Source: Sulfobacillus thermotolerans
GTDB taxonomy: Bacteria > Bacillota > Sulfobacillia > Sulfobacillales > Sulfobacillaceae
DNA length: 64,000 nucleotides
Assembly (NCBI GenBank): GCA_002951815.1
Contig: CP019454.1
Span: forward strand, 682,001 to 746,000
Direction of reading: 5' to 3'
Part shown: positions 1 to 64,000 of the stretch, piece after piece
How the letters are laid out: each line of letters starts with the position of its first letter
Position numbering within the stretch: the first letter of the stretch is position 1
Position numbers and translations under genes: made by a program
The notes under the pieces: generated by a model
Told to the model about the DNA's origin: nothing
Databases searched by the model: none
Seen by the model: the letters and a program-made list of their open reading frames with translations, nothing else

Positions 1-136
1 AGATTGCGCCCGATCCGACCATCGCGCCGGTTAAGAAATACCCGGAAAGGAGCGGACGATCGGACAGTAAGACACCTAGTCCGCACGCAATGGTGAGTGC
101 GCTGGTGGCGCCATAAAAGATCGCGAGCCAGTTCAT
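1..136 (-). CDS. nuoJ: NADH-quinone oxidoreductase subunit J, N-terminal part (cut by window edge)
   Basis: Only the first 45 codons are present; the gene continues beyond position 1. The translation starts MNWLAIFYGATSAL and is a hydrophobic membrane helix, as expected for the first helix of NuoJ, a proton-channel subunit of complex I. The ATG at 136 overlaps the nuoI stop codon by four bases (ATGA), and an AAGGAGGAG ribosome binding site lies just upstream inside nuoI. Identity rests mainly on position, because nuoJ follows nuoI in almost all nuo operons. Confidence 0.8.
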   Translation of the reverse strand, partial: MNWLAIFYGATSALTIACGLGVLLSDRPLLSGYFLTGAMVGSGAI

Positions 137-540
137 ACCATCTCCTCCTTAGGTTGAGATAGAAGACTACGTCGAAGAGAATGGCGGTTTTCAGCGGCTA
201 TTTCAAATTCGGGGCCCATCACCAAACAGTGAGGGGGGCAGGCTTCTACACAGAGGTCACAAAACATGCATAAGCTATAGTCGATGTCAAACTGCTCGAG
301 AATAAAGCGCCGATTATCCCCTCGTACGCCGCTGATAGTGAGGCAATTGACTGGACATACTCTTTCGCAGGCACGGCATACGACACAGTCTTCTACAATG
401 AGGCGATGAATGCCACGAAATCTGGGGGGAGTGTAGGCTCGTTGTTCTGGATAGGGGTGTGTTACGGGTCGACGGAACAGATGGATGCCCGTAACCTGTA
501 GCCCTTTGAGGAATCCGCGACTGATCTGCTTGATGCGCAT
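133..540 (-). CDS. nuoI: NADH-quinone oxidoreductase subunit I (2x4Fe-4S)
   Basis: NuoI is the peripheral-arm subunit that carries clusters N6a and N6b and passes electrons toward NuoB. The 135-residue protein has two CxxCxxCxxxCP motifs, CVVCRACERVCP near residue 52 and CMFCDLCVEACP near residue 91, so both tetranuclear clusters should be intact. An ACAGGAGG site sits nine bases before the ATG at 540. The 37-base gap to nuoH and the ATGA overlap with nuoJ place it inside the nuo operon. Length fits short bacterial NuoI proteins. Confidence 0.95.
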   Translation of the reverse strand: MRIKQISRGFLKGLQVTGIHLFRRPVTHPYPEQRAYTPPRFRGIHRLIVEDCVVCRACERVCPVNCLTISGVRGDNRRFILEQFDIDYSLCMFCDLCVEACPPHCLVMGPEFEIAAENRHSLRRSLLSQPKEEMV

Positions 541-577
541 GCGGGTATGCCTCCTGTCTAGTAGGTGTTTGCGGGGG

Positions 578-1480
578 TTACAAGTTCCACGCTACAAGCC
601 AAAGAAGATTTAATGAGGTCAATGGAATGAGAACCTTCCATCCCAATGCCATCAGTTGATCGGCTCGGATACGAGGAAGTGTGGCGCGCAACCAAATTAC
701 AACCGATACGGTCCCTAAAATCTTGAGACCAAGACTCCAAATGGGGCCGCCGCCGAGATAGACGACAGCCATGAGCCAAGCGAGGAATAATAGTTGAGCG
801 TATTCGGAAACAACAAACAGGGCAAAGCGCACTCCGCTATATTCCACATGGTATCCGGCGACTAATTCGGACTCTGCTTCGGTCAAATCAAAAGGTGGAC
901 GATGGGCTTCGGCCATACCCGCAATAAAAAGGCTCAAGGCACCAAGCGGCTGCGTCAAAATATAAGGCAGAGGGTGCTGGTGCGATACAATCGTGGCGAG
1001 ATTTAAAGAGCCTGCCGCCATCGCGGGCCCCAATAGCGCCAGCGTGAGTGGTACTTCGTAGCTCACCATTTGAGCGGTAGCCCTAAGTCCGCCTAATAAT
1101 GCATACTTGCTGTGCGATCCAATGCCTGCAGCTAGAATTGCTAGCACTTCTAAGCTGAGAATGGCGCTGAGATAGAGAATGCCGATGTTCATATGGGGAT
1201 CGAGTTCCGGCAAGGAGGCGAACGCCATGAAAACGGGCAGGAAGGCCATTACAGGCGCTAGTCTAAAGAGCCAGGGATGAGCGGTATGGGGCATGGTGTC
1301 CGCTTTTGACAACAATTTGATAATGTCCGCTAAAGATTGCCACAACCCCTGCGGCCCTACACGATTGGGGCCATGGCGCACTTGCAGGCGAGCTAATAGA
1401 CGCCGTTCGTACCATAATAAGAAGGCCGCGACGGCTGGAATGGCCATGCCGACAACAAGGGCTACCAGCAAGGCTTTCAT
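578..1480 (-). CDS. nuoH: NADH-quinone oxidoreductase subunit H
   Basis: NuoH is the membrane subunit that forms much of the quinone-binding chamber at the junction with the peripheral arm. This 300-residue polytopic protein carries the family's N-terminal signature ERRLLARLQVRHGPNRVGP and the RPPFDLTEAESELVAGY motif, whose acidic residues line the quinone/proton path. About eight hydrophobic segments are visible. The ATG at 1480 overlaps the nuoD stop as ATGA. nuoD is followed directly by nuoH, with no nuoE, nuoF or nuoG between, so this operon encodes no NADH-oxidising module at its usual place. Confidence 0.97.
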   Translation of the reverse strand: MKALLVALVVGMAIPAVAAFLLWYERRLLARLQVRHGPNRVGPQGLWQSLADIIKLLSKADTMPHTAHPWLFRLAPVMAFLPVFMAFASLPELDPHMNIGILYLSAILSLEVLAILAAGIGSHSKYALLGGLRATAQMVSYEVPLTLALLGPAMAAGSLNLATIVSHQHPLPYILTQPLGALSLFIAGMAEAHRPPFDLTEAESELVAGYHVEYSGVRFALFVVSEYAQLLFLAWLMAVVYLGGGPIWSLGLKILGTVSVVIWLRATLPRIRADQLMALGWKVLIPLTSLNLLWLVAWNL

Positions 1481-2592
1481 CGGTCAACCTCCCCTAAAAC
1501 AATATCGATGCTGCCCAAAATCGCGACTGCATCAGAAACCATATGGCCGATTAGCAACTGGGAAAGAACCTGCAAGTTAAAGAGACTGGGCGGACGGATC
1601 TTCATGCGTTGGGCGTAAGCCGTACCGTTGCCCACGAGGTACACGCCTAGTTCCCCTCGCGGACCCTCTACCGCAAAATAGGTTTCTTGCTTCGGAAACT
1701 TTACCACTTTGGGGACGGATGCCATGATAGGTCCAGATTCCACCAAATCTAGAAAGATTTCCAAAAGGTCGAGGCTTACGGCCATTTCTTCGACCCGCAC
1801 CTTATAGCGTGCGTACGTATCTCCGGCCAGATCAGTAATGATGCGTGGGGGTATTTCTGCATAAATGCCGTATGGTCGCTTCCACCGCAGGTCCCACGGA
1901 ACGCCGCTGGCACGAAGCATGGGCCCGCTCAATCCATAATGCAGAGCATGGGTCCCATCGATGATGCCAATGTGTTCGACCCTGCGCCGGAAAATTTCAT
2001 TATCATCAATCAGCGTTCGATACTCGGACAAGCGTTGTCGGAAATAGGGGATACCTGCTCTTACTTTTTTGAGCCACACATCTTCGGCATCATGATGAAC
2101 GCCGCCAAATCGCATGTAGGCATAGGTGAGTCGGGCACCTGTAAGCTCCATCAGCAAATCAAGAACCATCTCGCGTTCCCGAAAGGTGTATAAAAAGGGG
2201 GACAGTGCTCCGACATCAAGAAGAAACGTTCCGAGCCATAAAAGATGGCTGGCGAAGCGATTTAACTCCATGACGATCCCGCGAAGAACTTGTGCCCGTC
2301 TGGGAGCTTGAATGCCTAAAAGAGCTTCGCCTGCCCCGATGTAAGCCATTTCATCAAACATGGCGGCTAGGTAATCCCAACGGTCGGGGTAGGGCTGGTA
2401 CTGAATAGCGGTACGCCGTTCGGCGAGTTTTTCAAATCCACGATGCAAATATCCCATATACGGAGTAACGCCCACAATGGTTTCGCCTTGTAAATCGAGT
2501 ACCATTCGGAACACCCCGTGGGTACTCGGGTGCTGAGGGCCGAGGTTTAACATTAGTTCTTCTTGTACAATCTCTTCTCGGTTGGGGGTCAT
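1477..2592 (-). CDS. nuoD: NADH-quinone oxidoreductase subunit D (49 kDa)
   Basis: NuoD forms the quinone site together with NuoB and descends from the large subunit of NiFe hydrogenases. The 371-residue protein starts with the family signature LNLGPQHPSTHGVFRM and contains the LHRGFEKLAE and GNGTAYAQRMKIRPPSLFNL stretches. The terminal VLGEVDR matches the normal family end, so it is full length. The hydrogenase-type nickel cysteines are absent, as in all NuoD. The ATG at 2592 overlaps the nuoC stop (ATGA) and follows a GGAGAGGTGA ribosome binding site inside nuoC. Confidence 0.97.
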   Translation of the reverse strand: MTPNREEIVQEELMLNLGPQHPSTHGVFRMVLDLQGETIVGVTPYMGYLHRGFEKLAERRTAIQYQPYPDRWDYLAAMFDEMAYIGAGEALLGIQAPRRAQVLRGIVMELNRFASHLLWLGTFLLDVGALSPFLYTFREREMVLDLLMELTGARLTYAYMRFGGVHHDAEDVWLKKVRAGIPYFRQRLSEYRTLIDDNEIFRRRVEHIGIIDGTHALHYGLSGPMLRASGVPWDLRWKRPYGIYAEIPPRIITDLAGDTYARYKVRVEEMAVSLDLLEIFLDLVESGPIMASVPKVVKFPKQETYFAVEGPRGELGVYLVGNGTAYAQRMKIRPPSLFNLQVLSQLLIGHMVSDAVAILGSIDIVLGEVDR

Positions 2593-2963
2593 GACGTCAC
2601 CTCTCCTTCGGCGAGGGTATAGTGTTTGCGCAAAGGATGCCCGCGAAACTTATCTGGCAACAAAAGGCGGGTCAAGTGTGGGTGATGGTCATAACTGACA
2701 CCAAACAGATCGTAGACCTCGCGTTCTTGAAAAATGAGGCCGGGAATCCAAGGGGTGAGTGATGGTACCGATGGCGCATTTGCATCGAGAATGACGGACA
2801 AGATGCGGTCGTCACCTTGTTCTAGATTGCGGAGAATGTAGATGAGCTCAAGATGCGTTTCATAATCGACGGCTGTATGCAGCACCGGATAGACGAAGCC
2901 TTCTTTAAGGCAATGGCGAGCTGTTTCTATGAGTTTGTCGACGGAAACAGACTGTTTAATCAT
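2589..2963 (-). CDS. nuoC: NADH-quinone oxidoreductase subunit C (30 kDa), compact form
   Basis: NuoC is a structural subunit of the peripheral arm that packs against NuoD and NuoB. The C-terminal half carries the diagnostic run [12 protein letters not shown] followed by [21 protein letters not shown] take the ATG at 2963 as the start: it overlaps the nuoB stop as ATGA and has a GGAGGG site upstream. Longer in-frame starts would lie inside nuoB. The resulting 124 residues are short compared with the 150-200 usual in this family, so the N-terminal domain is reduced; it is separate from NuoD, not fused. Confidence 0.93.
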
Positions 2964-3505
2964 ACAGATCCCTCCGGCCAAAATGGATAGGAGCGTAGAG
3001 GCGCGGGGGTGCGATGTGAAGGGATAGCAGGTTTGCCGGTGATCTTCTCCTGCAGTTGGAAAATGCCCCACATTAAGGCCTCGGGACGCGGAGGGCACCC
3101 GGGAACGTAGATGTCAACGGGAACAATCTGATCAACGCCTTTAACGACGCTGTACACGTCGAAAAAGGGTCCGCCTGAGGTGGCGCATGCACCCATACTG
3201 ATCACATAGCGCGGCATCGGCATCTGTTCGTAAAGACGTTTTAGAACAGGGGCCATCTTCTGGGTCACCGTACCTGAAACAATCATGACATCGGATTGCC
3301 TGGGGCTGGCGCGAAACACCATGCCGAAGCGATCGATATCGTAGTCGGAAGAACCTGTCGTCATCATTTCGATAGCACAACAGGCGAGCCCAAAAGTCAT
3401 GGGCCACAATGAAGATTTTCTGGCCCATGATATCAATTCCTGAAGGACAGCAAATTGGACACCGTGTGCATTTGTTGAGCCTATATTGTCATGGTCTACT
3501 CCCAC
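2960..3505 (-). CDS. nuoB: NADH-quinone oxidoreductase subunit B (N2 cluster)
   Basis: NuoB binds cluster N2, the last iron-sulfur cluster before quinone. The cluster ligands are visible: the paired cysteines in [10 protein letters not shown], the cysteine in GACATSGG and the one in [12 protein letters not shown] place the start at the GTG at 3505, which follows AGGGGG with normal spacing and overlaps the end of nuoA by ten bases. This gives 181 residues; an in-frame ATG further upstream would add a non-conserved stretch inside nuoA. Part of the nuoABCDHIJ operon. Confidence 0.95.
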
Positions 3506-3846
3506 TTTAACGCCCCCTTTTTCCACGCGTATACCAAGCCAAACAGTAAGAGAGCAACAAAAATCATGGCTTGAAGGCCAAGGAGAGGAGGAATTTGGTG
3601 AAATGCGTCCGCCCATGGAAAAAGAATGGCGGTTTCGGCATCAAAGAGAACAAACACCATAGCAAACAGGTAGTAGCGCAAATATTGTGGCTGCCACGTG
3701 TCGCCTTCTGCGGCAATACCGGATTCATAGGGTGTATCCAGCGCACTGTCTGGATCGGTCTTTGGCCGTAATATTCGACCGAGCCGTTCCATTGAAAACG
3801 GGATGGTGAGACCCAAAATCAAATAGATCGCAACAATGCGCTCCAT
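3496..3846 (-). CDS. nuoA: NADH-quinone oxidoreductase subunit A
   Basis: NuoA is a three-helix membrane subunit near the quinone site. The protein shows a first helix, a loop with the family pattern [13 protein letters not shown] and [18 protein letters not shown], in which the FDAE acidic residues are characteristic, then two more helices. The ATG at 3846 is preferred because an AGGAGG site lies nine bases upstream; an ATG at 3876 would add ten residues without a better site. This is the first gene of the operon, so its promoter should be in the divergent region to the right. Confidence 0.95.
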
Positions 3847-4310
3847 GATGCGCAACCTCCTGACCAGTAAACTCAAGCATTCTCCTGTAGTGACGGCGGT
3901 GACGGGTTCTGAAGAATGGTTATTAAGTACTACTATTGGCTGATATAATTTTCAGGTAAGTCAAACACATAGTATATTGTTAACACACAAAACGCAATAT
4001 GACAAACATTCTTGAAAGATTAAATAAAATCTATACTTGACTTTTTCCGAAAATGTTTTAAAACTAATCATAACCAATTGACTAGTTCCAAGTAATGCAC
4101 TTGAGTTTCGTGTGGGTCAATTGGCTCTGCCAAAAGTGTTAGAAAGTTCAGGAACTTCTCCGGCTTGAGGGTTAATCGTCATTGCTTTGAGCTCCTATGG
4201 AGGCTCATACGTCACCGTCATATATCCCGAGGGAAACCCCTGAGATCTGAGGAACGCGAGTATCGGGAGCCTATAGGCAAAAGGGCTAACTTAAGTTGGA
4301 GGTGGAATGC
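3847..4310. other. Divergent intergenic region between nuoA and the redox cluster
   Basis: These 464 bases hold no convincing gene. Positions about 3930-4080 are clearly AT-rich compared with the surroundings and are the likely promoter zone for both operons. A TTGACT at 4037-4042 followed after 16 bases by TAAAAC is a weak plus-strand promoter candidate. Positions about 4165-4290 are richer in G and C and would form the untranslated leader of the plus-strand operon. They contain GAGCTCC-TATGGAG-GCTC hairpin potential near 4189-4206. The leader does not match any riboswitch consensus I could recall. Confidence 0.4.
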
Positions 4311-4517
4311 GTGGAGCGTTCGTCTGAGAGAAATCCCAATAAGAAATTTGACCAAGGCTTCTTAGGAGTCGGTTTGGTATTAGCGGGTCTATTGGTTTTG
4401 GGGGTCGATACTCGAACTCCAGACCTCATTACTGTTGATGTGATGACAATAGCATTATGGCTAAGTGTTGGGGCTGCGATGGTGATTAGCCGTTTCAATC
4501 AAGGGAGATGGGAATAA
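4311..4517 (+). CDS. Small membrane protein, first gene of redox cluster
   Basis: A 68-residue protein with a charged N-terminus (about 15 residues) and two hydrophobic segments, GFLGVGLVLAGLLVLGV and IALWLSVGAAMVI. I recognise no family. The GTG at 4311 is chosen because a GGAGG site lies eight bases upstream; a TTG at 4296 would place that site inside the gene. Its stop overlaps the next start by one base (TAATG), so it should be translationally coupled to the polyferredoxin gene. A small accessory or assembly subunit of that membrane protein is a reasonable inference from context. Confidence 0.65.
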   Translation: MERSSERNPNKKFDQGFLGVGLVLAGLLVLGVDTRTPDLITVDVMTIALWLSVGAAMVISRFNQGRWE

Positions 4518-6328
4518 TGGCCACGCCACAAAGAAAAGTGCCGACGACTTCGCCATATGCCCGTCCTCTTTACAAGTGGCTGGATCGCCTGGCGCCCATT
4601 GGATTGGCGCTATTTATGCTAACGGTGTTCGTGGACTATTCATGGTGGATGGTTCAATCCCCCGCCCGCATGATGAGTTGGCGAGGCCTAATCTTTTTCG
4701 CGATTTGGATACCCACGACGTTGTTTTACGTGATTATGGCCGTCAAAGACATCGTACAAAACTGGAATAGCCGATGGGAATTTGCAGGCCCCAAGAAGCG
4801 GAACCCATTAGCCGACACTATCGGCGTCCAAAAAGCGGATAGCCAACGCGAGTTTTTCCGCTCGGTGACCGGCAAGCGCTATGATTTAACTCAGCGACCG
4901 TTTTTTCGGTGGCTCTTCCACCGACGGTGGTACCAATTTGCGGCTCAGCTCCCCAATGTGATTATCTTCAATATCGTGATTATTGCTGGTTTGATTGGAG
5001 TGGTGAACCCTAACCGGAACTTTGCTACCGTCATCACATGGTACGTGTGGTTTGGCGTATTGTTTGTTTTGATGATTGGGGTAGGGCGAGCATGGTGTTT
5101 GATTTGTCCGTTTAGTGCACAAGCCGAGTGGGTGCAGCGGTTAGGGTTGTTTGGCAAGGGAAAGAAATTATTGACATTGGGTTTGAAATGGCCGCAAAAA
5201 TATTCGACGTTGCTCATTTCGGTCTTCTTCTTTTTGGGCTTGACATGGGCGGAAGAGTTTTACAATATTGCGGGACCTGGCAAGCCGGCGTTTACCTCCA
5301 TGTTGGTGGCCGGCATTATTATTTGGGATCTCTTTTACGCGCTGACCTTTGAACGCCGCTCATTTTGCCATTATGGCTGTCCTCTTAATGGGGTTATTGG
5401 CGTAGTGTCGGCGGTGGCGCCGTTCGAAGGCTTTCGTGCCAAGGACCGCAGCTTGTGCAAGACTTGCACGACGAAAGAATGCATGAAAGGCAGCGAGCGC
5501 AGTTATGGCTGTGGTTGGTACGAATATCCGGGTAGTATGTCGTCCAATTTTTATTGCGGGCTCACAGGTGAATGTTTTAAAGGATGTCCATACGAAAATA
5601 TTGGGCTTGCGGTTCATGCTCCCTTAAAAGAGGCTTATCAACCGCGTAAGAAACGTTTTGATGTCGCCATCGCTGTCACGCTGATGATGGGGGCGCTCTT
5701 CTTTGAGGTGATCAATGCGACCCCGCAATATGCCGCATTTGATACGTGGTTGAGTCAAACCACACGCTGGGACGTGGTTGCCAAATTGCTTGATGGCCAA
5801 GTATCAGCCTATCCCAATCCGCTTGATTATATGGGGATTATTCTTCTTTGGCCATTGTTTGGCTGGGGAGTAGCGCGCTTAGGGAGCTTGCTAAGCCGCG
5901 GTCATATAGCTGCGCGTGAACTCCTTACGCGGTACGCGTATGGATGGATTCCCCTATTTGGATTAGGAATCTTAGCACGCCAATTGCCTAAGGTGTTGAC
6001 CAACGGGCCGACGATTGCGCAGGTGATTTCCGATCCCTTTGGATTTGGTTGGAATATGCTCGGCACGGCCCATTTACACCTTTATGCTAGAAATTTCGCC
6101 CCCGGCTGGATCCTCTATGTGCAATTGGGGTTGGTTGTCGTAGGAGGGGCCGCTTCCATGTTTGTCACGCAAAAGATTACTCAGCTGGACTTTCACGGAC
6201 GACCTGGAGCTAGGGCTATCAATTGGTTGATGCAAGGTGTCATTGTTCTGCAAATGGGGCTTCTTCTGGCTCTGTATTTCTACATTGCACTTGTGGACCC
6301 GGGTCATCCGCTGTCTCCGCCCTTCTAA
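4517..6328 (+). CDS. NosR/NapH-like membrane 4Fe-4S polyferredoxin
   Basis: A 603-residue integral membrane iron-sulfur protein. It has two helices near residues 25-80, further helices at about 147-195 and 230-280, then more after residue 380. Cysteine motifs of the NosR/NapH/RdxA type are present: CLICP (194-198), CHYGCP (284-289), CKTCTTKEC (314-322), and C347, C353 and C357 ending in ECFKGCP. Such proteins move electrons between quinol or ferredoxin and a periplasmic or membrane partner. No FMN-binding domain like that of NosR is visible. The ATG at 4517 fits the AGGGAG site better than one at 4508. The downstream ferredoxins suggest soluble partners. Substrate unknown. Confidence 0.85.
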   Translation: MATPQRKVPTTSPYARPLYKWLDRLAPIGLALFMLTVFVDYSWWMVQSPARMMSWRGLIFFAIWIPTTLFYVIMAVKDIVQNWNSRWEFAGPKKRNPLADTIGVQKADSQREFFRSVTGKRYDLTQRPFFRWLFHRRWYQFAAQLPNVIIFNIVIIAGLIGVVNPNRNFATVITWYVWFGVLFVLMIGVGRAWCLICPFSAQAEWVQRLGLFGKGKKLLTLGLKWPQKYSTLLISVFFFLGLTWAEEFYNIAGPGKPAFTSMLVAGIIIWDLFYALTFERRSFCHYGCPLNGVIGVVSAVAPFEGFRAKDRSLCKTCTTKECMKGSERSYGCGWYEYPGSMSSNFYCGLTGECFKGCPYENIGLAVHAPLKEAYQPRKKRFDVAIAVTLMMGALFFEVINATPQYAAFDTWLSQTTRWDVVAKLLDGQVSAYPNPLDYMGIILLWPLFGWGVARLGSLLSRGHIAARELLTRYAYGWIPLFGLGILARQLPKVLTNGPTIAQVISDPFGFGWNMLGTAHLHLYARNFAPGWILYVQLGLVVVGGAASMFVTQKITQLDFHGRPGARAINWLMQGVIVLQMGLLLALYFYIALVDPGHPLSPPF

Positions 6329-6350
6329 AATTTCAAGCGAGGTGAACAAG

Positions 6351-6671
6351 ATGGGAACCATTGCCGTTGTCAATCATGAACGCTGCGTAGGGTGTGAATT
6401 GTGTACTCGTGCCTGCGGTGTGACGCATGCCATTGCGCTTAATCTGGAACGCAATTGGGTTGAAGTGTCGGAAGAGTTGTGTTGGGCTTGTGGTGCATGT
6501 GAAAGAATGTGCCCATTTAGCGCCATTATGCTTCCCCCGTGGGCTTTGCCCAATAAAGCTTTGCGAGATGCAATCTACGCACAGACAAGGCGACCCAAGA
6601 AGCATGGGGTGGCGGCTATGCAGGACCTTGAAGACGAGGATGAAGAATTGGCGGGTAGTCGCCTACATTGA
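6351..6671 (+). CDS. Two-cluster 4Fe-4S ferredoxin-like protein with acidic tail
   Basis: A 106-residue protein with eight cysteines in two CxxCxxCxxxC motifs: C12-C15-C18-C22 (the last followed by G, not P) and C44-C47-C50-C54-P. It should bind two [4Fe-4S] clusters. After the second motif comes an extension of about 45 residues that is basic, then acidic (DLEDEDEEL), and is absent from ordinary small ferredoxins. It lies 22 bases after the polyferredoxin gene with a GAGGTG site before the ATG at 6351. It is probably the electron-transfer subunit or docking partner of the membrane protein. Confidence 0.85.
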   Translation: MGTIAVVNHERCVGCELCTRACGVTHAIALNLERNWVEVSEELCWACGACERMCPFSAIMLPPWALPNKALRDAIYAQTRRPKKHGVAAMQDLEDEDEELAGSRLH

Positions 6672-6702
6672 CGATCTATATCCGTTATGAGGGGGGATAA
6701 GT

Positions 6703-6969
6703 GTGGCGCATGTCATTACCGACCGATGCCGTGAGGCAAAGGATCAAAGCTGTGTAGAGGTATGTCCAGTGGACTGTATTCATCCTACCGCCTTTTTAGA
6801 TGGGGATGAACCGTTTCAGACGACCACCCAACTATATATTAATCCAGATACTTGCATTGATTGTGGAGCCTGTGTTCCGGTTTGCCCTGTAGAGGCGATA
6901 TTCATGGCCGATGACTTACCGGTCGATCAACAAAAATTTATCGAACTAAATGCGGCGTATTACCAATAA
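6703..6969 (+). CDS. FdxA-type 7Fe ferredoxin
   Basis: An 88-residue ferredoxin. The first motif is C9-x7-C17-x3-C21-x3-C25, the [3Fe-4S]/[4Fe-4S] arrangement of the FdxA group, with the typical SCVEVCPVDCIHPT. The second is CIDCGACVPVCPVEAIF (C51, C54, C57, C61). YINPDTCIDCGAC is characteristic of the same group. The GTG at 6703 follows a GGGGGGA site. These proteins are low-potential electron carriers in the cytoplasm. Here it is the fourth gene of the redox cluster and a candidate electron donor or acceptor for the polyferredoxin or for the NADH-module-less complex I encoded divergently. Confidence 0.93.
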   Translation: MAHVITDRCREAKDQSCVEVCPVDCIHPTAFLDGDEPFQTTTQLYINPDTCIDCGACVPVCPVEAIFMADDLPVDQQKFIELNAAYYQ

Positions 6970-6988
6970 CAATAAGGAGGGCAAAGAC

Positions 6989-7318
6989 ATGGGTGTACAA
7001 TTGAAGGTCACTGCGCGTGCTGAGAAAGTGTTAGGTGAAATGGGGAAAAAACCTTTGGCGGCGTATATTCGCATCAGTGCAGGAACTTCTTGTGGATGTG
7101 GCAAGACCGGGTTCAAAATGCAGTGGGATGATCATAAACGATTTGGCGATACTATCATTAAAACGGCGGGGGCTCCCTTACTAGTCGATCGTCAGACGAA
7201 AGGGTATCTTCAAGGGGGAACCATAGACTATTCTCATGACATGGTGTCAAAAGGCTTTCGGATTACTACGGCGGCTTCGACAGGAACCTCTTGCGGATGT
7301 GGGCATTCGCATTCGTAA
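6989..7318 (+). CDS. HesB/IscA-like iron-sulfur cluster carrier
   Basis: A 109-residue A-type carrier-like protein. The expected ligand positions are present: C35 in GTSCGCGKTGF and C102/C104 in the C-terminal SCGCGHSHS. The first site is unusual in having a second cysteine, C37 (CGC), where most IscA/ErpA proteins have one, and the C-terminus ends in a His-Ser tail. A-type carriers deliver Fe-S clusters to apoproteins. An AAGGAGG site precedes the ATG at 6989, 19 bases after the ferredoxin stop, so it is last in the redox operon and probably matures its neighbours. Confidence 0.82.
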   Translation: MGVQLKVTARAEKVLGEMGKKPLAAYIRISAGTSCGCGKTGFKMQWDDHKRFGDTIIKTAGAPLLVDRQTKGYLQGGTIDYSHDMVSKGFRITTAASTGTSCGCGHSHS

Positions 7319-7408
7319 ATATCGAGATGGAGATTATTTAGAGTCTTACGAGACCCGTTAAATAAGGAAGAATAAGTACACAAAGCGACGACGATCGTTA
7401 CGAAAAAC

Positions 7409-7475
7409 TATCGATATGCTTGCGATACGGTGAGTGGCTGACGTATACGCCAATACCATTGCAGGCATATCGATA
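7409..7475. repeat. Perfect 11-bp inverted repeat with structured interior
   Basis: TATCGATATGC at 7409-7419 is the exact reverse complement of GCATATCGATA at 7465-7475. The 45-base interior has further pairing potential, for example GCGATAC near 7422 against GTATACGC near 7443. No T-run follows, so it is not a typical terminator. It may be a structured RNA element or an operator pair; function unknown. Confidence 0.6.
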
Positions 7476-7581
7476 AATGGGCGTTACGCAAGATGACAAG
7501 ATCTTGATGGCTTTGGTGATATGGTGCGCAAGAAGACGACTGATTTAGTGGAGTCGCTTTTTTATAGGTCAAAATGGCTTC

Positions 7582-7610
7582 TTGCAATTTTGTGAGAGGC
7601 ATGATATTCT
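7582..7610 (+). promoter_or_regulatory. Candidate sigma-A promoter of the tRNA cluster
   Basis: TTGCAA (7582-7587) and TATTCT (7605-7610) are separated by 17 bases. Transcription would start near 7617, about 70 bases before tRNA-His. It is the best match upstream of the tRNAs. Confidence 0.45.
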
Positions 7611-7686
7611 ATACATCGTCACTACGGGGCTTGCGAATCTCACTCCCACGATTTTTGTGATCATCGATAAGCGCGGTAGTGGATAT

Positions 7687-7764
7687 GGTGGATGTAGCTC
7701 AGTTGGTTAGAGCACCAGGTTGTGGCCCTGGGGGTCGGGGGTTCAAGTCCCCTCATTCACCCCA
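7687..7764 (+). tRNA. tRNA-His (anticodon GTG)
   Basis: Cloverleaf with acceptor stem GTGGATG paired to CATTCAC, anticodon stem CCAGG/CCTGG around loop TTGTGGC, T-arm GGGGGTTCAAGTCCCCT and an encoded CCA end. A G at 7687 sits at position -1 opposite the discriminator C, the identity feature of tRNA-His. First of four clustered tRNA genes. Confidence 0.97.
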
Positions 7765-7780
7765 ATAAATATTTTTATTC

Positions 7781-7801
7781 CCCGGTATGCCGGGATTTTT
7801 T
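7781..7801 (+). terminator. Terminator-like hairpin between tRNA-His and tRNA-Arg
   Basis: CCCGG-TATG-CCGGG (7781-7794) is followed by a T-run (7796-7801). The shape is that of a rho-independent terminator, yet three more tRNA genes follow with no visible promoter of their own. It may act as a partial terminator or a processing hairpin. Confidence 0.55.
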
Positions 7802-7878
7802 GCGCCCGTAGCTCAGCTGGATAGAGTGTCGGACTTCGAATCCGCAGGTCGTAGGTTCAAATCCTACCGGGCGCACCA
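7802..7878 (+). tRNA. tRNA-Arg (anticodon TCG)
   Basis: Acceptor stem GCGCCCG pairs with CGGGCGC, discriminator A and encoded CCA. Anticodon loop CTTCGAA gives TCG, reading CGA arginine codons. T-arm GTAGGTTCAAATCCTAC is canonical. The outermost anticodon-stem pair looks mismatched (T-C), which is tolerated. Confidence 0.93.
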
Positions 7879-7879
7879 G

Positions 7880-7963
7880 GCGAGGGTGATGGAATGGCAG
7901 ACATGCGAGACTTAGGATCTCGTGCCGCAAGGCGTAAGGGTTCAAGTCCCTTCCCTCGCACCA
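7880..7963 (+). tRNA. tRNA-Leu (anticodon TAG)
   Basis: Class II tRNA with a long variable arm. Acceptor stem GCGAGGG pairs with CCCTCGC, and the anticodon loop CTTAGGA gives TAG, reading CTA leucine codons. CCA is encoded. It begins one base after tRNA-Arg ends. Confidence 0.95.
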
Positions 7964-7969
7964 TTGCAT

Positions 7970-8044
7970 GCGGAAGTAGCTCAGCGGTAGAGCATCGCCT
8001 TGCCAAGGCGAGGGTCGCGGGTTCAAATCCCGTCTTCCGCTCCA
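7970..8044 (+). tRNA. tRNA-Gly (anticodon GCC)
   Basis: Acceptor stem GCGGAAG pairs with CTTCCGC, discriminator T and encoded CCA. The anticodon loop TTGCCAA within CGCC/GGCG-type stems gives GCC. Last tRNA of the cluster. Confidence 0.97.
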
Positions 8045-8049
8045 TTTGT

Positions 8050-8076
8050 CGAGGCGTTTAACGCCTCGTTTTTTTT
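8050..8076 (+). terminator. Rho-independent terminator after tRNA cluster
   Basis: CGAGGCG (8050-8056) and CGCCTCG (8062-8068) form a seven-pair stem with loop TTTAA, followed by eight T. It ends the tRNA transcript before the tig promoter. Confidence 0.93.
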
Positions 8077-8082
8077 GATGAC

Positions 8083-8111
8083 TTGGACACTATCCCGTCA
8101 CATGTTATAAT
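8083..8111 (+). promoter_or_regulatory. Sigma-A promoter of tig-clpP
   Basis: TTGGAC (8083-8088), a 17-base spacer and TATAAT (8106-8111), with an extended -10 TG at 8103-8104. It is one of the best vegetative promoter matches in the window and lies about 40 bases before the tig start codon. Confidence 0.85.
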
Positions 8112-8153
8112 CAACATATTTGTATCGGGCATTTGAGGAGGAATTAAGAAACA

Positions 8154-9467
8154 ATGCAAGTGGCACTACAGCGGTTGCCGAAGTCGGTGGCGAAAGTTTC
8201 GGTTACGATTGACCCCAGTGATTTAAATAGTGCGATGGACAAGGCATTTCGTTCAGTTGTGGGCAAATATAATATTCCCGGGTTTCGTCGAGGGAAAGTT
8301 CCGCGTCCAATTTTTGAACGATTTGTGGGGCGGGAAGTGATTTTGCAAGAAGCGGCGCAGCAATTGGTCGAGAATCGCTATTCGCAAGCGTTATCTGAGG
8401 CGGCTGTTGAGCCTGTTGCCGAACCGCGGATTAACATTACGAAGTTGGGTGATGGGGAACCTTTCGAATTCGATATTGAAGTGGAAAGCAAACCCGTTAT
8501 AGAACTTCCTGACTACACCGATTTGCTGCATGAACCGTTAACGATTGCCGAAGTGACCGAAGAGTTGATTACTGAGGAATTAGCGCAAGTTGCTAAAGGT
8601 CAAGCGCAAATGGTGCCGGCCGATGACCAGCCTGTCGCGAAAGGCGACCGTATTACCGTCACTCTCAAAGGCTTTTTAGAAGAAGAGGGGGAGAACGCGG
8701 AACCTTTCGTGGACGATGATTCCTACGTCATTGAAGTCGGCGCAGGGACCGTGGTGGAAGGCTTGGAGGATCAATTGATAGGGGTAATGGTCAATGAACC
8801 CAAAATCATCTCGTTGACCTATCCGGCCGAGCATCCTGAGGTGTCTTTAGCGGGGAAAGCGGTGCGCTTCGAGGTGACCGTGCTGGAAAACAAACGTCCA
8901 GAAGTACCACCGGTCGATGACGATTTGGCTAAGGCGGTTGGTCTGGAATCCATGCAGGAATTACGTGAACAAGTCGCGAATAACTTAAAAGCCCGATTGG
9001 AGCAGGAAGCCAAGAATCAACGTCTCCAAACAATCATGGGTAAACTAAAAGAGCGTGTTGCGGTGGAAGTGCCTGACACCATGGTTGACCGGGCTATTCA
9101 TAACCAGCTACACGAATTAGAGAATACGCTGGCGCGGATTGGGGCAACAACCGAAGAATACCTGGAAAGTCGGCAAATGACACCCGAAGCGTTGCACGAG
9201 GAATTCAGGCCTACAGCAACCGAGCGTGTCAAAGAAGAGGTTTTGCTCGAAGCGGTAGCGCGGTCTCAAAATCTCGTTGTGACGGATGAAGAAGTCATAC
9301 AATCCATCAAGCCGATTGCGGATATGTATCGTCAATCGCTTGATGATATGGTGCGATGGTTCCGTAGCACCGGAGAATTTGAGGCAGTCCGTTCCAACTT
9401 GCTGTTATCGAAGGCAGGAGATTACCTTGCATCTACTGTCCTCGGTGCGCCTGAAAAAGGAGAGTGA
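8154..9467 (+). CDS. tig: Trigger factor, ribosome-associated chaperone and PPIase
   Basis: Trigger factor binds the ribosome exit tunnel and shields nascent chains. The 437-residue protein has the N-terminal ribosome-binding domain with the GFRRGKVPR signature near residue 44, a central FKBP-type PPIase domain (about 150-235, starting GDRITVTLKGFLEEEGE) and a long helical C-terminal arm domain. Length matches the family. An AGGAGG site lies 12 bases upstream of the ATG, slightly far. clpP starts three bases after its stop, so both share the promoter at 8083. Confidence 0.97.
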   Translation: MQVALQRLPKSVAKVSVTIDPSDLNSAMDKAFRSVVGKYNIPGFRRGKVPRPIFERFVGREVILQEAAQQLVENRYSQALSEAAVEPVAEPRINITKLGDGEPFEFDIEVESKPVIELPDYTDLLHEPLTIAEVTEELITEELAQVAKGQAQMVPADDQPVAKGDRITVTLKGFLEEEGENAEPFVDDDSYVIEVGAGTVVEGLEDQLIGVMVNEPKIISLTYPAEHPEVSLAGKAVRFEVTVLENKRPEVPPVDDDLAKAVGLESMQELREQVANNLKARLEQEAKNQRLQTIMGKLKERVAVEVPDTMVDRAIHNQLHELENTLARIGATTEEYLESRQMTPEALHEEFRPTATERVKEEVLLEAVARSQNLVVTDEEVIQSIKPIADMYRQSLDDMVRWFRSTGEFEAVRSNLLLSKAGDYLASTVLGAPEKGE

Positions 9468-9470
9468 ACG

Positions 9471-10097
9471 ATGAGTTTCGACTACCTGATTCCTATGGTG
9501 GTGGAGCAAACCAACCGTGGTGAGCGATCCTATGACATTTACTCACGGCTGCTGAAAGAGCGGATTATTTTTCTCGGCAATGCCATTGATGACGACGTGG
9601 CGAATTTAGTGGTCGCGCAACTGCTCTTTTTGGAAAGTGATGACCCGGACCGTGATATTCACCTTTACGTGAATTCACCGGGGGGCTCCGTCAGCGCAGG
9701 GCTTGGTATTTATGATACCATGCAATATATTAAGCCGGATGTGTCTACGATTTGCGTGGGGATGGCGGCTAGCATGGGTGCACTGTTGCTGGCAGGTGGA
9801 GCGCCGGGCAAAAGGTTTGCACTACCTAATTCTCGCGTGATGATTCATGAACCTTGGATTAACAATCTTGGTGGGAAGACTACCGATGTGGAGATTCAAA
9901 TGAAAGAATTGCTCCGCAGCCGTGAAGCCTTGGCCAAAATTTTAGCCAAACACACGGATCATTCGGTGGAACAGATTCTGGAGGAGACGCAGCGCGATTA
10001 CTGGATGACAGCAACCGAAGCTCGCGACTACCGATTAATCGACGAAGTGGTAGAACCACGTGGTAAAATGGTCCCTGAAACGCCGGCCGAGGAATAA
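9471..10097 (+). CDS. clpP: ATP-dependent Clp protease proteolytic subunit
   Basis: ClpP forms the tetradecameric serine protease chamber served by ClpX. The catalytic triad is visible: S101 in [15 protein letters not shown]126 in MIHEPW and D176 in RDYWM. The [12 protein letters not shown] motif forms the oxyanion region. The usual glutamine after the catalytic histidine (MIHQP) is glutamate here, a minor variation. The 208-residue length is normal. It sits three bases after tig and 49 bases before clpX, the common tig-clpP-clpX order. Confidence 0.97.
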
Positions 10098-10146
10098 CTT
10101 ATGGTCAGCTTGGTGATTGTAGGGGTGTCAAAGAGGGGGGCTTCTA

Positions 10147-11418
10147 ATGTTCAAGTTCACCGATGAAAAAGGTCAGTTAAAATGCTCGTTTTGCGGCAAA
10201 TACCAGGATCAAGTCAAACGTCTTATCGCTGGACCTGGTGGAGTCTATATCTGTGACGAGTGCGTTGAGCTTTGTTCGGAGATCATCGAAGAGGAACTCA
10301 GCGACGATGTCGAATTTGAATTAAAGGACATCCCCAAGCCGCAGGAAATTCGAGCTATTCTTGACCAGTACGTGGTGGGTCAGGACCGCGCTAAGAAGAC
10401 CCTGTCGGTGGCGGTATACAACCACTATAAGCGCATAAACCTTGGCAGCAAAGTCGATGACGTTGAACTCCAAAAGTCCAACATTTTGATGTTAGGCCCC
10501 ACGGGATCCGGGAAAACGTTACTTGCACAGACCTTAGCCAAAATTCTCAATGTGCCGTTTGCTATTGCCGATGCGACATCATTGACTGAAGCGGGGTATG
10601 TTGGGGAGGACGTTGAAAACATTCTTCTCAAACTGATTCAAGCGGCAGACTATGACGTCGAGAAAGCGGAAAAAGGGATTGTTTATATTGATGAGGTTGA
10701 CAAGATTGCGCGGAAGTCTGAGAATCCATCGATCACGCGGGATGTCTCTGGCGAAGGGGTCCAGCAGGCGTTATTGAAGATTCTCGAGGGCACCGTGGCT
10801 TCTGTCCCGCCTCAAGGTGGCCGCAAGCATCCGCACCAAGAGTTTATTCAGATTGATACGACGAACATCCTCTTTATCGTGGGAGGAGCCTTTGATGGGG
10901 TCGACAAACTAATCAAACGTCGTATTGGACGCAAGGGTCTTGGATTTAATGCGGAAATTCAGATGCCGGAACAGAACATTGGCGATGTTTTGGCGAAGAT
11001 TATGCCAGAGGACTTGCTCAAGTTCGGGTTGATTCCGGAGTTTGTCGGTCGTCTGCCGATTCTGGTAACCTTGGACGCGCTCGATGAAGCGGCGCTCGTT
11101 CAAATTTTGACCGAACCCCGCAATGCGTTAGTCAAGCAATATCAGAAAATGCTCAGCCTCGATAACGTCGAGCTGGAATTTAAGGAGGAAGCGGTGCGTG
11201 CGGTGGCGCGTGAAGCCATGCGCCGTAATACCGGAGCTCGTGCATTGCGCGCGATCATTGAGGATATTATGCTCAATGTGATGTATGATATTCCGAGTCG
11301 CACCGATATTGCCAAGTGCATCATCACCCAAGATGTCGTCGAAAAGCGCGATGAACCGCTTTTGGTGACGCAGGATCGGGCGAAGCGCGCGAAAAAGCAG
11401 AAAGAAGAAACGGCATAA
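10147..11418 (+). CDS. clpX: ATP-dependent Clp protease ATP-binding subunit ClpX
   Basis: ClpX is the hexameric AAA+ unfoldase that feeds substrates to ClpP. The N-terminal zinc-binding domain has C13, C16, C36 and C39. The AAA+ core has Walker A GPTGSGKT, Walker [11 protein letters not shown], and [13 protein letters not shown], which corresponds to the ClpP-contacting IGF-loop area (here IGRKGLGF). At 423 residues it is full length. A GAGGGGGGC ribosome binding site precedes the ATG. A strong terminator follows, closing the tig-clpP-clpX operon. Confidence 0.97.
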
Positions 11419-11435
11419 CGAGTGTCGTCAGATAG

Positions 11436-11475
11436 CACAAAGTCTCCCACTTCGGTGTGGAGACTTTGTGTTTTT
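11436..11475 (+). terminator. Rho-independent terminator after clpX
   Basis: CACAAAGTCTCC (11436-11447) pairs with GGAGACTTTGTG (11459-11470), with an inner CAC-TTCG-GTG tip, followed by five T. A long, stable stem that separates clpX from lonB. Confidence 0.95.
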
Positions 11476-11625
11476 GCGGCTAAAACCTCTCCTCCTTGGG
11501 CATAATTACCATAGACAACGCGACCAGAGACCCCAGCAATTGGCGTTCTGATAAACCCACATTCGGGTCACACTAAGCGAGCGGATACAAAAATTCATCG
11601 CGGCGACGCGGGGAGGAGGGGTACG

Positions 11626-13314
11626 GTGAACCTCGCTAATATCGTGACGTTCATTCAGTTCTTCTTTGCGATTGTGATCGGATTATATTTCTGGAACTTG
11701 TTGAAATCGCAACAAGGTAACAAGGTGGCCGTAGAGAAAGAGTCCAAAAAGGAGATTGAGAAACTGCGGCGATTACGCTCCATTCATCTAAGTGAACCGC
11801 TATCAGAGCGCACGAGGCCCTCGCGGTTTGATGAGATTATCGGGCAAGAGGAAGGCATTAGGGCATTGAAGGCGGCCCTTTGTGGACCGAATCCTCAGCA
11901 TATTCTGGTCTACGGCCCGCCAGGGGTGGGAAAAACGGCGGCAGCGCGGTTGGTCCTCGATGAAGCGAAAAAAACCTCGTGGACGCCCTTCCAACCCGAT
12001 GCTAAATTCATTGAGCTTGATGCGACCACGGCGCGTTTTGACGAGCGCGGCATTGCCGACCCACTCATCGGCTCGGTGCATGATCCGATTTACCAAGGGG
12101 CGGGGCCTTTAGGAATGGCGGGGATCCCGCAACCTAAGGCGGGTGCGGTCACCAAGGCGCATGGTGGAATTTTATTCATCGACGAGATTGGTGAGTTGCA
12201 TCCTATCCAGATGAATAAACTGCTTAAAGTGTTAGAGGACCGACGGGTCATGTTGGAATCGGCCTATTATAATTCCGAAGACAGCAACGTGCCGTCACAT
12301 ATACAAGACATCTTTGAGAACGGCCTGCCGGCAGATTTTCGTCTCATCGGCGCCACGACCCGGCAGCCCCATGAAATTCCGCCGGCGATTCGGTCACGGT
12401 GTGTGGAGGTCTACTTCCGTTCCCTATTGCCGGATGAAATTCAGACCATCGCCACCAACGCGATTAACAAACTGGGAATGGAACATGAGCGCGGGGCGAT
12501 TGAGGTTGTCAAACACTACGCGACCAACGGCCGTGAAGCGGTGAATCTGGTTCAAATCGCAGCGGGTTTGGCTATGACAGAGGGACGCCGCGCCCTCACC
12601 CAAGCTGACGTGGAATGGGTGGTAACGTCAGGGCAATACAATCCACGCCCCGACAAAAAAGTGGGAAGCGAACCCCAAATTGGGGTGGTCAATGGATTGG
12701 CTGTATATGGACCCAATTTGGGCACCGTGTTAGATATTGAGGCCGTGGCGCAACCGGTCGAACCCGGCCAGGGACGGCTATATGTGACCGGGATTGTGGA
12801 TGAAGAAGAAGTAGGCACCGCGGGACGAACTATTCGGCGGAAATCGATGGCCAAGAGTTCGGTAGAAAATGTGCTCACCGTGCTCCATAACCAACTGCAG
12901 CTCGAATCGCGGGACTTTGATCTTCATGTCAATTTTCCCGGGGGAGTCCCTTTAGACGGGCCCTCGGCCGGAATCGCCATTGCTACGGCGTTGTACTCCG
13001 CTATGACGGGCAAACCGTGCGACAGCCGTTTGGCCATGACCGGCGAATTGTCTATTCGAGGCTTGGTCAAGCCGATTGGAGGCGTTGTGGCCAAAGTCGA
13101 AGCGGCCCGGTTAGCAGGATGCAAGAGAGTGCTTATTCCGCGTGACAATTGGCAAGAAGTCTTTCAAAATGCTGGCATTGAGGTGATTCCGATTGATTCC
13201 CTCAAGCAAGCCTTAGACTTGGCAACAGTGGCAGAGGAAACGGAAAAACACGCCGCTGCCGTCCCGCAGACGGATCTCTTAACAGCCAGTCCGTCTCCTT
13301 CTGTCGGTTCGTAA
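11626..13314 (+). CDS. lonB: LonB-type ATP-dependent protease with membrane anchor
   Basis: LonB is a sporulation-associated Lon relative, active in the forespore of Bacillus. The 562-residue protein starts with one hydrophobic helix (about residues 4-24), lacks the large Lon N-terminal domain, and has Walker [12 protein letters not shown], Walker B ILFIDEIGEL and a C-terminal S16 protease domain. The Ser-Lys dyad is S447 in DGPSAGIA and K490 in GGVVAK. The GTG at 11626 follows GGGAGGAGGGG. It lies between clpX and lon as in Bacillus. I saw no convincing sporulation-sigma promoter upstream. Confidence 0.93.
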   Translation: MNLANIVTFIQFFFAIVIGLYFWNLLKSQQGNKVAVEKESKKEIEKLRRLRSIHLSEPLSERTRPSRFDEIIGQEEGIRALKAALCGPNPQHILVYGPPGVGKTAAARLVLDEAKKTSWTPFQPDAKFIELDATTARFDERGIADPLIGSVHDPIYQGAGPLGMAGIPQPKAGAVTKAHGGILFIDEIGELHPIQMNKLLKVLEDRRVMLESAYYNSEDSNVPSHIQDIFENGLPADFRLIGATTRQPHEIPPAIRSRCVEVYFRSLLPDEIQTIATNAINKLGMEHERGAIEVVKHYATNGREAVNLVQIAAGLAMTEGRRALTQADVEWVVTSGQYNPRPDKKVGSEPQIGVVNGLAVYGPNLGTVLDIEAVAQPVEPGQGRLYVTGIVDEEEVGTAGRTIRRKSMAKSSVENVLTVLHNQLQLESRDFDLHVNFPGGVPLDGPSAGIAIATALYSAMTGKPCDSRLAMTGELSIRGLVKPIGGVVAKVEAARLAGCKRVLIPRDNWQEVFQNAGIEVIPIDSLKQALDLATVAEETEKHAAAVPQTDLLTASPSPSVGS

Positions 13315-13333
13315 CGAAGGTTAAGACCTTGGA

Positions 13334-13363
13334 GGCGGTCCGCTTATAAGGACCGCCTTTTTT
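13334..13363 (+). terminator. Rho-independent terminator after lonB
   Basis: GGCGGTCC (13334-13341) pairs with GGACCGCC (13350-13357) around loop GCTTATAA, followed by six T. It separates lonB from lon transcription. Confidence 0.95.
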
Positions 13364-13506
13364 GACGACAGTGAGAAGGATTGTGCATAATGACGAAGAC
13401 ACAACGTCTGATGAACCTGGGAAAACCGCGGTATAAATACGACATAAAGGGTGTGTAATGGCCAGGTTTTGCGTATCATGTTTAGAAGGATAGGGAGGTG
13501 TAGACG

Positions 13507-15843
13507 ATGGAGACACAATTACCGCTTTTGCCATTACGTGGCGTGTTAGTCTTCCCGTATATGGTGGTTCCGTTAGAAGTGGGGCGGGAACGTAGTCTAA
13601 ATGCACTGGAGCAAGCCATGCTGGGGTCTCAGGAATTAGTCTTTGCTGCACAGAAGGATACGCGCTTGGACGAACCGACGAAGGACGACTTATACGAGGT
13701 TGGCATCATTGGGGAAGTCAAACAACTTTTGAAAATGCCGACCGGTGGGGCTAAAGTCGTGATTGAAGGACGATCGCGCGCCATCATACATAAGATTGAG
13801 GATGAGGGAACATATTTTCGTGCGGACGTCGAAGAAGTGGCGGAAGACACGGAAATAACGGATGAAACCGAAGCGTTGATGCACGCGGTTGTCGATTTAT
13901 TTGAGCTCTACGTCAAGAATTCCAAAAAGATGCCAGGAGAAGCCTCGCTCAGCATCAATGTGGATGATCCGGGTCGTTTAGCCGATACCATTGTCAGCTC
14001 CTTAGATATTCGGACCGCCGAGAAGCAAGAAGTTCTGGAAATTTTTTCGGCGCATGAACGTCTTAACAAAGTTTCGGATATCTTATCCCGGCAAATTGAA
14101 CTGTTAGAGATTGAAAAACGCATTAATGTGCGTGTGCGCAAGCAAATGGAGCGAACGCAGAAAGAATACTACCTCCGGGAACAGCTCAAAGCCATTCAAA
14201 AAGAACTGGGAGAGAATGACGACCATGTGGGGGAGGTCGAGGAATTACAACAACGTTTGGCTGCGATGGAGGGGCTGAGCGATGAAGTCCATGACAAAAT
14301 TGCGCGGGAGATCGACCGCTTGACAAAGATGCCGTCGATGTCAGCGGAAGCGGTTGTCGTGCGCAATTATGTCGATTGGCTGTTGAGTTTGCCTTGGACG
14401 GTGCAAACGGATGAACGGGTGGACGTCGCTGAAGCCGAACGTATTTTAAACGAAGACCATTATGGGTTGAAAAAGGTCAAAGACCGGATTTTGGAATACT
14501 TAGCGGTGCGTCAGCTATCGCAAAGCCTGAAAGGGCCGATTCTGTGCCTCGTAGGGCCGCCTGGTGTCGGAAAAACATCACTCGCTCGCTCGATTGCTCG
14601 CGCTACGGGTCGCAATTTTGTGCGCATTTCTTTGGGGGGAGTTCGTGATGAAGCAGAAATCAGAGGACATCGCCGGACCTATGTTGGCGCCATGCCCGGC
14701 CGCATCATTCAAGGGATGAAGCAAGCAGGATCCAATAATCCTCTCTTTTTGCTCGATGAAGTCGACAAGATGGCGATGGATTTTCGTGGGGATCCTTCCG
14801 CGGCTTTGTTGGAAGTTTTAGACCCCGAACAAAACAACCGATTTTCTGATCATTATATTGAGTTGCCGTTCGACTTGTCGCATGTCATGTTTATCACGAC
14901 CGCGAATGTCTTGCACACGATTCCACGCCCCTTACTTGATCGGATGGAAACGATTGTTATTCAAGGATATACGGAAGAAGAAAAGCTACACATTGCGGCG
15001 CAGTATTTGTGGCCCAAGCAGATGGAAAATCACGGACTCACGCCAGAGATGGTCGAAATGAGCCGGCAAGCGACGGCAGCAGTCATACGGCATTATACGC
15101 GGGAAGCGGGAGTCCGACAACTTGAGCGGCAACTCGGCACGATTTCGCGTAAAGTGGCACGCGAAATCGTTCAAGGGCACCGAGGAACGGTTCATATTAC
15201 CGTGAGCAATCTTGCGAAGTACCTAGGCCCGCATACGGTGCATCACCGGGAGGCGGAACAGGCGGACGAAGTGGGGATTGTTACAGGTCTGGCTGTAACC
15301 GAGGCGGGAGGCGATGTGATGCCGATCGAAGTGACGACGATGCCGGGCAAAGGACGGTTGAACTTAACCGGACAGCTTGGGGACGTGATGCAAGAAAGCG
15401 CGCAAGCGGCGTATAGTTATATTCGATCCAAAGCGAGCGATTTAGGGATCGACCCGCATTTTCATGAAACGCTTGACGTGCATGTGCATGTTCCTGAAGG
15501 GGCGATTCCCAAAGATGGACCATCGGCAGGGATTGCCATGGCGACCGCGATGATCTCGGCCCTGAGTCATGTGCCTGTGAAGGCGCACATTGCGATGACC
15601 GGAGAGATTACGTTGCGAGGTCATGTACTGCCCGTTGGGGGTATTAAGGAAAAGACCTTGGCTGCCCACCGTGTAGGAATTCGAGAAATTATTCTACCCA
15701 AGGATAATGCGCCGGATCTCGAGGATTTGCCAGCGAATATTCGGCGTGGTATGCAAATTCATTTGGTCGAGCATCTCGACACGGTATTGGAACTAGCGTT
15801 ATCGGAAAAGATTGTGAGGGAAAAGGTTGGCACCGAAAAGTAA
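13507..15843 (+). CDS. lon: ATP-dependent protease La
   Basis: Lon is a soluble hexameric AAA+ protease that degrades damaged and regulatory proteins. The 778-residue protein has the N-terminal substrate-binding domain beginning [15 protein letters not shown], the coiled-coil region with [16 protein letters not shown], Walker [12 protein letters not shown], Walker [11 protein letters not shown], and the protease domain with S673 ([11 protein letters not shown]) and K716 (GGIKEK). All catalytic residues are present. A GGGAGGTG site precedes the ATG. engB overlaps its end by 17 bases, so the two are co-transcribed. Confidence 0.97.
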
Positions 15844-16399
15844 TCGGTTAGTCGCCTCGGCGCTGCGGGTGGACGAAATGCCGCGGGATGGCAAGATCGA
15901 ATTAGCGTTTCTTGGACGCTCCAATGCGGGAAAGTCCTCATTACTCAATCGATTGGCTGGGGTGCAAGTTGCCCACGTAAGTGGCAAGCCCGGCAAGACA
16001 CAACGCATTCATTTTTATTCCATGCCCAACTGGTATTTAGTAGACTTACCGGGGTATGGCTATGCGCAAGTCTCTAAGAGTCTGCGCGAAGAATTTGGAC
16101 AAGCGGTTGAAGCATATTTGACCACCCGTCAACCCTTAATTGGGGGCATTCTAATCCAAGATATTCGGCGGGGCCCCCAAGAGGAAGAGTTTTCTTTACG
16201 AGACTGGGCCGCGGCGCGCAATTTATTCTTTATTGTTGTGGCGAGTAAACTGGACCGGATAAACAAAGCCGAGCAAAGAGAGCGAATTCGTGTTTTAGAG
16301 GACGCGTATGGCCAAAAAGTCTATCCGATTTCGAGTCGAACGGGCGAAGGTGTTGATGCAATCAAAGCCGCCATTATTGGCTTAGGACTGACTATTTAA
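15827..16399 (+). CDS. engB: Ribosome biogenesis GTP-binding protein EngB/YsxC
   Basis: EngB is an essential GTPase needed for 50S subunit assembly. The 190-residue protein has G1 [13 protein letters not shown]3 DLPGYGYA and G4 SKLDRI (replacing the usual TKxD), followed by the SSRTGEG G5 region. The start is a TTG at 15827 inside lon, with AGGGAAAAGG just upstream. The lon-engB order is the Bacillus arrangement. Its last eight bases overlap the end of the convergent phosphatase gene. Confidence 0.94.
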
Positions 16400-16988
16400 T
16401 CCACTCATATAAGGTGGGTTGTCCAAAGCGAATGGACGGCAACATCGGCCCTTTGATTTGATGTTGTTGATGCAGCAAGGTAATCAACAAGGAAATAAAC
16501 CCTGCATGGGACACGAGCGCCATATGGGGATAATCATGCTGGTAGCGACGGAGGTGAACAATGGCTTCCGTCGCCCGTTGGCGCGATCGATCTTTTCCCT
16601 CGGGCCCTTGGTTGCGGAACCAATTGACGCGCAAATAACTCCACCATACTTCGGCAGGCCACAAGCTTTTCAAGAAAAGGCTTGATGGTTCTGGCAGTTG
16701 AATGGGGATCTCTCGGAAAATCGGGTCCACAATAATAGGCGCTGTACGACCGAAGATTTTAGCAGTCGCATGAGCCCGTGGGAGATCAGAGCACACCACT
16801 GCGTCCGGGATGGGGTACCGTTCATATAACTGTGCTAAACGAGCACTCTCTTCTGCACTGAGTGCTGCTAGGTCGTAAGATTCGAGGAACCGGTTAAACA
16901 AGTCTCGGTTCATAAAAAACGGGTTGCGGGGCAAGTCTGGTCGACCGTGCCGCATAACCCAAAACGTCTTCGCTGCGAGGGTGTCCAT
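16392..16988 (-). CDS. Histidine phosphatase superfamily protein
   Basis: A 198-residue phosphoglycerate-mutase-like protein. The catalytic motif RHG is at residues 13-15 (MRHGRPD), the second arginine region at CSDLPRAHATA and the second catalytic histidine in VSHAGF. These are the four-residue pocket elements of the family. It is not close to GpmA or CobC, so the substrate is unknown; the long middle insertion with SLWPAEVWWSYLRVNWF is unusual. No ribosome binding site is seen before the ATG, and a promoter candidate lies only six bases upstream, so the mRNA may be leaderless. Confidence 0.83.
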   Translation of the reverse strand: MDTLAAKTFWVMRHGRPDLPRNPFFMNRDLFNRFLESYDLAALSAEESARLAQLYERYPIPDAVVCSDLPRAHATAKIFGRTAPIIVDPIFREIPIQLPEPSSLFLKSLWPAEVWWSYLRVNWFRNQGPEGKDRSRQRATEAIVHLRRYQHDYPHMALVSHAGFISLLITLLHQQHQIKGPMLPSIRFGQPTLYEWIK

Positions 16989-16994
16989 ACTTAG

Positions 16995-17023
16995 AAGCTA
17001 CCGAATTGGTCACCGGTCGTCAA
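16995..17023 (-). promoter_or_regulatory. Candidate promoter of the phosphatase gene
   Basis: On the minus strand TTGACG (17018-17023) and TAGCTT (16995-17000) are 17 bases apart. The predicted start site falls at or next to the ATG at 16988, which would give a leaderless transcript. The -10 box is a poor match. Confidence 0.3.
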
Positions 17024-17236
17024 GGGTTTGCGGCATAATCGGGCCAATTGAAGGATCCAAGCCGGTAGGGAATCGTCACATTCCGGATGCGGGTCCGTAT
17101 GATAGGAATAGAGGGTTACGGACGGAATTTCCATCCCTGCCAGAAGAAACTTGTCGTGAAATACGCCACGGGCACAGGAGACGAGCTCCCGTCTGTCGAA
17201 TAGAGTATGGAGATTGAGACGAGGTGAGCAGATTTT

Positions 17237-17770
17237 ATGGTCCTGACGCCAGGCGAAGAATATCAGTTTATACGACAGTTAACACCAAGCGATTTAGAAC
17301 AACTGCAACAATGGGATCACGATCCTGAAATTACGGCGTTAAATGGAAAGAAATTTCAAAAAGACCATGATAGTGAACAATTGTGGTGGGAGGATTTGCT
17401 GACAAGCCGTGTCCGTATAGGATTTGCAATTATTGCGGATTGGCGTCTGATTGGGGACGTTGAACTAGAACACATTAGTTGGCGTTCACACCATGCGGAA
17501 TTAAGAATTTCGATTGGCGACAAATCCTATTGGAATAGAGGCATTGGGACTTTAGCGGTGGGGGAAGTCTTAGATATCGCCTACTACCAACTCGGGCTGC
17601 GTCGTATTTATTTGCGTGTGAACACCGACAATCACCGTGCCATCAGAGCTTATGAAAAAGCCGGTTTCAAAAAAGTCGCGAAACTTGTCGCCAATGGGCG
17701 TCTGAAAGGCAACACAGATTTGTTACTAATGGAGTGTTTGTTTGATCAATATGTGGCTTTAAAGGCTTGA
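17237..17770 (+). CDS. GNAT-family N-acetyltransferase (RimJ/RimL/SpeG-like)
   Basis: A 177-residue acetyltransferase. The acetyl-CoA-binding motif A is WNRGIGTLAVGEVLD near residue 96, followed by LRRIYLRVNTDNHRAIRAYEKAGF, the motif B pattern of RimJ/RimL-type enzymes that acetylate protein N-termini, amino sugars or polyamines. The early WDHDPEIT matches the same subgroup. A GAGGTGA site lies upstream of the ATG. The 248-base region before it, shared with the divergent phosphatase, shows no other gene. Substrate cannot be told from sequence. Its 3' end overlaps the convergent lipoprotein gene by 25 bases. Confidence 0.88.
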   Translation: MVLTPGEEYQFIRQLTPSDLEQLQQWDHDPEITALNGKKFQKDHDSEQLWWEDLLTSRVRIGFAIIADWRLIGDVELEHISWRSHHAELRISIGDKSYWNRGIGTLAVGEVLDIAYYQLGLRRIYLRVNTDNHRAIRAYEKAGFKKVAKLVANGRLKGNTDLLLMECLFDQYVALKA

Positions 17771-18651
17771 TCGCTGGCCGCAGTGTCGACGCCAGAATAA
17801 TAGGGTGGCCATGGTATGGACCCTTCTAACCCATAGAGGGCTCGCCCACGGTTATATTCTTGAGCAGAAATGCGTGTGGTTGCCGGCCACAGATGGTGCT
17901 GCACGCCTTGCTTAATCAGCGTGTTCCATAACGCCGGGTTAGATGGGCGAAGGACTTTCACGAGCGTTGGCGCTGGCGTCGTGTGAATATACCATAATGC
18001 AATGTTTAGAGCTGCTAAGAACTGGCTAAGATGGGCGCTTCGACCCGAAATGGTGACATCTGGGATGGGACCTGTTGAAGCCCCTAACCAGTTTAACGTT
18101 ACGGTATGGGGATTGATCTTTGTCAGCGTTTGGAGCTGGGCAAGCGTGACCAATACCCATGGCAAATGTCGTTGTGCCCATAAGTGTTCGATTTCCGGCC
18201 AAGGTAAGGGATGGAGGTCGGGACGGGTTTGGTTCAAGGTCATGACGGCATTAATGAGGGCCAGGTTTGTCGTCAGGGTGCTGGCATAATCGACAGGTAA
18301 GTGGCTCAGTTGACGCAAACGAAAATGCGGATCAGCCTGTGGTGCTGCTAAAAAAATATCCGGGGCGCTGGCAATACTGCCGGCCATGGGCCATCGTCCT
18401 GGGACCCAATCGACGTGAATCATGGCAGACGATGAATGAGTCCAGCGAACTTGGATATGCTGATCGCGGTAGAGATTCAAATTTTGTGCGATGGTCAGCG
18501 GCAAGCGCAGTGTGCGGGAAGGCACATTAAGGCTCACTGTGACGGTGGGCCACGCGGGCTGGGGCGGCACGGAGGTTTCCCCGCAGCCAGCCAAAGTCAA
18601 GAGGCCAAGCCCCAGGGCGGCCGAAAAGAGGCGCCGTGCGAGTTGAATCAT
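17746..18651 (-). CDS. Substrate-binding-like lipoprotein, orphan
   Basis: A 301-residue secreted lipoprotein. The signal peptide ends in the lipobox LTLAGC, so it should be anchored outside the membrane. The mature part begins like NMT1/SsuA-type periplasmic binding proteins: a short beta strand, then RLPLTIAQNLNLYRDQHIQVRW. These bind sulfonates, nitrate or pyrimidines. Similarity to a precise subfamily is not clear. No ABC permease or ATPase gene is adjacent, so it is an orphan component. The ATG at 18651 follows a GGGAGGATC site; an in-frame start at 18681 lacks one. Confidence 0.7.
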   Translation of the reverse strand: MIQLARRLFSAALGLGLLTLAGCGETSVPPQPAWPTVTVSLNVPSRTLRLPLTIAQNLNLYRDQHIQVRWTHSSSAMIHVDWVPGRWPMAGSIASAPDIFLAAPQADPHFRLRQLSHLPVDYASTLTTNLALINAVMTLNQTRPDLHPLPWPEIEHLWAQRHLPWVLVTLAQLQTLTKINPHTVTLNWLGASTGPIPDVTISGRSAHLSQFLAALNIALWYIHTTPAPTLVKVLRPSNPALWNTLIKQGVQHHLWPATTRISAQEYNRGRALYGLEGSIPWPPYYSGVDTAASDQAFKATY

Positions 18652-18743
18652 TGGGATCCTCCCTGTTGTCCATGTTACCACCAGCGTATGCAGGACAACC
18701 TACAGTTAGACTACCGTGACCGAGAAAGGCCGTGGGGCGTTCA

Positions 18744-18771
18744 TTGACACCCATGCTCGGTTAGATATAAT
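18744..18771 (+). promoter_or_regulatory. Sigma-A promoter of groES
   Basis: TTGACA (18744-18749), a 16-base spacer and TATAAT (18766-18771), a near-consensus promoter. No CIRCE inverted repeat (TTAGCACTC type) is seen between it and groES, so HrcA control is not evident. It may also drive the T-box leader and valS. Confidence 0.85.
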
Positions 18772-18837
18772 GTTAGATGCCACACTTTTTGTGGAACATC
18801 AGATACAATACCGCATCAACCAAGGGGGATATTTCCA

Positions 18838-19104
18838 ATGCAGGTCAAGCCGTTAGGAGACCGTGTTCTGGTAAAATTGGTCGAGGAACAGGAACGGACT
18901 CAGAGTGGTATATACATACCCGATACTGCCAAAGACAAGCCCCAAACCGGTTTGATCGTGGCCGTCGGCGACGGTGAGGACATTAAAGTCAAAGAAGGCC
19001 AGCGGGTCTTGTTTGCCAAATTTGCAGGAACTGAGATTAAGATTGGAAATGAGGATCACCTTATTTTGGCGACCGATGATATTCTGGCTGTGGTGGAAAA
19101 CTAA
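18838..19104 (+). CDS. groES: Co-chaperonin GroES (no adjacent groEL)
   Basis: GroES caps the GroEL folding chamber. The 88-residue protein has the family start VKPLGDRVLVKLVEEQERTQ, the mobile loop region SGIYIPDTAKDKPQTG and the DDILAVVEN end. It is slightly shorter than the usual 94-97 residues. Normally groEL follows directly; here the next element is the valS T-box leader, so groEL must lie elsewhere. An AAGGGGGA site precedes the ATG. The promoter at 18744 is vegetative in appearance. Confidence 0.95.
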   Translation: MQVKPLGDRVLVKLVEEQERTQSGIYIPDTAKDKPQTGLIVAVGDGEDIKVKEGQRVLFAKFAGTEIKIGNEDHLILATDDILAVVEN

Positions 19105-19114
19105 CAATTTCATC

Positions 19115-19362
19115 AGATGCTAGCTGCTGATGACGGGAAGAAGCAGGCCATTGGCGTTACAGAGAGCGAAAGGGTTTGGTGCAACGTTCGCACGTGCAGG
19201 CTTGTTAGTCGCCCCGGAGGTATCCTAGGAAGTTGCGCGCTGCAGCATTCCGGGACGGTTGTTGCCCGTTAACGCAAACGGAGGCTCTGTCATAGGCAGG
19301 GTGAATTAAGGTGGTACCGCGAAAGAGACTCTTTTCGCCCTTAGCGAAAAGGGTCTCTTTCT
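19115..19362 (+). promoter_or_regulatory. T-box leader controlling valS (specifier GTC)
   Basis: A T-box riboswitch. Stem I runs from about 19115 and includes an AGAGAGCGAAAGGGTTTGG stretch and GTGCAAC. The likely specifier is GTC at 19208-19210, a valine codon, followed after five bases by GGAGG. The T-box AAGGTGGTACCGCG at 19307-19320 contains TGGT, complementary to the ACCA tRNA end. The terminator arms are 19322-19338 and 19344-19360. Uncharged tRNA-Val should favour the antiterminator and switch valS on. No terminator separates it from groES. Confidence 0.93.
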
Positions 19363-19410
19363 GTTGACACGACTTATGATGACATAATCTTCCACAACAA
19401 GGAGAGCGGC

Positions 19411-22041
19411 ATGATGGAACTTAGTTCTCAATATTCAGCACGTGACGTCGAGCACAAATGGTATACATTTTGGCGGGAACGAGGGTATTTTAAGCCGTCC
19501 ATGGATCCAAGCGCCCCGACCTTCAGTATTGTCATGCCGCCCCCCAATGTTACGGGTGTCTTGCATGTGGGGCATGCTTTGAACAATACCTGGCAAGATA
19601 TTTTGATTCGATTTCACCGAATGTTAGGAGACAATACGTTGTGGCTGCCAGGCACAGATCATGCAGGGATTCACACGCAAATGAAAGTCGACGAGCTTTT
19701 GCGCTCCCAAGGCATCGATCGCCGGGAAATCGGACGAGAAGCCTTTATCGACGAGGTGTGGCGGTGGAAAGAAAAGTACGGGGGGGAAATTCTTCGTCAG
19801 GTTGAGAAACTGGGCGCTTCCGTAGATTGGAGCCGGCTTCGTTTTACCATGGATCAAGGGCTATCCAAAGCGGTTACGGAAGTGTTTGTACGGCTATACG
19901 AGGAAGGCTTGATTTACCGGGGTTATTATATTACGAACTGGTGTGTTTCGTGCCGGACCGCCTTGTCTGATATTGAGGTCGAGCATGAAGATGAGCCAGG
20001 AACGCTGACCTATCTACGCTATCCTTTGGATCAGGAGGAAGGCTTTGTTGTGGTAGCGACCACGCGGCCGGAAACCATGCTCGGTGACACGGCCGTGGCG
20101 GTGCATCCGGATGACCCACGCTGGAAACATCTCATTGGACATCACGTACGCGTGCCATTAATAGACCGTGTGATCCCCATTATTGCCGATGCCTATGTGG
20201 ATCCAGAGTATGGAACGGGCGCGGTCAAAGTGACGCCGGCCCATGACCCGAACGATTTTCAAATGGGGCAGCGGCACCATTTGCCGCAAATTCAAGTCAT
20301 TGGCGAAGATGGCCGCATGACCGAGGAAGCTGGTGCCTATCAAGGTCTTGATCGCCAGCAGGCACGAGCCCAAATTCTGCAAGATCTGGAGGCCTTAGGC
20401 GTTATCGAAAAGGCCGAAGCCTTGGTACATTCCGTGGGTCATTGTGAAAAATGCGGGACGGTCATTGAACCGCTGGTTTCGTTGCAGTGGTTTGTGCGCA
20501 CGGCGCCTTTGGCGGAGCCTGCATTGGCGGCAGTGCGTTCTGGGGATATTCAGTTTGTGCCGCAGCGTTTTGAAAAGATTTACACAAACTGGATGGAAAA
20601 TATTCGTGACTGGTGTATTTCCCGACAAATTTGGTGGGGTCACCGTATTCCAGCGTACTACTGCGATCACTGCCACGAAGTCACCGTAGCGCGAACGGCT
20701 CCAGATAGTTGTCCGGTGTGTCATGGACCCGTTCACCAAGATGAAGATGTCTTGGATACATGGTTTTCGTCAGCGTTGTGGCCGTTTTCCACCATGGGAT
20801 GGCCTGAGGAAACGACCGATTTGGCCATGTTTTATCCCACGTCGGTATTATCAACGGCATACGATATTATTTTCTTTTGGGTCGCACGCATGGTCATGCA
20901 AGGTTTGCATTTTACCGGCGAACGCCCATTTGCCACGGTGTTACTGCATGGCTTGGTGCGGGACAGCCAAGGAAGGAAAATGAGTAAGTCCTTAGGCAAT
21001 GGCGTGGATCCGATGGACGTCATAGAAAAATATGGAGCGGATGCGCTTAGGTTAGCCTTGGTCCTCAGTTCAGCGCCAGGGAATGATCAGCGCTATTCGG
21101 ACGAGCGTGTTGAGGCAGCGAGCCGGTTTGCGAACAAAGTTTATAATGCGATTCGGTACGTGCGGATGAATCTTCCTGAAGGATTTACGCCCCAAGCTGT
21201 GACGATGGACAACGTCGAGGATTTATGGATTGTCCAAAAACTAAACCAAACCACTCAGCACATGACGGAATGGCTCAAGGACTTTGAGTTTGGCCAAGCG
21301 GCACGGGCTATCTATGATTTTCTTTGGGATGATTACTGCGACTGGTATATTGAGTTGACCAAGATTCACATGCGAGAAAATCCCGAGACCTCCTCTAACA
21401 CTTTGAGTATGCTGGTATTTGTGGCCGAACAAGCTTTAAAACTGCTTCATCCTTTTATGCCATTTGTGACCGAAGAATTGTGGCAATCCTTGCCGCACCA
21501 AGGAGACAGCATCATGGTTGCCCCGTGGCCTTCGCCACAAAATCTTCCGGCGAACCGAGCCCAAGACGTCATGGATCGCGTACAAAGCCTTATCCGGACC
21601 GCACGCAATCTCCGTGCCGAAGTGAATCTTCCTCCGGGACAACGGGTTCATTTCCAAATGGTTGCGGATGATGCAGAAACTTTAGCGGACTGGCAGATGG
21701 AGGCGGCTGCGATACGAGAAATGGTCCGGGCTCAAGATATTAGCTGGCATGTCAAAGCCGAAGGGGCACCCAAACCACATCACGCGTTGACCGGGGTGTG
21801 TCAAGGGGGCAGTGTCTATCTGCCCTTAGAAGGTATCGTTGATCTTGCGGTTGAACAAGCCCGCGTGCAGAAGACCATGGAACAAACCCAGCGCGAGCTC
21901 GAACGCGTGGAAAAGCAGCTAGCCGATCAAAAGTTTCGCGAACGGGCACCCGAGCCTGTAGTGGCCAAAGCCCAGGAACAGAGGTTAGAACTGGTGGCGC
22001 GCATGGAGCGACTGAAGGAACGGTGGGAGGACTTGCAGTGA
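19411..22041 (+). CDS. valS: Valine--tRNA ligase
   Basis: A class I aminoacyl-tRNA synthetase charging tRNA-Val. The 876-residue enzyme has the HIGH-type motif PPPNVTGVLHVGHAL near residue 45, the editing (CP1) domain with ATTRPETMLGDTAVAV, zinc-like cysteine pairs (CEKCG, CDHC, CPVC), KMSKS as GRKMSKSLGN, and a C-terminal coiled coil rich in E, R and Q. Length is normal. An AGGAGAG site precedes the ATG. Expression is set by the T-box leader. Its stop overlaps the folC GTG start. Confidence 0.97.
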   Translation: MMELSSQYSARDVEHKWYTFWRERGYFKPSMDPSAPTFSIVMPPPNVTGVLHVGHALNNTWQDILIRFHRMLGDNTLWLPGTDHAGIHTQMKVDELLRSQGIDRREIGREAFIDEVWRWKEKYGGEILRQVEKLGASVDWSRLRFTMDQGLSKAVTEVFVRLYEEGLIYRGYYITNWCVSCRTALSDIEVEHEDEPGTLTYLRYPLDQEEGFVVVATTRPETMLGDTAVAVHPDDPRWKHLIGHHVRVPLIDRVIPIIADAYVDPEYGTGAVKVTPAHDPNDFQMGQRHHLPQIQVIGEDGRMTEEAGAYQGLDRQQARAQILQDLEALGVIEKAEALVHSVGHCEKCGTVIEPLVSLQWFVRTAPLAEPALAAVRSGDIQFVPQRFEKIYTNWMENIRDWCISRQIWWGHRIPAYYCDHCHEVTVARTAPDSCPVCHGPVHQDEDVLDTWFSSALWPFSTMGWPEETTDLAMFYPTSVLSTAYDIIFFWVARMVMQGLHFTGERPFATVLLHGLVRDSQGRKMSKSLGNGVDPMDVIEKYGADALRLALVLSSAPGNDQRYSDERVEAASRFANKVYNAIRYVRMNLPEGFTPQAVTMDNVEDLWIVQKLNQTTQHMTEWLKDFEFGQAARAIYDFLWDDYCDWYIELTKIHMRENPETSSNTLSMLVFVAEQALKLLHPFMPFVTEELWQSLPHQGDSIMVAPWPSPQNLPANRAQDVMDRVQSLIRTARNLRAEVNLPPGQRVHFQMVADDAETLADWQMEAAAIREMVRAQDISWHVKAEGAPKPHHALTGVCQGGSVYLPLEGIVDLAVEQARVQKTMEQTQRELERVEKQLADQKFRERAPEPVVAKAQEQRLELVARMERLKERWEDLQ

Positions 22042-23294
22042 AGGAGAATTGGTGGGCAGACCTGGAACGGAATAAAATTCGTCCCGGTTTGGAACGCATC
22101 GGATCTTTGTTAGAGAAATTGGGCCATCCAGAGCGTGGGTATCCTATAGTCCACGTGGCGGGCACTAATGGCAAAGGATCAACCGCGGCATTAATTGCCG
22201 ACGCGCTTACCTCCCAAGGCTACCGAGTCGGCCTCACAGTGTCGCCAGATCTTGGACACATCAATGAACGTGTCATGCTTAATCGGCAACCCATGGATCC
22301 GGCGTTGTGGGATCAATTAGGCCAAGTGATTGAGGACGCCGGGCGGAACATGCCCGACGTTCCAACATTTTTCGAAGCGGTAACAGCCATGGCCTTCTTG
22401 GCGTTTCACTATTGGCAGGTGGATATTGCGGTGGTGGAAGTGGGATTGGGAGGCCGTTTAGATGCGACCAATATCATTGACCCCCCCTGCTTGTCAGTCA
22501 TTACTCCCGTCGCCTTTGATCACATGGACCGCTTGGGATACACCATTGAGGCAATTGCTGGGGAAAAGGCGGGGATTATCAAAGCAGGATCAGCCGTCGT
22601 GTTAGGTCCCCAGCCTTATCCTGCTGCCCGTGCCGTCATAATGGAAAAGGCGAGGGGGCTTCAGGTGCCCATTGTGGAGCCGCATTGGTTTCCTGTTGTA
22701 GGGCCAGACGGTATTGACGGAATCAGTCCCCATGGGCCTATCCATGTCCCCTTATTAGGGGCGTATCAAGTGCAAAATGTTGCCACAGCGTATGCGGCCA
22801 TGGAAACGTTAGCGGCAAAAGGATGGGTGAAGGATTGGTCTCGCATTTTAACGCAGTGGTCTCACTTTTCATGGCCGGGGCGCTTTCAGGTCATGCAGCG
22901 AGAGCCTTTATGGGTGATTGATGGGGCGCATAATCCCCATGGGATTGGAGCACTTGTGGAGACATTAAAGTTGGCCCCCTACCGGGACATGCGCTGGACC
23001 ATTGTGTTCGGGGCGTTAGCCGATAAACCGGCTGGTGAAATGTTGCAAATGCTAAAGCCATTGGCGCATCGTGTTATCGTCACTCGAATTCCCTCAGAAC
23101 GCGCGGGGGATCCATTACAATGGCGGGAGATGGTGCCCAGCGCTACGTTTATTGACGATCCATGGGAGGCGGTTCAAGCGGCCCTTGCCGAGGCTAAGGC
23201 GCAAGAGGCTGTGCTAGCGACAGGATCACTAGCATTATTGGGGTATTTGGTCACGCGCTTTCAACACGAAAGTGCAACAACGAGAGGATGTTAG
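22038..23294 (+). CDS. folC: Folylpolyglutamate synthase/dihydrofolate synthase
   Basis: FolC adds glutamate to dihydropteroate and tetrahydrofolates in an ATP-dependent ligase reaction. The P-loop HVAGTNGKGSTAALI is near residue 39, followed by the family motifs FEAVTAMAFLAF, EVGLGGRLDATN, PVAFDHMDRLG and, in the C-terminal domain, IDGAHNPHG. The GTG at 22038 overlaps the valS stop (GTGA) and has GGGAGG seven bases upstream; an in-frame GTG at 22023 would swallow that site. 418 residues, full length. The valS-folC order is that of Bacillus. Confidence 0.95.
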   Translation: MKENWWADLERNKIRPGLERIGSLLEKLGHPERGYPIVHVAGTNGKGSTAALIADALTSQGYRVGLTVSPDLGHINERVMLNRQPMDPALWDQLGQVIEDAGRNMPDVPTFFEAVTAMAFLAFHYWQVDIAVVEVGLGGRLDATNIIDPPCLSVITPVAFDHMDRLGYTIEAIAGEKAGIIKAGSAVVLGPQPYPAARAVIMEKARGLQVPIVEPHWFPVVGPDGIDGISPHGPIHVPLLGAYQVQNVATAYAAMETLAAKGWVKDWSRILTQWSHFSWPGRFQVMQREPLWVIDGAHNPHGIGALVETLKLAPYRDMRWTIVFGALADKPAGEMLQMLKPLAHRVIVTRIPSERAGDPLQWREMVPSATFIDDPWEAVQAALAEAKAQEAVLATGSLALLGYLVTRFQHESATTRGC

Positions 23295-23436
23295 GTGAAA
23301 TTGTCCATCGCAGGAAGTTTTTCGATGATTGCCGTGACGTCGTTGCGAATGGTATGCTGAACAAGGTCGCAGTTTGTGTCGATGAAGAAGATGGGTCCCT
23401 GTGGTGGCAGACCCCGCCAAAGGAGTTTGGTTTGTC

Positions 23437-23697
23437 ATGAAAGGGCGAAATTCAGTAGGCGTGGCCATTTTATACGTGGTCATTGGAGGAATTGTCGGCT
23501 CGCTTTTAGGCCATTTTCTGTCGGTCCTGTGGTCTCCTCTAGGCCACGATTACTTTGATCTGGGATCGCCGACGGGCCCATGGACATTGAATCTGGGTGT
23601 GTTTGGGGTATCGTTCGGCATCTGGCTTCAACTGAATCTCGGGGGAATCATTGGCATCATTGGCGGCCTATGGTGGTACCAAAGGCGGGGATCTTAG
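23437..23697 (+). CDS. Small membrane protein, DUF4321-like
   Basis: An 86-residue protein with two long hydrophobic segments, VAILYVVIGGIVGSLLGHFL and the glycine-rich IGIIGGLWWY end, and a middle LNLGVFGVSFGIWLQLNLGG. This pattern, next to folC and maf, matches the small DUF4321 family of Firmicutes, function unknown. The ATG at 23437 gives the usual family length; its AAAGGAG site is about 14 bases away, which is long, and a GTG at 23401 cannot be excluded. The 140 bases between folC and this gene show nothing else. Confidence 0.72.
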   Translation: MKGRNSVGVAILYVVIGGIVGSLLGHFLSVLWSPLGHDYFDLGSPTGPWTLNLGVFGVSFGIWLQLNLGGIIGIIGGLWWYQRRGS

Positions 23698-23700
23698 CAC

Positions 23701-24282
23701 ATGACGGACCAATATGTTTTAGCGTCGTCATCACCCCGGCGTCGAGAGCTTATGCAGCAGATCGGCTTGTCTTTTATTGTCGACCCAGCGGATATTGACG
23801 AATCGCGTCGACGTGGCGAGTCTCCTCAGGCATTGGTACGGCGGCTGGCTGTCTCAAAAGCGTTGACCGTCGCCAAACGTTATTCTAGGAGGACGGTCAT
23901 TGGTGCCGATACCATTGTGGTTCAGGGGGATGCTGTCCTAGGCAAGCCAGGAACCGAGCAACGAGCTGCAGCGATGTTAGCTCAGTTGTCCGGCAATTCT
24001 CATGACGTCTACACGGCCCTAGCCGTATGGGATGGGGCTAAAGAGCGTGGCTTGGTGCGGGTGGCTGCGGCGCGGGTGACGTTTCGGACGCTAACTCAGG
24101 ACGAGATTCTCACGTACGTTCACACAGGCGAGCCTTTAGACAAGGCGGGGGCCTATGCCATTCAAGGTCGTGCTGGCGAGTGGGTCACCAGGCTGGTGGG
24201 GGACAAAGAAACCGTTATTGGATTGCCAACGGCTGCGTTGCAGACGTTGCTTCAGCATATTGCGAGGTCTGAAGGCCGATGA
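23701..24282 (+). CDS. maf: Maf-like nucleoside triphosphate pyrophosphatase
   Basis: Maf proteins hydrolyse dTTP/UTP and modified nucleotides to monophosphates, and overexpression in Bacillus blocks septation. The 193-residue protein has the N-terminal LASSSPRRRELMQQIGL motif, VIGADTIVV with the catalytic aspartate, LGKPGTEQ and DKAGAYAIQG, all family hallmarks. It begins three bases after the preceding stop, and its TGA overlaps the radC start (ATGA). Placement before radC-mreB is the same as in Bacillus. Confidence 0.95.
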   Translation: MTDQYVLASSSPRRRELMQQIGLSFIVDPADIDESRRRGESPQALVRRLAVSKALTVAKRYSRRTVIGADTIVVQGDAVLGKPGTEQRAAAMLAQLSGNSHDVYTALAVWDGAKERGLVRVAAARVTFRTLTQDEILTYVHTGEPLDKAGAYAIQGRAGEWVTRLVGDKETVIGLPTAALQTLLQHIARSEGR

Positions 24283-24950
24283 CACGTGTGCGGGATTTAC
24301 CTGTTGAAGAACGGCCGCGCGAGCGATTATTGCGGCACGGCGCGGGTGTCTTGGGGGACCGGGAATTACTAGCGGTTTTGCTGGGAACGGGCTCGTTGGG
24401 TCAAAGTGTGCTGGAGCTCAGTCAGAACTTGCTCAAAGAGGGTTGGACAGGCTTAAGCCGTCGCCGCGCTTCTGAACTGCTGCAGATTAAAGGGTTAGGG
24501 GAGGCCAAGGTGGCTCTTTTGTTAGCAGCATTGGAAGTGGGGAGTAGGCTGAGAAAAGCGGATTTGCAACACCGGATTGAGGGGCCTGACGATGTTGTGC
24601 TACTGGTAGAAGATATGATGCGACTTAGTCAAGAAGAATTTCGCGTCCTTCTCCTGACGACCAAAAACCAAGTGTTGGCGGTCGAAACCGTATTTCAAGG
24701 GGGCCTCGACAGCGTGGAGGTGTTTCCCCGTGAAGTGTTTCGACGGGCGGTGGGCCGATCGGCTGCGTCCGTGATTGTTGTGCACAACCATCCCAGCGGG
24801 GACCCTACCCCATCCCGGGCCGACTTAGGCTTGACTCGTCGGTTAGAGGAGGCGGGCGATCTGATGGGGATACCAGTCTTAGATCATATTATTGTTGGCA
24901 AAGGGCGTCATGCCAGTGTGCATCAAGGAAAAACCACGGAGCTGAACTAA
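24279..24950 (+). CDS. radC: RadC family protein (JAB/MPN domain)
   Basis: A 223-residue protein with an N-terminal helix-hairpin-helix-like region ([22 protein letters not shown]) and a C-terminal JAB/MPN metalloprotease-like domain with the zinc-ligand motif [16 protein letters not shown]. The historical link to DNA repair is not supported by later work; the molecular role is unknown. The GTGTELLL-like motif is present as [10 protein letters not shown]. It is coupled to maf by an ATGA overlap, and mreB starts 17 bases later. Confidence 0.93.
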
Positions 24951-24967
24951 GGGGGATATTTTCACCC

Positions 24968-25996
24968 ATGAGAAGTTTTTTTGGGTCATTTTCTAAAGAT
25001 ATGGGCATTGATTTGGGAACGGCGAATACGGTGGTTTATGTGAAGGGTAAGGGCATTGTGCTTCAAGAACCGTCCGTCGTGGCGATTGATACGTTAACGG
25101 CCGAAATTATCGCCGTTGGCCAAGAAGCCAAACAGATGGTGGGTCGTACGCCGGGAAACATTCGCGCGGTTCGGCCCCTGAAAGATGGCGTTATTGCGGA
25201 TTTTGATACCACGCAGGCTATGCTTAAGTATTTTATCAAGAAAGCGTCCAATAATTCACGGATGACGCATCCGACCGTGGTTATTGGCGTACCCTCTGGC
25301 GTAACCGGGGTTGAAGAGCGGGCAGTGAAAGATGCGGCGGTACAAGCTGGTGCCCGTGAGGCGTTAGTGGTTGAAGAACCGATGGCGGCAGCTATTGGCG
25401 CAGGGTTGCCCGTCGCAGAGCCCACCGGAAATATGATTGTGGACATTGGCGGGGGAACCTGTGAAGTAGCGATTATCTCATTAGATGGGATTGTGGCGTC
25501 GCAATCGATTCGTGTTGCTGGAGATGAGATGGACGATGCGATTGTCAATCACATCAAGCGGACCTACAACATGATGATCGGTGAACGGACAGCTGAGGAA
25601 GTGAAGATTACCATTGGCTCTGCTTATCCTCCTGACCATGAAGAAAGCATGGATGTGCGTGGGCGAGATTTAGTAACGGGATTGCCTAAAACCCTTAAGA
25701 TCAACTCAACGGAAATTCAGCGCGCGCTTAGTGAAACAGTCAATACGATTGTGGATGCGATTAAAGCCACGTTAGAAAAATCACCCCCGGAATTGGCGGC
25801 GGATATCATGGACCGCGGGATTGTCATGACGGGTGGAGGATCATTGCTGAGAGATTTTGATAAGCTGGTCAGTTCGGAAACGGGCATGCCTGTTCATCAG
25901 GCGGACGAGCCGCTCTTGACGGTTGTGCGGGGAACTGGAATGGTCTTGGAAGACGCCCATCACCTTGAAGCTTTGCGTCGCCGCAATCGCCGTTAA
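24968..25996 (+). CDS. mreB: Rod shape-determining actin homologue MreB
   Basis: MreB polymerises under the membrane and guides the elongation cell-wall machinery. The 342-residue protein shows the actin-fold phosphate-1 motif [17 protein letters not shown], the [14 protein letters not shown] stretch, phosphate-2 [15 protein letters not shown] and the adenosine motif [13 protein letters not shown]. Length is typical. An AAGGGGGA site lies somewhat far (about 13 bases) from the ATG. It heads the mreB-mreC-mreD set. Confidence 0.97.
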
Positions 25997-26019
25997 TTGG
26001 AAAGAGGAGGGACGTAAGC

Positions 26020-26889
26020 GTGGGCGGATTCTTGTACCGGTGGCGGCGTCTTCTGATTACCGTCTTGGTGGTCATGGTTGTCACGGTCAGTTTGAGTTTG
26101 ACCGCCCGTATTCGCGGTACTGTCATTGGTCTTAGCAACATCATTAATACGGTGGTATCCCCTGCGGAATCCAGTATGGCGTTCTTAGGCAAGGAAACGG
26201 GAACAGCCATCAGCAGTGTCGGCGATCTCTTTACCTTGCAGCAGCAGAACCAAGAACTCAAGCGCAAGCTGCTGGAGTACAATTCGATGAAACTGGAACT
26301 GGCAGAGGTTTTGGCCGAAAATGGTCAGTTGCGCGGTATGGTAGGGCTCAAAAAGAATCTAGGATCGTGGCATTTACAGCCAGCGATTATTATCGCCCGC
26401 AACCCCGATAGCTGGTTTAACACCGCCGTGATTGATCAAGGAAGCCGCAGTGGGGTGCAAACGGGCATGGCGGTTATTGTGCCTCAAGGGGTTGTAGGCC
26501 GTGTGGTCGCTGTTACACCGAATACGGCCACCGTGATGTTGATTCTCGATCCGAAAAGTGGTGTGGGAGCCGTAGACGTTCGGTCTCAATCGACGGGCGT
26601 TGTTCTTGGACAGGATCCCGTAACAGGTCTTTTGGAATTTCAACTGTTCTCCCATAAACCGGATGTGTTGCCAGGCGATGTTGTGGCGACGTCAGGGCTT
26701 AGTGAGTATTACCCCAAGGGCTTGTTGGTCGGTCAAGTCTTATCAGTGTCCAAAAATCAATTCGGGTTGACGGAGACGGCGATTATCAAACCCTCTGTCG
26801 ATTTCAACCGCTTACAAACGGTGATGGTTGTGGAGTCCCATCCTTCAGGAACGAGCATTCCACCGATTTTCGGGGGAGGCCAAAGCTGA
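26020..26889 (+). CDS. mreC: Rod shape-determining protein MreC
   Basis: MreC is a single-pass membrane scaffold linking MreB to penicillin-binding proteins. The 289-residue protein has one N-terminal helix (LLITVLVVMVVTVSLSLTA), a coiled coil with LQQQNQELKRKLLEYNSMK, and a beta-rich outer domain with VGRVVAVTPNTATVMLILDPKSGVG. The start is a GTG at 26020 after GGAGGGACG. Its stop overlaps the mreD ATG by one base. Confidence 0.95.
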   Translation: MGGFLYRWRRLLITVLVVMVVTVSLSLTARIRGTVIGLSNIINTVVSPAESSMAFLGKETGTAISSVGDLFTLQQQNQELKRKLLEYNSMKLELAEVLAENGQLRGMVGLKKNLGSWHLQPAIIIARNPDSWFNTAVIDQGSRSGVQTGMAVIVPQGVVGRVVAVTPNTATVMLILDPKSGVGAVDVRSQSTGVVLGQDPVTGLLEFQLFSHKPDVLPGDVVATSGLSEYYPKGLLVGQVLSVSKNQFGLTETAIIKPSVDFNRLQTVMVVESHPSGTSIPPIFGGGQS

Positions 26890-27410
26890 TGGCGCGATTC
26901 CGGGTGGGCACGTGGATCGTCTTGTATTTGTTAGCATTATTAATGCAGGTTGCGCTGTTGCCCCAAATCTTTCCGAATGGCTATGCGCCTAATGCTGTGC
27001 TGTCGGTGACCGTATTGATTGCCCTTTACGAAACTCCGCGCCGGGGCATGTGGGCGGGATTGGTTGGAGGGCTTATGCAAGATTTGTGGGCCGGGCGCCT
27101 TATTGGGCTCAATGCGCTGACCTTTGCACTGCTAGGGTATACGATTGCCCTCGTGCAACAGCGAATCGTCAGGGACCCGATTTTTGTCCCTGGTCTCTTA
27201 GCGGCGCTAAGCCAGGTGGTAGTAACACCGTTTCAGTGGCTTTTGTTATATGTGTTTGGATACCATTTTCCGTGGTTGGTATTTTCTCGTCCGCTCCCGG
27301 TCTGGATTTTATTTTCCATGTTGTTTACTCCGGCTTTAGGGGGCATATTAGGGTTTCGTACCCGTATCCACAGGCGAACTCGTTATCGATCTGTGTCGCC
27401 ACCTTGGTAA
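26889..27410 (+). CDS. mreD: Rod shape-determining protein MreD
   Basis: MreD is a small polytopic membrane partner of MreC. The 173-residue protein has about five hydrophobic helices and the family-like GLVGGLMQDLWAGRLIGLNALTF stretch, broken here as a motif of glycine and aspartate between helices. Sequence conservation in the family is low, so position after mreC is important support. A large hairpin follows the gene. Confidence 0.88.
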   Translation: MARFRVGTWIVLYLLALLMQVALLPQIFPNGYAPNAVLSVTVLIALYETPRRGMWAGLVGGLMQDLWAGRLIGLNALTFALLGYTIALVQQRIVRDPIFVPGLLAALSQVVVTPFQWLLLYVFGYHFPWLVFSRPLPVWILFSMLFTPALGGILGFRTRIHRRTRYRSVSPPW

Positions 27411-27427
27411 TCTCGACGCAATGTTTC

Positions 27428-27467
27428 AAAGACCGACGATCTGTTCGCAAACAGGCCGTCGGTCTTT
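27428..27467 (+). terminator. Hairpin after mreD, probable terminator
   Basis: AAAGACCGACG (27428-27438) pairs with CGTCGGTCTTT (27457-27467), with an inner CTGT/ACAG pair and loop TCGCAA. The following sequence is GTCTGT, so the T-run is carried by the stem itself. It probably ends the mre transcript. Confidence 0.75.
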
Positions 27468-27595
27468 GTCTGTATTCCTAGCAGTTTGACTGAATAACAG
27501 GATAAAAACTTTGAGACAAGGGGGGAAGAATGGCAGGATATTGGCAGCGGATAGAGAATCTGTAAAGTGCTGAGTCAAATCGAGGAGGGACACCA

Positions 27596-28183
27596 TTGGC
27601 GCGCCGTTTACCCAAACACGTATCAGCGGAAGTCCAGGAGCCCATCGCCAGTGCTCACGCATCTGGGGACCTGATACGCGAACATCCCGTACAGGCCGCT
27701 GAAACTCCTGTCCGGGACAAGGCAGGAGAAGTCAGTGCACTGCGTGCCGGGCCGGATGTCGTCAAGATTTTTGCCGACCCGCAATTTGAACGGCGCAGTA
27801 TCCGCGACTGGGAGGATGAGGCTAGGCGCCACCCGACGCTTTTGATCCGCAAGACATTACGTTCTGGCCAGAATGTGCGGTATTACGGCAATGTCGTGAT
27901 TCTCGGTGATGTGAATCCTGGGGCGGAAATAAGGGCGGGCGGCGATATTATTGTCATGGGTTGGCTACGTGGCATGGCCCATGCTGGCGCGGATGGCAAT
28001 GATCAGGCGATGGTGGCCGCTTTCCGCTTGAATCCGACGCAAATTCGCATTGCACATTTTATTGGCCGGTCGCCCGATGCGGAAGATGCCACGCTGCCGG
28101 CATTTCCAGAGTTTGCGGAAGTCCGTGATGGCCAGCTCATCATTGAACAGTGGCAGCACAGCATGCTGGGAAACATTAGGTAA
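27596..28183 (+). CDS. minC: Septum site-determining protein MinC
   Basis: MinC inhibits FtsZ ring assembly away from midcell. In the 195-residue protein the C-terminal beta-helix domain is clear: TLRSGQNVRYYGNVVILGDVNPG, then GGDIIVMGWLRGMAHAG, the MinD-binding family signature. The N-terminal 85 residues do not resemble the usual FtsZ-binding domain and look low in conserved structure, so this part may be divergent or degenerate. The TTG at 27596 is chosen for the GAGGAGGG site. minD follows after 16 bases. Confidence 0.9.
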   Translation: MARRLPKHVSAEVQEPIASAHASGDLIREHPVQAAETPVRDKAGEVSALRAGPDVVKIFADPQFERRSIRDWEDEARRHPTLLIRKTLRSGQNVRYYGNVVILGDVNPGAEIRAGGDIIVMGWLRGMAHAGADGNDQAMVAAFRLNPTQIRIAHFIGRSPDAEDATLPAFPEFAEVRDGQLIIEQWQHSMLGNIR

Positions 28184-28199
28184 GGGGGATCCGTAGGTT

Positions 28200-28997
28200 A
28201 TGGGGGAAGCTATCGTCATTACATCGGGGAAAGGGGGCGTTGGTAAAACGACCACAACCGCCAATCTGGGGGCGGGGTTAGCAAAGGCGGGTCAGAAAGT
28301 CGCGCTCATCGATGCAGATATTGGTTTGAGAAATCTTGACGTGGTTATGGGGCTGGAAAACCGCATTGTTTACGATTTGGTCGATGTCGTAGAAGGATTT
28401 GCGAAATTGAAACACGCATTGATTAAGGACAAGCGGTTTGAAAATCTCTATTTATTGCCAGCGGCCCAGACACGGGACAAAACAGCGGTATCCCCCGAGC
28501 AGATGCACGAACTGGTAAGTCACATGAAAGAGGAATTTGATTATGTGCTCATCGACTCGCCAGCCGGCATTGAACAAGGATTCAAAAATGCGGTAGCAGG
28601 TGCGGATAAAGCGATAGTCGTTGCGACACCAGAAGTTTCCTCAGTTCGCGATGCGGACCGCATTATTGGTTTACTGGAAGCCCAAGAAAAGCATAAACCC
28701 TTCTTGATTATTAATCGCATCCGTGCCAGCATGGTAAAAAAAGGCGACATGATGGATATCGATGATATGATCGAGATTTTAGCGATTGAATTGCTTGGGG
28801 TTGTGCCCGATGACGAATTTATTGTGGTGTCGACCAACCGTGGGGAACCTGCCGTACTTAACCCCCAGTCGAAAGCGGGGGAAGCGTACCGCAATATTAC
28901 CCGGCGTTTGCAAGGAGAAAATGTACCCATGATGAAATTGGATGATGACTCAGGGTTTTTGAACCGGCTGCGCAAGCTCATGGGGTTTAAGTCATGA
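28200..28997 (+). CDS. minD: Septum site-determining ATPase MinD
   Basis: MinD is a membrane-cycling ATPase that recruits MinC. The 265-residue protein has the deviant Walker A GKGGVGKTTT, IDADIGLRNLDVVMGLENR, and switch II YVLIDSPAGIE. The C-terminal amphipathic helix FLNRLRKLMGFKS is the membrane-targeting sequence. Length is standard. The gene is coupled to minE. Confidence 0.97.
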   Translation: MGEAIVITSGKGGVGKTTTTANLGAGLAKAGQKVALIDADIGLRNLDVVMGLENRIVYDLVDVVEGFAKLKHALIKDKRFENLYLLPAAQTRDKTAVSPEQMHELVSHMKEEFDYVLIDSPAGIEQGFKNAVAGADKAIVVATPEVSSVRDADRIIGLLEAQEKHKPFLIINRIRASMVKKGDMMDIDDMIEILAIELLGVVPDDEFIVVSTNRGEPAVLNPQSKAGEAYRNITRRLQGENVPMMKLDDDSGFLNRLRKLMGFKS

Positions 28998-29014
28998 GCA
29001 AAGGGGGACGCTCA

Positions 29015-29281
29015 ATGTTTGATTTGTTCGCGCGCGTTTTCGGCAGGGAAGATGCAAGCAAGGACGTCGCCAAAGAACGCCTCAGACTGGTCTTGGTCCA
29101 TGACCGTGCGAGTTTGTCGCCGCAAGCCTTGGAGAACTTGAAAAACGATTTGCTGAAAGTCATATCAGAGTACATGGATATTGATGATGAGGGATTTCGG
29201 GTGGATTTCTCTCGCCATGATGATGCCATGGCGTTGGTGGCCAATATCCCAATTCGTAACGTCAAGCGACACTCTGTCTAA
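29015..29281 (+). CDS. minE: Cell division topological specificity factor MinE
   Basis: MinE stimulates the MinD ATPase and produces pole-to-pole dynamics. The 88-residue protein starts with MFDLFARVFG, a membrane-binding amphipathic helix, then has the anti-MinCD helix AKERLRLVLVHDRASLSP and the topological domain ending ANIPIRN. The ATG at 29015 gives the standard length and has an AGGGGG site eight bases upstream; an ATG at 28994 overlapping the minD stop would add seven residues. Bacillus has no MinE, so this Min system resembles that of clostridia. Confidence 0.95.
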   Translation: MFDLFARVFGREDASKDVAKERLRLVLVHDRASLSPQALENLKNDLLKVISEYMDIDDEGFRVDFSRHDDAMALVANIPIRNVKRHSV

Positions 29282-29304
29282 TCGGATACAGCAAATTGCA
29301 TGTC

Positions 29305-29362
29305 CTCGACCTCTGCCGTCAGGTCTTATATACTAAAAGGACTATGATGGAAAGAGGTCGAG
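29305..29362 (+). promoter_or_regulatory. Inverted repeat and promoter candidate before rodA
   Basis: CTCGACCTCT (29305-29314) and AGAGGTCGAG (29353-29362) are perfect inverted repeats. The right arm contains the rodA ribosome binding site (AGAGGT). The left arm overlaps the -35 (TCGACC, 29306-29311) of a promoter candidate whose -10 is TATACT (29329-29334), 17 bases away. RNA made from this promoter lacks the left arm, while read-through RNA from minE would fold and hide the ribosome binding site. Confidence 0.5.
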
Positions 29363-29366
29363 CTGT

Positions 29367-30545
29367 ATGCGTTCCGGATCCGTTTGGAAGAATATTGACT
29401 ATCTGGTCATCGCAATCGTCTTGTTGATTTCGGGCTTAAGCCTCTTTGTTATTGGCAGTGCGACTAAGCCTCTGTTGCCTGCGTCCGCCCAACTCTATTA
29501 TGTCCATCGCCAAATGATATGGATTGGGTTGGGATTGGTGACGATGACCATCGTAGCATGGTATCCCTATGAGCGATTTCGGCAACTGAGTCCCTACCTC
29601 TACTGGATTGCCGTGGCATTGTTGGCATTTGTACTGATTAAAGGCCACTCTGCTTTGGGAGCCCAACGCTGGATTCAAATTGGTCCCTTTCAATTACAGC
29701 CTTCCGAATTTGCCAAAGTCGCTGTAGTGGTAGCGTTTGCTACACACTTAGACAAGAAGCCGCAGTTAAAGCGGTGGCGCGATTTAGTGTCCCCTGGCTT
29801 GCTTTTGTTGTTGCCGATGTTGCTGATTCTTAAACAGCCAGACTTAGGCACAGCCTTGGTCTTTGTGGCGATTGCGGCGGGAATGCTGCTGATGGCAGGC
29901 GCATCATGGTGGAAACTGCTAATTATCTTCCCAGGCGGACTGCTCGCGGTGATTTTGTGGATTTATATCCATTACCGTTTTCATGTGTGGATCCCGATGC
30001 ACCAATATCAGTTAGACCGACTGATTATCTTTCTTAATCCTAACAAAGATCCTTTAGGAGCGGGTTTCAATGTGATTCAGTCGCGGATTGCTGTAGGAAG
30101 TGGTGGACTCTTGGGCACGGGGATATTTACCGCGCATTCGAATCAACTAAGCTTTCTACCGGAATCTTATACGGACTTTATCTTTGCGGTGATTGCTGAA
30201 GAAGTTGGATTTGTTGGCTCCATGGCGCTGCTCGCCGTGTATTTGTTGTTGTTAGCCCGTGGATTGTTTATTGCGGTGCATGCCAAGGACCGTTATGGAA
30301 TGCTTTTGGCGTCCGGAGTCGTATCCATGTTTGCTTTTCACGTGATTGAAAGCGCGGGAATGGTATCGGGGATTATGCCGGTCGCGGGGGTGCCTTTACC
30401 GTTTATGAGTTATGGAGGCTCTGCGCTGCTTGCGGACTCGGTAGGGGTTGGCATCTTGCTTAATGTCTATCTTCGCCGCAGGCCGTTGTCCTATGCCAAT
30501 ACAGCCAATGCCAGCACCCGCGTGGTGATGGGGAAAAGTTCTTAG
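29367..30545 (+). CDS. rodA: SEDS peptidoglycan polymerase, RodA type
   Basis: A 392-residue polytopic protein of the FtsW/RodA/SpoVE family, glycosyltransferases that polymerise lipid II. Motifs visible include the loop LGAQRWIQIGPFQLQPSEFAK broken by a tryptophan pair, KQPDLGTALV, LPESYTDFIFAVIAEEVGF, and GVPLPFMSYGGSALL. About ten membrane helices. RodA is preferred over FtsW because the gene follows mre and min genes rather than the division-wall cluster; SpoVE is an alternative. Confidence 0.92.
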   Translation: MRSGSVWKNIDYLVIAIVLLISGLSLFVIGSATKPLLPASAQLYYVHRQMIWIGLGLVTMTIVAWYPYERFRQLSPYLYWIAVALLAFVLIKGHSALGAQRWIQIGPFQLQPSEFAKVAVVVAFATHLDKKPQLKRWRDLVSPGLLLLLPMLLILKQPDLGTALVFVAIAAGMLLMAGASWWKLLIIFPGGLLAVILWIYIHYRFHVWIPMHQYQLDRLIIFLNPNKDPLGAGFNVIQSRIAVGSGGLLGTGIFTAHSNQLSFLPESYTDFIFAVIAEEVGFVGSMALLAVYLLLLARGLFIAVHAKDRYGMLLASGVVSMFAFHVIESAGMVSGIMPVAGVPLPFMSYGGSALLADSVGVGILLNVYLRRRPLSYANTANASTRVVMGKSS

Positions 30546-30593
30546 AGCCGGGGTGAAGAGGCCCTTTATTTGAGGGGAGAGAAAAATACCGCG

Positions 30594-30764
30594 ATGACGG
30601 CCACGACATGGGTTGTTGTTTTGCTCGCCGTTGACGGAGCCGTGTTATTGGCCGTATTTGCGTTGTTATCACGGATTGAACAGCGGCTGACGCAACTCGA
30701 GAACAAATTCAAACGCCCCACTGGGCGTAAACGGAAAGAGGCTTCTCCGCACAAAGAAAAATAA
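30594..30764 (+). CDS. Small single-pass membrane protein with basic tail
   Basis: A 56-residue candidate: one hydrophobic helix (WVVVLLAVDGAVLLAVFALL), then an amphipathic RIEQRLTQLENKF segment and a strongly basic tail ending SPHKEK. I recognise no family. The ATG at 30594 lies about 12 bases after a GAGGGGAGAG site. It is 48 bases behind rodA and is closed by a hairpin that overlaps its stop codon, which supports a real transcript end here. Confidence 0.5.
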   Translation: MTATTWVVVLLAVDGAVLLAVFALLSRIEQRLTQLENKFKRPTGRKRKEASPHKEK

Positions 30765-30778
30765 CGCGGGAAGCCTCT
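30737..30778. terminator. Hairpin between convergent small membrane genes
   Basis: AGAGGCTTCTCCGC (30737-30750) pairs with GCGGGAAGCCTCT (30766-30778), with one mismatched position, around a 15-base A-rich loop. The flanking T-run is weak (CGTTTAT). It probably ends both the rodA-side transcript and the convergent minus-strand gene. Confidence 0.6.
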
Positions 30779-30801
30779 CGTTTATAATCTTGCGCGGTAT
30801 T

Positions 30802-31068
30802 CTAATCCTTACAGGCCGTTTCCCAATCGGCCTGTTTTCCTCCTAAAAATCCAATCGCGGTTCCATAAATTGGGGCCATCCACCAATATCCCGTGACCGA
30901 CGGAAATCCTAAAATGATGATCGTCACGATCATTAGGGAGTACCGGACCCAGCTTTTAGCTAGATAACGGGGCATCTGCCAAACCACAAAGGCTTTCTTC
31001 TGGAGGTAGGAACCGACAAATACGAAGGCTAAAGCCAGCGCTAATGCTTCCCACGGAGCCACTTTCAT
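30802..31068 (-). CDS. Hypothetical membrane protein
   Basis: An 88-residue hydrophobic protein, MKVAPWEALALALAFVFVGS at the start, then helices around YSLMIVTIIILGF and WWMAPIYGTAIGFLGG. I recognise no family. An in-frame extension upstream is basic and not membrane-like; the ATG at 31068 is taken because it opens the hydrophobic part, but the AAAGGAGG site is about 30 bases away, so the start is uncertain. The 278 bases to the divergent spoIVFA-like gene hold nothing else I can support. Confidence 0.5.
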   Translation of the reverse strand: MKVAPWEALALALAFVFVGSYLQKKAFVVWQMPRYLAKSWVRYSLMIVTIIILGFPSVTGYWWMAPIYGTAIGFLGGKQADWETACKD

Positions 31069-31346
31069 TAGTCTATAGCGGTGCGGAAAGCGCCGCTTCC
31101 TCCTTTCTGTGCGAAGAGATGCCGCCCATGGCCATAGCTGCTTCGACCCGTGCTTCCTCGTCAACCTAGCTTTATATTCCCATGCTCCGCCCTTTCGGGC
31201 TGGGGAAAGTTGACTGGCATCGTCTTCTGTGACCACTTGATCATAGCACCCGTGTGCGAACTTGATCAAATCCGTTTAGGCGCGGTCTGAACGGGACTAG
31301 CCTGCCATAAGATGGATGGGGGACTGTGCGAAAAGGAGAGATCGCC

Positions 31347-31931
31347 ATGGAAGAGAGAGCCTTGATGGTGAAACGGCGTTCGACCTGGTGGGGCCGCTGG
31401 GTGATCGCGGGTCTTTTAGTCTCAGGCGTTTATGCGACTCACGTGCTGCCTCAAAGGGTCCGAGACCATGTGCTTACAGTGGAACGACAATGGGTTACGT
31501 CGACGTGGCATATACCGAAAAACGTGGGATTGCGGTTGCCAATTCCCAGCACACGACATGCCGTGAGACCTTTGACGCACCAGGTCTGGGCTCATCCGGT
31601 GTCCCAAGCGCATCTGGTTGAGTCTTTTGGATGGCATCACCAACAGTTTGACGCTCAAGTGACATTGCAAACGACTCCAGGACAAGTTGTGCAGGGATTT
31701 GCACGAGCCACCGTGATTCGCACGGCCCCTTCTTTGGAGCTCAGCGTGGGCAAGATACTTGTGGTGTTGCAAGGTGTCCAGCACATGGCGGTACATCGAG
31801 GACAAAAGGTGAGCTTGGGAACCGTATTAGGCCGGGTAGGCAGACATTTAGCCATTGCTGTTCAGATTGATGGATTGCCGGTCAATCCCTTGCTACCACA
31901 ATACTTTGGAACCACGTGGGCTCGCCCCTAA
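31347..31931 (+). CDS. spoIVFA: SpoIVFA-like membrane protein with degenerate M23 domain
   Basis: In Bacillus, SpoIVFA holds the SpoIVFB protease inactive until the forespore signal arrives. This 194-residue protein has a basic N-terminus, one membrane helix (WVIAGLLVSGVYATHVL), a linker and a C-terminal LytM-like fold: LELSVGKILVVLQG, VHRGQKVSLGTVLGRVG and IAVQIDGLPVNPL. The zinc-binding histidine/aspartate pattern of active M23 enzymes is absent, as in SpoIVFA. An AAGGAG site precedes the ATG. It lies 14 bases before the M50 protease, the spoIVF arrangement. Assignment is by domain and synteny. Confidence 0.75.
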   Translation: MEERALMVKRRSTWWGRWVIAGLLVSGVYATHVLPQRVRDHVLTVERQWVTSTWHIPKNVGLRLPIPSTRHAVRPLTHQVWAHPVSQAHLVESFGWHHQQFDAQVTLQTTPGQVVQGFARATVIRTAPSLELSVGKILVVLQGVQHMAVHRGQKVSLGTVLGRVGRHLAIAVQIDGLPVNPLLPQYFGTTWARP

Positions 31932-31945
31932 GGAGGTGGGCCCCG

Positions 31946-32806
31946 ATGTGGCGAAAAATCTCCATTAATCCCTGGTTTATCGGTCTGGTTGTTCTCTACC
32001 TGATTGGAGGCCAAGGCATTCGCATGGCCTTGGCATTTTTTGTTATTACCCTGCATGAACTAACTCACGCCATTGTTGCGGAGAGCTATGGGTGTACGGT
32101 GGAACGTATTGAACTTTGGCCATTTGGTGGTATTGCGCGCATTTCCGGTATCGCGCAGCAAGAACCGTACGTAGAAGCGATGATCGCTGTCGTAGGACCC
32201 TTGCAGAATTTTTTTCTGGCATCAGCGGCATGGGGGCTCGCACGGTGGCTTCCGGTTAGCCCATCGTGGCTGCATCTGTTTATCGAAATGAATTTAGGCT
32301 TGGGGTTTCTCAATTTACTTCCCGCCGCACCCCTGGACGGAGGCCATTTAGCCAGGTTGTATTTGGCCAGGCGAATGGGTTATGAACAGGCCGAACGGAT
32401 CGTGGTCGAAGCGGGATTATGGCTTGCGCGCTTTTTGTTTGTGGTGACAATTTTCTCGTTTCTTACGCCCAAACCGCTTTTGAGTTTAGGGATCTTCGCG
32501 GTGTTCATCTATTGGGGAGCCCAGCATTCTCCTCGTCCGGCGGCTTATTTAATTGTGCGGGATTTAGCGATTAGGCCGTCTTGGCTCAAAAAAAGGCCGG
32601 TGTGGGCCTTGGATGATTTTGCTGTACACTGTGAGACTTCATTGGGAGAGGTACTCCGGGTGATGCGGCCCATGAAGTATCATCGCGTCGTCGTGTTGTC
32701 ACCAGATCTCAAGAAAATGGGCATCCTATATGAGGAAGATCTCTTAAAGGGTCTTGAAGAATGGGGGCCGTCCATTGCCTTACAGGAATTACTGACGATG
32801 CGTTGA
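31946..32806 (+). CDS. spoIVFB: SpoIVFB-like intramembrane M50 metalloprotease
   Basis: SpoIVFB cleaves pro-sigma-K inside the mother cell membrane. The 286-residue protein has the zinc motif HELTHAIV in the second helix and the second ligand motif NLLPAAPLDGGHLARL, then a third helix pair and a C-terminal CBS-like domain that in Bacillus binds ATP (TSLGEVLRVMRPMKYHRVVV). All site-2-protease catalytic residues are present. AAGGAGG lies ten bases before the ATG at 31946. The preceding gene is the SpoIVFA-like partner. Confidence 0.88.
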   Translation: MWRKISINPWFIGLVVLYLIGGQGIRMALAFFVITLHELTHAIVAESYGCTVERIELWPFGGIARISGIAQQEPYVEAMIAVVGPLQNFFLASAAWGLARWLPVSPSWLHLFIEMNLGLGFLNLLPAAPLDGGHLARLYLARRMGYEQAERIVVEAGLWLARFLFVVTIFSFLTPKPLLSLGIFAVFIYWGAQHSPRPAAYLIVRDLAIRPSWLKKRPVWALDDFAVHCETSLGEVLRVMRPMKYHRVVVLSPDLKKMGILYEEDLLKGLEEWGPSIALQELLTMR

Positions 32807-32830
32807 TCGTGATTCCTGTCGTGGTATGAT
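32803..32830 (+). promoter_or_regulatory. Promoter candidate for rng
   Basis: TTGATC (32803-32808), a 16-base spacer and TATGAT (32825-32830). The -35 overlaps the spoIVFB stop codon. It is the best match before the RNase E/G gene. Confidence 0.6.
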
Positions 32831-32917
32831 AGAAGAGAGGCGATACTATCCAGGACAGTCAAAATTTTGCCCAAAAGTTTGAGCGTATTTTTCACTGTTT
32901 CAGAAAGGGGTCCATTC

Positions 32918-34789
32918 ATGACACGGCGCAAGCGTCGCCGTTGGGGGATTCTTCCTGCAGAATCTGCTGGAGCGGCTAATACGGAACCTGGCGCCGAATC
33001 CCCAGGGGCCGCCTCCATAGAACATGAGAGCGCCCCTCTGGTGCCGGAACCAAAATTGTTTAAGGAATTACTGGTGAATTATGAGCCACATGAAAGTCGA
33101 CTGGCAATTTTAGAGGCGGGGCAACTCGTCGAATTTTATATCGAGCGGGATGATGAAGAACAGTCAGCGGGGAATATTTACAAAGGTCGCGTCGAAAATG
33201 TGCTGCCGGGTATGCGGGCGGCTTTTGTCAACCTCGGCCTTGAAAAAAACGGATTTTTGTATGTGGATGATGCCCATGCGGAAGAACGTGATCACCGCAA
33301 ATCGCGTCCTATCCAAGAAGTGCTGAAGGTCGGTCAAGAAGTCGTTGTACAAGTCGTTAAAGAATCTATAGGAAATAAAGGGGCGCGCGTAACAACTAAC
33401 ATTAGTTTACCGGGACGTTATTTAGTCTTTACGCCCTATTCAGAGACTGTAGGGGTTTCGCGGCGCATCGACTCTGAACGCGAACGGGAACGCCTGCGGG
33501 CGATTGCCGAAAAGATCCGACCCAAAGGCATGGGACTGATTGTGCGGACGGTGGCTGAAGGGGCTTCTCAGAAGGCGTTGATTCGCGATTTAGCGTATTT
33601 GCGGCGCATGTGGGCTCGGATACGGCACAAAGCCCGCACGACCAAAGCGCCTGCTTTATTACACCGGGAGGCAAGCCTTATTGCTCGTACCATCCGGGAC
33701 CATCTTGATGAGTCGGTGGATCGGTTTGTCATTGATGATGAACAAGCCTATTACCGTGCTCGGGAAATAGCAGAAACCATCTCGCCGGGGTTGAAAAACC
33801 GGATTGAACTCGATAATGGAGGGGTTCCACTATTTGAATTGCGCGGGGTGGAAGCGGAACTTGACCGGGCTGTCAAGAGGCGGGTATGGTTGAAATGTGG
33901 CGGATATTTAGTCATTGATGAAACGGAAGCATTGACGGTCATTGATGTCAATACGGGAAAGAACGTTGGTTCGACTGACTTATCCGACACCGTGCTGGCG
34001 ACAAACCGGGAAGCTGCTGTGGAAATTGCCCGGCAATTGCGTCTGCGCGATATCAGTGGAATTATTGTTATTGATTTCATTGATATGGAAAATGAAGAAG
34101 ACCAAGTCGAAGTGCTGAAAACCTTTCAGCGAGCTTTACGCCATGACCGCACCCGCGTCACGGTCTTAGGGCTCACGCGCCTTGGGTTGTTGGAAATGAC
34201 GCGCAAGAAAGTGCGCGAGTCGTTGTTAAACCAACTGACACGCGTTTGTCCCCAATGTGACGGTCGAGGACAAGTGTTGTCGGAAGAAGTGATTGCTCGG
34301 CGCTTGCGACAGCGTATTGTGGAGCGGTTAAAGGAAAGTGGCGCGGAAGCGATATTGGTCGAAGCGAACCCTGCTATTGCGAGTCATTTAATTGGGCCGG
34401 GCGGCACCAACTTAAAAGAGTTGGAGCGCACCACAGGTCGTGCTATTTTTGTTCGAGGCTCGCATGATTGTGATGTCGATGATGTCAAGTTTCCAAAGAT
34501 TGGGACGCGCCAGGAAGTGGAGAGTGCGGCGTTGCCGGTTCACGAAGGTCAGCGTCTCGAACTGGTGGTGCAAGAGCGCCATGCCAGCAATGCACGCGAT
34601 GGAATTTCCCGTCTCGATGGGTATGTTGTGGATATTGAATCTGCGGGAACGCGCGTAGGAGAAACGGTTTCGGTCGAAATCCTGCGTGCGCTGCGAACAT
34701 TTGCTACTGCTAAGATTCTTGATGATGAAGACAACACATTGCCGGCGGTAAAAGAACCTGCCTTACCAATGCCTCGAGCGGAGGTTTGA
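32918..34789 (+). CDS. rng: Ribonuclease E/G family endoribonuclease
   Basis: RNase E/G cleaves single-stranded RNA and processes rRNA and mRNA. The 623-residue protein has an N-terminal low-complexity stretch (about 50 residues), an S1 domain with GNIYKGRVENVLPGMRAAFVNLG, the RNase-H-like and DNase-I-like regions with DVNTGKNVGS and IVIDFIDME (magnesium ligands), and the zinc-link CPQCDGRG. After about residue 480 it also has an unusual KH/TRAM-like tail (NPAIASHLIGPGGTNLKELE, then RLDGYVVDIESAGTRVGETV), as in some Firmicute and actinobacterial forms. ATG at 32918 after AGAAAGGGG. Confidence 0.93.
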   Translation: MTRRKRRRWGILPAESAGAANTEPGAESPGAASIEHESAPLVPEPKLFKELLVNYEPHESRLAILEAGQLVEFYIERDDEEQSAGNIYKGRVENVLPGMRAAFVNLGLEKNGFLYVDDAHAEERDHRKSRPIQEVLKVGQEVVVQVVKESIGNKGARVTTNISLPGRYLVFTPYSETVGVSRRIDSERERERLRAIAEKIRPKGMGLIVRTVAEGASQKALIRDLAYLRRMWARIRHKARTTKAPALLHREASLIARTIRDHLDESVDRFVIDDEQAYYRAREIAETISPGLKNRIELDNGGVPLFELRGVEAELDRAVKRRVWLKCGGYLVIDETEALTVIDVNTGKNVGSTDLSDTVLATNREAAVEIARQLRLRDISGIIVIDFIDMENEEDQVEVLKTFQRALRHDRTRVTVLGLTRLGLLEMTRKKVRESLLNQLTRVCPQCDGRGQVLSEEVIARRLRQRIVERLKESGAEAILVEANPAIASHLIGPGGTNLKELERTTGRAIFVRGSHDCDVDDVKFPKIGTRQEVESAALPVHEGQRLELVVQERHASNARDGISRLDGYVVDIESAGTRVGETVSVEILRALRTFATAKILDDEDNTLPAVKEPALPMPRAEV

Positions 34790-34814
34790 CGGTCATTGCG
34801 ATTCGTGGTAACAT
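34786..34814 (+). promoter_or_regulatory. Promoter of the rplU operon
   Basis: TTGACG (34786-34791), 17-base spacer, TAACAT (34809-34814). The -35 overlaps the rng stop codon. The leader to rplU is about 40 bases. Confidence 0.65.
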
Positions 34815-34859
34815 ACATTGGATTAATGCCACGGTGATTCATGGAATAGGGGGATTTTT

Positions 34860-35180
34860 GTGTACGCGGTCATTGAGACAGGAGGCAAGCAGTACCGAGT
34901 GTCGCCTGGACAGGAATTGCTGATAGAGAAACTGCCGGTGGATGAAGGCAATGAATACACATTCGATCGGTTGTTAATGGTTGTTGACGATAATGGCCAA
35001 CCGATTGTGGGTGAGCCTTATGTCAATGGAGCAACGGCGGTGGGGACAGTAGTGCGTCAAGAGCGTGGGGAAAAGATTCTTGTCTTTAAATATAAAGCCA
35101 AGAGCAATTATCGCCGACGCCAGGGCCATCGTCAGTATTTGACGCGTGTGCGGATTGATCGTATTGACGCCACCGTTTAA
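34860..35180 (+). CDS. rplU: 50S ribosomal protein L21
   Basis: L21 binds 23S rRNA in the large subunit. The 106-residue protein starts VYAVIETGGKQYRVSPGQ and ends in the basic KSNYRRRQGHRQYLTRVRI motif, both family signatures. The start is GTG at 34860 after AGGGGGA. It heads the conserved rplU-prp-rpmA-spo0B-obg set. Confidence 0.98.
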   Translation: MYAVIETGGKQYRVSPGQELLIEKLPVDEGNEYTFDRLLMVVDDNGQPIVGEPYVNGATAVGTVVRQERGEKILVFKYKAKSNYRRRQGHRQYLTRVRIDRIDATV

Positions 35181-35188
35181 TCGGCTCG

Positions 35189-35506
35189 ATGATAAAAATT
35201 GTCGTAGAGCGTGACTCTCAAGGTTCAGTGCATCGTCTGCGGGTCACAGGGCATGCGGGCCAAGCCCCATACGGCAAGGATATTGTCTGTGCCGCAGCCT
35301 CTGCGCTCTCTGAGACGCTTATCATGGGGTTGACGCGCGTTGAGCGTACCCCCATAGAATATCGTTTGGATGATGGAGTTCTCGACCTTCACATTACTGA
35401 CAAGCTTTCAGAGAGTTCGCGGTCCATATTGGAAACCTTTTGTCTGGGATTTAAGGATTTAGCCGATACCGCGCCGGATTTCGTACGGTATCGCGAAATG
35501 ACCTAA
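35189..35506 (+). CDS. prp: Ribosomal-processing cysteine protease Prp
   Basis: Prp (YsxB) removes the N-terminal extension of L27 before ribosome assembly. The 105-residue protein has the catalytic pair H22 in GHAG and C34 in DIVCAAAS, the defining motifs of the family. It lies eight bases after rplU and directly before rpmA. The L27 encoded next to it carries a matching cleavage sequence, so the pair is functionally consistent. Confidence 0.95.
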   Translation: MIKIVVERDSQGSVHRLRVTGHAGQAPYGKDIVCAAASALSETLIMGLTRVERTPIEYRLDDGVLDLHITDKLSESSRSILETFCLGFKDLADTAPDFVRYREMT

Positions 35507-35532
35507 TTGGATTCTGAAGAGGAGGGAATAAC

Positions 35533-35811
35533 ATGCGTTTACAACTCTTTGCACACAAAAAAGGGGGCGGAAGTTCCCGTAACGGGCGGGATTCCAAGCC
35601 GAAAATGCTTGGTGTCAAGCGCCATCAAGGACAATTAGTCACGGCCGGTAGCATTATCGTTCGCCAACGGGGAACCAAATTTCATCCGGGGCTCAATGTT
35701 GGAATGGGCCGAGATTACACCTTATTCGCCAAGATTGATGGCACTGTAGCATTCGTGAACCGCGGGCACGATCGGCGTGAAATCCGGGTTCTGCCCGTTA
35801 ATGAAGCGTAA
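35533..35811 (+). CDS. rpmA: 50S ribosomal protein L27 with cleavable N-terminal extension
   Basis: L27 reaches the peptidyl-transferase centre with its N-terminus. The 92-residue protein starts [20 protein letters not shown]. The first six residues form the extension found in Firmicutes, and Prp would cleave between F6 and A7 to expose AHKKGG. The remainder ([23 protein letters not shown]) is a standard L27. Its end overlaps the Spo0B-like gene by 11 bases. Confidence 0.97.
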
Positions 35812-36433
35812 TGCGCTAACCAAGCGTGCCAGTCGGCTCTCTGCGGTGGTGTTGCGGTTGGCCATATTTATCGCGCTAGGAGTGGGAAGCTATTTAAGCC
35901 CTCACTTTTGGCGCGTTGTCTTTTTGCTGCTCTTTGCAGCTTACACAGCCAGCACAGTCCGGGTGGCCGACCAAGCACAAGCCGTGGAAATGATTCGCCG
36001 CTACCGGCACCGCTATGCGAATCATTTGCAAATCATCAGTGGTTGGCTCGAACTAGAAAAAGTGTCTCGGGCCGAACGCTATCTGGCGGATCATGCGATG
36101 TCTAGCGTCCAACCGGGCGTGTTTCAAGGGTTGCCCTTACGGTGGGTATACAAGATGATGGCTCTGGAAGCGTTAGCAGAAGCGTCGGGGGCTGAAATTC
36201 GGTGGGTCCAGGCGCACAAAAGCGGGGGATCCTACTGGATGTTGTGGAAGTTGAGCGCCGTATTGCGCTCGATTATCCCCTATGCACAAGGTGTCATCAC
36301 CGTGACGTTCTTTCGCCGAGGGTTTCATGTGGAGACAGAAGGTATGAAGCATCTTCCACACAAACATATTAGGGGTGTGTTTTGGCGGCATCATGACAAT
36401 CGTCTGGATGTGATGTGGGGTGTTAGGAAATAG
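35801..36433 (+). CDS. spo0B: Spo0B-like sporulation phosphotransferase
   Basis: Spo0B passes phosphate from Spo0F to Spo0A in the phosphorelay that starts sporulation. The 210-residue protein has two N-terminal membrane helices, then the H-box [20 protein letters not shown] with the candidate phosphorylated histidine in RHRYANH, and a degenerate ATPase-like C-terminal domain without N, G1 or G2 boxes, as in Spo0B. Location between rpmA and obg is that of Bacillus spo0B. The membrane helices are an addition; Bacillus Spo0B is soluble. Start uncertain: ATG at 35801 or GTG at 35777, both inside rpmA. Confidence 0.8.
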
Positions 36434-36445
36434 GGAGGCTAGGGT

Positions 36446-37714
36446 GTGTTTGTTGATGAAGTCCGTATTTATGTGGAGGCAGGCAGCGGCGGGAATGGGG
36501 CAGTAGCCTTTCGTCGTGAAAAGTTTGTGCCGACGGGCGGACCCGAAGGGGGCGATGGTGGGCGCGGGGGTGATATTATCTTTGAGGTAGATCCCGGTCT
36601 CAATACCCTCATGGATTTCCGCCATCAAAAACATTATCGTGCCCAAAATGGCCAAAACGGGGCGGCAAAAAATATGTATGGCCGCGATGCCGAGGATGTC
36701 ATTGTGCGCGTGCCTCCGGGGACTTTGGTGAAAAAGGAAACCGGAGAACTCATCGCCGATCTAACCGAGCCGGGCTCCCGGACGGTTATTGCTCGCGGTG
36801 GTCGGGGTGGAAAAGGCAATAGTCATTTTGCATCATCGAGGCATCGTGTGCCTCGGATCGCCGAAAAGGGGCAACCTGGCGAAGCATTCTGGGTGACGCT
36901 GGAATTGAACTTATTAGCCGATGTCGGCCTCGTTGGTTTTCCTAACGCGGGCAAATCGACGCTGATCTCCAAAATATCGGCATCGCGCCCTAAAATTGCC
37001 GATTATCCTTTTACGACATTAGTCCCTAATTTAGGGGTTGTGAGCGACTATGGGGACCCATTTGTGGTGGCTGATGTGCCGGGATTGATTGAGGGCGCCC
37101 ATACCGGTTTAGGATTGGGTGACACGTTTTTACGCCATCTCAATCGGACCCGTGTGTTGGTCCACTTGGTGGACGTAAGCCCCCAAATGGATAGGAACGC
37201 AGCCAATGATTACCGCATCATCGCGCATGAATTGCAAGCCTTTTCCCCGGAACTTGCTGCCCGCCCTGTCATTATCGCTGCTAATAAAATGGATATGGAG
37301 GGCAGTGAAGAGGGCCTGCGGGAATTACAAGAGGCGGTCTCGCCCCATGTGGTTTGGCCTATTTCGGCACTTTCCGGAGCCGGGATCGACGCGTTGATGT
37401 GGGAGGTACGGCGCGTCTTAGATATAACCCCCAAGCCGGAAGTGCAAACAGTGGAACCGGCTTTGAAGCCGGTTGTACATGGCTTTTCATTGGAGTTTGA
37501 CGACAAAGAGGGCGTTCGCGTGGTGGGAGACATAGAGGAACGCGCGAGTATGACCCTGTGGGGCAACCCTCACGCGGAGGAGTACTTTTTAGAATACCTG
37601 CGCCGCAGGGGACTCGAGGGGATGCTACGACGCGCTCATGTCGCAGATAACACGCCAGTGCGAATCGGCGAGGGCACATTTTACTGGCGAGAAGGGGAAC
37701 TTGTTTTAGAATGA
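36446..37714 (+). CDS. obgE: GTPase ObgE/CgtA
   Basis: Obg is an essential GTPase in 50S assembly and, in Bacillus, needed for sporulation. The 422-residue protein has the glycine-rich Obg fold (FVDEVRIYVEAGSGGNGAVA, GGDGGRGGDI), G1 GFPNAGKSTLI, G3 DVPGLIEGAHTG, G4 NKMD, and a C-terminal OCT domain with VHGFSLEFDDKEGVRVVGD. The GTG at 36446 follows GGGAGG. Full length. Confidence 0.97.
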   Translation: MFVDEVRIYVEAGSGGNGAVAFRREKFVPTGGPEGGDGGRGGDIIFEVDPGLNTLMDFRHQKHYRAQNGQNGAAKNMYGRDAEDVIVRVPPGTLVKKETGELIADLTEPGSRTVIARGGRGGKGNSHFASSRHRVPRIAEKGQPGEAFWVTLELNLLADVGLVGFPNAGKSTLISKISASRPKIADYPFTTLVPNLGVVSDYGDPFVVADVPGLIEGAHTGLGLGDTFLRHLNRTRVLVHLVDVSPQMDRNAANDYRIIAHELQAFSPELAARPVIIAANKMDMEGSEEGLRELQEAVSPHVVWPISALSGAGIDALMWEVRRVLDITPKPEVQTVEPALKPVVHGFSLEFDDKEGVRVVGDIEERASMTLWGNPHAEEYFLEYLRRRGLEGMLRRAHVADNTPVRIGEGTFYWREGELVLE

Positions 37715-37792
37715 GAGGATTCCTTGGAGGAAATTTTCCGACATCCTTAAAATATGGCAGGAAAAAATTAAGTGATCGCGAATTAACTATAA

Positions 37793-38416
37793 ATGGGTAA
37801 AGAGACGGGAGCCATTGGGCTCATGGGAGGAACATTCAACCCGATCCATTACGGACACCTGGTGACCGCTGAAGCGGCTCGGGATGCTTTTCATTTGGAT
37901 CGGGTGATTTTTATCCCCTCTGGCCAACCTCCGCATAAGCCGCCAGAGGTGCTAGCCAGTGCGGAGCACCGATACTTGATGACCTTTCTCGCGATCGCGC
38001 CTAATATGCACTTCGAGCTCTCCCGGGTCGAAATCGATCGCCAGGGGCCGTCGTATACGAGCGACACTCTTGCCTATTTCCACCGGATGGACTCGACCGT
38101 CGATTGGTACTTCATCAGCGGAGCTGATGCGATATTAGAAATCGCATCGTGGCATTATCCGGAGGACATTTTTCGTTATGCGCATCTCATTGCTGCTAGT
38201 CGGCCAGGGTATTCTCTCTCCCGGATCCATGCAGTGGCGGCAGAGCTGGGGGCTGAGAAAGTCGATCGCATTCACCAATTGGAGGTGCCCGCTTTAGCCA
38301 TCTCGTCGAGCCAAGTGCGTGAGCGTTTGCGATTGGGGCTTTCGATTAAGTATCTGGTTCCTGAAGCAGTGGAGCACTATATTGAAAAAAATCAGTTGTA
38401 TCAACATGCTCCATAG
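37793..38416 (+). CDS. nadD: Nicotinate-nucleotide adenylyltransferase
   Basis: NadD makes nicotinate adenine dinucleotide from nicotinate mononucleotide and ATP in NAD synthesis. The 207-residue enzyme has the nucleotidyltransferase motif GGTFNPIHYGHLV and the C-terminal ISSSQVRERL motif. The ATG at 37793 lacks a clear ribosome binding site; an internal ATG at 37823 sits within the first strand and is unlikely. Short gap of 78 bases after obg with no terminator. Confidence 0.94.
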   Translation: MGKETGAIGLMGGTFNPIHYGHLVTAEAARDAFHLDRVIFIPSGQPPHKPPEVLASAEHRYLMTFLAIAPNMHFELSRVEIDRQGPSYTSDTLAYFHRMDSTVDWYFISGADAILEIASWHYPEDIFRYAHLIAASRPGYSLSRIHAVAAELGAEKVDRIHQLEVPALAISSSQVRERLRLGLSIKYLVPEAVEHYIEKNQLYQHAP

Positions 38417-38568
38417 CCATGGACGCTCGCATGTTTTCGTGCCCAAGCGTTCATAATAGCTCGTGATTTGTGGCGTCCCGGGCGTTGACTACGGGCTTAC
38501 AAGCGTAATAGATCGGCTCTGCATGGTCTCGGGAGCACGTTTGTGGAATGACAGGGAGGATGCAAATA

Positions 38569-38826
38569 ATGGCGAGAACGCTGTACATCGGCAATTTGCC
38601 GTGGTCGACGACCGAAGAAGAACTGGCTCAGGCTTTTGCTGCTCATGCTCATGTCATTAGTGCCCGCATCATTATGGACCGGGAAACGGGACGGTCGCGG
38701 GGCTTTGGCTTCGTCGAAGTGGCGGATGAAGATGTCGATCGGGCGGTTGAGGCAATGAATGGAACACAACTCAGCGGCCGTGATATTATTGTTAACGAGG
38801 CGCGTCCCCGTCAAAATCGTTATTAA
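38569..38826 (+). CDS. RRM-domain RNA-binding protein
   Basis: An 85-residue protein that is essentially one RNA recognition motif. RNP2 is LYIGNLPW near residue 5 and RNP1 is RGFGFVEV near residue 44, with aromatic residues at the RNA-contact positions; the end is short (EARPRQNRY), without the usual glycine tail. Such proteins occur in cyanobacteria and various bacteria, often cold-related, but are less common in Firmicutes. It interrupts the usual nadD-yqeK pair and has its own terminator. The ATG at 38569 follows GGGAGG. A TTGACT/TAATAG pair at 38485-38511 has only a 15-base spacer. Confidence 0.92.
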   Translation: MARTLYIGNLPWSTTEEELAQAFAAHAHVISARIIMDRETGRSRGFGFVEVADEDVDRAVEAMNGTQLSGRDIIVNEARPRQNRY

Positions 38827-38835
38827 AAAAGGAGA

Positions 38836-38868
38836 CAAAGCTGGAGGGGAACCTTCAGCTTTGCTTTT
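38836..38868 (+). terminator. Terminator after the RRM gene
   Basis: CAAAGCTGGAGG (38836-38847) pairs with CCTTCAGCTTTG (38852-38863) with one G-T pair around loop GGAA, followed by CTTTT. Confidence 0.88.
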
Positions 38869-38896
38869 GCGAAGATACATCGTGAGCAGGTGACCT

Positions 38897-39451
38897 ATGT
38901 CGACGTATCACGACCGTTTTGCCCAACTGACTCGGCACCGCCAAGAGCATAGCTTGCGGGTGGCGGCGCTCATGGAAGATTTGGCAAGCACCGGAGGATT
39001 TTCTCAGGACCAAGCTTTTTTGGCCGGTTATGCGCATGATTTAGCCCGTGAGCTGTCCCGTGCGGCATTGCTTGAGGAAGCATTGCGATTGGGCGTGACT
39101 ATTGGGCCAGCTGAGCAGCAAGAGCCTGTGCTGCTCCACGGCCCGATTGCTGCCGCGTGGCTGCAAGCCGAAGGCATTGGAACGCCCTCGGTGTGGGAGG
39201 CAATACGCTATCATACTACCGCAGCCCCTGGGCAAGATCTTTTAGGGCAGGCGTTGTTTGTAGCGGATGGTGTGGAGCCCGGGCGTCATTATCCAGCTCG
39301 TGCATCCATTGAAGAGAAGGTGCGGCGATCCATTCCGCTGGGATATCAAGCGATGTTAGAGGAAACGCTGGGCTACCTAAAAGCACGGGGTCTCACACCG
39401 CACCCTTTGATGGTCCAAGCCGTGAAGAGTTTGTCGGATTCTCCGAATTAG
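38897..39451 (+). CDS. yqeK: HD-domain Ap4A hydrolase, YqeK-like
   Basis: YqeK proteins hydrolyse diadenosine tetraphosphate symmetrically to ADP. The 184-residue protein has the HD pattern: H in RQEHSLRVAALM, the central HD pair in GYAHDLARE, H in LLHGPIAA and YHTTAAPGQ, and D in FVADGVEPGR. These match the metal ligands of the family. It lies before rsfS in the standard nadD-yqeK-rsfS order, here with an inserted RRM gene. Confidence 0.92.
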   Translation: MSTYHDRFAQLTRHRQEHSLRVAALMEDLASTGGFSQDQAFLAGYAHDLARELSRAALLEEALRLGVTIGPAEQQEPVLLHGPIAAAWLQAEGIGTPSVWEAIRYHTTAAPGQDLLGQALFVADGVEPGRHYPARASIEEKVRRSIPLGYQAMLEETLGYLKARGLTPHPLMVQAVKSLSDSPN

Positions 39452-39518
39452 CCGGGAGAAGTCCCATATTGTAAGGGAGGAATGCGTTATCCCCGAATCA
39501 TCACGGGAGTGGGCGGCA

Positions 39519-39836
39519 TTGGCCGCCCACGTAGCAGAAGAGAAGAAGGGCGAACACGTCGTCGTTCTGGATATGCGTGAAGTGACCCTCGTGGCCGATT
39601 ATTTTGTGATTGTATCTGGTCACACCACAATTCAAGTGGCGGCCTTAGCGGAACATATTGAAGACGCCATGAAAGCGGCAGGCGTTTCACTGTTGCATAA
39701 AGTGGGAGGAGACAAGTCCCACTGGATTCTCTTAGATTATGGTGCAGTAGTGGTTCATATCTTTACAGAAGAAGAGCGGCGTTACTACGATTTAGAACGG
39801 CTGTGGGGCGATGCCGACATCGTGACTTTTTCCTAA
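39519..39836 (+). CDS. rsfS: Ribosomal silencing factor RsfS
   Basis: RsfS binds L14 and blocks subunit joining when nutrients are scarce. The 105-residue product has VVLDMREVTLVADYFVIVSG and GDKSHWILLDYGAVVVHIFTEEERRYYDLERLW, both stretches characteristic of the family (each quoted here only as landmarks). The TTG at 39519 has GGGAG nine bases upstream. The frame stays open upstream and encodes family-like residues (EWAALAAHV), and a stronger AGGGAGG site at 39474 points to an ATC codon at 39489, so the true start may be a rare codon ten residues earlier. Confidence 0.9.
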   Translation: MAAHVAEEKKGEHVVVLDMREVTLVADYFVIVSGHTTIQVAALAEHIEDAMKAAGVSLLHKVGGDKSHWILLDYGAVVVHIFTEEERRYYDLERLWGDADIVTFS

Positions 39837-39870
39837 CACCCATGGATAAGGGGCACGCGGAGCGGGAATA

Positions 39871-39891
39871 CCTGACATGATGAACGTCAGG
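39871..39891 (+). promoter_or_regulatory. Hairpin covering the ribosome binding site of the next gene
   Basis: CCTGAC (39871-39876) and GTCAGG (39886-39891) pair perfectly. The right arm overlaps the AGGGGGG ribosome binding site (39889-39895) of the membrane protein gene starting at 39902. Translation may be limited when the hairpin forms. Confidence 0.4.
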
Positions 39892-39901
39892 GGGGTTTAG
39901 G

Positions 39902-40891
39902 GTGCTTGTTGTCAACTATTATCAAACGCTCATCGATGTCGCGCTGTTTCTATTTTTTGTTATTGGAGCCAAGGTTATTGCGTTGTTTACCATTCGCGTG
40001 AAGAAACCCGCGGTGCCGTATGTCCGCCATCTGTTGTGGCAAGGGTATGCGGTGTGGTGGTTGGTATCGGGCATCGTGCAGATTCCGCCCTGGGTCGTGA
40101 CCCATTCCCCAGCACATCTGGGGCAGGTGCTCTACCGCCACGATCCGCCACGCGTGGTTGCCTTTTATCATTTTTTTCTGGCATGGTGGACTGCTAGACC
40201 GATTACATGGAATATCTTGGTCATCTTAGTGCAAATATTGGTAGGCTTGATGTTAATCACCGAAGAAGAGGATTTGGCCGGGCGCATCACGCTAGTGGTG
40301 GCCGGCATTTGGTCTTTTTTAGTCTGGCTTATCCCCGAAGCCTTAGGCCATCTGTTAGGTGTGCCTCTCAGTGCCGTACCAGGGGCACCAGGCGCTGGAT
40401 TGGTCGCCGCGGGCATTGCAGCAATCCTTCTCGTGCCTCCCAGACACTGGCATGTGGAGAAGACGCCTCGCGGGATACGACAGATCATCGCGGTCTACTG
40501 CGCTCTTGCTGCTCTGGTTCAAATGAACCCGTGGTCGGGTTTGTGGGGACCCGATATCCGAAAAATATTTGCGTATTCCCCTGTGTCCGGGGTGCAAAAA
40601 ATTATTGGCATGGCTGCTCAGATCGCGCATAATATCCCGGAAGTCTATAATTTAGGGCTGTCTATATATTTTTTGATACTTGCCGTTGCGCTATGGCGCA
40701 ATGGGAACCGGTGGCTGCTCATTGGGATGGCTTCCGTCTTATGGCTGTGGATTTGGCTCACAGGGCAGGGGTTGGGCCTTGTTCCCGCAATCGGAGACAA
40801 TCTCAATATGGCGCCGCTCGTCTTGTGGTTAATTGCTATTACAGTGGGGCGGCCTATGGGTATGACCAAGAACCGGGGGCGTTTAGGATAG
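39902..40891 (+). CDS. Polytopic membrane protein of unknown function
   Basis: A 329-residue protein with about nine hydrophobic helices. It starts VVNYYQTLIDVALFLFFVIG and contains periplasmic-looking loops rich in W, P and H (IPPWVVTHSPAHLGQVLYRHDPP is one such region, given by its W/P/H content). The last loop reads GQGLGLVPAIGDNLNMAPL. I do not recognise the family. It is not a transporter type known to me and carries no charged residues typical of a channel. The GTG at 39902 follows AGGGGGG. It lies between rsfS and a potassium importer gene. Confidence 0.75.
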   Translation: MLVVNYYQTLIDVALFLFFVIGAKVIALFTIRVKKPAVPYVRHLLWQGYAVWWLVSGIVQIPPWVVTHSPAHLGQVLYRHDPPRVVAFYHFFLAWWTARPITWNILVILVQILVGLMLITEEEDLAGRITLVVAGIWSFLVWLIPEALGHLLGVPLSAVPGAPGAGLVAAGIAAILLVPPRHWHVEKTPRGIRQIIAVYCALAALVQMNPWSGLWGPDIRKIFAYSPVSGVQKIIGMAAQIAHNIPEVYNLGLSIYFLILAVALWRNGNRWLLIGMASVLWLWIWLTGQGLGLVPAIGDNLNMAPLVLWLIAITVGRPMGMTKNRGRLG

Positions 40892-40943
40892 ATCGTGAAA
40901 TATTGAACAAAGTTGATCGCTGTGGTGTGTGGGTGGTGACGGC

Positions 40944-42770
40944 GTGAAATTAGCGCGTAAAGTGTTTGGCCGTCCTTTAAAAGACCGTGAAGAGGAAGCC
41001 ATTCGGGTAGGGGTTATTGCGGGCCTCGCCGTGATGGCGCCCGATGCCCTCTCTTCGGTAGCATATGGCACCCAAGAAATATTAATCGAACTCGACCGGG
41101 CTGGTCTTAAGGCATTATGGTACGTATTGCCTATCTCGGTCGTAATTGCTCTATTACTTACGTTTTTAGTGATTAGCTACCGTCAAATCATTCGAGCCTA
41201 TCCGGGGGGAGGCGGGGCCTACGTCATTGGCCGTGATACCTTGGGGCCTACCGCCAGTCTTTTAGCGGGAGCGGCGTTGCTTATCGATTACACCTTGACA
41301 GTGGCAGTGAGTGTGACCGCTGGCGTGGCGGCGGTCGTGGCAGCCTTTCCATCGTTGGCACCGTGGACGGTGACGCTATCAGTGCTCATTGTGGCCGTAT
41401 TAGGACTCGTGAACTTGCGCGGATTACGCGAATCCGCCCAGTTGTTTGCCCTACCAACCTATCTCTTCATTGTGATGGTCCTGGTGATGGCGGCTGTGGG
41501 TCTGATGGAGCCCGTAGCGCATGCTCCAACCTGGCATAGTTACGTGACGCCTCCTTTAGGGACGGTGAGCTTATTTGTCATTCTCCGAGCCTTTAGCTCC
41601 GGATCTTCTGCGCTGACTGGGGTTGAGGCCATTTCCAATGGAGTTCCGGTGTTCCGCAATCCATCGCCCGGTCGCGCCCGAACGACGTTGTTATTGCTGG
41701 GTCTCTTCTTAGGGAGCATGTTTTTAGGGACCTCCATTATCTCTTATCGGTATCACATTGTACCGGCAGCCAATAATACGGTGCTTCAGCAATTAGCCGC
41801 CGACATTTTCGGACGCGGTTTATATTTCTATGGCCTGTCTATTGTCACCATGGCAATTTTGGCGATCGCCGCTAACACTAGTTTTGCGGGTTTTCCATTG
41901 CTGTCCAGTATTATGGCGCGGGATCAATGGATGCCACGCATGTTCTTAAGCCGAGGAGACCGGTTAGTCTATCAAAACGGCATTATTATCTTAGGCTTGA
42001 CAGCCATTTTTCTCATTGTCATCTTTCAAGGCAATACCACCAACCTGATTCCGCTTTATGCCATTGGCGTCTATATGAGCTTCACGATTGCCATGCTGAG
42101 TTTAGCTGTGAAGACATGGCGCAACCGCAAGCAAATATCCCCCGTTAAAAGTTGGTTAATCATTGCCATGGGCAGTGTTGGGGCCACCTTAACCGCTATT
42201 GTGGTGCTCGTTTCTCTCGTGACCAAATTTACTGAAGGGGCTTGGATTGTGGCGGTCGTGCTGCCTTTGTTGATCGTCGGCATGCGCCGCATTCGGCGGC
42301 ATTACCGTGCGGTCGCGGATGAGCTGCGCGTCACCGATTTGTCGATCAAACCGGTTCCGATGCGTGTCGTCGCCGTAGTTCCCATTAACAGCATCAATCG
42401 GCTATCGATTGACACGCTGTCGTATGCGTTGAGTTTAGCCGATGAGGTCATTGCGCTTCATGTGGTGCGCAGCATTGAGCCGGGTCAGCAATTTGCTGAG
42501 CGTTGGCAAAAGTGGGATCCGGATCCGCGCATTAAGCTTGCTGTCGTACCGACACAGTATCGATCCGTGGTGCGTCCGATTGTGCGCTATGTGGATCTCG
42601 TCGCGCATCAGAATACGAGTGAGAGAACCTTGATCATCCTACCAGAACTCGTAGTGAGCCACGTTTGGGAGCATTTTTTGCACAATCAACTTGCATTGAC
42701 CCTTGAAACCTCTTTTATTTTCCGCAAGGACATTTCGGTGTTGATTATGCCCTATCGCTTGAAAAGCTAG
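40944..42770 (+). CDS. kimA: KimA-like high-affinity potassium importer (APC superfamily)
   Basis: KimA (formerly YdaO) imports potassium by proton symport and is inhibited by c-di-AMP in Bacillus. The 608-residue protein starts with GRPLKDREEE, then DALSSVAYGTQE in helix 1, YPGGGGAYVI in helix 3 and LTGVEAISNGVPVF, all typical of this subgroup. Twelve helices are followed by a cytoplasmic C-terminal domain of about 150 residues (IKPVPMRVVAVVPI onward), as in KimA. GTG at 40944 is preferred by alignment; GTG at 40929 is possible. No c-di-AMP riboswitch is visible upstream. The 3' end overlaps the GGDEF gene by four bases. Confidence 0.85.
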   Translation: MKLARKVFGRPLKDREEEAIRVGVIAGLAVMAPDALSSVAYGTQEILIELDRAGLKALWYVLPISVVIALLLTFLVISYRQIIRAYPGGGGAYVIGRDTLGPTASLLAGAALLIDYTLTVAVSVTAGVAAVVAAFPSLAPWTVTLSVLIVAVLGLVNLRGLRESAQLFALPTYLFIVMVLVMAAVGLMEPVAHAPTWHSYVTPPLGTVSLFVILRAFSSGSSALTGVEAISNGVPVFRNPSPGRARTTLLLLGLFLGSMFLGTSIISYRYHIVPAANNTVLQQLAADIFGRGLYFYGLSIVTMAILAIAANTSFAGFPLLSSIMARDQWMPRMFLSRGDRLVYQNGIIILGLTAIFLIVIFQGNTTNLIPLYAIGVYMSFTIAMLSLAVKTWRNRKQISPVKSWLIIAMGSVGATLTAIVVLVSLVTKFTEGAWIVAVVLPLLIVGMRRIRRHYRAVADELRVTDLSIKPVPMRVVAVVPINSINRLSIDTLSYALSLADEVIALHVVRSIEPGQQFAERWQKWDPDPRIKLAVVPTQYRSVVRPIVRYVDLVAHQNTSERTLIILPELVVSHVWEHFLHNQLALTLETSFIFRKDISVLIMPYRLKS

Positions 42771-45700
42771 GCGCCGCCTTTAAAAGCGGTGCCTGATCCA
42801 TCGTGAAAGAGGCAGACATGGTTAGGCCCTTGTTGTTTGGCTTGGTAAACGGCCTCATCGGCTTCTTTAAATAGCTTGCGCGGCTCTTTGTGGCCCTCGG
42901 AGTCAATGGCGATCCCAAGACTAATGCCGACAGACAACGATATGTTGTTCCAATTCACCGGCTCTTGGATGTGGTGCACGATGCAATCCGTGAGCCGGTC
43001 GATAGTGGGCGGCGTCAGCGCTGCTTCAATCAAAATGACAAACTCGTCCCCACCGTAGCGGTAGACTCTATCTTCAGCGCGCAAGCAGTTTTTCAGCCGT
43101 TGCGCGATGACTTGCAAGACATAGTCGCCGGCACTGTGGCCATAGGTGTCGTTGACCTGTTTGAATTTGTCGAGATCACCGACGAATAAGGTTAGCGGTA
43201 CGGGCTGTGTTTTCTGTTGAACTCCAATGTGGTCAAACGCCGACTCTAAGAGGGCACGGTTTGGGATGAGGGTGAGCGCGTCGTGAGTCGCTTGGTATGC
43301 TAGCTGCGCTTTAACGGCGCGTTCTTCCTCTTCAGCCCGCAACGACTTTAGCTTGGCTGTTAAGTTATAGGCGAGAGATTGGAGAAGTGTCACAATCTCC
43401 TGGGAAAACAAATTGGTGGTGCCATGGACAACCAACAGGCCTTGACTTTCACGGTCCTCAATGGGAAAGGCTGCGACTGCATTAATCCCATCGTGGGACA
43501 AAAAGCGCATGGCGCGCGGCCCTGGATATAGATCCTGGCCAGCGAGGTCATTGACAATGATGGCTTTTTTAAAGCGCAACACGTCGCTGACGACGGTTGG
43601 CTGCGGGAAACGCGGGTCATCTAAGGCCATTTGAAGGATATCTTGGTCAAAATAAGCGGCCACCTGCGCATCAGCAAAAACCCGCGTTTTCACACTTAAT
43701 CGGTGACCTTGCGCGAAAGCAATCCAGCAGCCGAGTGCTGGCGTGTGGGCCATGACCAATTGGGCAATGGCGTCATAAAGCGCAGGGGCGGCATCGGTGT
43801 ACAAGAGGCGTTCATTGGCGTGAGCCAGCGCTTGGTAAAACTGATGAAGGCGTTTAAGGGCTTGCTCGTTGAAGGCATTGGTTAAGATCTGTCCCGTCAA
43901 TTCGGCTAAGCGAATACCTAACTGTACTAATTCTTCGTCGAAAATATGGGGATCTTGATGATGCACTTCTAAGACCGCGTAAGGGGTCTTGTTGCGGTAG
44001 ATGACAAAGTCCGCTTTGGAGGATCTGGCGCTATTTTCGGCGCAGGCAGTTTTGTGGTATTCGTTATCCACCTGATAGCGTCCACTGTCCCATGCCAACT
44101 GCGCCGATGCCGTAGGATGGGCCGGCAATTGGCCGCTATGGTACGGGAACTTGAGGTGTCCATGCGGGTCTTGGATGCCTATGGTGACGCCGACGAAGAC
44201 GCCATTCTCAGTGAGTAGGGTGCAAATTTGTTGCAAAATGGTGGCATCGTCAAGCGTTCGCAAGGCCATTTCCCCAATGGCGCCTAGGACGTGATGTAGC
44301 GTCAAAACCAGGGTGTTTTTTCGTTGTATTTCATGCTCCAGGGCGCGCAGGTCAAAACGCTCCAAGGCATCTTGCAAGGCTCGTCCAATTTGGTTGGCCA
44401 ATGGCAAGATATGATGGTCAAACGCATGGGGTCTGTCGCTAATCAGACTCAGCACACCCCACACCCCATGATGACGCTCGATGGGAATGGAAATGCCAGA
44501 GGCCCAGTGATAGGTTTCGATGAAAGAGGCATAGCCGAGATGGGTCAAGGCGGTCGCCAAGTCATTCTCATAGACAGCCTCTCGGGTGCGTACCGCACGC
44601 ACGGCCAAAGACTGGAAGGCAGCCTCGTTGGTGTTGGTTGGAAACGGTAAGGTGCGTAGGCTGTCTGAACCTGGTCCTTGTGTTACCAGGACGCGTATAT
44701 GGTCGGGGTCGACGACGCCAATCCAGGCGGCATGAAATCCTTCAGCGCAAAGCGCTGAAACGAGAGACTGCAAACAGTCAGGTTCGGTAGTAGCGGTACT
44801 CGTGATGCGACTGACTTCGGACAGCACCGTATAGAGCTGAAGAGTAAAAGCATAGCGTTCGCGAGTGTGGTTTAGGCGACTGATAATAGACAAAATGGCC
44901 GAATCTGAGATGACAACAAGCCCGGCAAATGCGATAAGGCCGATGAGCATAGTGTGGAGCCAGTCGGTAAAAACCGCCTTTAAGGGGATGCCTTCCACCA
45001 CATATAAAGGGTAATTGGCCAGTTTGGCGGCGGCCCACAAATCACGGGGCGACCCGGAAATCGTGGCTAAAGGGCCAACGCCCGTAGCGGCTGTCAGGGA
45101 AGGGGTCTGATGCAGTTTTCGGACTAACCACGGTTGCCAAGCAGAACTTTGCGTCGGCGAAAATGGCGATTGCGCTTGGACGAGACCGTTGTGGCGCACG
45201 AGTTGGACAACCAGTTGGGCGTATGAGGAAGCCGTTAAGTTCTTTATGAGCACAGGCAGAAAGGCAGACCGGGCGATAATGAGGTATTGACGAGTCCCGG
45301 GAATGCTCATGCCGGCCAACACCCAAGGCTGATGGTCTTGACGTAAATTGGGGAAAGGCCGAGATAAAAAGAAAGACCCCGTAGAAAAAGCCGATTGCCG
45401 GATGGCCCAAGAGCCTAGATGAGCACTGTTCTCAAGCGGCCACAGGACTGGTACGCCCGATTGTAGAAGGGGAACCCCGTTGGCGTTAACAATCGCTGCT
45501 GTTGCAGCATTTTCTGTGCCGAGTTCATTTTTCAAACGCGTCAGGATTTGCCGTGTAGCTGAAAGTGAGGGCGCCGTCGTTAATGCTTGTCCTGCGCGCC
45601 GCAAAAATTCCTCGTCAGCAGATAGCTTGCTGTCAAGGAGCGCGGCTGATCCCGATGCTTGAGCTTCGAGATTGCGCTCAGTCGTCGCGACGTTTGTATT

Positions 45701-45829
45701 CCAATAGACATGGGACAAGTACACGAACAGAACAACAGCCAGACTGTTGAGTACGAGTAATATCCAAACATAGTGTCGTGATAAACGGACCTTATAAGAG
45801 GGGGTCCTATGAAAGTGGTGAATGCCCAT
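42767..45829 (-). CDS. Membrane diguanylate cyclase with extracytoplasmic sensor and GAF domains
   Basis: A 1020-residue protein. Order: one helix (about 20-42), an outer sensor region of about 250 residues that looks Cache-like, a second helix (about 295-318), three GAF-like domains, and a C-terminal GGDEF domain. The active site is intact (YGGDEF near residue 925) and the inhibitory RxxD site is present as RAED five residues earlier, so it should make c-di-GMP with product inhibition. ATG at 45829 follows AGAGGAGC; an in-frame ATG at 45919 lacks a site. The EAL protein about 7 kb away is a natural counterpart. Confidence 0.93.
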   Translation of the reverse strand: MGIHHFHRTPSYKVRLSRHYVWILLVLNSLAVVLFVYLSHVYWNTNVATTERNLEAQASGSAALLDSKLSADEEFLRRAGQALTTAPSLSATRQILTRLKNELGTENAATAAIVNANGVPLLQSGVPVLWPLENSAHLGSWAIRQSAFSTGSFFLSRPFPNLRQDHQPWVLAGMSIPGTRQYLIIARSAFLPVLIKNLTASSYAQLVVQLVRHNGLVQAQSPFSPTQSSAWQPWLVRKLHQTPSLTAATGVGPLATISGSPRDLWAAAKLANYPLYVVEGIPLKAVFTDWLHTMLIGLIAFAGLVVISDSAILSIISRLNHTRERYAFTLQLYTVLSEVSRITSTATTEPDCLQSLVSALCAEGFHAAWIGVVDPDHIRVLVTQGPGSDSLRTLPFPTNTNEAAFQSLAVRAVRTREAVYENDLATALTHLGYASFIETYHWASGISIPIERHHGVWGVLSLISDRPHAFDHHILPLANQIGRALQDALERFDLRALEHEIQRKNTLVLTLHHVLGAIGEMALRTLDDATILQQICTLLTENGVFVGVTIGIQDPHGHLKFPYHSGQLPAHPTASAQLAWDSGRYQVDNEYHKTACAENSARSSKADFVIYRNKTPYAVLEVHHQDPHIFDEELVQLGIRLAELTGQILTNAFNEQALKRLHQFYQALAHANERLLYTDAAPALYDAIAQLVMAHTPALGCWIAFAQGHRLSVKTRVFADAQVAAYFDQDILQMALDDPRFPQPTVVSDVLRFKKAIIVNDLAGQDLYPGPRAMRFLSHDGINAVAAFPIEDRESQGLLVVHGTTNLFSQEIVTLLQSLAYNLTAKLKSLRAEEEERAVKAQLAYQATHDALTLIPNRALLESAFDHIGVQQKTQPVPLTLFVGDLDKFKQVNDTYGHSAGDYVLQVIAQRLKNCLRAEDRVYRYGGDEFVILIEAALTPPTIDRLTDCIVHHIQEPVNWNNISLSVGISLGIAIDSEGHKEPRKLFKEADEAVYQAKQQGPNHVCLFHDGSGTAFKGGA

Positions 45830-45846
45830 GGGGGCTCCTCTCGGGT

Positions 45847-45904
45847 CGAGTGCTAGAACGGACCTGGTGGCGGAAGCCACATGGCCAGGCAAATCCACCA
45901 CTCG
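45847..45904 (-). promoter_or_regulatory. Structured 5' leader of the GGDEF mRNA
   Basis: CGAGTG/CACTCG arms (45847-45852 and 45899-45904) enclose a hairpin with GTGGC/GCCAC (45867-45871 and 45876-45880) extended by CCTG/CAGG (45863-45866 and 45886-45889). It lies just before the ribosome binding site. It does not match the c-di-GMP-I riboswitch consensus. Confidence 0.35.
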
Positions 45905-45968
45905 CCTGAGCATCCGCACGAGGGTATAGCGGCAGGACCCTTAGTATCGTGTATATCGGTACTATAGC

Positions 45969-45997
45969 AAAATAGCCAGGCGTTGGCCGTCTTTCAA
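45969..45997 (-). promoter_or_regulatory. Promoter candidate of the GGDEF gene
   Basis: On the minus strand TTGAAA (45992-45997), a 17-base spacer and TATTTT (45969-45974). The transcript would have a leader of about 130 bases that includes the hairpin at 45847-45904. Confidence 0.35.
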
Positions 45998-46305
45998 GGA
46001 GGAATTATATTAGAAATGTTGAGCCAACGAGGCAGGACGTAATCCCGTGGTCTCTAATATTTCCACCAGATGACACAGGCGGTGGTTTAATGTTGGGACC
46101 CATGACAAAGAAGACACGGTTTGGTCGGAACCGCGTCTGGGACGAGATACGGTGCAGTGTATGCGCCATGATGAATTAAGGAATTGAGAGGACCAGCCCT
46201 AGAAATCTCTTGACGATGGGGTTATGGCAAGCCACGCGTTCAATCACCTATCAGGACCTGTCATGCGACATCAACAAGGATTGGCAATTCACCTTGCAAG
46301 ATCGC

Positions 46306-46617
46306 TTAGTCCCGATGCTGTAACACAAAACGAAAGACGGTTTTATTGTTGCCAGTCAATCCTGATATTCGAATTATTTGCTTGAGGATATGATGAGGCT
46401 TAATATCCCATAACTTGCCAAAGCATTCATCCGCAAAGGCGCTTGTCATCACATCAATTCCCCGAAAATCTAGGTGAATGGTTTGCTGCTGCTCTACAGC
46501 GTCCACCAATAACTGTCGCAGCTTTCTTCCTTGCTCACGGCTTCCTAATAAATCAGTGGACATCCATTCTTTAACATTAAGAGAAAATACTTGACCCGAG
46601 GCCATGGCTAAAGCCAT
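46306..46617 (-). CDS. STAS-like DUF4325 protein
   Basis: A 103-residue protein. The centre IHLDFRGIDVMTSAFADECFG matches the STAS-like DUF4325 family: a beta strand ending in DFRG, then the loop where STAS anti-sigma antagonists carry their phosphorylated serine (here T-S in VMTSAF). The function of the family is not established. The ATG at 46617 has GGGAGGTGA upstream and overlaps the end of the ATPase gene by ten bases, so the two are translationally coupled. It may be the substrate or partner of that kinase-like protein. Confidence 0.83.
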   Translation of the reverse strand: MALAMASGQVFSLNVKEWMSTDLLGSREQGRKLRQLLVDAVEQQQTIHLDFRGIDVMTSAFADECFGKLWDIKPHHILKQIIRISGLTGNNKTVFRFVLQHRD

Positions 46618-47510
46618 TCGTTCACCTCCCATACTTCATCGTCATCCAAGTCATCAGTATGTCCTAGAATTTTTTCCATATCCACACGTCGACTTAAATC
46701 AAAAGTACAACTAAGACTCGTTCCTGGCCAATCCACTGCAGTCGATTCATACACTGTGCCATTTTCGCTAACAACAGCTATCGCCATGCCACTAATCAAG
46801 ACAAGACGATTTATAGATCCGTTATGCTCTATAATCTGTTTTACTAAGTATAACCCATTTCCTTTGCCGTCACTGCCCTTCTTTGAAGACCACCCTTGTT
46901 GCAAAGCCAATTTCAGCGCCATTTCATCGGTGCCTTGCCATTGTGGATTCCATTGCCGAATGGATCCGGTAATCCCGATCCCTGGGTCACATACAGCTAT
47001 TTGAACAATATTTCGACTCGGGAACACCTGTGCAAACACTAGTCCGCCGATTTCAGCACAAGAATGAATAAGGACATTGCCGAGAAATTCATTGAGGGAC
47101 CACGCTACCGCCCACTGAACTCCCGGTTCAAGCTGAGATTGAGATAAAATCATTTTGATTTCACGAATAACGAGTTCGATATGCTCTTGTTTTTGAATCC
47201 ATATGGCCGATATAAAACGCCCTGTCGGATCGTGTTCTAAAAAATGGAATGAATCATCTAATCCAAATATCTGTGTAAATCGCATGCGCTGAAGATAGGT
47301 GTAAACCTTATCCTTTGGCTTTGAGATCTCCCATGAATGGTTGGCGCTAATACTCGCTAACGGAGTAATGCCTCCAGGTTCCACCCATTGTAATTGATCG
47401 AATGACACTTCGCATGGTGATTGATTTAACAGCGCTGCTAGCCATGAATCCGAATGACGTAGACCTTGAACTAAAACATCTTCTGTCAATTGAGCCGGAA
47501 GATTAATCAT
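46608..47510 (-). CDS. STAS-like plus HATPase (GHKL) protein, partner of DUF4325
   Basis: A 300-residue protein. The first 120 residues look like a STAS domain (CEVSFDQLQWVEPGG onward). The C-terminal half is a GHKL ATPase: N-box LNEFLGNVLIHS, G1 DPGIGI and G2 GKGNGLYLVKQII. There is no H-box, so it is not a classical histidine kinase; it resembles SpoIIAB-type serine kinases fused to an antagonist-like domain. ATG at 47510 follows GAGGTG. With the DUF4325 gene it makes a two-gene module of unknown role. Base composition appears less G+C-rich than the neighbours. Confidence 0.82.
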   Translation of the reverse strand: MINLPAQLTEDVLVQGLRHSDSWLAALLNQSPCEVSFDQLQWVEPGGITPLASISANHSWEISKPKDKVYTYLQRMRFTQIFGLDDSFHFLEHDPTGRFISAIWIQKQEHIELVIREIKMILSQSQLEPGVQWAVAWSLNEFLGNVLIHSCAEIGGLVFAQVFPSRNIVQIAVCDPGIGITGSIRQWNPQWQGTDEMALKLALQQGWSSKKGSDGKGNGLYLVKQIIEHNGSINRLVLISGMAIAVVSENGTVYESTAVDWPGTSLSCTFDLSRRVDMEKILGHTDDLDDDEVWEVNEWL

Positions 47511-47540
47511 GGTACACCTCAATCCATTAGCACTACCCTA

Positions 47541-47558
47541 GAGGAATTCCTCATTATA
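47541..47558 (-). promoter_or_regulatory. -10 box and palindromic operator candidate of the STAS-HATPase operon
   Basis: On the minus strand a perfect TATAAT (47553-47558) is followed immediately by the perfect 12-bp palindrome GAGGAATTCCTC (47541-47552), which would cover the transcription start. No good -35 is seen. The layout suggests repression, possibly autoregulation. Confidence 0.45.
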
Positions 47559-47994
47559 TGGTAAATTTCTTCCATTCTATCGTCTTTGCCTATTTTTTGT
47601 CGAGGTCGAGTGCGGTGGTGTGTTGGTTCTTTACACCATGAACCGCGAACAAAAATAGCCGTGCCTACTGAGTTCGCCACGTCCGTCCGCAAAGAAGAGA
47701 AATCAGACTTGCTGCAATGCGCAGCAAAAGTTGTCGAAATGGCGACTTCATGGACGGCCGAAAAACAAAAAAGGCGCAGTTCCGACGGAGCTGCGCCTTT
47801 CCCGGTGCGCCCAGCATATTTGCCATGACACACTGGGGCCAGAGCTGGTGCTATGCTACACCACTAATCCATACGATGGCGTGCGAGCAATGCTTTACCC
47901 CTTAAGTGCCCTAAGGCGTATCACGACCTGAAACCCGATGCGATTGTGTAAATCCACAGCAGAGAGAATCTTACAGGATGAAGACCTCACGGGC
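47559..47994. other. Gene-poor region behind the YyaL-like gene
   Basis: I see no supported gene. A minus-strand frame of 104 codons (47519-47833) runs through a terminator and the operon promoter and is rejected. The terminator at 47764-47802 is the main feature. Confidence 0.4.
47764..47802 (-). terminator. Terminator of the YyaL-like gene (minus strand)
   Basis: AGGCGCAG and CTGCGCCT form an eight-pair stem around TTCCGACGGAG. On the minus strand it is followed by a T-run (AAAAAAGG on the given strand), so it ends transcription coming from the gene at 47995-49776 and insulates the STAS-HATPase operon. Confidence 0.85.
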
Positions 47995-49776
47995 TTATGG
48001 ATTATTTCCGTCCGGAGTAGGCATGGCTTGGGCATTGAGTTGCTGCAATGCTTCGAGAATGCCTTGCGGATCGGTGACCGGTGCAGCACAAGTTTGGCCT
48101 TGGCAGAGATACAACGCGGGCATGGGAATCTCAGGATAACCGCTTTGGGCAAATTCCTCGGTACCCACTCTCCATGTGCGTACAATACGGTTGCGGTCAA
48201 ACAGGCCAAAAATAGCCTGCCGCAAGGCCGAGCCGGGCCTGTGATGTGATTCGGCCACCGTTGCAGTTAGCAAGGGGGCTTGAGCACGGTCAGCGACAAT
48301 CGCCCATAGCGCCCCAAACACGCCTTGTTCTTCCGCTACGGGCGCAAACATGGCAATGAGACTGCGCCCACGTGTTGTCCACGCCTCATCATCTAAAATA
48401 GCGCCCAGGCGCAAGAAGGCTTTGGCCATCAGGGCGTTTTCATTCACCGGCTGCTGACGGTGTTGCAAACGCCCAGGAGCTGAGGGAGTGTCAGCCTGAT
48501 CGTAATACGTGTTGGCATCCGATTTGAGCACGGTATCAGCGTACGCAATCAATGTGCGAGCCCGGTCAAGATATACGGTGTCTCCTGTAAACTCATAGCC
48601 ATCGATGCAGGCATTAAGAAAATGGGCAACATCGGTGAGAAGACCGGGCAGTTCAGCGCTAGCATTTTCGTAGTGGTGAAGTCCTGTCTCATCGTCCCAC
48701 ATTCTATCCCATAGCGCTTCTAACGCCGTCAGCGCAATGGGGGAGTAGACTGTGGGATTGATAAGGGCTGCCGCCAAAAGCTGCGCCGAAATCATTTGCG
48801 CATTCCAGTTCGTATGGACGACGGGATCGACAAAGGGCGCCTTGCGCTTGTCGCGTTCCTCTTGGGGCAGGCGATAGTACTCTTCGTCAGCATCTTGGGA
48901 GCCGCCCCAAAGGCCATTCATATTTAACAAAAATTTGTTGGCCCAACTGAGCACTTGGTCTGCAATTTGACGATAGGTCTCGTCCCCAAGCACTTGATAC
49001 GCATGCATGTAAAGACGCGCTAGTTGCGCATTTTCTTCGAGCATTTTTTCGAAGTGAGGAATGGTCCATTCACGTGTCGTCGAGTAGCGGAAGAATCCGC
49101 CAGCGACGGCATCAAAAAGGGCTGAACCCGCCATGGCATCGAGGGTTCGCACCGCCATGCCAGCGGCCCACCCATCGCCTGTCGCAGTAAAGAAGAGAAG
49201 GGCGAGGTCCCAGACGTCTACTTGGGGGAATTTGGGTGCGACACCTAATCCGCCATAGGCCCGATCAAATTGCTGACGGATAGCGTCCATTATTTTGGTC
49301 ACAGATTCCGGGTTCGGTGCCGTCGCTTGCACATTCAAATTAATCCCCGCAGGTGCTGCCAACTGATCGCGAATTTCGTTTTTATGTTCTTGCCAGTATT
49401 GCATCACTTGGTCCAAAAGGGGGCCCATTTGTTCGGGGGCCACAAATGTGCCTCCTGTAATCACTTCCCCCGAGGGTGTGAGAAACGCGGTGGTGGGCCA
49501 TCCGCCCATGTTATAGCGCTGATTAATGTCCGGTCTTTGATCATTATCAATGCGAACTGGTATAAAATCAGAATTAATGCGGGCGATAATCTGCGCATCC
49601 GAATAGGTCGTCTCGTCCATCGTGTGACACCAGTGGCACCACACGGCAGAAATTGACAGCAAAACCGGCTTGTCTTCGGATCGAGCTTTTTCAAACGTGG
49701 CAGCGGTCCATTCCTGCCAATGGATTTCGTGAGCCCGGTTGGGCCGTGGACTAAAACGGAAAGTGGGTTCGGCCAT
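47995..49776 (-). CDS. Thioredoxin-domain protein, YyaL/DUF255 type
   Basis: A 593-residue protein. The N-terminal thioredoxin-like domain has the active-site pattern VWCHWCHTMD (CxxC) and the HWQEWTAATFEKA lead-in of the DUF255 family; the remainder is an alpha/alpha six-barrel of glycosidase fold (YGGLGVAPKFPQVDVW, YSTTREWTIPHFEKMLEENAQL). Such proteins are found in all domains; their reaction is not settled. The ATG at 49776 is spaced better from the AGAAAGG site than the one at 49785. It is transcribed alone and ends at its own terminator. Confidence 0.92.
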   Translation of the reverse strand: MAEPTFRFSPRPNRAHEIHWQEWTAATFEKARSEDKPVLLSISAVWCHWCHTMDETTYSDAQIIARINSDFIPVRIDNDQRPDINQRYNMGGWPTTAFLTPSGEVITGGTFVAPEQMGPLLDQVMQYWQEHKNEIRDQLAAPAGINLNVQATAPNPESVTKIMDAIRQQFDRAYGGLGVAPKFPQVDVWDLALLFFTATGDGWAAGMAVRTLDAMAGSALFDAVAGGFFRYSTTREWTIPHFEKMLEENAQLARLYMHAYQVLGDETYRQIADQVLSWANKFLLNMNGLWGGSQDADEEYYRLPQEERDKRKAPFVDPVVHTNWNAQMISAQLLAAALINPTVYSPIALTALEALWDRMWDDETGLHHYENASAELPGLLTDVAHFLNACIDGYEFTGDTVYLDRARTLIAYADTVLKSDANTYYDQADTPSAPGRLQHRQQPVNENALMAKAFLRLGAILDDEAWTTRGRSLIAMFAPVAEEQGVFGALWAIVADRAQAPLLTATVAESHHRPGSALRQAIFGLFDRNRIVRTWRVGTEEFAQSGYPEIPMPALYLCQGQTCAAPVTDPQGILEALQQLNAQAMPTPDGNNP

Positions 49777-49872
49777 GATTTCCATCCTTTCTCGACATCA
49801 ACAACTCATTGGGTATCATACCAATCTTTGCCCCGGATTGGCGAGACTATGCTTCGTAGGGAGGAGACGACA

Positions 49873-50589
49873 TTGAATAATCGGCCCGTGCTCGTGGTAA
49901 CAGGACTGACGAGCAGCATTGGTCGTGAACTAGGAACCATGTTGGTCAACGATTGGCGAATTTTCGGGATTAGCCGCAATCCGCCGCAAGTTCCGGATCC
50001 CTATGAGTGGATTGTGGCAGATTTATCGGTGGCTGGCCAAGGCGCAGACCACCTGGTGCAAAGACTGGCGCAAGACAATATTGTGCACGTCCAAGGATTT
50101 GTGCATCTGGCCGGCGTGGTCTTTAGCGATGCGGCGGTGGCGACAACCGGGTATGAATGGGATTACACCTGCGCCGTTAACCTGCGGTCGGCCTTTGAGC
50201 TGGCCGTCGTCTTGAAACCGTTTCTGACAACTACGGCCAGCGTGGTATTTGTATCGAGCGTGGATGCGGCCTTGTCGAGTGCGGCAGGGCCGGCTGCGGC
50301 CTATGGCGCGTCTAAAGCCGGCCTAAACGGGCTTGTACGGCATTTGGCTGCAGAATGGGGTCAGGACGGTATTCGGGTCAACAGTGTGATGTTGGGGGCT
50401 CTGCAAGAAGGTATGAGTGCTCAGAACCCCCAAGTGGCGTCCGAGCTTGCCCGGCGAATTGCTTTAGGGCGTCTCGGCACTGCGCGTGATGCTGCCCAAG
50501 CTATTCGTTTTTTGTTGGATTCAGAGGCGTCTTCGTATATTACCGGCATAGCCCTGCAGGTGGATGGCGGTCTTAATATTAGGTACTAA
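49873..50589 (+). CDS. Short-chain dehydrogenase/reductase (FabG-like)
   Basis: A 239-residue NAD(P)-dependent oxidoreductase. The nucleotide-binding motif is TGLTSSIGREL near residue 9, followed by HLAGVV, the catalytic serine in VFVSSVDAA and the YGASKAG tyrosine-lysine pair. The C-terminal ITGIALQVDGGLNIRY is typical of SDR enzymes. TGLTSSIG replaces the usual TGASSGIG. The TTG at 49873 is chosen because GGGAGGAG is close upstream; an ATG at 49849 lacks a site. Substrate unknown. The ClC gene follows after 20 bases. Confidence 0.9.
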   Translation: MNNRPVLVVTGLTSSIGRELGTMLVNDWRIFGISRNPPQVPDPYEWIVADLSVAGQGADHLVQRLAQDNIVHVQGFVHLAGVVFSDAAVATTGYEWDYTCAVNLRSAFELAVVLKPFLTTTASVVFVSSVDAALSSAAGPAAAYGASKAGLNGLVRHLAAEWGQDGIRVNSVMLGALQEGMSAQNPQVASELARRIALGRLGTARDAAQAIRFLLDSEASSYITGIALQVDGGLNIRY

Positions 50590-50609
50590 ATAACAATGAG
50601 GTGGTTTAG

Positions 50610-52613
50610 TTGGTTCAGGTGGAAAATGTTCGGGGACATCTTTTTGTGCCCCAGTGGGAACCGTGGATCGTCAGTGGTCTGGCGATGGTGACAGGGGTAG
50701 TCGGTGGGGTTGGAGCCATTGTCTTTCGGTGGATGATCCACGTGGTGCATACGTTGCTGATAGGCGATACCCTGTCTGCTGGCCACCTCGGTTTGGTTGT
50801 GCTAGGCCCGGCCGTGGGACTTGTGTTGGTGAGTTTAATTACTCACTACGGTGCGCCCGAAGTGAAGGGGCATGGCGTACCCCAGATTCTTGAAGCCTTG
50901 GCGCTTCACGGCGGAAAAATTCGACCCCGCGTGGGACTGTTTGGTATTATTGCGCCGGCCGTGACGATTGGCAGTGGGGGTTCGGTAGGCCGTGAAGGGC
51001 CGATTGCGTTGATTGGAGCGGCGTTCGGATCCACGATGGCGCAGCTGTTAAAGTTATCGGAAAAGTACACGACCCTGCTATTGGCGGCGGGATCGGCTGC
51101 TGGTATTGGCGCGACATTTAATGCGCCGATTGCTGGGGGCTTCTTTGGCTTGGAAATCATTCTCGGCAGCTATCAAATGGGTGCGGTGGTGCCCATTTTT
51201 CTGGCATCTGTTACGGGTACCACAATATTCGACGCGATTATGGGTAGTCGGGCGGTACTTCAGACGCCTCCTTATCACGTGATTAATCATTTTGCTCTGT
51301 TGTTTATGATAGGATTGGGCTTGATTATGGCCTTGGTCGCCGTTCTCTATACGAAGGGGCTAACTTTTTCTGAAGATTTTTTTAACCACCTCCACATACC
51401 CTTTTGGTTAAAAGCGGTGGCTGGAGGATTAGCGGTCGGTATCATTGGGCTCTTTGTTCCCCAAATTTTAGGGGTAGGCTATCCGACCATGCATCTGGCG
51501 CTAACGAATCAAATATTGTGGGGTGGCTTAATTGTATTGTTTGTGACAAAGTTTGTCGCCACCCTCCTCACCATTGGAGCAGGCGGCTCCGGCGGCGTCT
51601 TTGCTCCGTCACTATTTTTGGGCGGCATGGTCGGCGGAGCGTTTGGCCACCTGCTCTATGCGATCTCGCCGCAATTGGCGCCTCACCCCTCTATTTATGC
51701 GATTGCGGGCATGGCGGCATTGTTTGCAGCCGCCGCGCAAGCCCCTTTTGTGGCGATTACCATCTTGCTGGAAATTACCGGCGATTATCATTTGACCGCG
51801 CCGGTGATGGCTTGCGCAGTCATCAGTTTTTTGACTTACACGTATTTCACGCGAGATTCGATGTACACCGTCAAATTGCATCGGCGGGGCATTAAAATTC
51901 TTCGTGGAGATGACGTTAGGCCTATGGCGGTCATCTCAGTGCAAACGGCAATGGAACCGTTGGGCGACGTTGTGATTCGCCCTAGTGCCGAAATATCCGA
52001 AGCGTGGCAAAAAATGACGCGCCTTAACCGAGCGTTTCTTCCCGTTGTGACGCGACAAAGCGGGCTTGAAGGGATTGTGACCATGCGCGATATTGTGGCG
52101 GCTATCCAGAAACAACAACCTCATCTGACGGTTCAAGATATTGTGCAGCCCTTACCCAAGCCTATTGCTAGCAATGCTTCGCTCGATGAGGCCATTCGCT
52201 ACTTGTCGCTATATAACGTGGCTGTCCTACCTGTCCAAGACAGCACGACGCACAAAATTTTAGGAACGATTACCCAAGCGAGCGTACTAAAGGCCTACAA
52301 TGCTTCGGCTGTGCACGCTGTGGAAACTTCGCACCAGGTGGAGGCTTTGAAGCAAGCCAACCCCGGCCTATTTGTGGAAATGGAGTTGCCGTCCTCCTCT
52401 CCCGCTGTTGGCAAATCTCTTCAAACCTTGAATCTCTCTCAAAATGCTTTGATTGTGTCAGTTTTCCGCCAACAAGGCGCCATGATCCCCCATGGATCTT
52501 TTGTTCTGCAAACAGGAGACAGGCTTTTGGTGTATGTCGCATCGTCCTTAGACCGCGAACGAATTATTGAGCAATTAAACGCCAAGGAAATCGTGTCCTA
52601 TCAGGGCGCTTGA
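50610..52613 (+). CDS. ClC-type chloride channel/antiporter with CBS and TrkA-C domains
   Basis: A 667-residue ClC protein. The selectivity motifs are GSGGSVGREGP near residue 110 and GAGGSGGVFAPSL in the second half, plus a conserved tyrosine-region analogue. The cytoplasmic part has two CBS domains (TAMEPLGDVV onward) and a C-terminal TrkA-C-like domain (GKSLQTLNLSQNALIVSVFRQ broken by charged residues) that may bind ligand. It could act as Cl-/H+ antiporter in acid resistance, an inference. Start is TTG at 50610 after TGAGGTGG. Overlaps the EAL gene by 13 bases. Confidence 0.93.
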   Translation: MVQVENVRGHLFVPQWEPWIVSGLAMVTGVVGGVGAIVFRWMIHVVHTLLIGDTLSAGHLGLVVLGPAVGLVLVSLITHYGAPEVKGHGVPQILEALALHGGKIRPRVGLFGIIAPAVTIGSGGSVGREGPIALIGAAFGSTMAQLLKLSEKYTTLLLAAGSAAGIGATFNAPIAGGFFGLEIILGSYQMGAVVPIFLASVTGTTIFDAIMGSRAVLQTPPYHVINHFALLFMIGLGLIMALVAVLYTKGLTFSEDFFNHLHIPFWLKAVAGGLAVGIIGLFVPQILGVGYPTMHLALTNQILWGGLIVLFVTKFVATLLTIGAGGSGGVFAPSLFLGGMVGGAFGHLLYAISPQLAPHPSIYAIAGMAALFAAAAQAPFVAITILLEITGDYHLTAPVMACAVISFLTYTYFTRDSMYTVKLHRRGIKILRGDDVRPMAVISVQTAMEPLGDVVIRPSAEISEAWQKMTRLNRAFLPVVTRQSGLEGIVTMRDIVAAIQKQQPHLTVQDIVQPLPKPIASNASLDEAIRYLSLYNVAVLPVQDSTTHKILGTITQASVLKAYNASAVHAVETSHQVEALKQANPGLFVEMELPSSSPAVGKSLQTLNLSQNALIVSVFRQQGAMIPHGSFVLQTGDRLLVYVASSLDRERIIEQLNAKEIVSYQGA

Positions 52614-55369
52614 TGGGTGTCTGGAGGCTCTAGGAGGCGTGCTCGAAGACGTAAGATTTCATAGTTGGCTTGGGCGAACGCCACGAGAATTTCAAACCGC
52701 CGAATTTGCGATGCGGAAAATCCTTTGGTATCGCTGCTCGTGATGACCATGAACAAAGGTGTGGGTTCACTCGCGAGGTGCAGGCGAAAGCCGACCAAAC
52801 TATGGATGCCTAATTGCTCGAGCTGAGCCGGTATGTCCGGTCCGTGCATCGCCACCGGAGATGCGGACAGGAGCGTTGGAGGAATCCAATGAGGCGCAAT
52901 CGGAAGACCAAAGCAAGCTAACGGATGAGGAGCCGTAGCATTTTCTGCGATCCAGCCGCCGTTGGCTCGCAGATGCGTCAGCAAGACCCCTGCGATTTGT
53001 TGCCAAAGTTCTTGAATGGTGGTCGCTTGGGGCAAGGTTTTTATGGTGGTGAGCAGCCGATTTGTCTCTTGCTGGGCTTCGCTGACTTGCTGCTGCAACA
53101 AGTTGCGGTCTAATGCCGACGCCAAGGATACAACATAGCTGTCTAGCTCTGCCAGGTGGGGGGACAGCGTTCCTGGCGTGGCTGATCCAATCACCAGCAC
53201 AAGATTGTGAGATGGTAGAGGAATGGCCGAACAGCAGGCAGGGTTTTTGAGGGCGTCTGGGCTCGAGTCGTCGCTGAGAACAAGCGGTTGGCGGATGCCG
53301 GTCTTAAGGGCCTGCTCGAGAGCCTTTTGGTATAAGGGGGTACTCAGATGCTTAGTAAAGGCGGTGTGGTAATCAGGCGACGGCGTTTGGATGGCTAAGG
53401 GCACAAAATGTCCCTGGTGCTGTTCGACAATGCTTACGAAGGGATAGGGGCCAAAATCGCTGACGGTGGCCACAAGCAGTTGAACGAGGTCGTCACGGGT
53501 ATCTAAGGTGTTCATGGCAGCCAAGCCGCGGGCCATGATCTCTTGGCGACGTGCGTGAGCTTCGCTGGCTAGAGTGCTTAAGGAGCGTTCAATCAGCGCC
53601 GTCGCTAAAGAGCTTAAAGCCTGCAGGCGTCTAATGCGGCCGGGGGTGAATCCTCCGATTTGGCTGTGATAGACTTTCAAAATGCCGAGGAGTTCTCCTT
53701 GCGACACCAAAGGAAATCCTGCTGTGGATTTAATCCCACTATCGAGCATTTCATTCAACCATGGGTTAAGCATGGGCTCGCTGGCAATGTTGGGGATAAT
53801 GAGGGCTTGTTGATTGCGAACTATCAATCCCACAGGTCCTTGGCCATCTTGCGTGCTGGGATCCCACAGATCGGCAGCGGGCAGATCGAAGCGTTGGCCA
53901 TCGGCTGTGACGCAATGCAGCTGTTGTGCTTGTAAAATACCAATCCAACCTTCATGGCCGCCCGTAACGGCGAGGGCCGCAGCCACCGCCTTAGCGAGCA
54001 AGTGATCTAAATTGGCCGTGTCGGCCAAGGCAGAAATAGCTTCAAATAGCGGTTCTCCGAGTAAACTTTGATCCTCTAAGGATTCTTCACGTTCGGCATA
54101 GCCAAGAGCCAAGGCGAACAGCGACGCGACTCCTTCCGCTAGTTGGATCACATCGGGACGAATTTGATCGGGCTCATAATATCCCAGGTGTAAAAGGCCC
54201 CAGCATCCGAGGTTGTCGCAAACAGGCACGGCGATCTGTGATTCCAAGGGGAAGTGTTGGGGGTAGGGTCCGAGTGCATGGATTGCTGCGCGCTGGAAGA
54301 TCACGGGTTTACGTTTATGCAAAGCCTCCAATAGGCTAGGAGACTCGGAATTGATGAGGCGATTGTAATTCGTGACCTCTTGGGGGTTTAAAGGAAGTGT
54401 TGACTCGAAATAGTGAAGGCCTTCGCTATCGGCGTTATAGAGAGCGGCCACATCGGCCCCTGTCAGGCGCTTGGACAAAGCCAAAAGATGGGTATAGCGC
54501 CCTTCACCTTGTGCCATGCCACGAACCATGCGTCGAGCCGAACTCAGGAGGCTGTCGAGCTGATCTTGAGCGGTGGGTCTGACGCGCTGTCGGCTAGCAA
54601 AATGGTGGGCCTCCAAAGCGGTGTGAAAAGCGGGGTGGGGGCGTCCAAGTAAATACCCTTGCCCATATTCCACGCCGATTTCTTTTAGGGTATAGAGTTC
54701 GGCAAACGTTTCAATGCCTTCGGCGATAAGCGAGGTCGCGGCAGTCCGGGATGCGAACCGCGCTGTGCTTTCTAACAGGGCGAATTTTATGGAATTGCGA
54801 TCCACATCACGGACTAAACTCAAGTCAATTTTTGCAAAATCAGGCTGGAGATCCACCAGACGATTCAATCCCGAATAGCCGGACCCGAGGTCATCGAGTG
54901 CAATGCGGACCCCCATTTCCCGGAACGGCTCCAAATATTCTTGGAGCTTGCGGTCACCGCCCGCGACGGTTTCGCGTTCGGAAATTTCCAGGACAATTTG
55001 CCGGGGGTCGATCACAGGATGCTGCTGGAGATGGCGCAAGAACGGCAACGGATGCTCGAGGCTATTGGGAAGAATGTTGATAAACAGGAGATGATCGGGA
55101 CCAAAGCCTACCCTGGTCGCGGCCTGTAGTACAGCGCCAAAGGCTACCTCGTCAAACACTAGCAAGTGGCCGTGCTGTTCAGCCGAGGCGATAAGTGCGG
55201 AAACCTCGATTGGCTCGCCTCCGTCACTTTGGGGACGACTGAGTCCTTCAAATGCTAGGACTGCGCCAGTACGCAGAGAAACGATGGGCTGAAAGACCAC
55301 CTTTATCTGGCGCCTTTGTGACCACTGGTCCCAAACCGTGTGATAGGGCGGCTCCATCTTCTGATTCAA
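52601..55369 (-). CDS. EAL-domain c-di-GMP phosphodiesterase with GAF domains
   Basis: A cytoplasmic protein of about 922 residues: an N-terminal EAL domain (about 20-255), then four GAF-like domains. The EAL active-site residues are all present: EGL in FEGLSRP, N in INILPN, ExxE in LEISERE, DD in DDLGSGYSG (usually DDFGTG), K in FAKIDLS, E in AEGIET and Q in GQGYLLGRP. It should hydrolyse c-di-GMP. The TTG at 55369 follows GGAGGG with eight-base spacing; ATG codons at 55498, 55411 and 55357 have no site. It pairs in function with the GGDEF protein at 42767-45829. Confidence 0.92.
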   Translation of the reverse strand: MNQKMEPPYHTVWDQWSQRRQIKVVFQPIVSLRTGAVLAFEGLSRPQSDGGEPIEVSALIASAEQHGHLLVFDEVAFGAVLQAATRVGFGPDHLLFINILPNSLEHPLPFLRHLQQHPVIDPRQIVLEISERETVAGGDRKLQEYLEPFREMGVRIALDDLGSGYSGLNRLVDLQPDFAKIDLSLVRDVDRNSIKFALLESTARFASRTAATSLIAEGIETFAELYTLKEIGVEYGQGYLLGRPHPAFHTALEAHHFASRQRVRPTAQDQLDSLLSSARRMVRGMAQGEGRYTHLLALSKRLTGADVAALYNADSEGLHYFESTLPLNPQEVTNYNRLINSESPSLLEALHKRKPVIFQRAAIHALGPYPQHFPLESQIAVPVCDNLGCWGLLHLGYYEPDQIRPDVIQLAEGVASLFALALGYAEREESLEDQSLLGEPLFEAISALADTANLDHLLAKAVAAALAVTGGHEGWIGILQAQQLHCVTADGQRFDLPAADLWDPSTQDGQGPVGLIVRNQQALIIPNIASEPMLNPWLNEMLDSGIKSTAGFPLVSQGELLGILKVYHSQIGGFTPGRIRRLQALSSLATALIERSLSTLASEAHARRQEIMARGLAAMNTLDTRDDLVQLLVATVSDFGPYPFVSIVEQHQGHFVPLAIQTPSPDYHTAFTKHLSTPLYQKALEQALKTGIRQPLVLSDDSSPDALKNPACCSAIPLPSHNLVLVIGSATPGTLSPHLAELDSYVVSLASALDRNLLQQQVSEAQQETNRLLTTIKTLPQATTIQELWQQIAGVLLTHLRANGGWIAENATAPHPLACFGLPIAPHWIPPTLLSASPVAMHGPDIPAQLEQLGIHSLVGFRLHLASEPTPLFMVITSSDTKGFSASQIRRFEILVAFAQANYEILRLRARLLEPPDTHQAP

Positions 55370-55524
55370 ATGTTCATCCCTCCAGACAACCTCCAAGCGC
55401 TCATTGTCCATAAGTTTCGTGCCGTCGCCTGAAACTCCTGCTTTAAATGGCCAATAATTCCCTCTAGGGTTGTATGAGGGTTTGCGTTCGCAATCCATTC
55501 GCGGTAATATTGCTCTGAGAGAAT

Positions 55525-55742
55525 ATTGCGTACGCTCTATGAGAGAAGATCCCGGAAAGGTAGACAGGGTTCCAGAGAATCGGTGGTTGGTGTGAGCCGA
55601 TCCCTCCTATTTTTCTTCTCGCTTCTGGAGAGCTCGGATTCAGCCCGTTACCGCTGGTCAAAGAGAGCACAATCGTTGTGCTAAGTTGGGTGGTACCGCG
55701 GGTTAACGCTCGTCCCTTACGTGAAATAAGGGGCGTTTTTTA
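55525..55742 (+). promoter_or_regulatory. T-box leader controlling leuS (specifier CTC)
   Basis: Stem I includes CCAGAGAATCGGTGG and GGTGTGAGCC. The likely specifier is CTC (55618-55620), a leucine codon, followed after six bases by GGAG. The T-box TGGGTGGTACCGCGG lies at 55687-55701. Terminator arms AACGCTCGTCCCTTA (55705 on) and TAAGGGGCGTT precede a T-run at 55736-55741. Uncharged tRNA-Leu should turn leuS on. Confidence 0.92.
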
Positions 55743-55759
55743 ATTGGAGGAGACACGAG

Positions 55760-58237
55760 ATGATGAAGACCGACGAAACTCCGGCCGAAACCGTTTACAA
55801 TCCCGATCGATACAGTGTCAGGTTGGTGGAAAGCAAATGGCAGAAGGCTTGGGAAGAGGCTCGTTTGTATGAAACGCAATTTTCGGACCGGCCGAAGTTC
55901 TATTGCTTAGAGCAATTTCCATATCCATCAGGCCATTTGCACATGGGGCACGTGCGGGTTTATACATTGGGAGATGTGATTGCACGTTTTCGGCGTATGG
56001 CGGGATATAACGTTTTACACCCCATGGGATGGGATGCATTTGGGATGCCAGCTGAAAATGCAGCGATTAAGAATGGCGTACCTCCTAGGGTTTCGACCTT
56101 GGCCAATATAGCCTATATGAAACAGCAGATGCAGCAAATGGGCTTGTCTTTCGATTGGTCGCGTGAAGTGACAACGTCGGAACCGGAATATTATCGGTTT
56201 ACCCAAGAACTGTTTCTGTTGTTTTTTGAACGCCACCTCGCGTATCAAAAAGCGGGTGCGGTTAATTGGTGCCCGACTTGTGAAACCGTGTTAGCGAATG
56301 AACAGGTGGAAGATGGGCTCTGTTGGCGATGCGATTCGGTTGTCGTCAAACGGGATTTAACGCAGTGGTATTTTCGCATTACCGACTACGCGGAACGTTT
56401 GTTAGCCGATTTGGAAGGGCTGGACTGGCCGCAAGAAATTAAAGTCCAGCAATTTAACTGGATTGGCAAGAGCATTGGAGCGGAAGTGGTCTTTGACGTG
56501 GCGCAGTCATCTCACACCATTGCGGTGTTCACGACACGGCCAGACACGCTATTTGGGGCGACCTACATTGTGATTGCCCCAGAACATCCGCTTGTCGAAG
56601 CATTGATCGCGGACTATGCAGAAAAAGAACAGGTTCGGACGTTCATTGCGGAAGAGCGGATTCACAGCGATATTGAGCGCACGGCGGAGAACACCGAGAA
56701 ACGGGGAATTTTTACTGGAGCTTATGCTATTCATCCCTTGACAGGGGAGCAAGTGCCCATTTGGATTGCCAACTATGTCTTGGGGGATTATGGCACGGGC
56801 GCTGTCATGGGAGTGCCAGCACATGACCAGCGGGACTTCTTGTTTGCGAAAAAATACGGATTGCCGATTAAAACCGTAATCACATCGGCCGGTAGAGACA
56901 CTGCGGGAGAAGAAGCGTATACAGGTCCGGGGATCTTAGTCGATTCCGGGCCATTTACGGGGCTTGATAACCAGCAGGCTAAAGAACGCATTGCAGAGGA
57001 GCTCAACGCCCGGGGCAAAGGGGGCGTGCGGGTGAGTTACCGCATGCGCGACTGGTTAATCTCGCGCCAGCGCTATTGGGGCGCTCCTATTCCAATTATC
57101 CATTGCCCGACGTGCGGAGCAGTTCCTGTGCCCAAAGAAGACTTGCCGGTCTTGCTGCCCGAAAACGTGACGTTTACCGGAAAAGGTGCCTCGCCTCTGG
57201 CAGGTGCTGAAGACTGGGTCAACACGGTCTGCCCCATCTGCCACCAGCCTGCGCGGCGAGAAACGGATACGATGGATACCTTTGTGGACTCGTCATGGTA
57301 TTACTATCGGTTTACCTCGCCGCAAGCCCAGGAGCCCTTTAGACCAGAAGATGCGGCGTACTGGATGCCGGTCGATGAGTACGTTGGTGGCAAAGAGCAT
57401 GCCGTCTTGCATTTGTTGTACTCGCGGTTCTTCACCAAAGTCCTCTATGACGCAGGGCTAGTTCCCGTGTCGGAGCCGTTTTCCCGCCTTTTAGCCCAAG
57501 GCATGGTCGTCTATGACGGCGCCAAAATGTCGAAATCCAAGGGCAATACCCTGAGCCCCGAGAACATCATGCAAGAGTGGGGAACCGATGCCACGCGTGT
57601 GTTTATGCTCTTTGCGGCTCCGCCAGATAAGGACTTTGAATGGTCGCATCAAGGGGTGGAGGGTGCTTACCGCTTTTTGCAGCGGGTCTATCGCTTGGTG
57701 GTGCGCTCCAGGGTCCAACAACCCGTATCGCCGGATGTGGTGCAGCAGTCGGAGGAAAAGATTAATAAGGCCGTACACCGAGCCGTTAAGAAGATTACGG
57801 AGGATGTTCGCGACCGCCGTGCATTTAATACTGCCATTAGCACGCTGATGGAATTGACCAATACCCTATATCAGGATTTAGAGATGGTGCCGACTCAGGC
57901 CCAGATCGAGGCGCTCGATGTGCTTGTGCGGTTGTTGGCACCCTTCGCTCCTCATTTGGCCGAAGAGTTGTGGGAGTCCTTAGGGCATGAATCAAGCGTG
58001 CATTGGGCAGCGTGGCCGACGTATGAGGAGCGTTGGCTAAAGGATGATGTGGTGACGATTGCGTTGCAAATCAATGGCAAAGTCCGGAGTCGGATGACGG
58101 TGCCCACCGCAGCGGATGCCGATACGCTTTCACACCTGGCGCTGGAAGACGAAAAAATTCAAGAGCTCGTGGCGGGTCACAGCCTGGTGAAGGTCATTGC
58201 CATACCGGGGAGGCTTGTCAACGTGGTGATCCGGTGA
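55760..58237 (+). CDS. leuS: Leucine--tRNA ligase
   Basis: A class I synthetase charging tRNA-Leu. The 825-residue enzyme has the HIGH motif PYPSGHLHMGHVRVYTLGD, the editing domain with TTRPDTLFGATYIV, zinc-type CPTC/CPICH cysteines, the WYYYRF and DEYVGGKEHAVLHLLYSR stretches, KMSKS as AKMSKSKGNTLSP, and a C-terminal anticodon-binding domain ending in the VIR fold. Full length. GGAGGAG lies before the ATG. The gene is under T-box control and ends in a GTGA overlap with the next small gene. Confidence 0.97.
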   Translation: MMKTDETPAETVYNPDRYSVRLVESKWQKAWEEARLYETQFSDRPKFYCLEQFPYPSGHLHMGHVRVYTLGDVIARFRRMAGYNVLHPMGWDAFGMPAENAAIKNGVPPRVSTLANIAYMKQQMQQMGLSFDWSREVTTSEPEYYRFTQELFLLFFERHLAYQKAGAVNWCPTCETVLANEQVEDGLCWRCDSVVVKRDLTQWYFRITDYAERLLADLEGLDWPQEIKVQQFNWIGKSIGAEVVFDVAQSSHTIAVFTTRPDTLFGATYIVIAPEHPLVEALIADYAEKEQVRTFIAEERIHSDIERTAENTEKRGIFTGAYAIHPLTGEQVPIWIANYVLGDYGTGAVMGVPAHDQRDFLFAKKYGLPIKTVITSAGRDTAGEEAYTGPGILVDSGPFTGLDNQQAKERIAEELNARGKGGVRVSYRMRDWLISRQRYWGAPIPIIHCPTCGAVPVPKEDLPVLLPENVTFTGKGASPLAGAEDWVNTVCPICHQPARRETDTMDTFVDSSWYYYRFTSPQAQEPFRPEDAAYWMPVDEYVGGKEHAVLHLLYSRFFTKVLYDAGLVPVSEPFSRLLAQGMVVYDGAKMSKSKGNTLSPENIMQEWGTDATRVFMLFAAPPDKDFEWSHQGVEGAYRFLQRVYRLVVRSRVQQPVSPDVVQQSEEKINKAVHRAVKKITEDVRDRRAFNTAISTLMELTNTLYQDLEMVPTQAQIEALDVLVRLLAPFAPHLAEELWESLGHESSVHWAAWPTYEERWLKDDVVTIALQINGKVRSRMTVPTAADADTLSHLALEDEKIQELVAGHSLVKVIAIPGRLVNVVIR

Positions 58238-58497
58238 GAACGGCCCTAGCGCTCATTATCGCCGCCACTTCGGCCATCGTCGGCGCGATAGTGGTGCGCG
58301 CCAGACGACCAACAGGGCCGGTACCGATGGGGTGGGTCATGACCGTGGCGGCTTTAGGGGCTCTTGTGGCGGAAGTATCCACGATATTGTGGGTAGGGCC
58401 ACCACGCGGCGTGTGGCAGCCAGCTATCGGTGGGGTGCTCATTGGGGTGATGGCCGGAATTTTTTCGGCACGTAATAAAAAGCCCCCGAAAGAATAG
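58234..58497 (+). CDS. Small membrane protein coupled to leuS
   Basis: An 87-residue protein with three hydrophobic helices (TALALIIAATSAIVGAIVV, VMTVAALGALVAEVSTILWV, AIGGVLIGVMAGIF) and a lysine-proline-rich end. I recognise no family. The GTG at 58234 overlaps the leuS stop (GTGA), so it is translated by coupling and shares T-box control. A terminator follows at once. Confidence 0.65.
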   Translation: MRTALALIIAATSAIVGAIVVRARRPTGPVPMGWVMTVAALGALVAEVSTILWVGPPRGVWQPAIGGVLIGVMAGIFSARNKKPPKE

Positions 58498-58522
58498 AAG
58501 GCCCCAGGGGCCTTCTATTTTG
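58493..58522. terminator. Terminator shared by leuS operon and hsp20
   Basis: AATAGAAGGCCCC (58493-58505) pairs with GGGGCCTTCTATT (58507 on), followed by TTT on the plus strand and preceded by A-rich sequence. It can serve both convergent transcripts. Confidence 0.85.
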
Positions 58523-58533
58523 TTAGTTGTGGA

Positions 58534-58935
58534 TTAGTGAGCGTTAATGCTGATCCGTTTACGCCGTCCTGTGGCCTTATACACAGTGACCCGCAAGAGG
58601 CCATAGGTATAATCAGCTTGGGCGGTTTCGGGATCGACTTCTGTAGGAAATCCAATGACTGCGTGAAATTCTTCGCCTGCACGCTTGTCATTCTCGAGCG
58701 GCGAGGCGGGGAATGTCCCCTTAACGCTGATGGATTGGTCATCCACCTCAATATTGACGTTGTCGGGGTTTACACCGGGCAACTCAAACTCGGCCATGTA
58801 GCCATTTTCAATTTGATGCAAATGGGTCCGCGGCCGCGTGTTGTCCAAGTTCCAATCATCTCGCACTTGACTCCACATCCGTGACATATTTTCACGGAAA
58901 TGATCCACATCAGTGGGATCCCAACGCATAAGCAT
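58534..58935 (-). CDS. Small heat shock protein Hsp20
   Basis: A 133-residue alpha-crystallin family chaperone that binds unfolding proteins without ATP. The core domain starts GYMAEFELPGVNPDNVNIE, contains VKGTFPASP and the GLLRVTVYK strand, and the C-terminal I-x-I type motif is RISINAH. The N-terminal arm has MRWDPTDVDHFRENMSRMW. The ATG at 58935 follows GGAGGTGA; a long upstream extension in frame has no conserved sequence and is not counted. I saw no CIRCE or clear promoter upstream. Confidence 0.93.
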   Translation of the reverse strand: MLMRWDPTDVDHFRENMSRMWSQVRDDWNLDNTRPRTHLHQIENGYMAEFELPGVNPDNVNIEVDDQSISVKGTFPASPLENDKRAGEEFHAVIGFPTEVDPETAQADYTYGLLRVTVYKATGRRKRISINAH

Positions 58936-59162
58936 AAGCGTCACCTCCACGCATAGTATGTCCTCTGGCGTAAAATATCTTGCAGGCTTACCGTTTACAT
59001 GAAATGGCAGAATTTTTATGGCTTGGTATCGCGCGATCCTAACAGAATTCGTCAAAATCTTGCCCAAACGGGCAGGAGATTTGCCAAGAACTGTCGTATA
59101 ACACCAATACCATAGAGATGCCTTTTGCATCGTGATTGCTTGACGACGGGAGATGCCTCAGC

Positions 59163-60437
59163 GTGCCGCATACTTTTCATATTTTGCCTCATATTCATCT
59201 GACCAATGATTTTATGGTGCGCAAGGAGGTTTTGGAAAATCTACCTGTGCCCTTGATTTTTGTCTCGACCACCAAAGAAATTATCTGGAAAAATCGCTTG
59301 GCGGACTGGCTAGATCTCAGTCAAGACACACGCAAGGGATTGTTAGCGCTAATTGGAAAAAGTCGTACAGCGAAGGCGTTTGCGTCGGTAAAACTCTTCT
59401 CGGGTGTGGAGGTGCTTTTGCAGAGTCAACCCGTTCACTCCTTGACAGGGTCGGTCGAAGGCTATTTAGTGTGGGCCTCTGACAATTTATCCGGGTTGGC
59501 CGGAGACTTTTTAGAGACAGGTCTTGCCGTGGCCGAAAATGGCCACTTTATTTTAGTCAATGCAGTCGCTCGGAATGTTTTAGGTTTAGAGACAGCCAAT
59601 GCGCATTGGAATGCCGTCGACTGGCTACCGCCATGGCATGTGGCGATGCGGCGGGGACACCGGACGCTGTTTGCATTGACGCGGGACGAATTTGAGATTC
59701 GGGTCCATGCCCATTACCCTTGGGTCATGTTGGAAGCGATTCCCGTACCTATCATTGATAATGACCGCATTTCGGTGCAATTTGCGTCTGCGATGATGCA
59801 TGAGGTGCGTAATCCCTTGTCGGCGCTTAGCGGCTACATCGAGCTGGCTCAAATGCAGCTGCCACCGGGGCCAGTTCGCGACCATCTCGACCGCGCCATG
59901 GCGGAAGTGGACCGTTTGTCTAGGATGACGGCCGATTTTATGTCCTTGTCGCGCAGTACGGAGCTGCATAAGCAGTGGTGCCATATCGCTTCGTTAGTGG
60001 AAAAGGCATGGACGATAGCCCAAGCGGGCGAGAAACGCGAACATACCGTGGAACTGCACGTGGATCTTAATGCACAAGACCGAGTGTTTGGGGACCCGGA
60101 CCGTCTTGAGCAGATTTTGATTAACGCCCTGAAAAATGCGGTCGAGGCGTTTTCTGGGCCTGGGATTATTACCGTCTCCATGCACCGCGATGTGGACGGA
60201 CAGCATCTGGTCATTGCCGATAATGGACCAGGGATGCCCGATGAGGTGATGGAGACCTTGTTTGTCAAGAGGCGTACGACGAAGGCGCATGGACACGGTT
60301 TGGGGCTTTTGATTATTAAGCAGTTGGCCGAAGGCCATGGCGGGGTGGTGCAGGTCACGACCGAAAAAGGGCAGGGAACGGCGATTACCGTAACCCTCCC
60401 TTATCCTAATGACGAAGCTATTTTAGACCCGGGGTAG
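59163..60437 (+). CDS. Orphan sensor histidine kinase with PAS-like domain
   Basis: A kinase of about 424 residues with no membrane helix. The N-terminal half looks PAS-like (LENLPVPLIFVSTTKEIIWKN). The H-box is MMHEVRNPLSALSGYIELAQ, N-box LINALKNAVEAF, G1 ADNGPGMPDE and G2 GHGLGLLIIKQL, all intact. No response regulator gene is adjacent. That architecture, like KinA/KinB-type kinases, would suit a Spo0 phosphorelay, and a Spo0B-like protein is encoded at 35801; the link is inferred. GTG at 59163 after GGGAG is preferred over TTG at 59136 and ATG at 59214. Confidence 0.88.
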   Translation: MPHTFHILPHIHLTNDFMVRKEVLENLPVPLIFVSTTKEIIWKNRLADWLDLSQDTRKGLLALIGKSRTAKAFASVKLFSGVEVLLQSQPVHSLTGSVEGYLVWASDNLSGLAGDFLETGLAVAENGHFILVNAVARNVLGLETANAHWNAVDWLPPWHVAMRRGHRTLFALTRDEFEIRVHAHYPWVMLEAIPVPIIDNDRISVQFASAMMHEVRNPLSALSGYIELAQMQLPPGPVRDHLDRAMAEVDRLSRMTADFMSLSRSTELHKQWCHIASLVEKAWTIAQAGEKREHTVELHVDLNAQDRVFGDPDRLEQILINALKNAVEAFSGPGIITVSMHRDVDGQHLVIADNGPGMPDEVMETLFVKRRTTKAHGHGLGLLIIKQLAEGHGGVVQVTTEKGQGTAITVTLPYPNDEAILDPG

Positions 60438-61584
60438 TCGGATCTTCGCTGCTCACGCGCAGTTTGCGTACGGTTTTCTTTCGCAGGAGTCCCATGATGA
60501 TTACAAGGATTGGAATGGTGGTTAAATAAATCAGTCCAATAGGGATTAGATATTGCTGGGTGATGTAGTCGCTAATCGCAGCATTGGGGATCAGCATAGA
60601 GATAATCCACACAATGGTGGCGCCTAACAGTAGTAGGTAGCGATAAGCCCCTACCGATCTTATCGATAGCAGCGCCGCCAAATCGTGGGCCGTACACCAT
60701 AGCCGTACGGCCATGAATCCGAGTACGGCGATCGTCCATAGGACAATGACCAGACTACCCCATTTATCAATAAAGAATCCCGATATTTCCACAATTCGCA
60801 TCAGGTTGACCATAGGCCAACGCATTAAGGGGATATAGGCAGGGCCAAATGTGGCAATGCTCACCTCGTACATAATCGTGAGAATGCCAATCATCAGTGC
60901 AAGGCCTCCGTAGGCATAATATTCCGCCGCTTTTCTGTCTTCGTTGCGAATAAACGGATATAGCGTGATACTTACCTCGAATCCAATGAAAATGAAGTAT
61001 TGGCGATAGCTTCCTTGAAGCAGAGGAATGAATTGGATATTTGTAGGAGGTAACAAGAGTGTGGTGTGTCGCATGACACTTCCGGCGACCATGAGAGTAG
61101 CGATTGATAGAATGACCATAGGGATGTATCCGGCTTGCAGCACGCGCGCAAGCGTGGCTGCACCCGACCATGCCATATACAGACTGGCGAGCATAAGAGA
61201 TGCGATGATCGCCCAGGCCGGTGTACCGCTGAGAAAATCGTTGTCAAACAAGGATGTGAATTCCACCACCATGACGACGGCTAGAAGCAAGTGATATGCT
61301 ATCGTCACCAATCCTAGAAGCAGCCCAACAGGTTTAGACAATAGTTGGGAGGAAAATTCCCCAAACGTCTCATTAGGCACTATGTGACTCATGGCGAAAC
61401 TTAACGCCATGAGTCCGAAAGTAATTGCGCCGTCGAGCCAAAGACCCCAAATACCGTCGCGCCCAGCTGAAGTGACTAGTTCTCGGGGAAAATAAAAGAC
61501 TCCCATGGCCATGTAGCCGGCCGTCACCATGGTTCCAAATTGTAGTCCCGAAATGCGTGGAAGTCTCTCGTGAGCGTTATTCAT
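60418..61584 (-). CDS. gerKB: Spore germination permease-like protein, GerB family
   Basis: The B subunit of GerA-type germinant receptors is an APC-fold membrane protein that binds germinants. The 388-residue protein has ten hydrophobic helices; MAMGVFYFPRELVTSAGRDG is the helix-1 region and FIGFEVSITLYPFI a conserved later stretch. GAGGAGG precedes the ATG at 61584. It is the last gene of the minus-strand gerKA-KC-KB operon. Its 3' end overlaps the histidine kinase gene by 20 bases. The gerK label denotes family only. Confidence 0.9.
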   Translation of the reverse strand: MNNAHERLPRISGLQFGTMVTAGYMAMGVFYFPRELVTSAGRDGIWGLWLDGAITFGLMALSFAMSHIVPNETFGEFSSQLLSKPVGLLLGLVTIAYHLLLAVVMVVEFTSLFDNDFLSGTPAWAIIASLMLASLYMAWSGAATLARVLQAGYIPMVILSIATLMVAGSVMRHTTLLLPPTNIQFIPLLQGSYRQYFIFIGFEVSITLYPFIRNEDRKAAEYYAYGGLALMIGILTIMYEVSIATFGPAYIPLMRWPMVNLMRIVEISGFFIDKWGSLVIVLWTIAVLGFMAVRLWCTAHDLAALLSIRSVGAYRYLLLLGATIVWIISMLIPNAAISDYITQQYLIPIGLIYLTTIPILVIIMGLLRKKTVRKLRVSSEDPTTPGLK

Positions 61585-61600
61585 GTGGACCTCCTCGTGG

Positions 61601-62728
61601 TTATTTAATGTTACCCAGACGATACACATGAAGATGTACCTGCACGGTCATCACGACTTTAGGATATTCTTGGTGCCAATGTTTAAATTTTGCAAATGTA
61701 CGAGGATGCTGCCATGAGAGCATCCGGCCTACTCCCCAAGGGTCTAGATCCATCCTTTGGGTGTATTTGAGCAAGCTCAGACAGCTGTTCGCCAATTGTT
61801 GCGAGGCTTCAGTGGCTATCTGCGCATTTTGGGCTGGAGTTACTATGACCTGCCCAGTGTCTGCGAGGGTACTCGTCAGATTGATGCGAAATACGGCATG
61901 GATGATGCCATGGTTGACGCTAGTGCGAAGGTTGGCGTTACCATGAATGGATCGTAAGCTGATGTGGCCGCGCGGAAGATATAAGCTGACCTTATTGGCC
62001 AAACCTTCAAGCAGCCCGAAATCCTGAGTTTCGAGAGGGGATAAAACTGTTACGAACTGAAAATGACGGTATAATGCGACTTGATCCACTGAAATTTGTT
62101 GCTTTGCGGGTTCGACAATGACGTCAGGCAAGTGGGGGTCGACGCCTGGGGTCACGGCGTCTTCCATGAACTGCCACAGCTTGACGCCCAAATTATCCGT
62201 TTGGCAATGTTTACAACTGAACAAGGCCGAATAATAGAGTGTAGGAAATTGGTCTTGGTCGGTTTTAGCTTTCATCACCAAGTCTAAAGGTTCAGTGGTA
62301 ACAAAAATGAATGGAGTCATATCCATTGTACCGATGCGGGTTAAAGAGATAAGGGCGTGGCGCATGACTTGAGGCTTCAGTTGACTAGAGACTTCAACAA
62401 GCTGAATTTGTCCTAAATAAAGATCACGCGAGACTTGGGACTGACCGTCATTAAAACACTGTGCGACCGAGCGCCCTAAGCCGCTGACATCTGCTACTGG
62501 TGTCATTTTGCTGATGCCGGAGTGTGCGGCATATTTGATAAGAGCTGGCGGGGTAGGAAATTGAAAAATCATTTTTAGGGGCATGGTAGGCGTCCCGTTT
62601 TCCAACCCTAGTGTAAAGACTAGATCCCGCTCATCGACGGGACGATTATCCCAGCAACCTGCGAGACTGATTAGGAGCATGACAATAGTAAAGACCCGCA
62701 TAGCGGAACGTAGAAACTTAGTCATCAT
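61601..62728 (-). CDS. gerKC: Spore germination lipoprotein, GerC family
   Basis: The C subunit is a lipoprotein of the germinant receptor in the spore inner membrane. The 375-residue protein has a signal peptide with lipobox SLAGC followed by WDNRPVDERDLVF, the GCWDxR hallmark of the family. SVAQCFNDGQSQVSRDLYLGQ is another typical landmark region. Start at ATG 62728 overlaps the gerKA-like end by 11 bases. The gap to gerKB is 16 bases. Confidence 0.94.
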   Translation of the reverse strand: MMTKFLRSAMRVFTIVMLLISLAGCWDNRPVDERDLVFTLGLENGTPTMPLKMIFQFPTPPALIKYAAHSGISKMTPVADVSGLGRSVAQCFNDGQSQVSRDLYLGQIQLVEVSSQLKPQVMRHALISLTRIGTMDMTPFIFVTTEPLDLVMKAKTDQDQFPTLYYSALFSCKHCQTDNLGVKLWQFMEDAVTPGVDPHLPDVIVEPAKQQISVDQVALYRHFQFVTVLSPLETQDFGLLEGLANKVSLYLPRGHISLRSIHGNANLRTSVNHGIIHAVFRINLTSTLADTGQVIVTPAQNAQIATEASQQLANSCLSLLKYTQRMDLDPWGVGRMLSWQHPRTFAKFKHWHQEYPKVVMTVQVHLHVYRLGNIK

Positions 62729-64000
62729 CGAGCCTTTCTTTTTGCGTACTATAAAGCTGAGGACTTTTCATGGGACGTGGGATATTCTTTCCCCATTTGC
62801 GTGGGTCTAGGGTACGGAGGTACGAAGGACGTTTTGCTAGGGTAAATTCTGGGAATTTTATCCATGTGTCCTTGAGATCACGCATGCGTAAGGGGCCGAA
62901 TGGTGATAAGTAAGCGACGCCAAAGTTTTCTAAAGCCGCCAAATGCGTCAAAATCAGAATGATGACTAACACGATGCCGTATAGTCCAAAAATATACGAA
63001 GCAAAGACCAAAACCCAAAACAGAATGCGCCAAGGAGTCGCCATTTCATAGACGGGCGAAGTAAAGAGACCTAGAGCTGTCAACGTGATGATGATAATCA
63101 TCAGGCTATCGACAATTCCCGCTTTGACAATCGCAGTTCCCACAACAATAGCGCCTACCGTCCCTAATGTGGTAGAGAGCCCTCTAGGCAAGCGGATGGC
63201 AGCTTCACGGAGCACCTCAATAATGACCCACATGATAAGCACCTCCAATAGAGGCGGGAACGGAATGTCTTCACGAGATCCTGCAATAGTCATAATGAGT
63301 TTTAACGGCAGTAAGTTTGGGTTAACCGAGACAAAAGCTACGTAAAGAGGGGGCAACAATAATCCGACAAACAGTCCAAAGAGCCGGACAAGCCTTTCCA
63401 TACTGGCCGTCCAAAAGCTGACCGTATAGTCATCAGTCGTTTGGTAAAAATCCATGAAGGTAGAAGGAACAGAAATGGAAAAGGGGGTATTGTCCACTAA
63501 AATGACCACCTTACCCTGTAATAGGTCTCGGACAGCTACGTCTACCCGTTCTGTGGAGCGAACTTGGGGAAACAATGAGAGGGGATGAGTTGATAAAATG
63601 GAACCCAGTGTGCTGGAGTACTGAACACCATCTAGCTTGGCCCCCCGCAATCGGCGTTTGATTGCCATGACTAACTCTGGGTTGGTAACGCCTTCGATAT
63701 GGGCAACAATGACCATTGTCTGCGTCAGTGTGCCAATCGTAAGCTTGTCAAAATGCAGTTTGGGACTTTTAATTCGGCGACGCACCAGGTTCATCTGAGT
63801 CAGGACGACCTCGTTGAACGATTCCTGGGGACCCTTTACGGCTCGCTCCGTGCCCGGCCGCTCAATGGCCCGCGCTGGATATTTAACGGTATCTAGCACC
63901 AGGACGGATGCGGCGCCTTGAATAAAGACTAAGGTATTGCCGCCCATCATTTTCGGCAGCAGCTTAGACCATTTGTTTTCAGCTGTCGCATGGCCGACCG
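62718..64000 (-). CDS. gerKA: Spore germination protein, GerA family (5' end beyond window)
   Basis: The A subunit of germinant receptors is a membrane protein with a large cytoplasmic N-terminal domain and about four to five membrane helices. The frame is open to the window edge at 64000, so the N-terminus is missing (at least 427 residues seen). Landmarks are LVFIQGAASVLVLDT, VKGPQESFNEV, NLVRRRIKSP, then helices from LFGLFVGLLLPPLYVAFVS on, and PWRILFWVLV. First gene of the ger operon, which is coupled to gerKC. Confidence 0.94.
   Translation of the reverse strand, partial: VGHATAENKWSKLLPKMMGGNTLVFIQGAASVLVLDTVKYPARAIERPGTERAVKGPQESFNEVVLTQMNLVRRRIKSPKLHFDKLTIGTLTQTMVIVAHIEGVTNPELVMAIKRRLRGAKLDGVQYSSTLGSILSTHPLSLFPQVRSTERVDVAVRDLLQGKVVILVDNTPFSISVPSTFMDFYQTTDDYTVSFWTASMERLVRLFGLFVGLLLPPLYVAFVSVNPNLLPLKLIMTIAGSREDIPFPPLLEVLIMWVIIEVLREAAIRLPRGLSTTLGTVGAIVVGTAIVKAGIVDSLMIIIITLTALGLFTSPVYEMATPWRILFWVLVFASYIFGLYGIVLVIILILTHLAALENFGVAYLSPFGPLRMRDLKDTWIKFPEFTLAKRPSYLRTLDPRKWGKNIPRPMKSPQLYSTQKERLDDD

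Follow-up and report, generated by a model that had tools for sequence, protein, structure and literature searches.

An overlapping ATPase-DUF4325 gene pair of Sulfobacillus thermotolerans related to the ATPase-VapS-VapC operon: a possible mobile partner switch without an adjoining effector

The window analysed here, a stretch of 64,000 nucleotides from the chromosome of Sulfobacillus thermotolerans (contig CP019454.1, positions 682,001 to 746,000), harbors two overlapping genes on its reverse strand, which encode a GHKL ATPase with a STAS-like N-terminus and a small STAS-like protein of the DUF4325 family (Table 1). The pair is a form of the emerging ATPase-VapS-VapC kind that has no effector beside it, and in our judgement there is an even chance that it represents a mobile partner switch which is driven by ATP and belongs to the kind controlling a toxin or defence effector, here without an adjoining effector. 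Most of what is known about partner switching comes from the sigma factors of sporulation and stress. The parts of such a switch are met again on phages and plasmids and within restriction operons, and the structure of one relative was solved together with a PIN toxin. An earlier note had taken the pair for a self-contained switch with a target; the notion of a target gains from the relative's STAS protein, VapS, which is found with its effector VapC in PDB entry 9z7o, while self-containment is doubtful, because some relatives have a third gene (a PIN toxin, or a type I restriction operon) which this locus lacks.

Table 1. Features of the gene pair and its upstream region, in window positions.
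Feature	Position	Strand	Basis
ATPase gene, 300 aa: STAS-like N-terminal domain and SpoIIAB/RsbW-like GHKL ATPase domain	46608..47510	-	Pfam, relatives' alignment, fused-relative fold
DUF4325 STAS-like partner, 103 aa, homologue of Escherichia VapS (PDB 9z7o chain A)	46306..46617	-	Pfam, family profile
10-nt overlap of the ATPase and DUF4325 genes	46608..46617	-	ORF coordinates
Ribosome-binding site GAGGTG (Shine-Dalgarno) of the ATPase gene	47515..47520	-	sequence
Ribosome-binding site GGGAGGTG of the DUF4325 gene, within the ATPase gene	46623..46630	-	sequence
TATAAT, possible -10 box, no recognisable -35	47553..47558	-	sequence, promoter scan
12-bp palindrome GAGGAATTCCTC, directly after TATAAT	47541..47552	-	most likely chance

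The HMM search of both proteins that the earlier note had proposed finds HATPase_c in the longer one (E 6e-6) and DUF4325 (PF14213) in the shorter one (E 1.7e-13; 50.5 bits at a gathering cut-off of 23 bits). HATPase_c models are the sole Pfam matches of the ATPase and no HisKA/H-box domain is found in it, as had been read from the sequence; lacking this dimerisation domain, it does not qualify as a two-component histidine kinase. The ten-base overlap is likewise as described, and translational coupling across it is likely. A single DUF4325 gene is present in the genome (3,317,203 bases, one contig). The long ORFs flanking the pair, read by eye, encode proteins of the GGDEF and DUF255 types, a short-chain dehydrogenase and a chloride channel; among the ORFs adjacent to this chromosomal copy there is no sigma factor, no PP2C phosphatase and no phage gene. 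The intergenic gaps around the pair measure 484 and 386 bp, which is an ordinary size, and the gene-poor stretches once seen there dissolve into these.

The fold was read from a fused relative (L114/L072), modeled with a 43-row alignment (A5), in which the domains follow each other in the order STAS, ATPase and DUF4325. The AlphaFold model reaches a pLDDT of 92.3 and a pTM of 0.88, compared with a pLDDT of 33 in a single-sequence run. Its ATPase domain matches SpoIIAB (1til_E; VIA-align Z 15.6, 2.3 Å over 133 residues) and RsbW (6m36_I; Z 13.2), which outrank other GHKL proteins among the matches listed, and its first 100 residues match the STAS antagonists TM1442 (Z 10.8) and RsbS (Z 9.9). 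On this relative, the model supports a family architecture of a STAS N-terminus followed by a SpoIIAB-type ATPase, in agreement with the type of kinase and the N-terminal STAS part proposed earlier. The structure matches listed for the fused relative all concern its other two domains, and DUF4325 is not among them; the fold of the latter is taken from sequence profiles, from viral DUF4325 models (TM 0.85 by target) and from 9z7o. Across nine relatives, the N-box residues E141 and N145, the DxGxG residues D175, G177 and G179, as well as G217 and G219, are invariant, and, judged by these residues, the ATP site of the window ATPase is intact.

In the STAS loop of the DUF4325 protein, the residues T58-S59-A60-F61 include the threonine-serine pair to which the earlier note had drawn attention, and hhalign aligns S59 with Ser58 of SpoIIAA (sequence checked against 1auz), the established phosphorylation site of that protein. 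An assignment in which the alanine preceding the invariant phenylalanine is a lost acceptor was dropped, as the alignment with SpoIIAA puts the acceptor one residue earlier, at the serine. The acceptor column holds Ser in 49 of 51 fused members and in the aligned Sulfobacillus DUF4325 proteins, Ser, Ser and Thr in the three PIN-linked members, and His or Asn (or another residue) in many other split members, including a restriction-linked one (L129) and that of phage MPV1. The acceptor serine is therefore not universal, and phosphorylation on Ser cannot serve as the one mechanism for all members of the family. In the His subset (L129, L106), the loop reads SHSF, THSF or NHSF, which raises the question of whether the GHKL ATPase might phosphorylate His, not Ser, in these members.

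The only convincing PDB sequence match of the DUF4325 family is 9z7o, 'Escherichia VapS' (E 3e-15 with a family profile, A2, that has the window sequence first), in which VapS is chain A and VapC, a PIN-domain protein, is chain C; the window DUF4325 protein matches E. coli VapS directly by BLASTP (E 3e-5). At a prophage end of E. coli JNE25-001 (L218), an operon encodes an ATP-binding protein, a STAS-like protein and a PIN protein in this order. The PIN protein aligns with 9z7o_C over its full length (E 4e-122), and the ATPase matches the window family profile (E 7e-38) and the window ATPase by BLASTP (E 9e-11). By this search, the ATPase-VapS-VapC operon occurs in two of 5,426 E. coli genomes, and the ATPase-DUF4325-PIN triple is found in Streptococcus phage Javan172 and on a plasmid of Deinococcus as well. 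The Javan172 PIN ORF (L107:5326-5853), which is homologous to Escherichia VapC, is unannotated, and the record shows a 120-bp hypothetical gene at its place. Near the window pair neither a PIN ORF nor a remnant of one was found, and a PIN search of the whole genome, made with one query and no positive control, gave no match. Literature searches found no paper on the ATPase-VapS-VapC operon and no function for any DUF4325 protein; the uses of the name VapS among the matches listed are unrelated, and a search on MADS returned nothing relevant.

The pairing of the ATPase with DUF4325 is old and wide. DUF4325 was found in 11 of 101 genomes comprising close relatives and the genome itself, among which several keep the pair and others have lost or broken the ATPase, and in 22 of 398 genomes of the phylum (Bacillota), many of them with the ATPase adjoining or fused. 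When ~85,000 species genomes, together with viral contigs, were scanned using an alignment of DUF4325, 82 loci across phyla were recovered, a count that includes near-identical loci and comes from a pattern, [SA]FADExFGK, that selects for that motif. The two genes are fused into one protein in 50 of these loci and adjacent in 24, while DUF4325 is solo in four and four further loci lie at contig ends, which leaves 78 evaluable loci and supports the conserved pairing on which the earlier reading depended. With the window ATPase as direct query, genome contigs gave no match, whereas the STAS alignment (A4) did; the Sulfobacillus alignment gave none in viral contigs, and a nine-sequence alignment was too diverse for use. 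In the ATPase tree, all split forms share the same side of a 98/96 branch, the window member lies among its Sulfobacillus relatives, the three PIN-linked forms group together, and the E. coli prophage ATPase is on a different branch of the split group from the window ATPase. On a plasmid of S. acidophilus DSM 10332 (CP003180.1; L014/L027, about 5.2-13.7 kb), the ATPase gene is divided into three pieces by insertion sequences and DUF4325 is intact. Two fused proteins (L053, L064) carry, as read by eye, an N-terminal helix-turn-helix-like region ahead of the ATPase and DUF4325 parts, suggesting that this branch may have a direct transcriptional output.

Split pairs are found between repressor and integrase in phages MPV1 and Javan172, downstream of the lysin gene where streptococcal prophages end, in further prophages beside holin, amidase or repressor genes, immediately behind TnsD and TnsE in a Tn7-like element, and on plasmids. 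In three Bacteroidota (L129:5738-8962, L141:3955-8960 and L163), HsdR ends 1-9 nt before the ATPase gene, with a GmrSD gene close by upstream in L141, and in L023, the closest of the relatives with the pair, the two genes lie about 850 bp upstream of BrxD/BrxL-like genes. Solo DUF4325 genes of Sulfobacillus relatives adjoin toxin-antitoxin genes, namely HicA-HicB (L021:9899-10923), AbiEii-AbiEi (L024:9580-11779) and TacA-like/GNAT (L017:1162-2496 and L018:8821-10656). In several beta-proteobacteria (L150, L152, L176, L183, L186), a fused ATPase-DUF4325 gene stands directly after glyQ and/or before glyS, and this fixed chromosomal place of some fused genes looks like housekeeping, not toxin control.

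Compared with a relative that is 66-67% identical, dN/dS is 0.18 for the ATPase gene and 0.14 for the DUF4325 gene, with synonymous sites near saturation; both genes are under purifying selection, hence they are real and in use. Their G+C content is 0.43, compared with 0.516 for the window, and GC3 of the ATPase gene is 0.37, compared with a mean of 0.54 (sd 0.04) over 29 long ORFs. In two sister species, a transporter gene comes directly after the DUF255 gene, and both the pair and the GGDEF gene are missing from this junction; in the window, the DUF255 gene lies upstream and that transporter gene comes after the GGDEF gene, and the nearest relative has other genes together with the GGDEF gene in the same slot, without the pair. 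As the slot is empty or variable in relatives, the pair is an insertion in a variable chromosomal slot and was probably acquired horizontally, which accords with the acquired module of lower G+C in the earlier description. The idea that the pair is linked to the GGDEF gene downstream was dropped, since the nearest relative has this gene without the pair.

Upstream of the ATPase gene, TATAAT is followed directly by the palindrome GAGGAATTCCTC, just as had been reported, and the palindrome had been proposed to be an operator, perhaps for autoregulation. The window contains seven perfect 12-bp palindromes, where ~15 are expected from length alone with equal bases; the upstream regions of five relatives do not have the palindrome; and the promoter scan accepts no -35/-10 pair that uses this TATAAT, with four promoters found in comparison with 4.1 expected from shuffled sequence. 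For these reasons, the operator, like the autoregulation, is unsupported, and it is given no weight.

In the switch reading, the GHKL ATPase would hold the DUF4325 STAS protein as its cognate partner, a partnership indicated, indirectly, by gene fusion and overlap. By analogy with SpoIIAB and SpoIIAA, the ATPase, when bound to ATP, may phosphorylate the STAS protein on S59, as the fold and the alignment would predict, and the phosphorylation state would then decide whether the STAS protein binds an effector. Effector binding is drawn from a relative only, whose VapS shares the PDB entry 9z7o with VapC. Near the window pair there is neither an effector gene nor a PIN remnant; the pair would therefore either be a version without effector, or an antidote, that selection maintains, or act in trans on an effector encoded elsewhere. 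We infer that S59 undergoes ATP-dependent phosphorylation, that the STAS protein switches partners between the ATPase and an effector, and that this effector is a toxin or defence protein. Of the partner-switch mechanism as the earlier note had conceived it, the anatomy, the fold, the acceptor serine and the pairing hold, but the serine does not extend to the many split relatives with His or Asn. The latter, together with the absent effector and the glyQ/glyS sites, count against the switch reading, as do the fused forms, which cannot release their partner as free SpoIIAA does.

Among the other explanations, the one with most in its favor, if still unlikely, is that the ATPase-STAS pair itself serves anti-phage defence or phage exclusion, with the ATPase sensing infection and no third gene needed. 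This would suit the split pairs at prophage cargo sites, after TnsD/TnsE, downstream of HsdR and near BrxD/BrxL-like genes (L023), as well as the many pairs without a third gene; however, the sole solved relative is paired with a toxin (9z7o), and no PADLOC system matches beyond the N-terminal part of one DrmA model. It is rather less probable that DUF4325 is an antidote to toxins encoded elsewhere, in the sense of anti-addiction, and the ATPase an optional regulator. The solo DUF4325 genes beside HicA-HicB, TacA-like/GNAT and AbiEii-AbiEi in Sulfobacillus relatives would be explained in this way, as would the S. acidophilus DSM 10332 plasmid with its intact DUF4325 and broken ATPase, yet such adjacency may be due to chance, because toxin-antitoxin genes are common on such elements, and most loci keep both genes together or fused.

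Classical sigma-factor partner switching, as in SpoIIAB/SpoIIAA/sigma-F or RsbW/RsbV/sigma-B, has the ATPase fold and the serine at the SpoIIAA acceptor position on its side, but we regard it as very improbable, given that neither a sigma factor nor a PP2C phosphatase adjoins the pair and that relatives of both genes are linked to toxins and restriction instead. Hardly any more credence is due, and if anything slightly less, to a general chromosomal regulator that is unrelated to conflict and for which the mobile contexts are incidental; while the fused forms at glyQ/glyS in several beta-proteobacteria and the fusions with an N-terminal HTH-like region point in that direction, the window member belongs to the split group (the 98/96 branch), which is the richest in phage, plasmid, restriction and toxin contexts.

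A wider proposal would be that the SpoIIAB-like ATPase-STAS switch is a reusable mobile controller into which different conflict systems plug (PIN toxins, type I restriction and perhaps BREX-like genes), that the window copy acts on such effectors in trans or alone, and that this controller forms a partner-switching layer of bacterial immunity that is not yet described; we consider this proposal doubtful. Should the ATPase free or lock a toxin through ATP-dependent phosphorylation of the STAS protein, toxins and defence enzymes would be gated in a way that is new, and such a model offers a function that can be tested for DUF4325, which occurs across phyla as a domain of unknown function.

Set beside known systems, the pair shares part of its make-up with a PADLOC model of DrmA from DISARM (PDLC02567, 1750 positions), which matches the module over about positions 24-395, with the 70s to 246 corresponding to the ATPase and 314-391 to DUF4325. 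DrmA of DISARM, however, has a helicase with a DUF1998 region, which the window lacks, and no DrmA fused to the pair was found among the DrmA matches in 398 Bacillota genomes, hence membership in DISARM is rejected; the match points either to a fusion that is rare or to a chimeric model that will mislabel such genes as DISARM. Pairs in Marinitoga phage MPV1, Streptococcus phages LYGO9, Javan140 and Javan172, and Clostridioides phage ES-S-0173-01 have the same two genes in the same order as the window, often likewise overlapping or a few bases apart, but they occupy phage cargo sites, and Javan172 adds a PIN gene. With SpoIIAB/SpoIIAA and RsbW/RsbV, the window family shares the ATPase fold (from the fused relative), a STAS partner with a serine at the position of SpoIIAA Ser58, and the absence of an H-box, whereas its ATPase has an N-terminal STAS domain of its own and is often fused to the STAS partner, no sigma factor or PP2C phosphatase adjoins the pair, and the acceptor serine is not family-wide. 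Escherichia VapS-VapC (9z7o) with its ATPase resembles the window pair in a homologous partner, a homologous GHKL ATPase upstream, gene order, adjacency and location on mobile DNA; it differs in having a gene for the PIN-domain VapC, which the window is without, and its ATPase is only 27% identical to the window ATPase over 142 aa.
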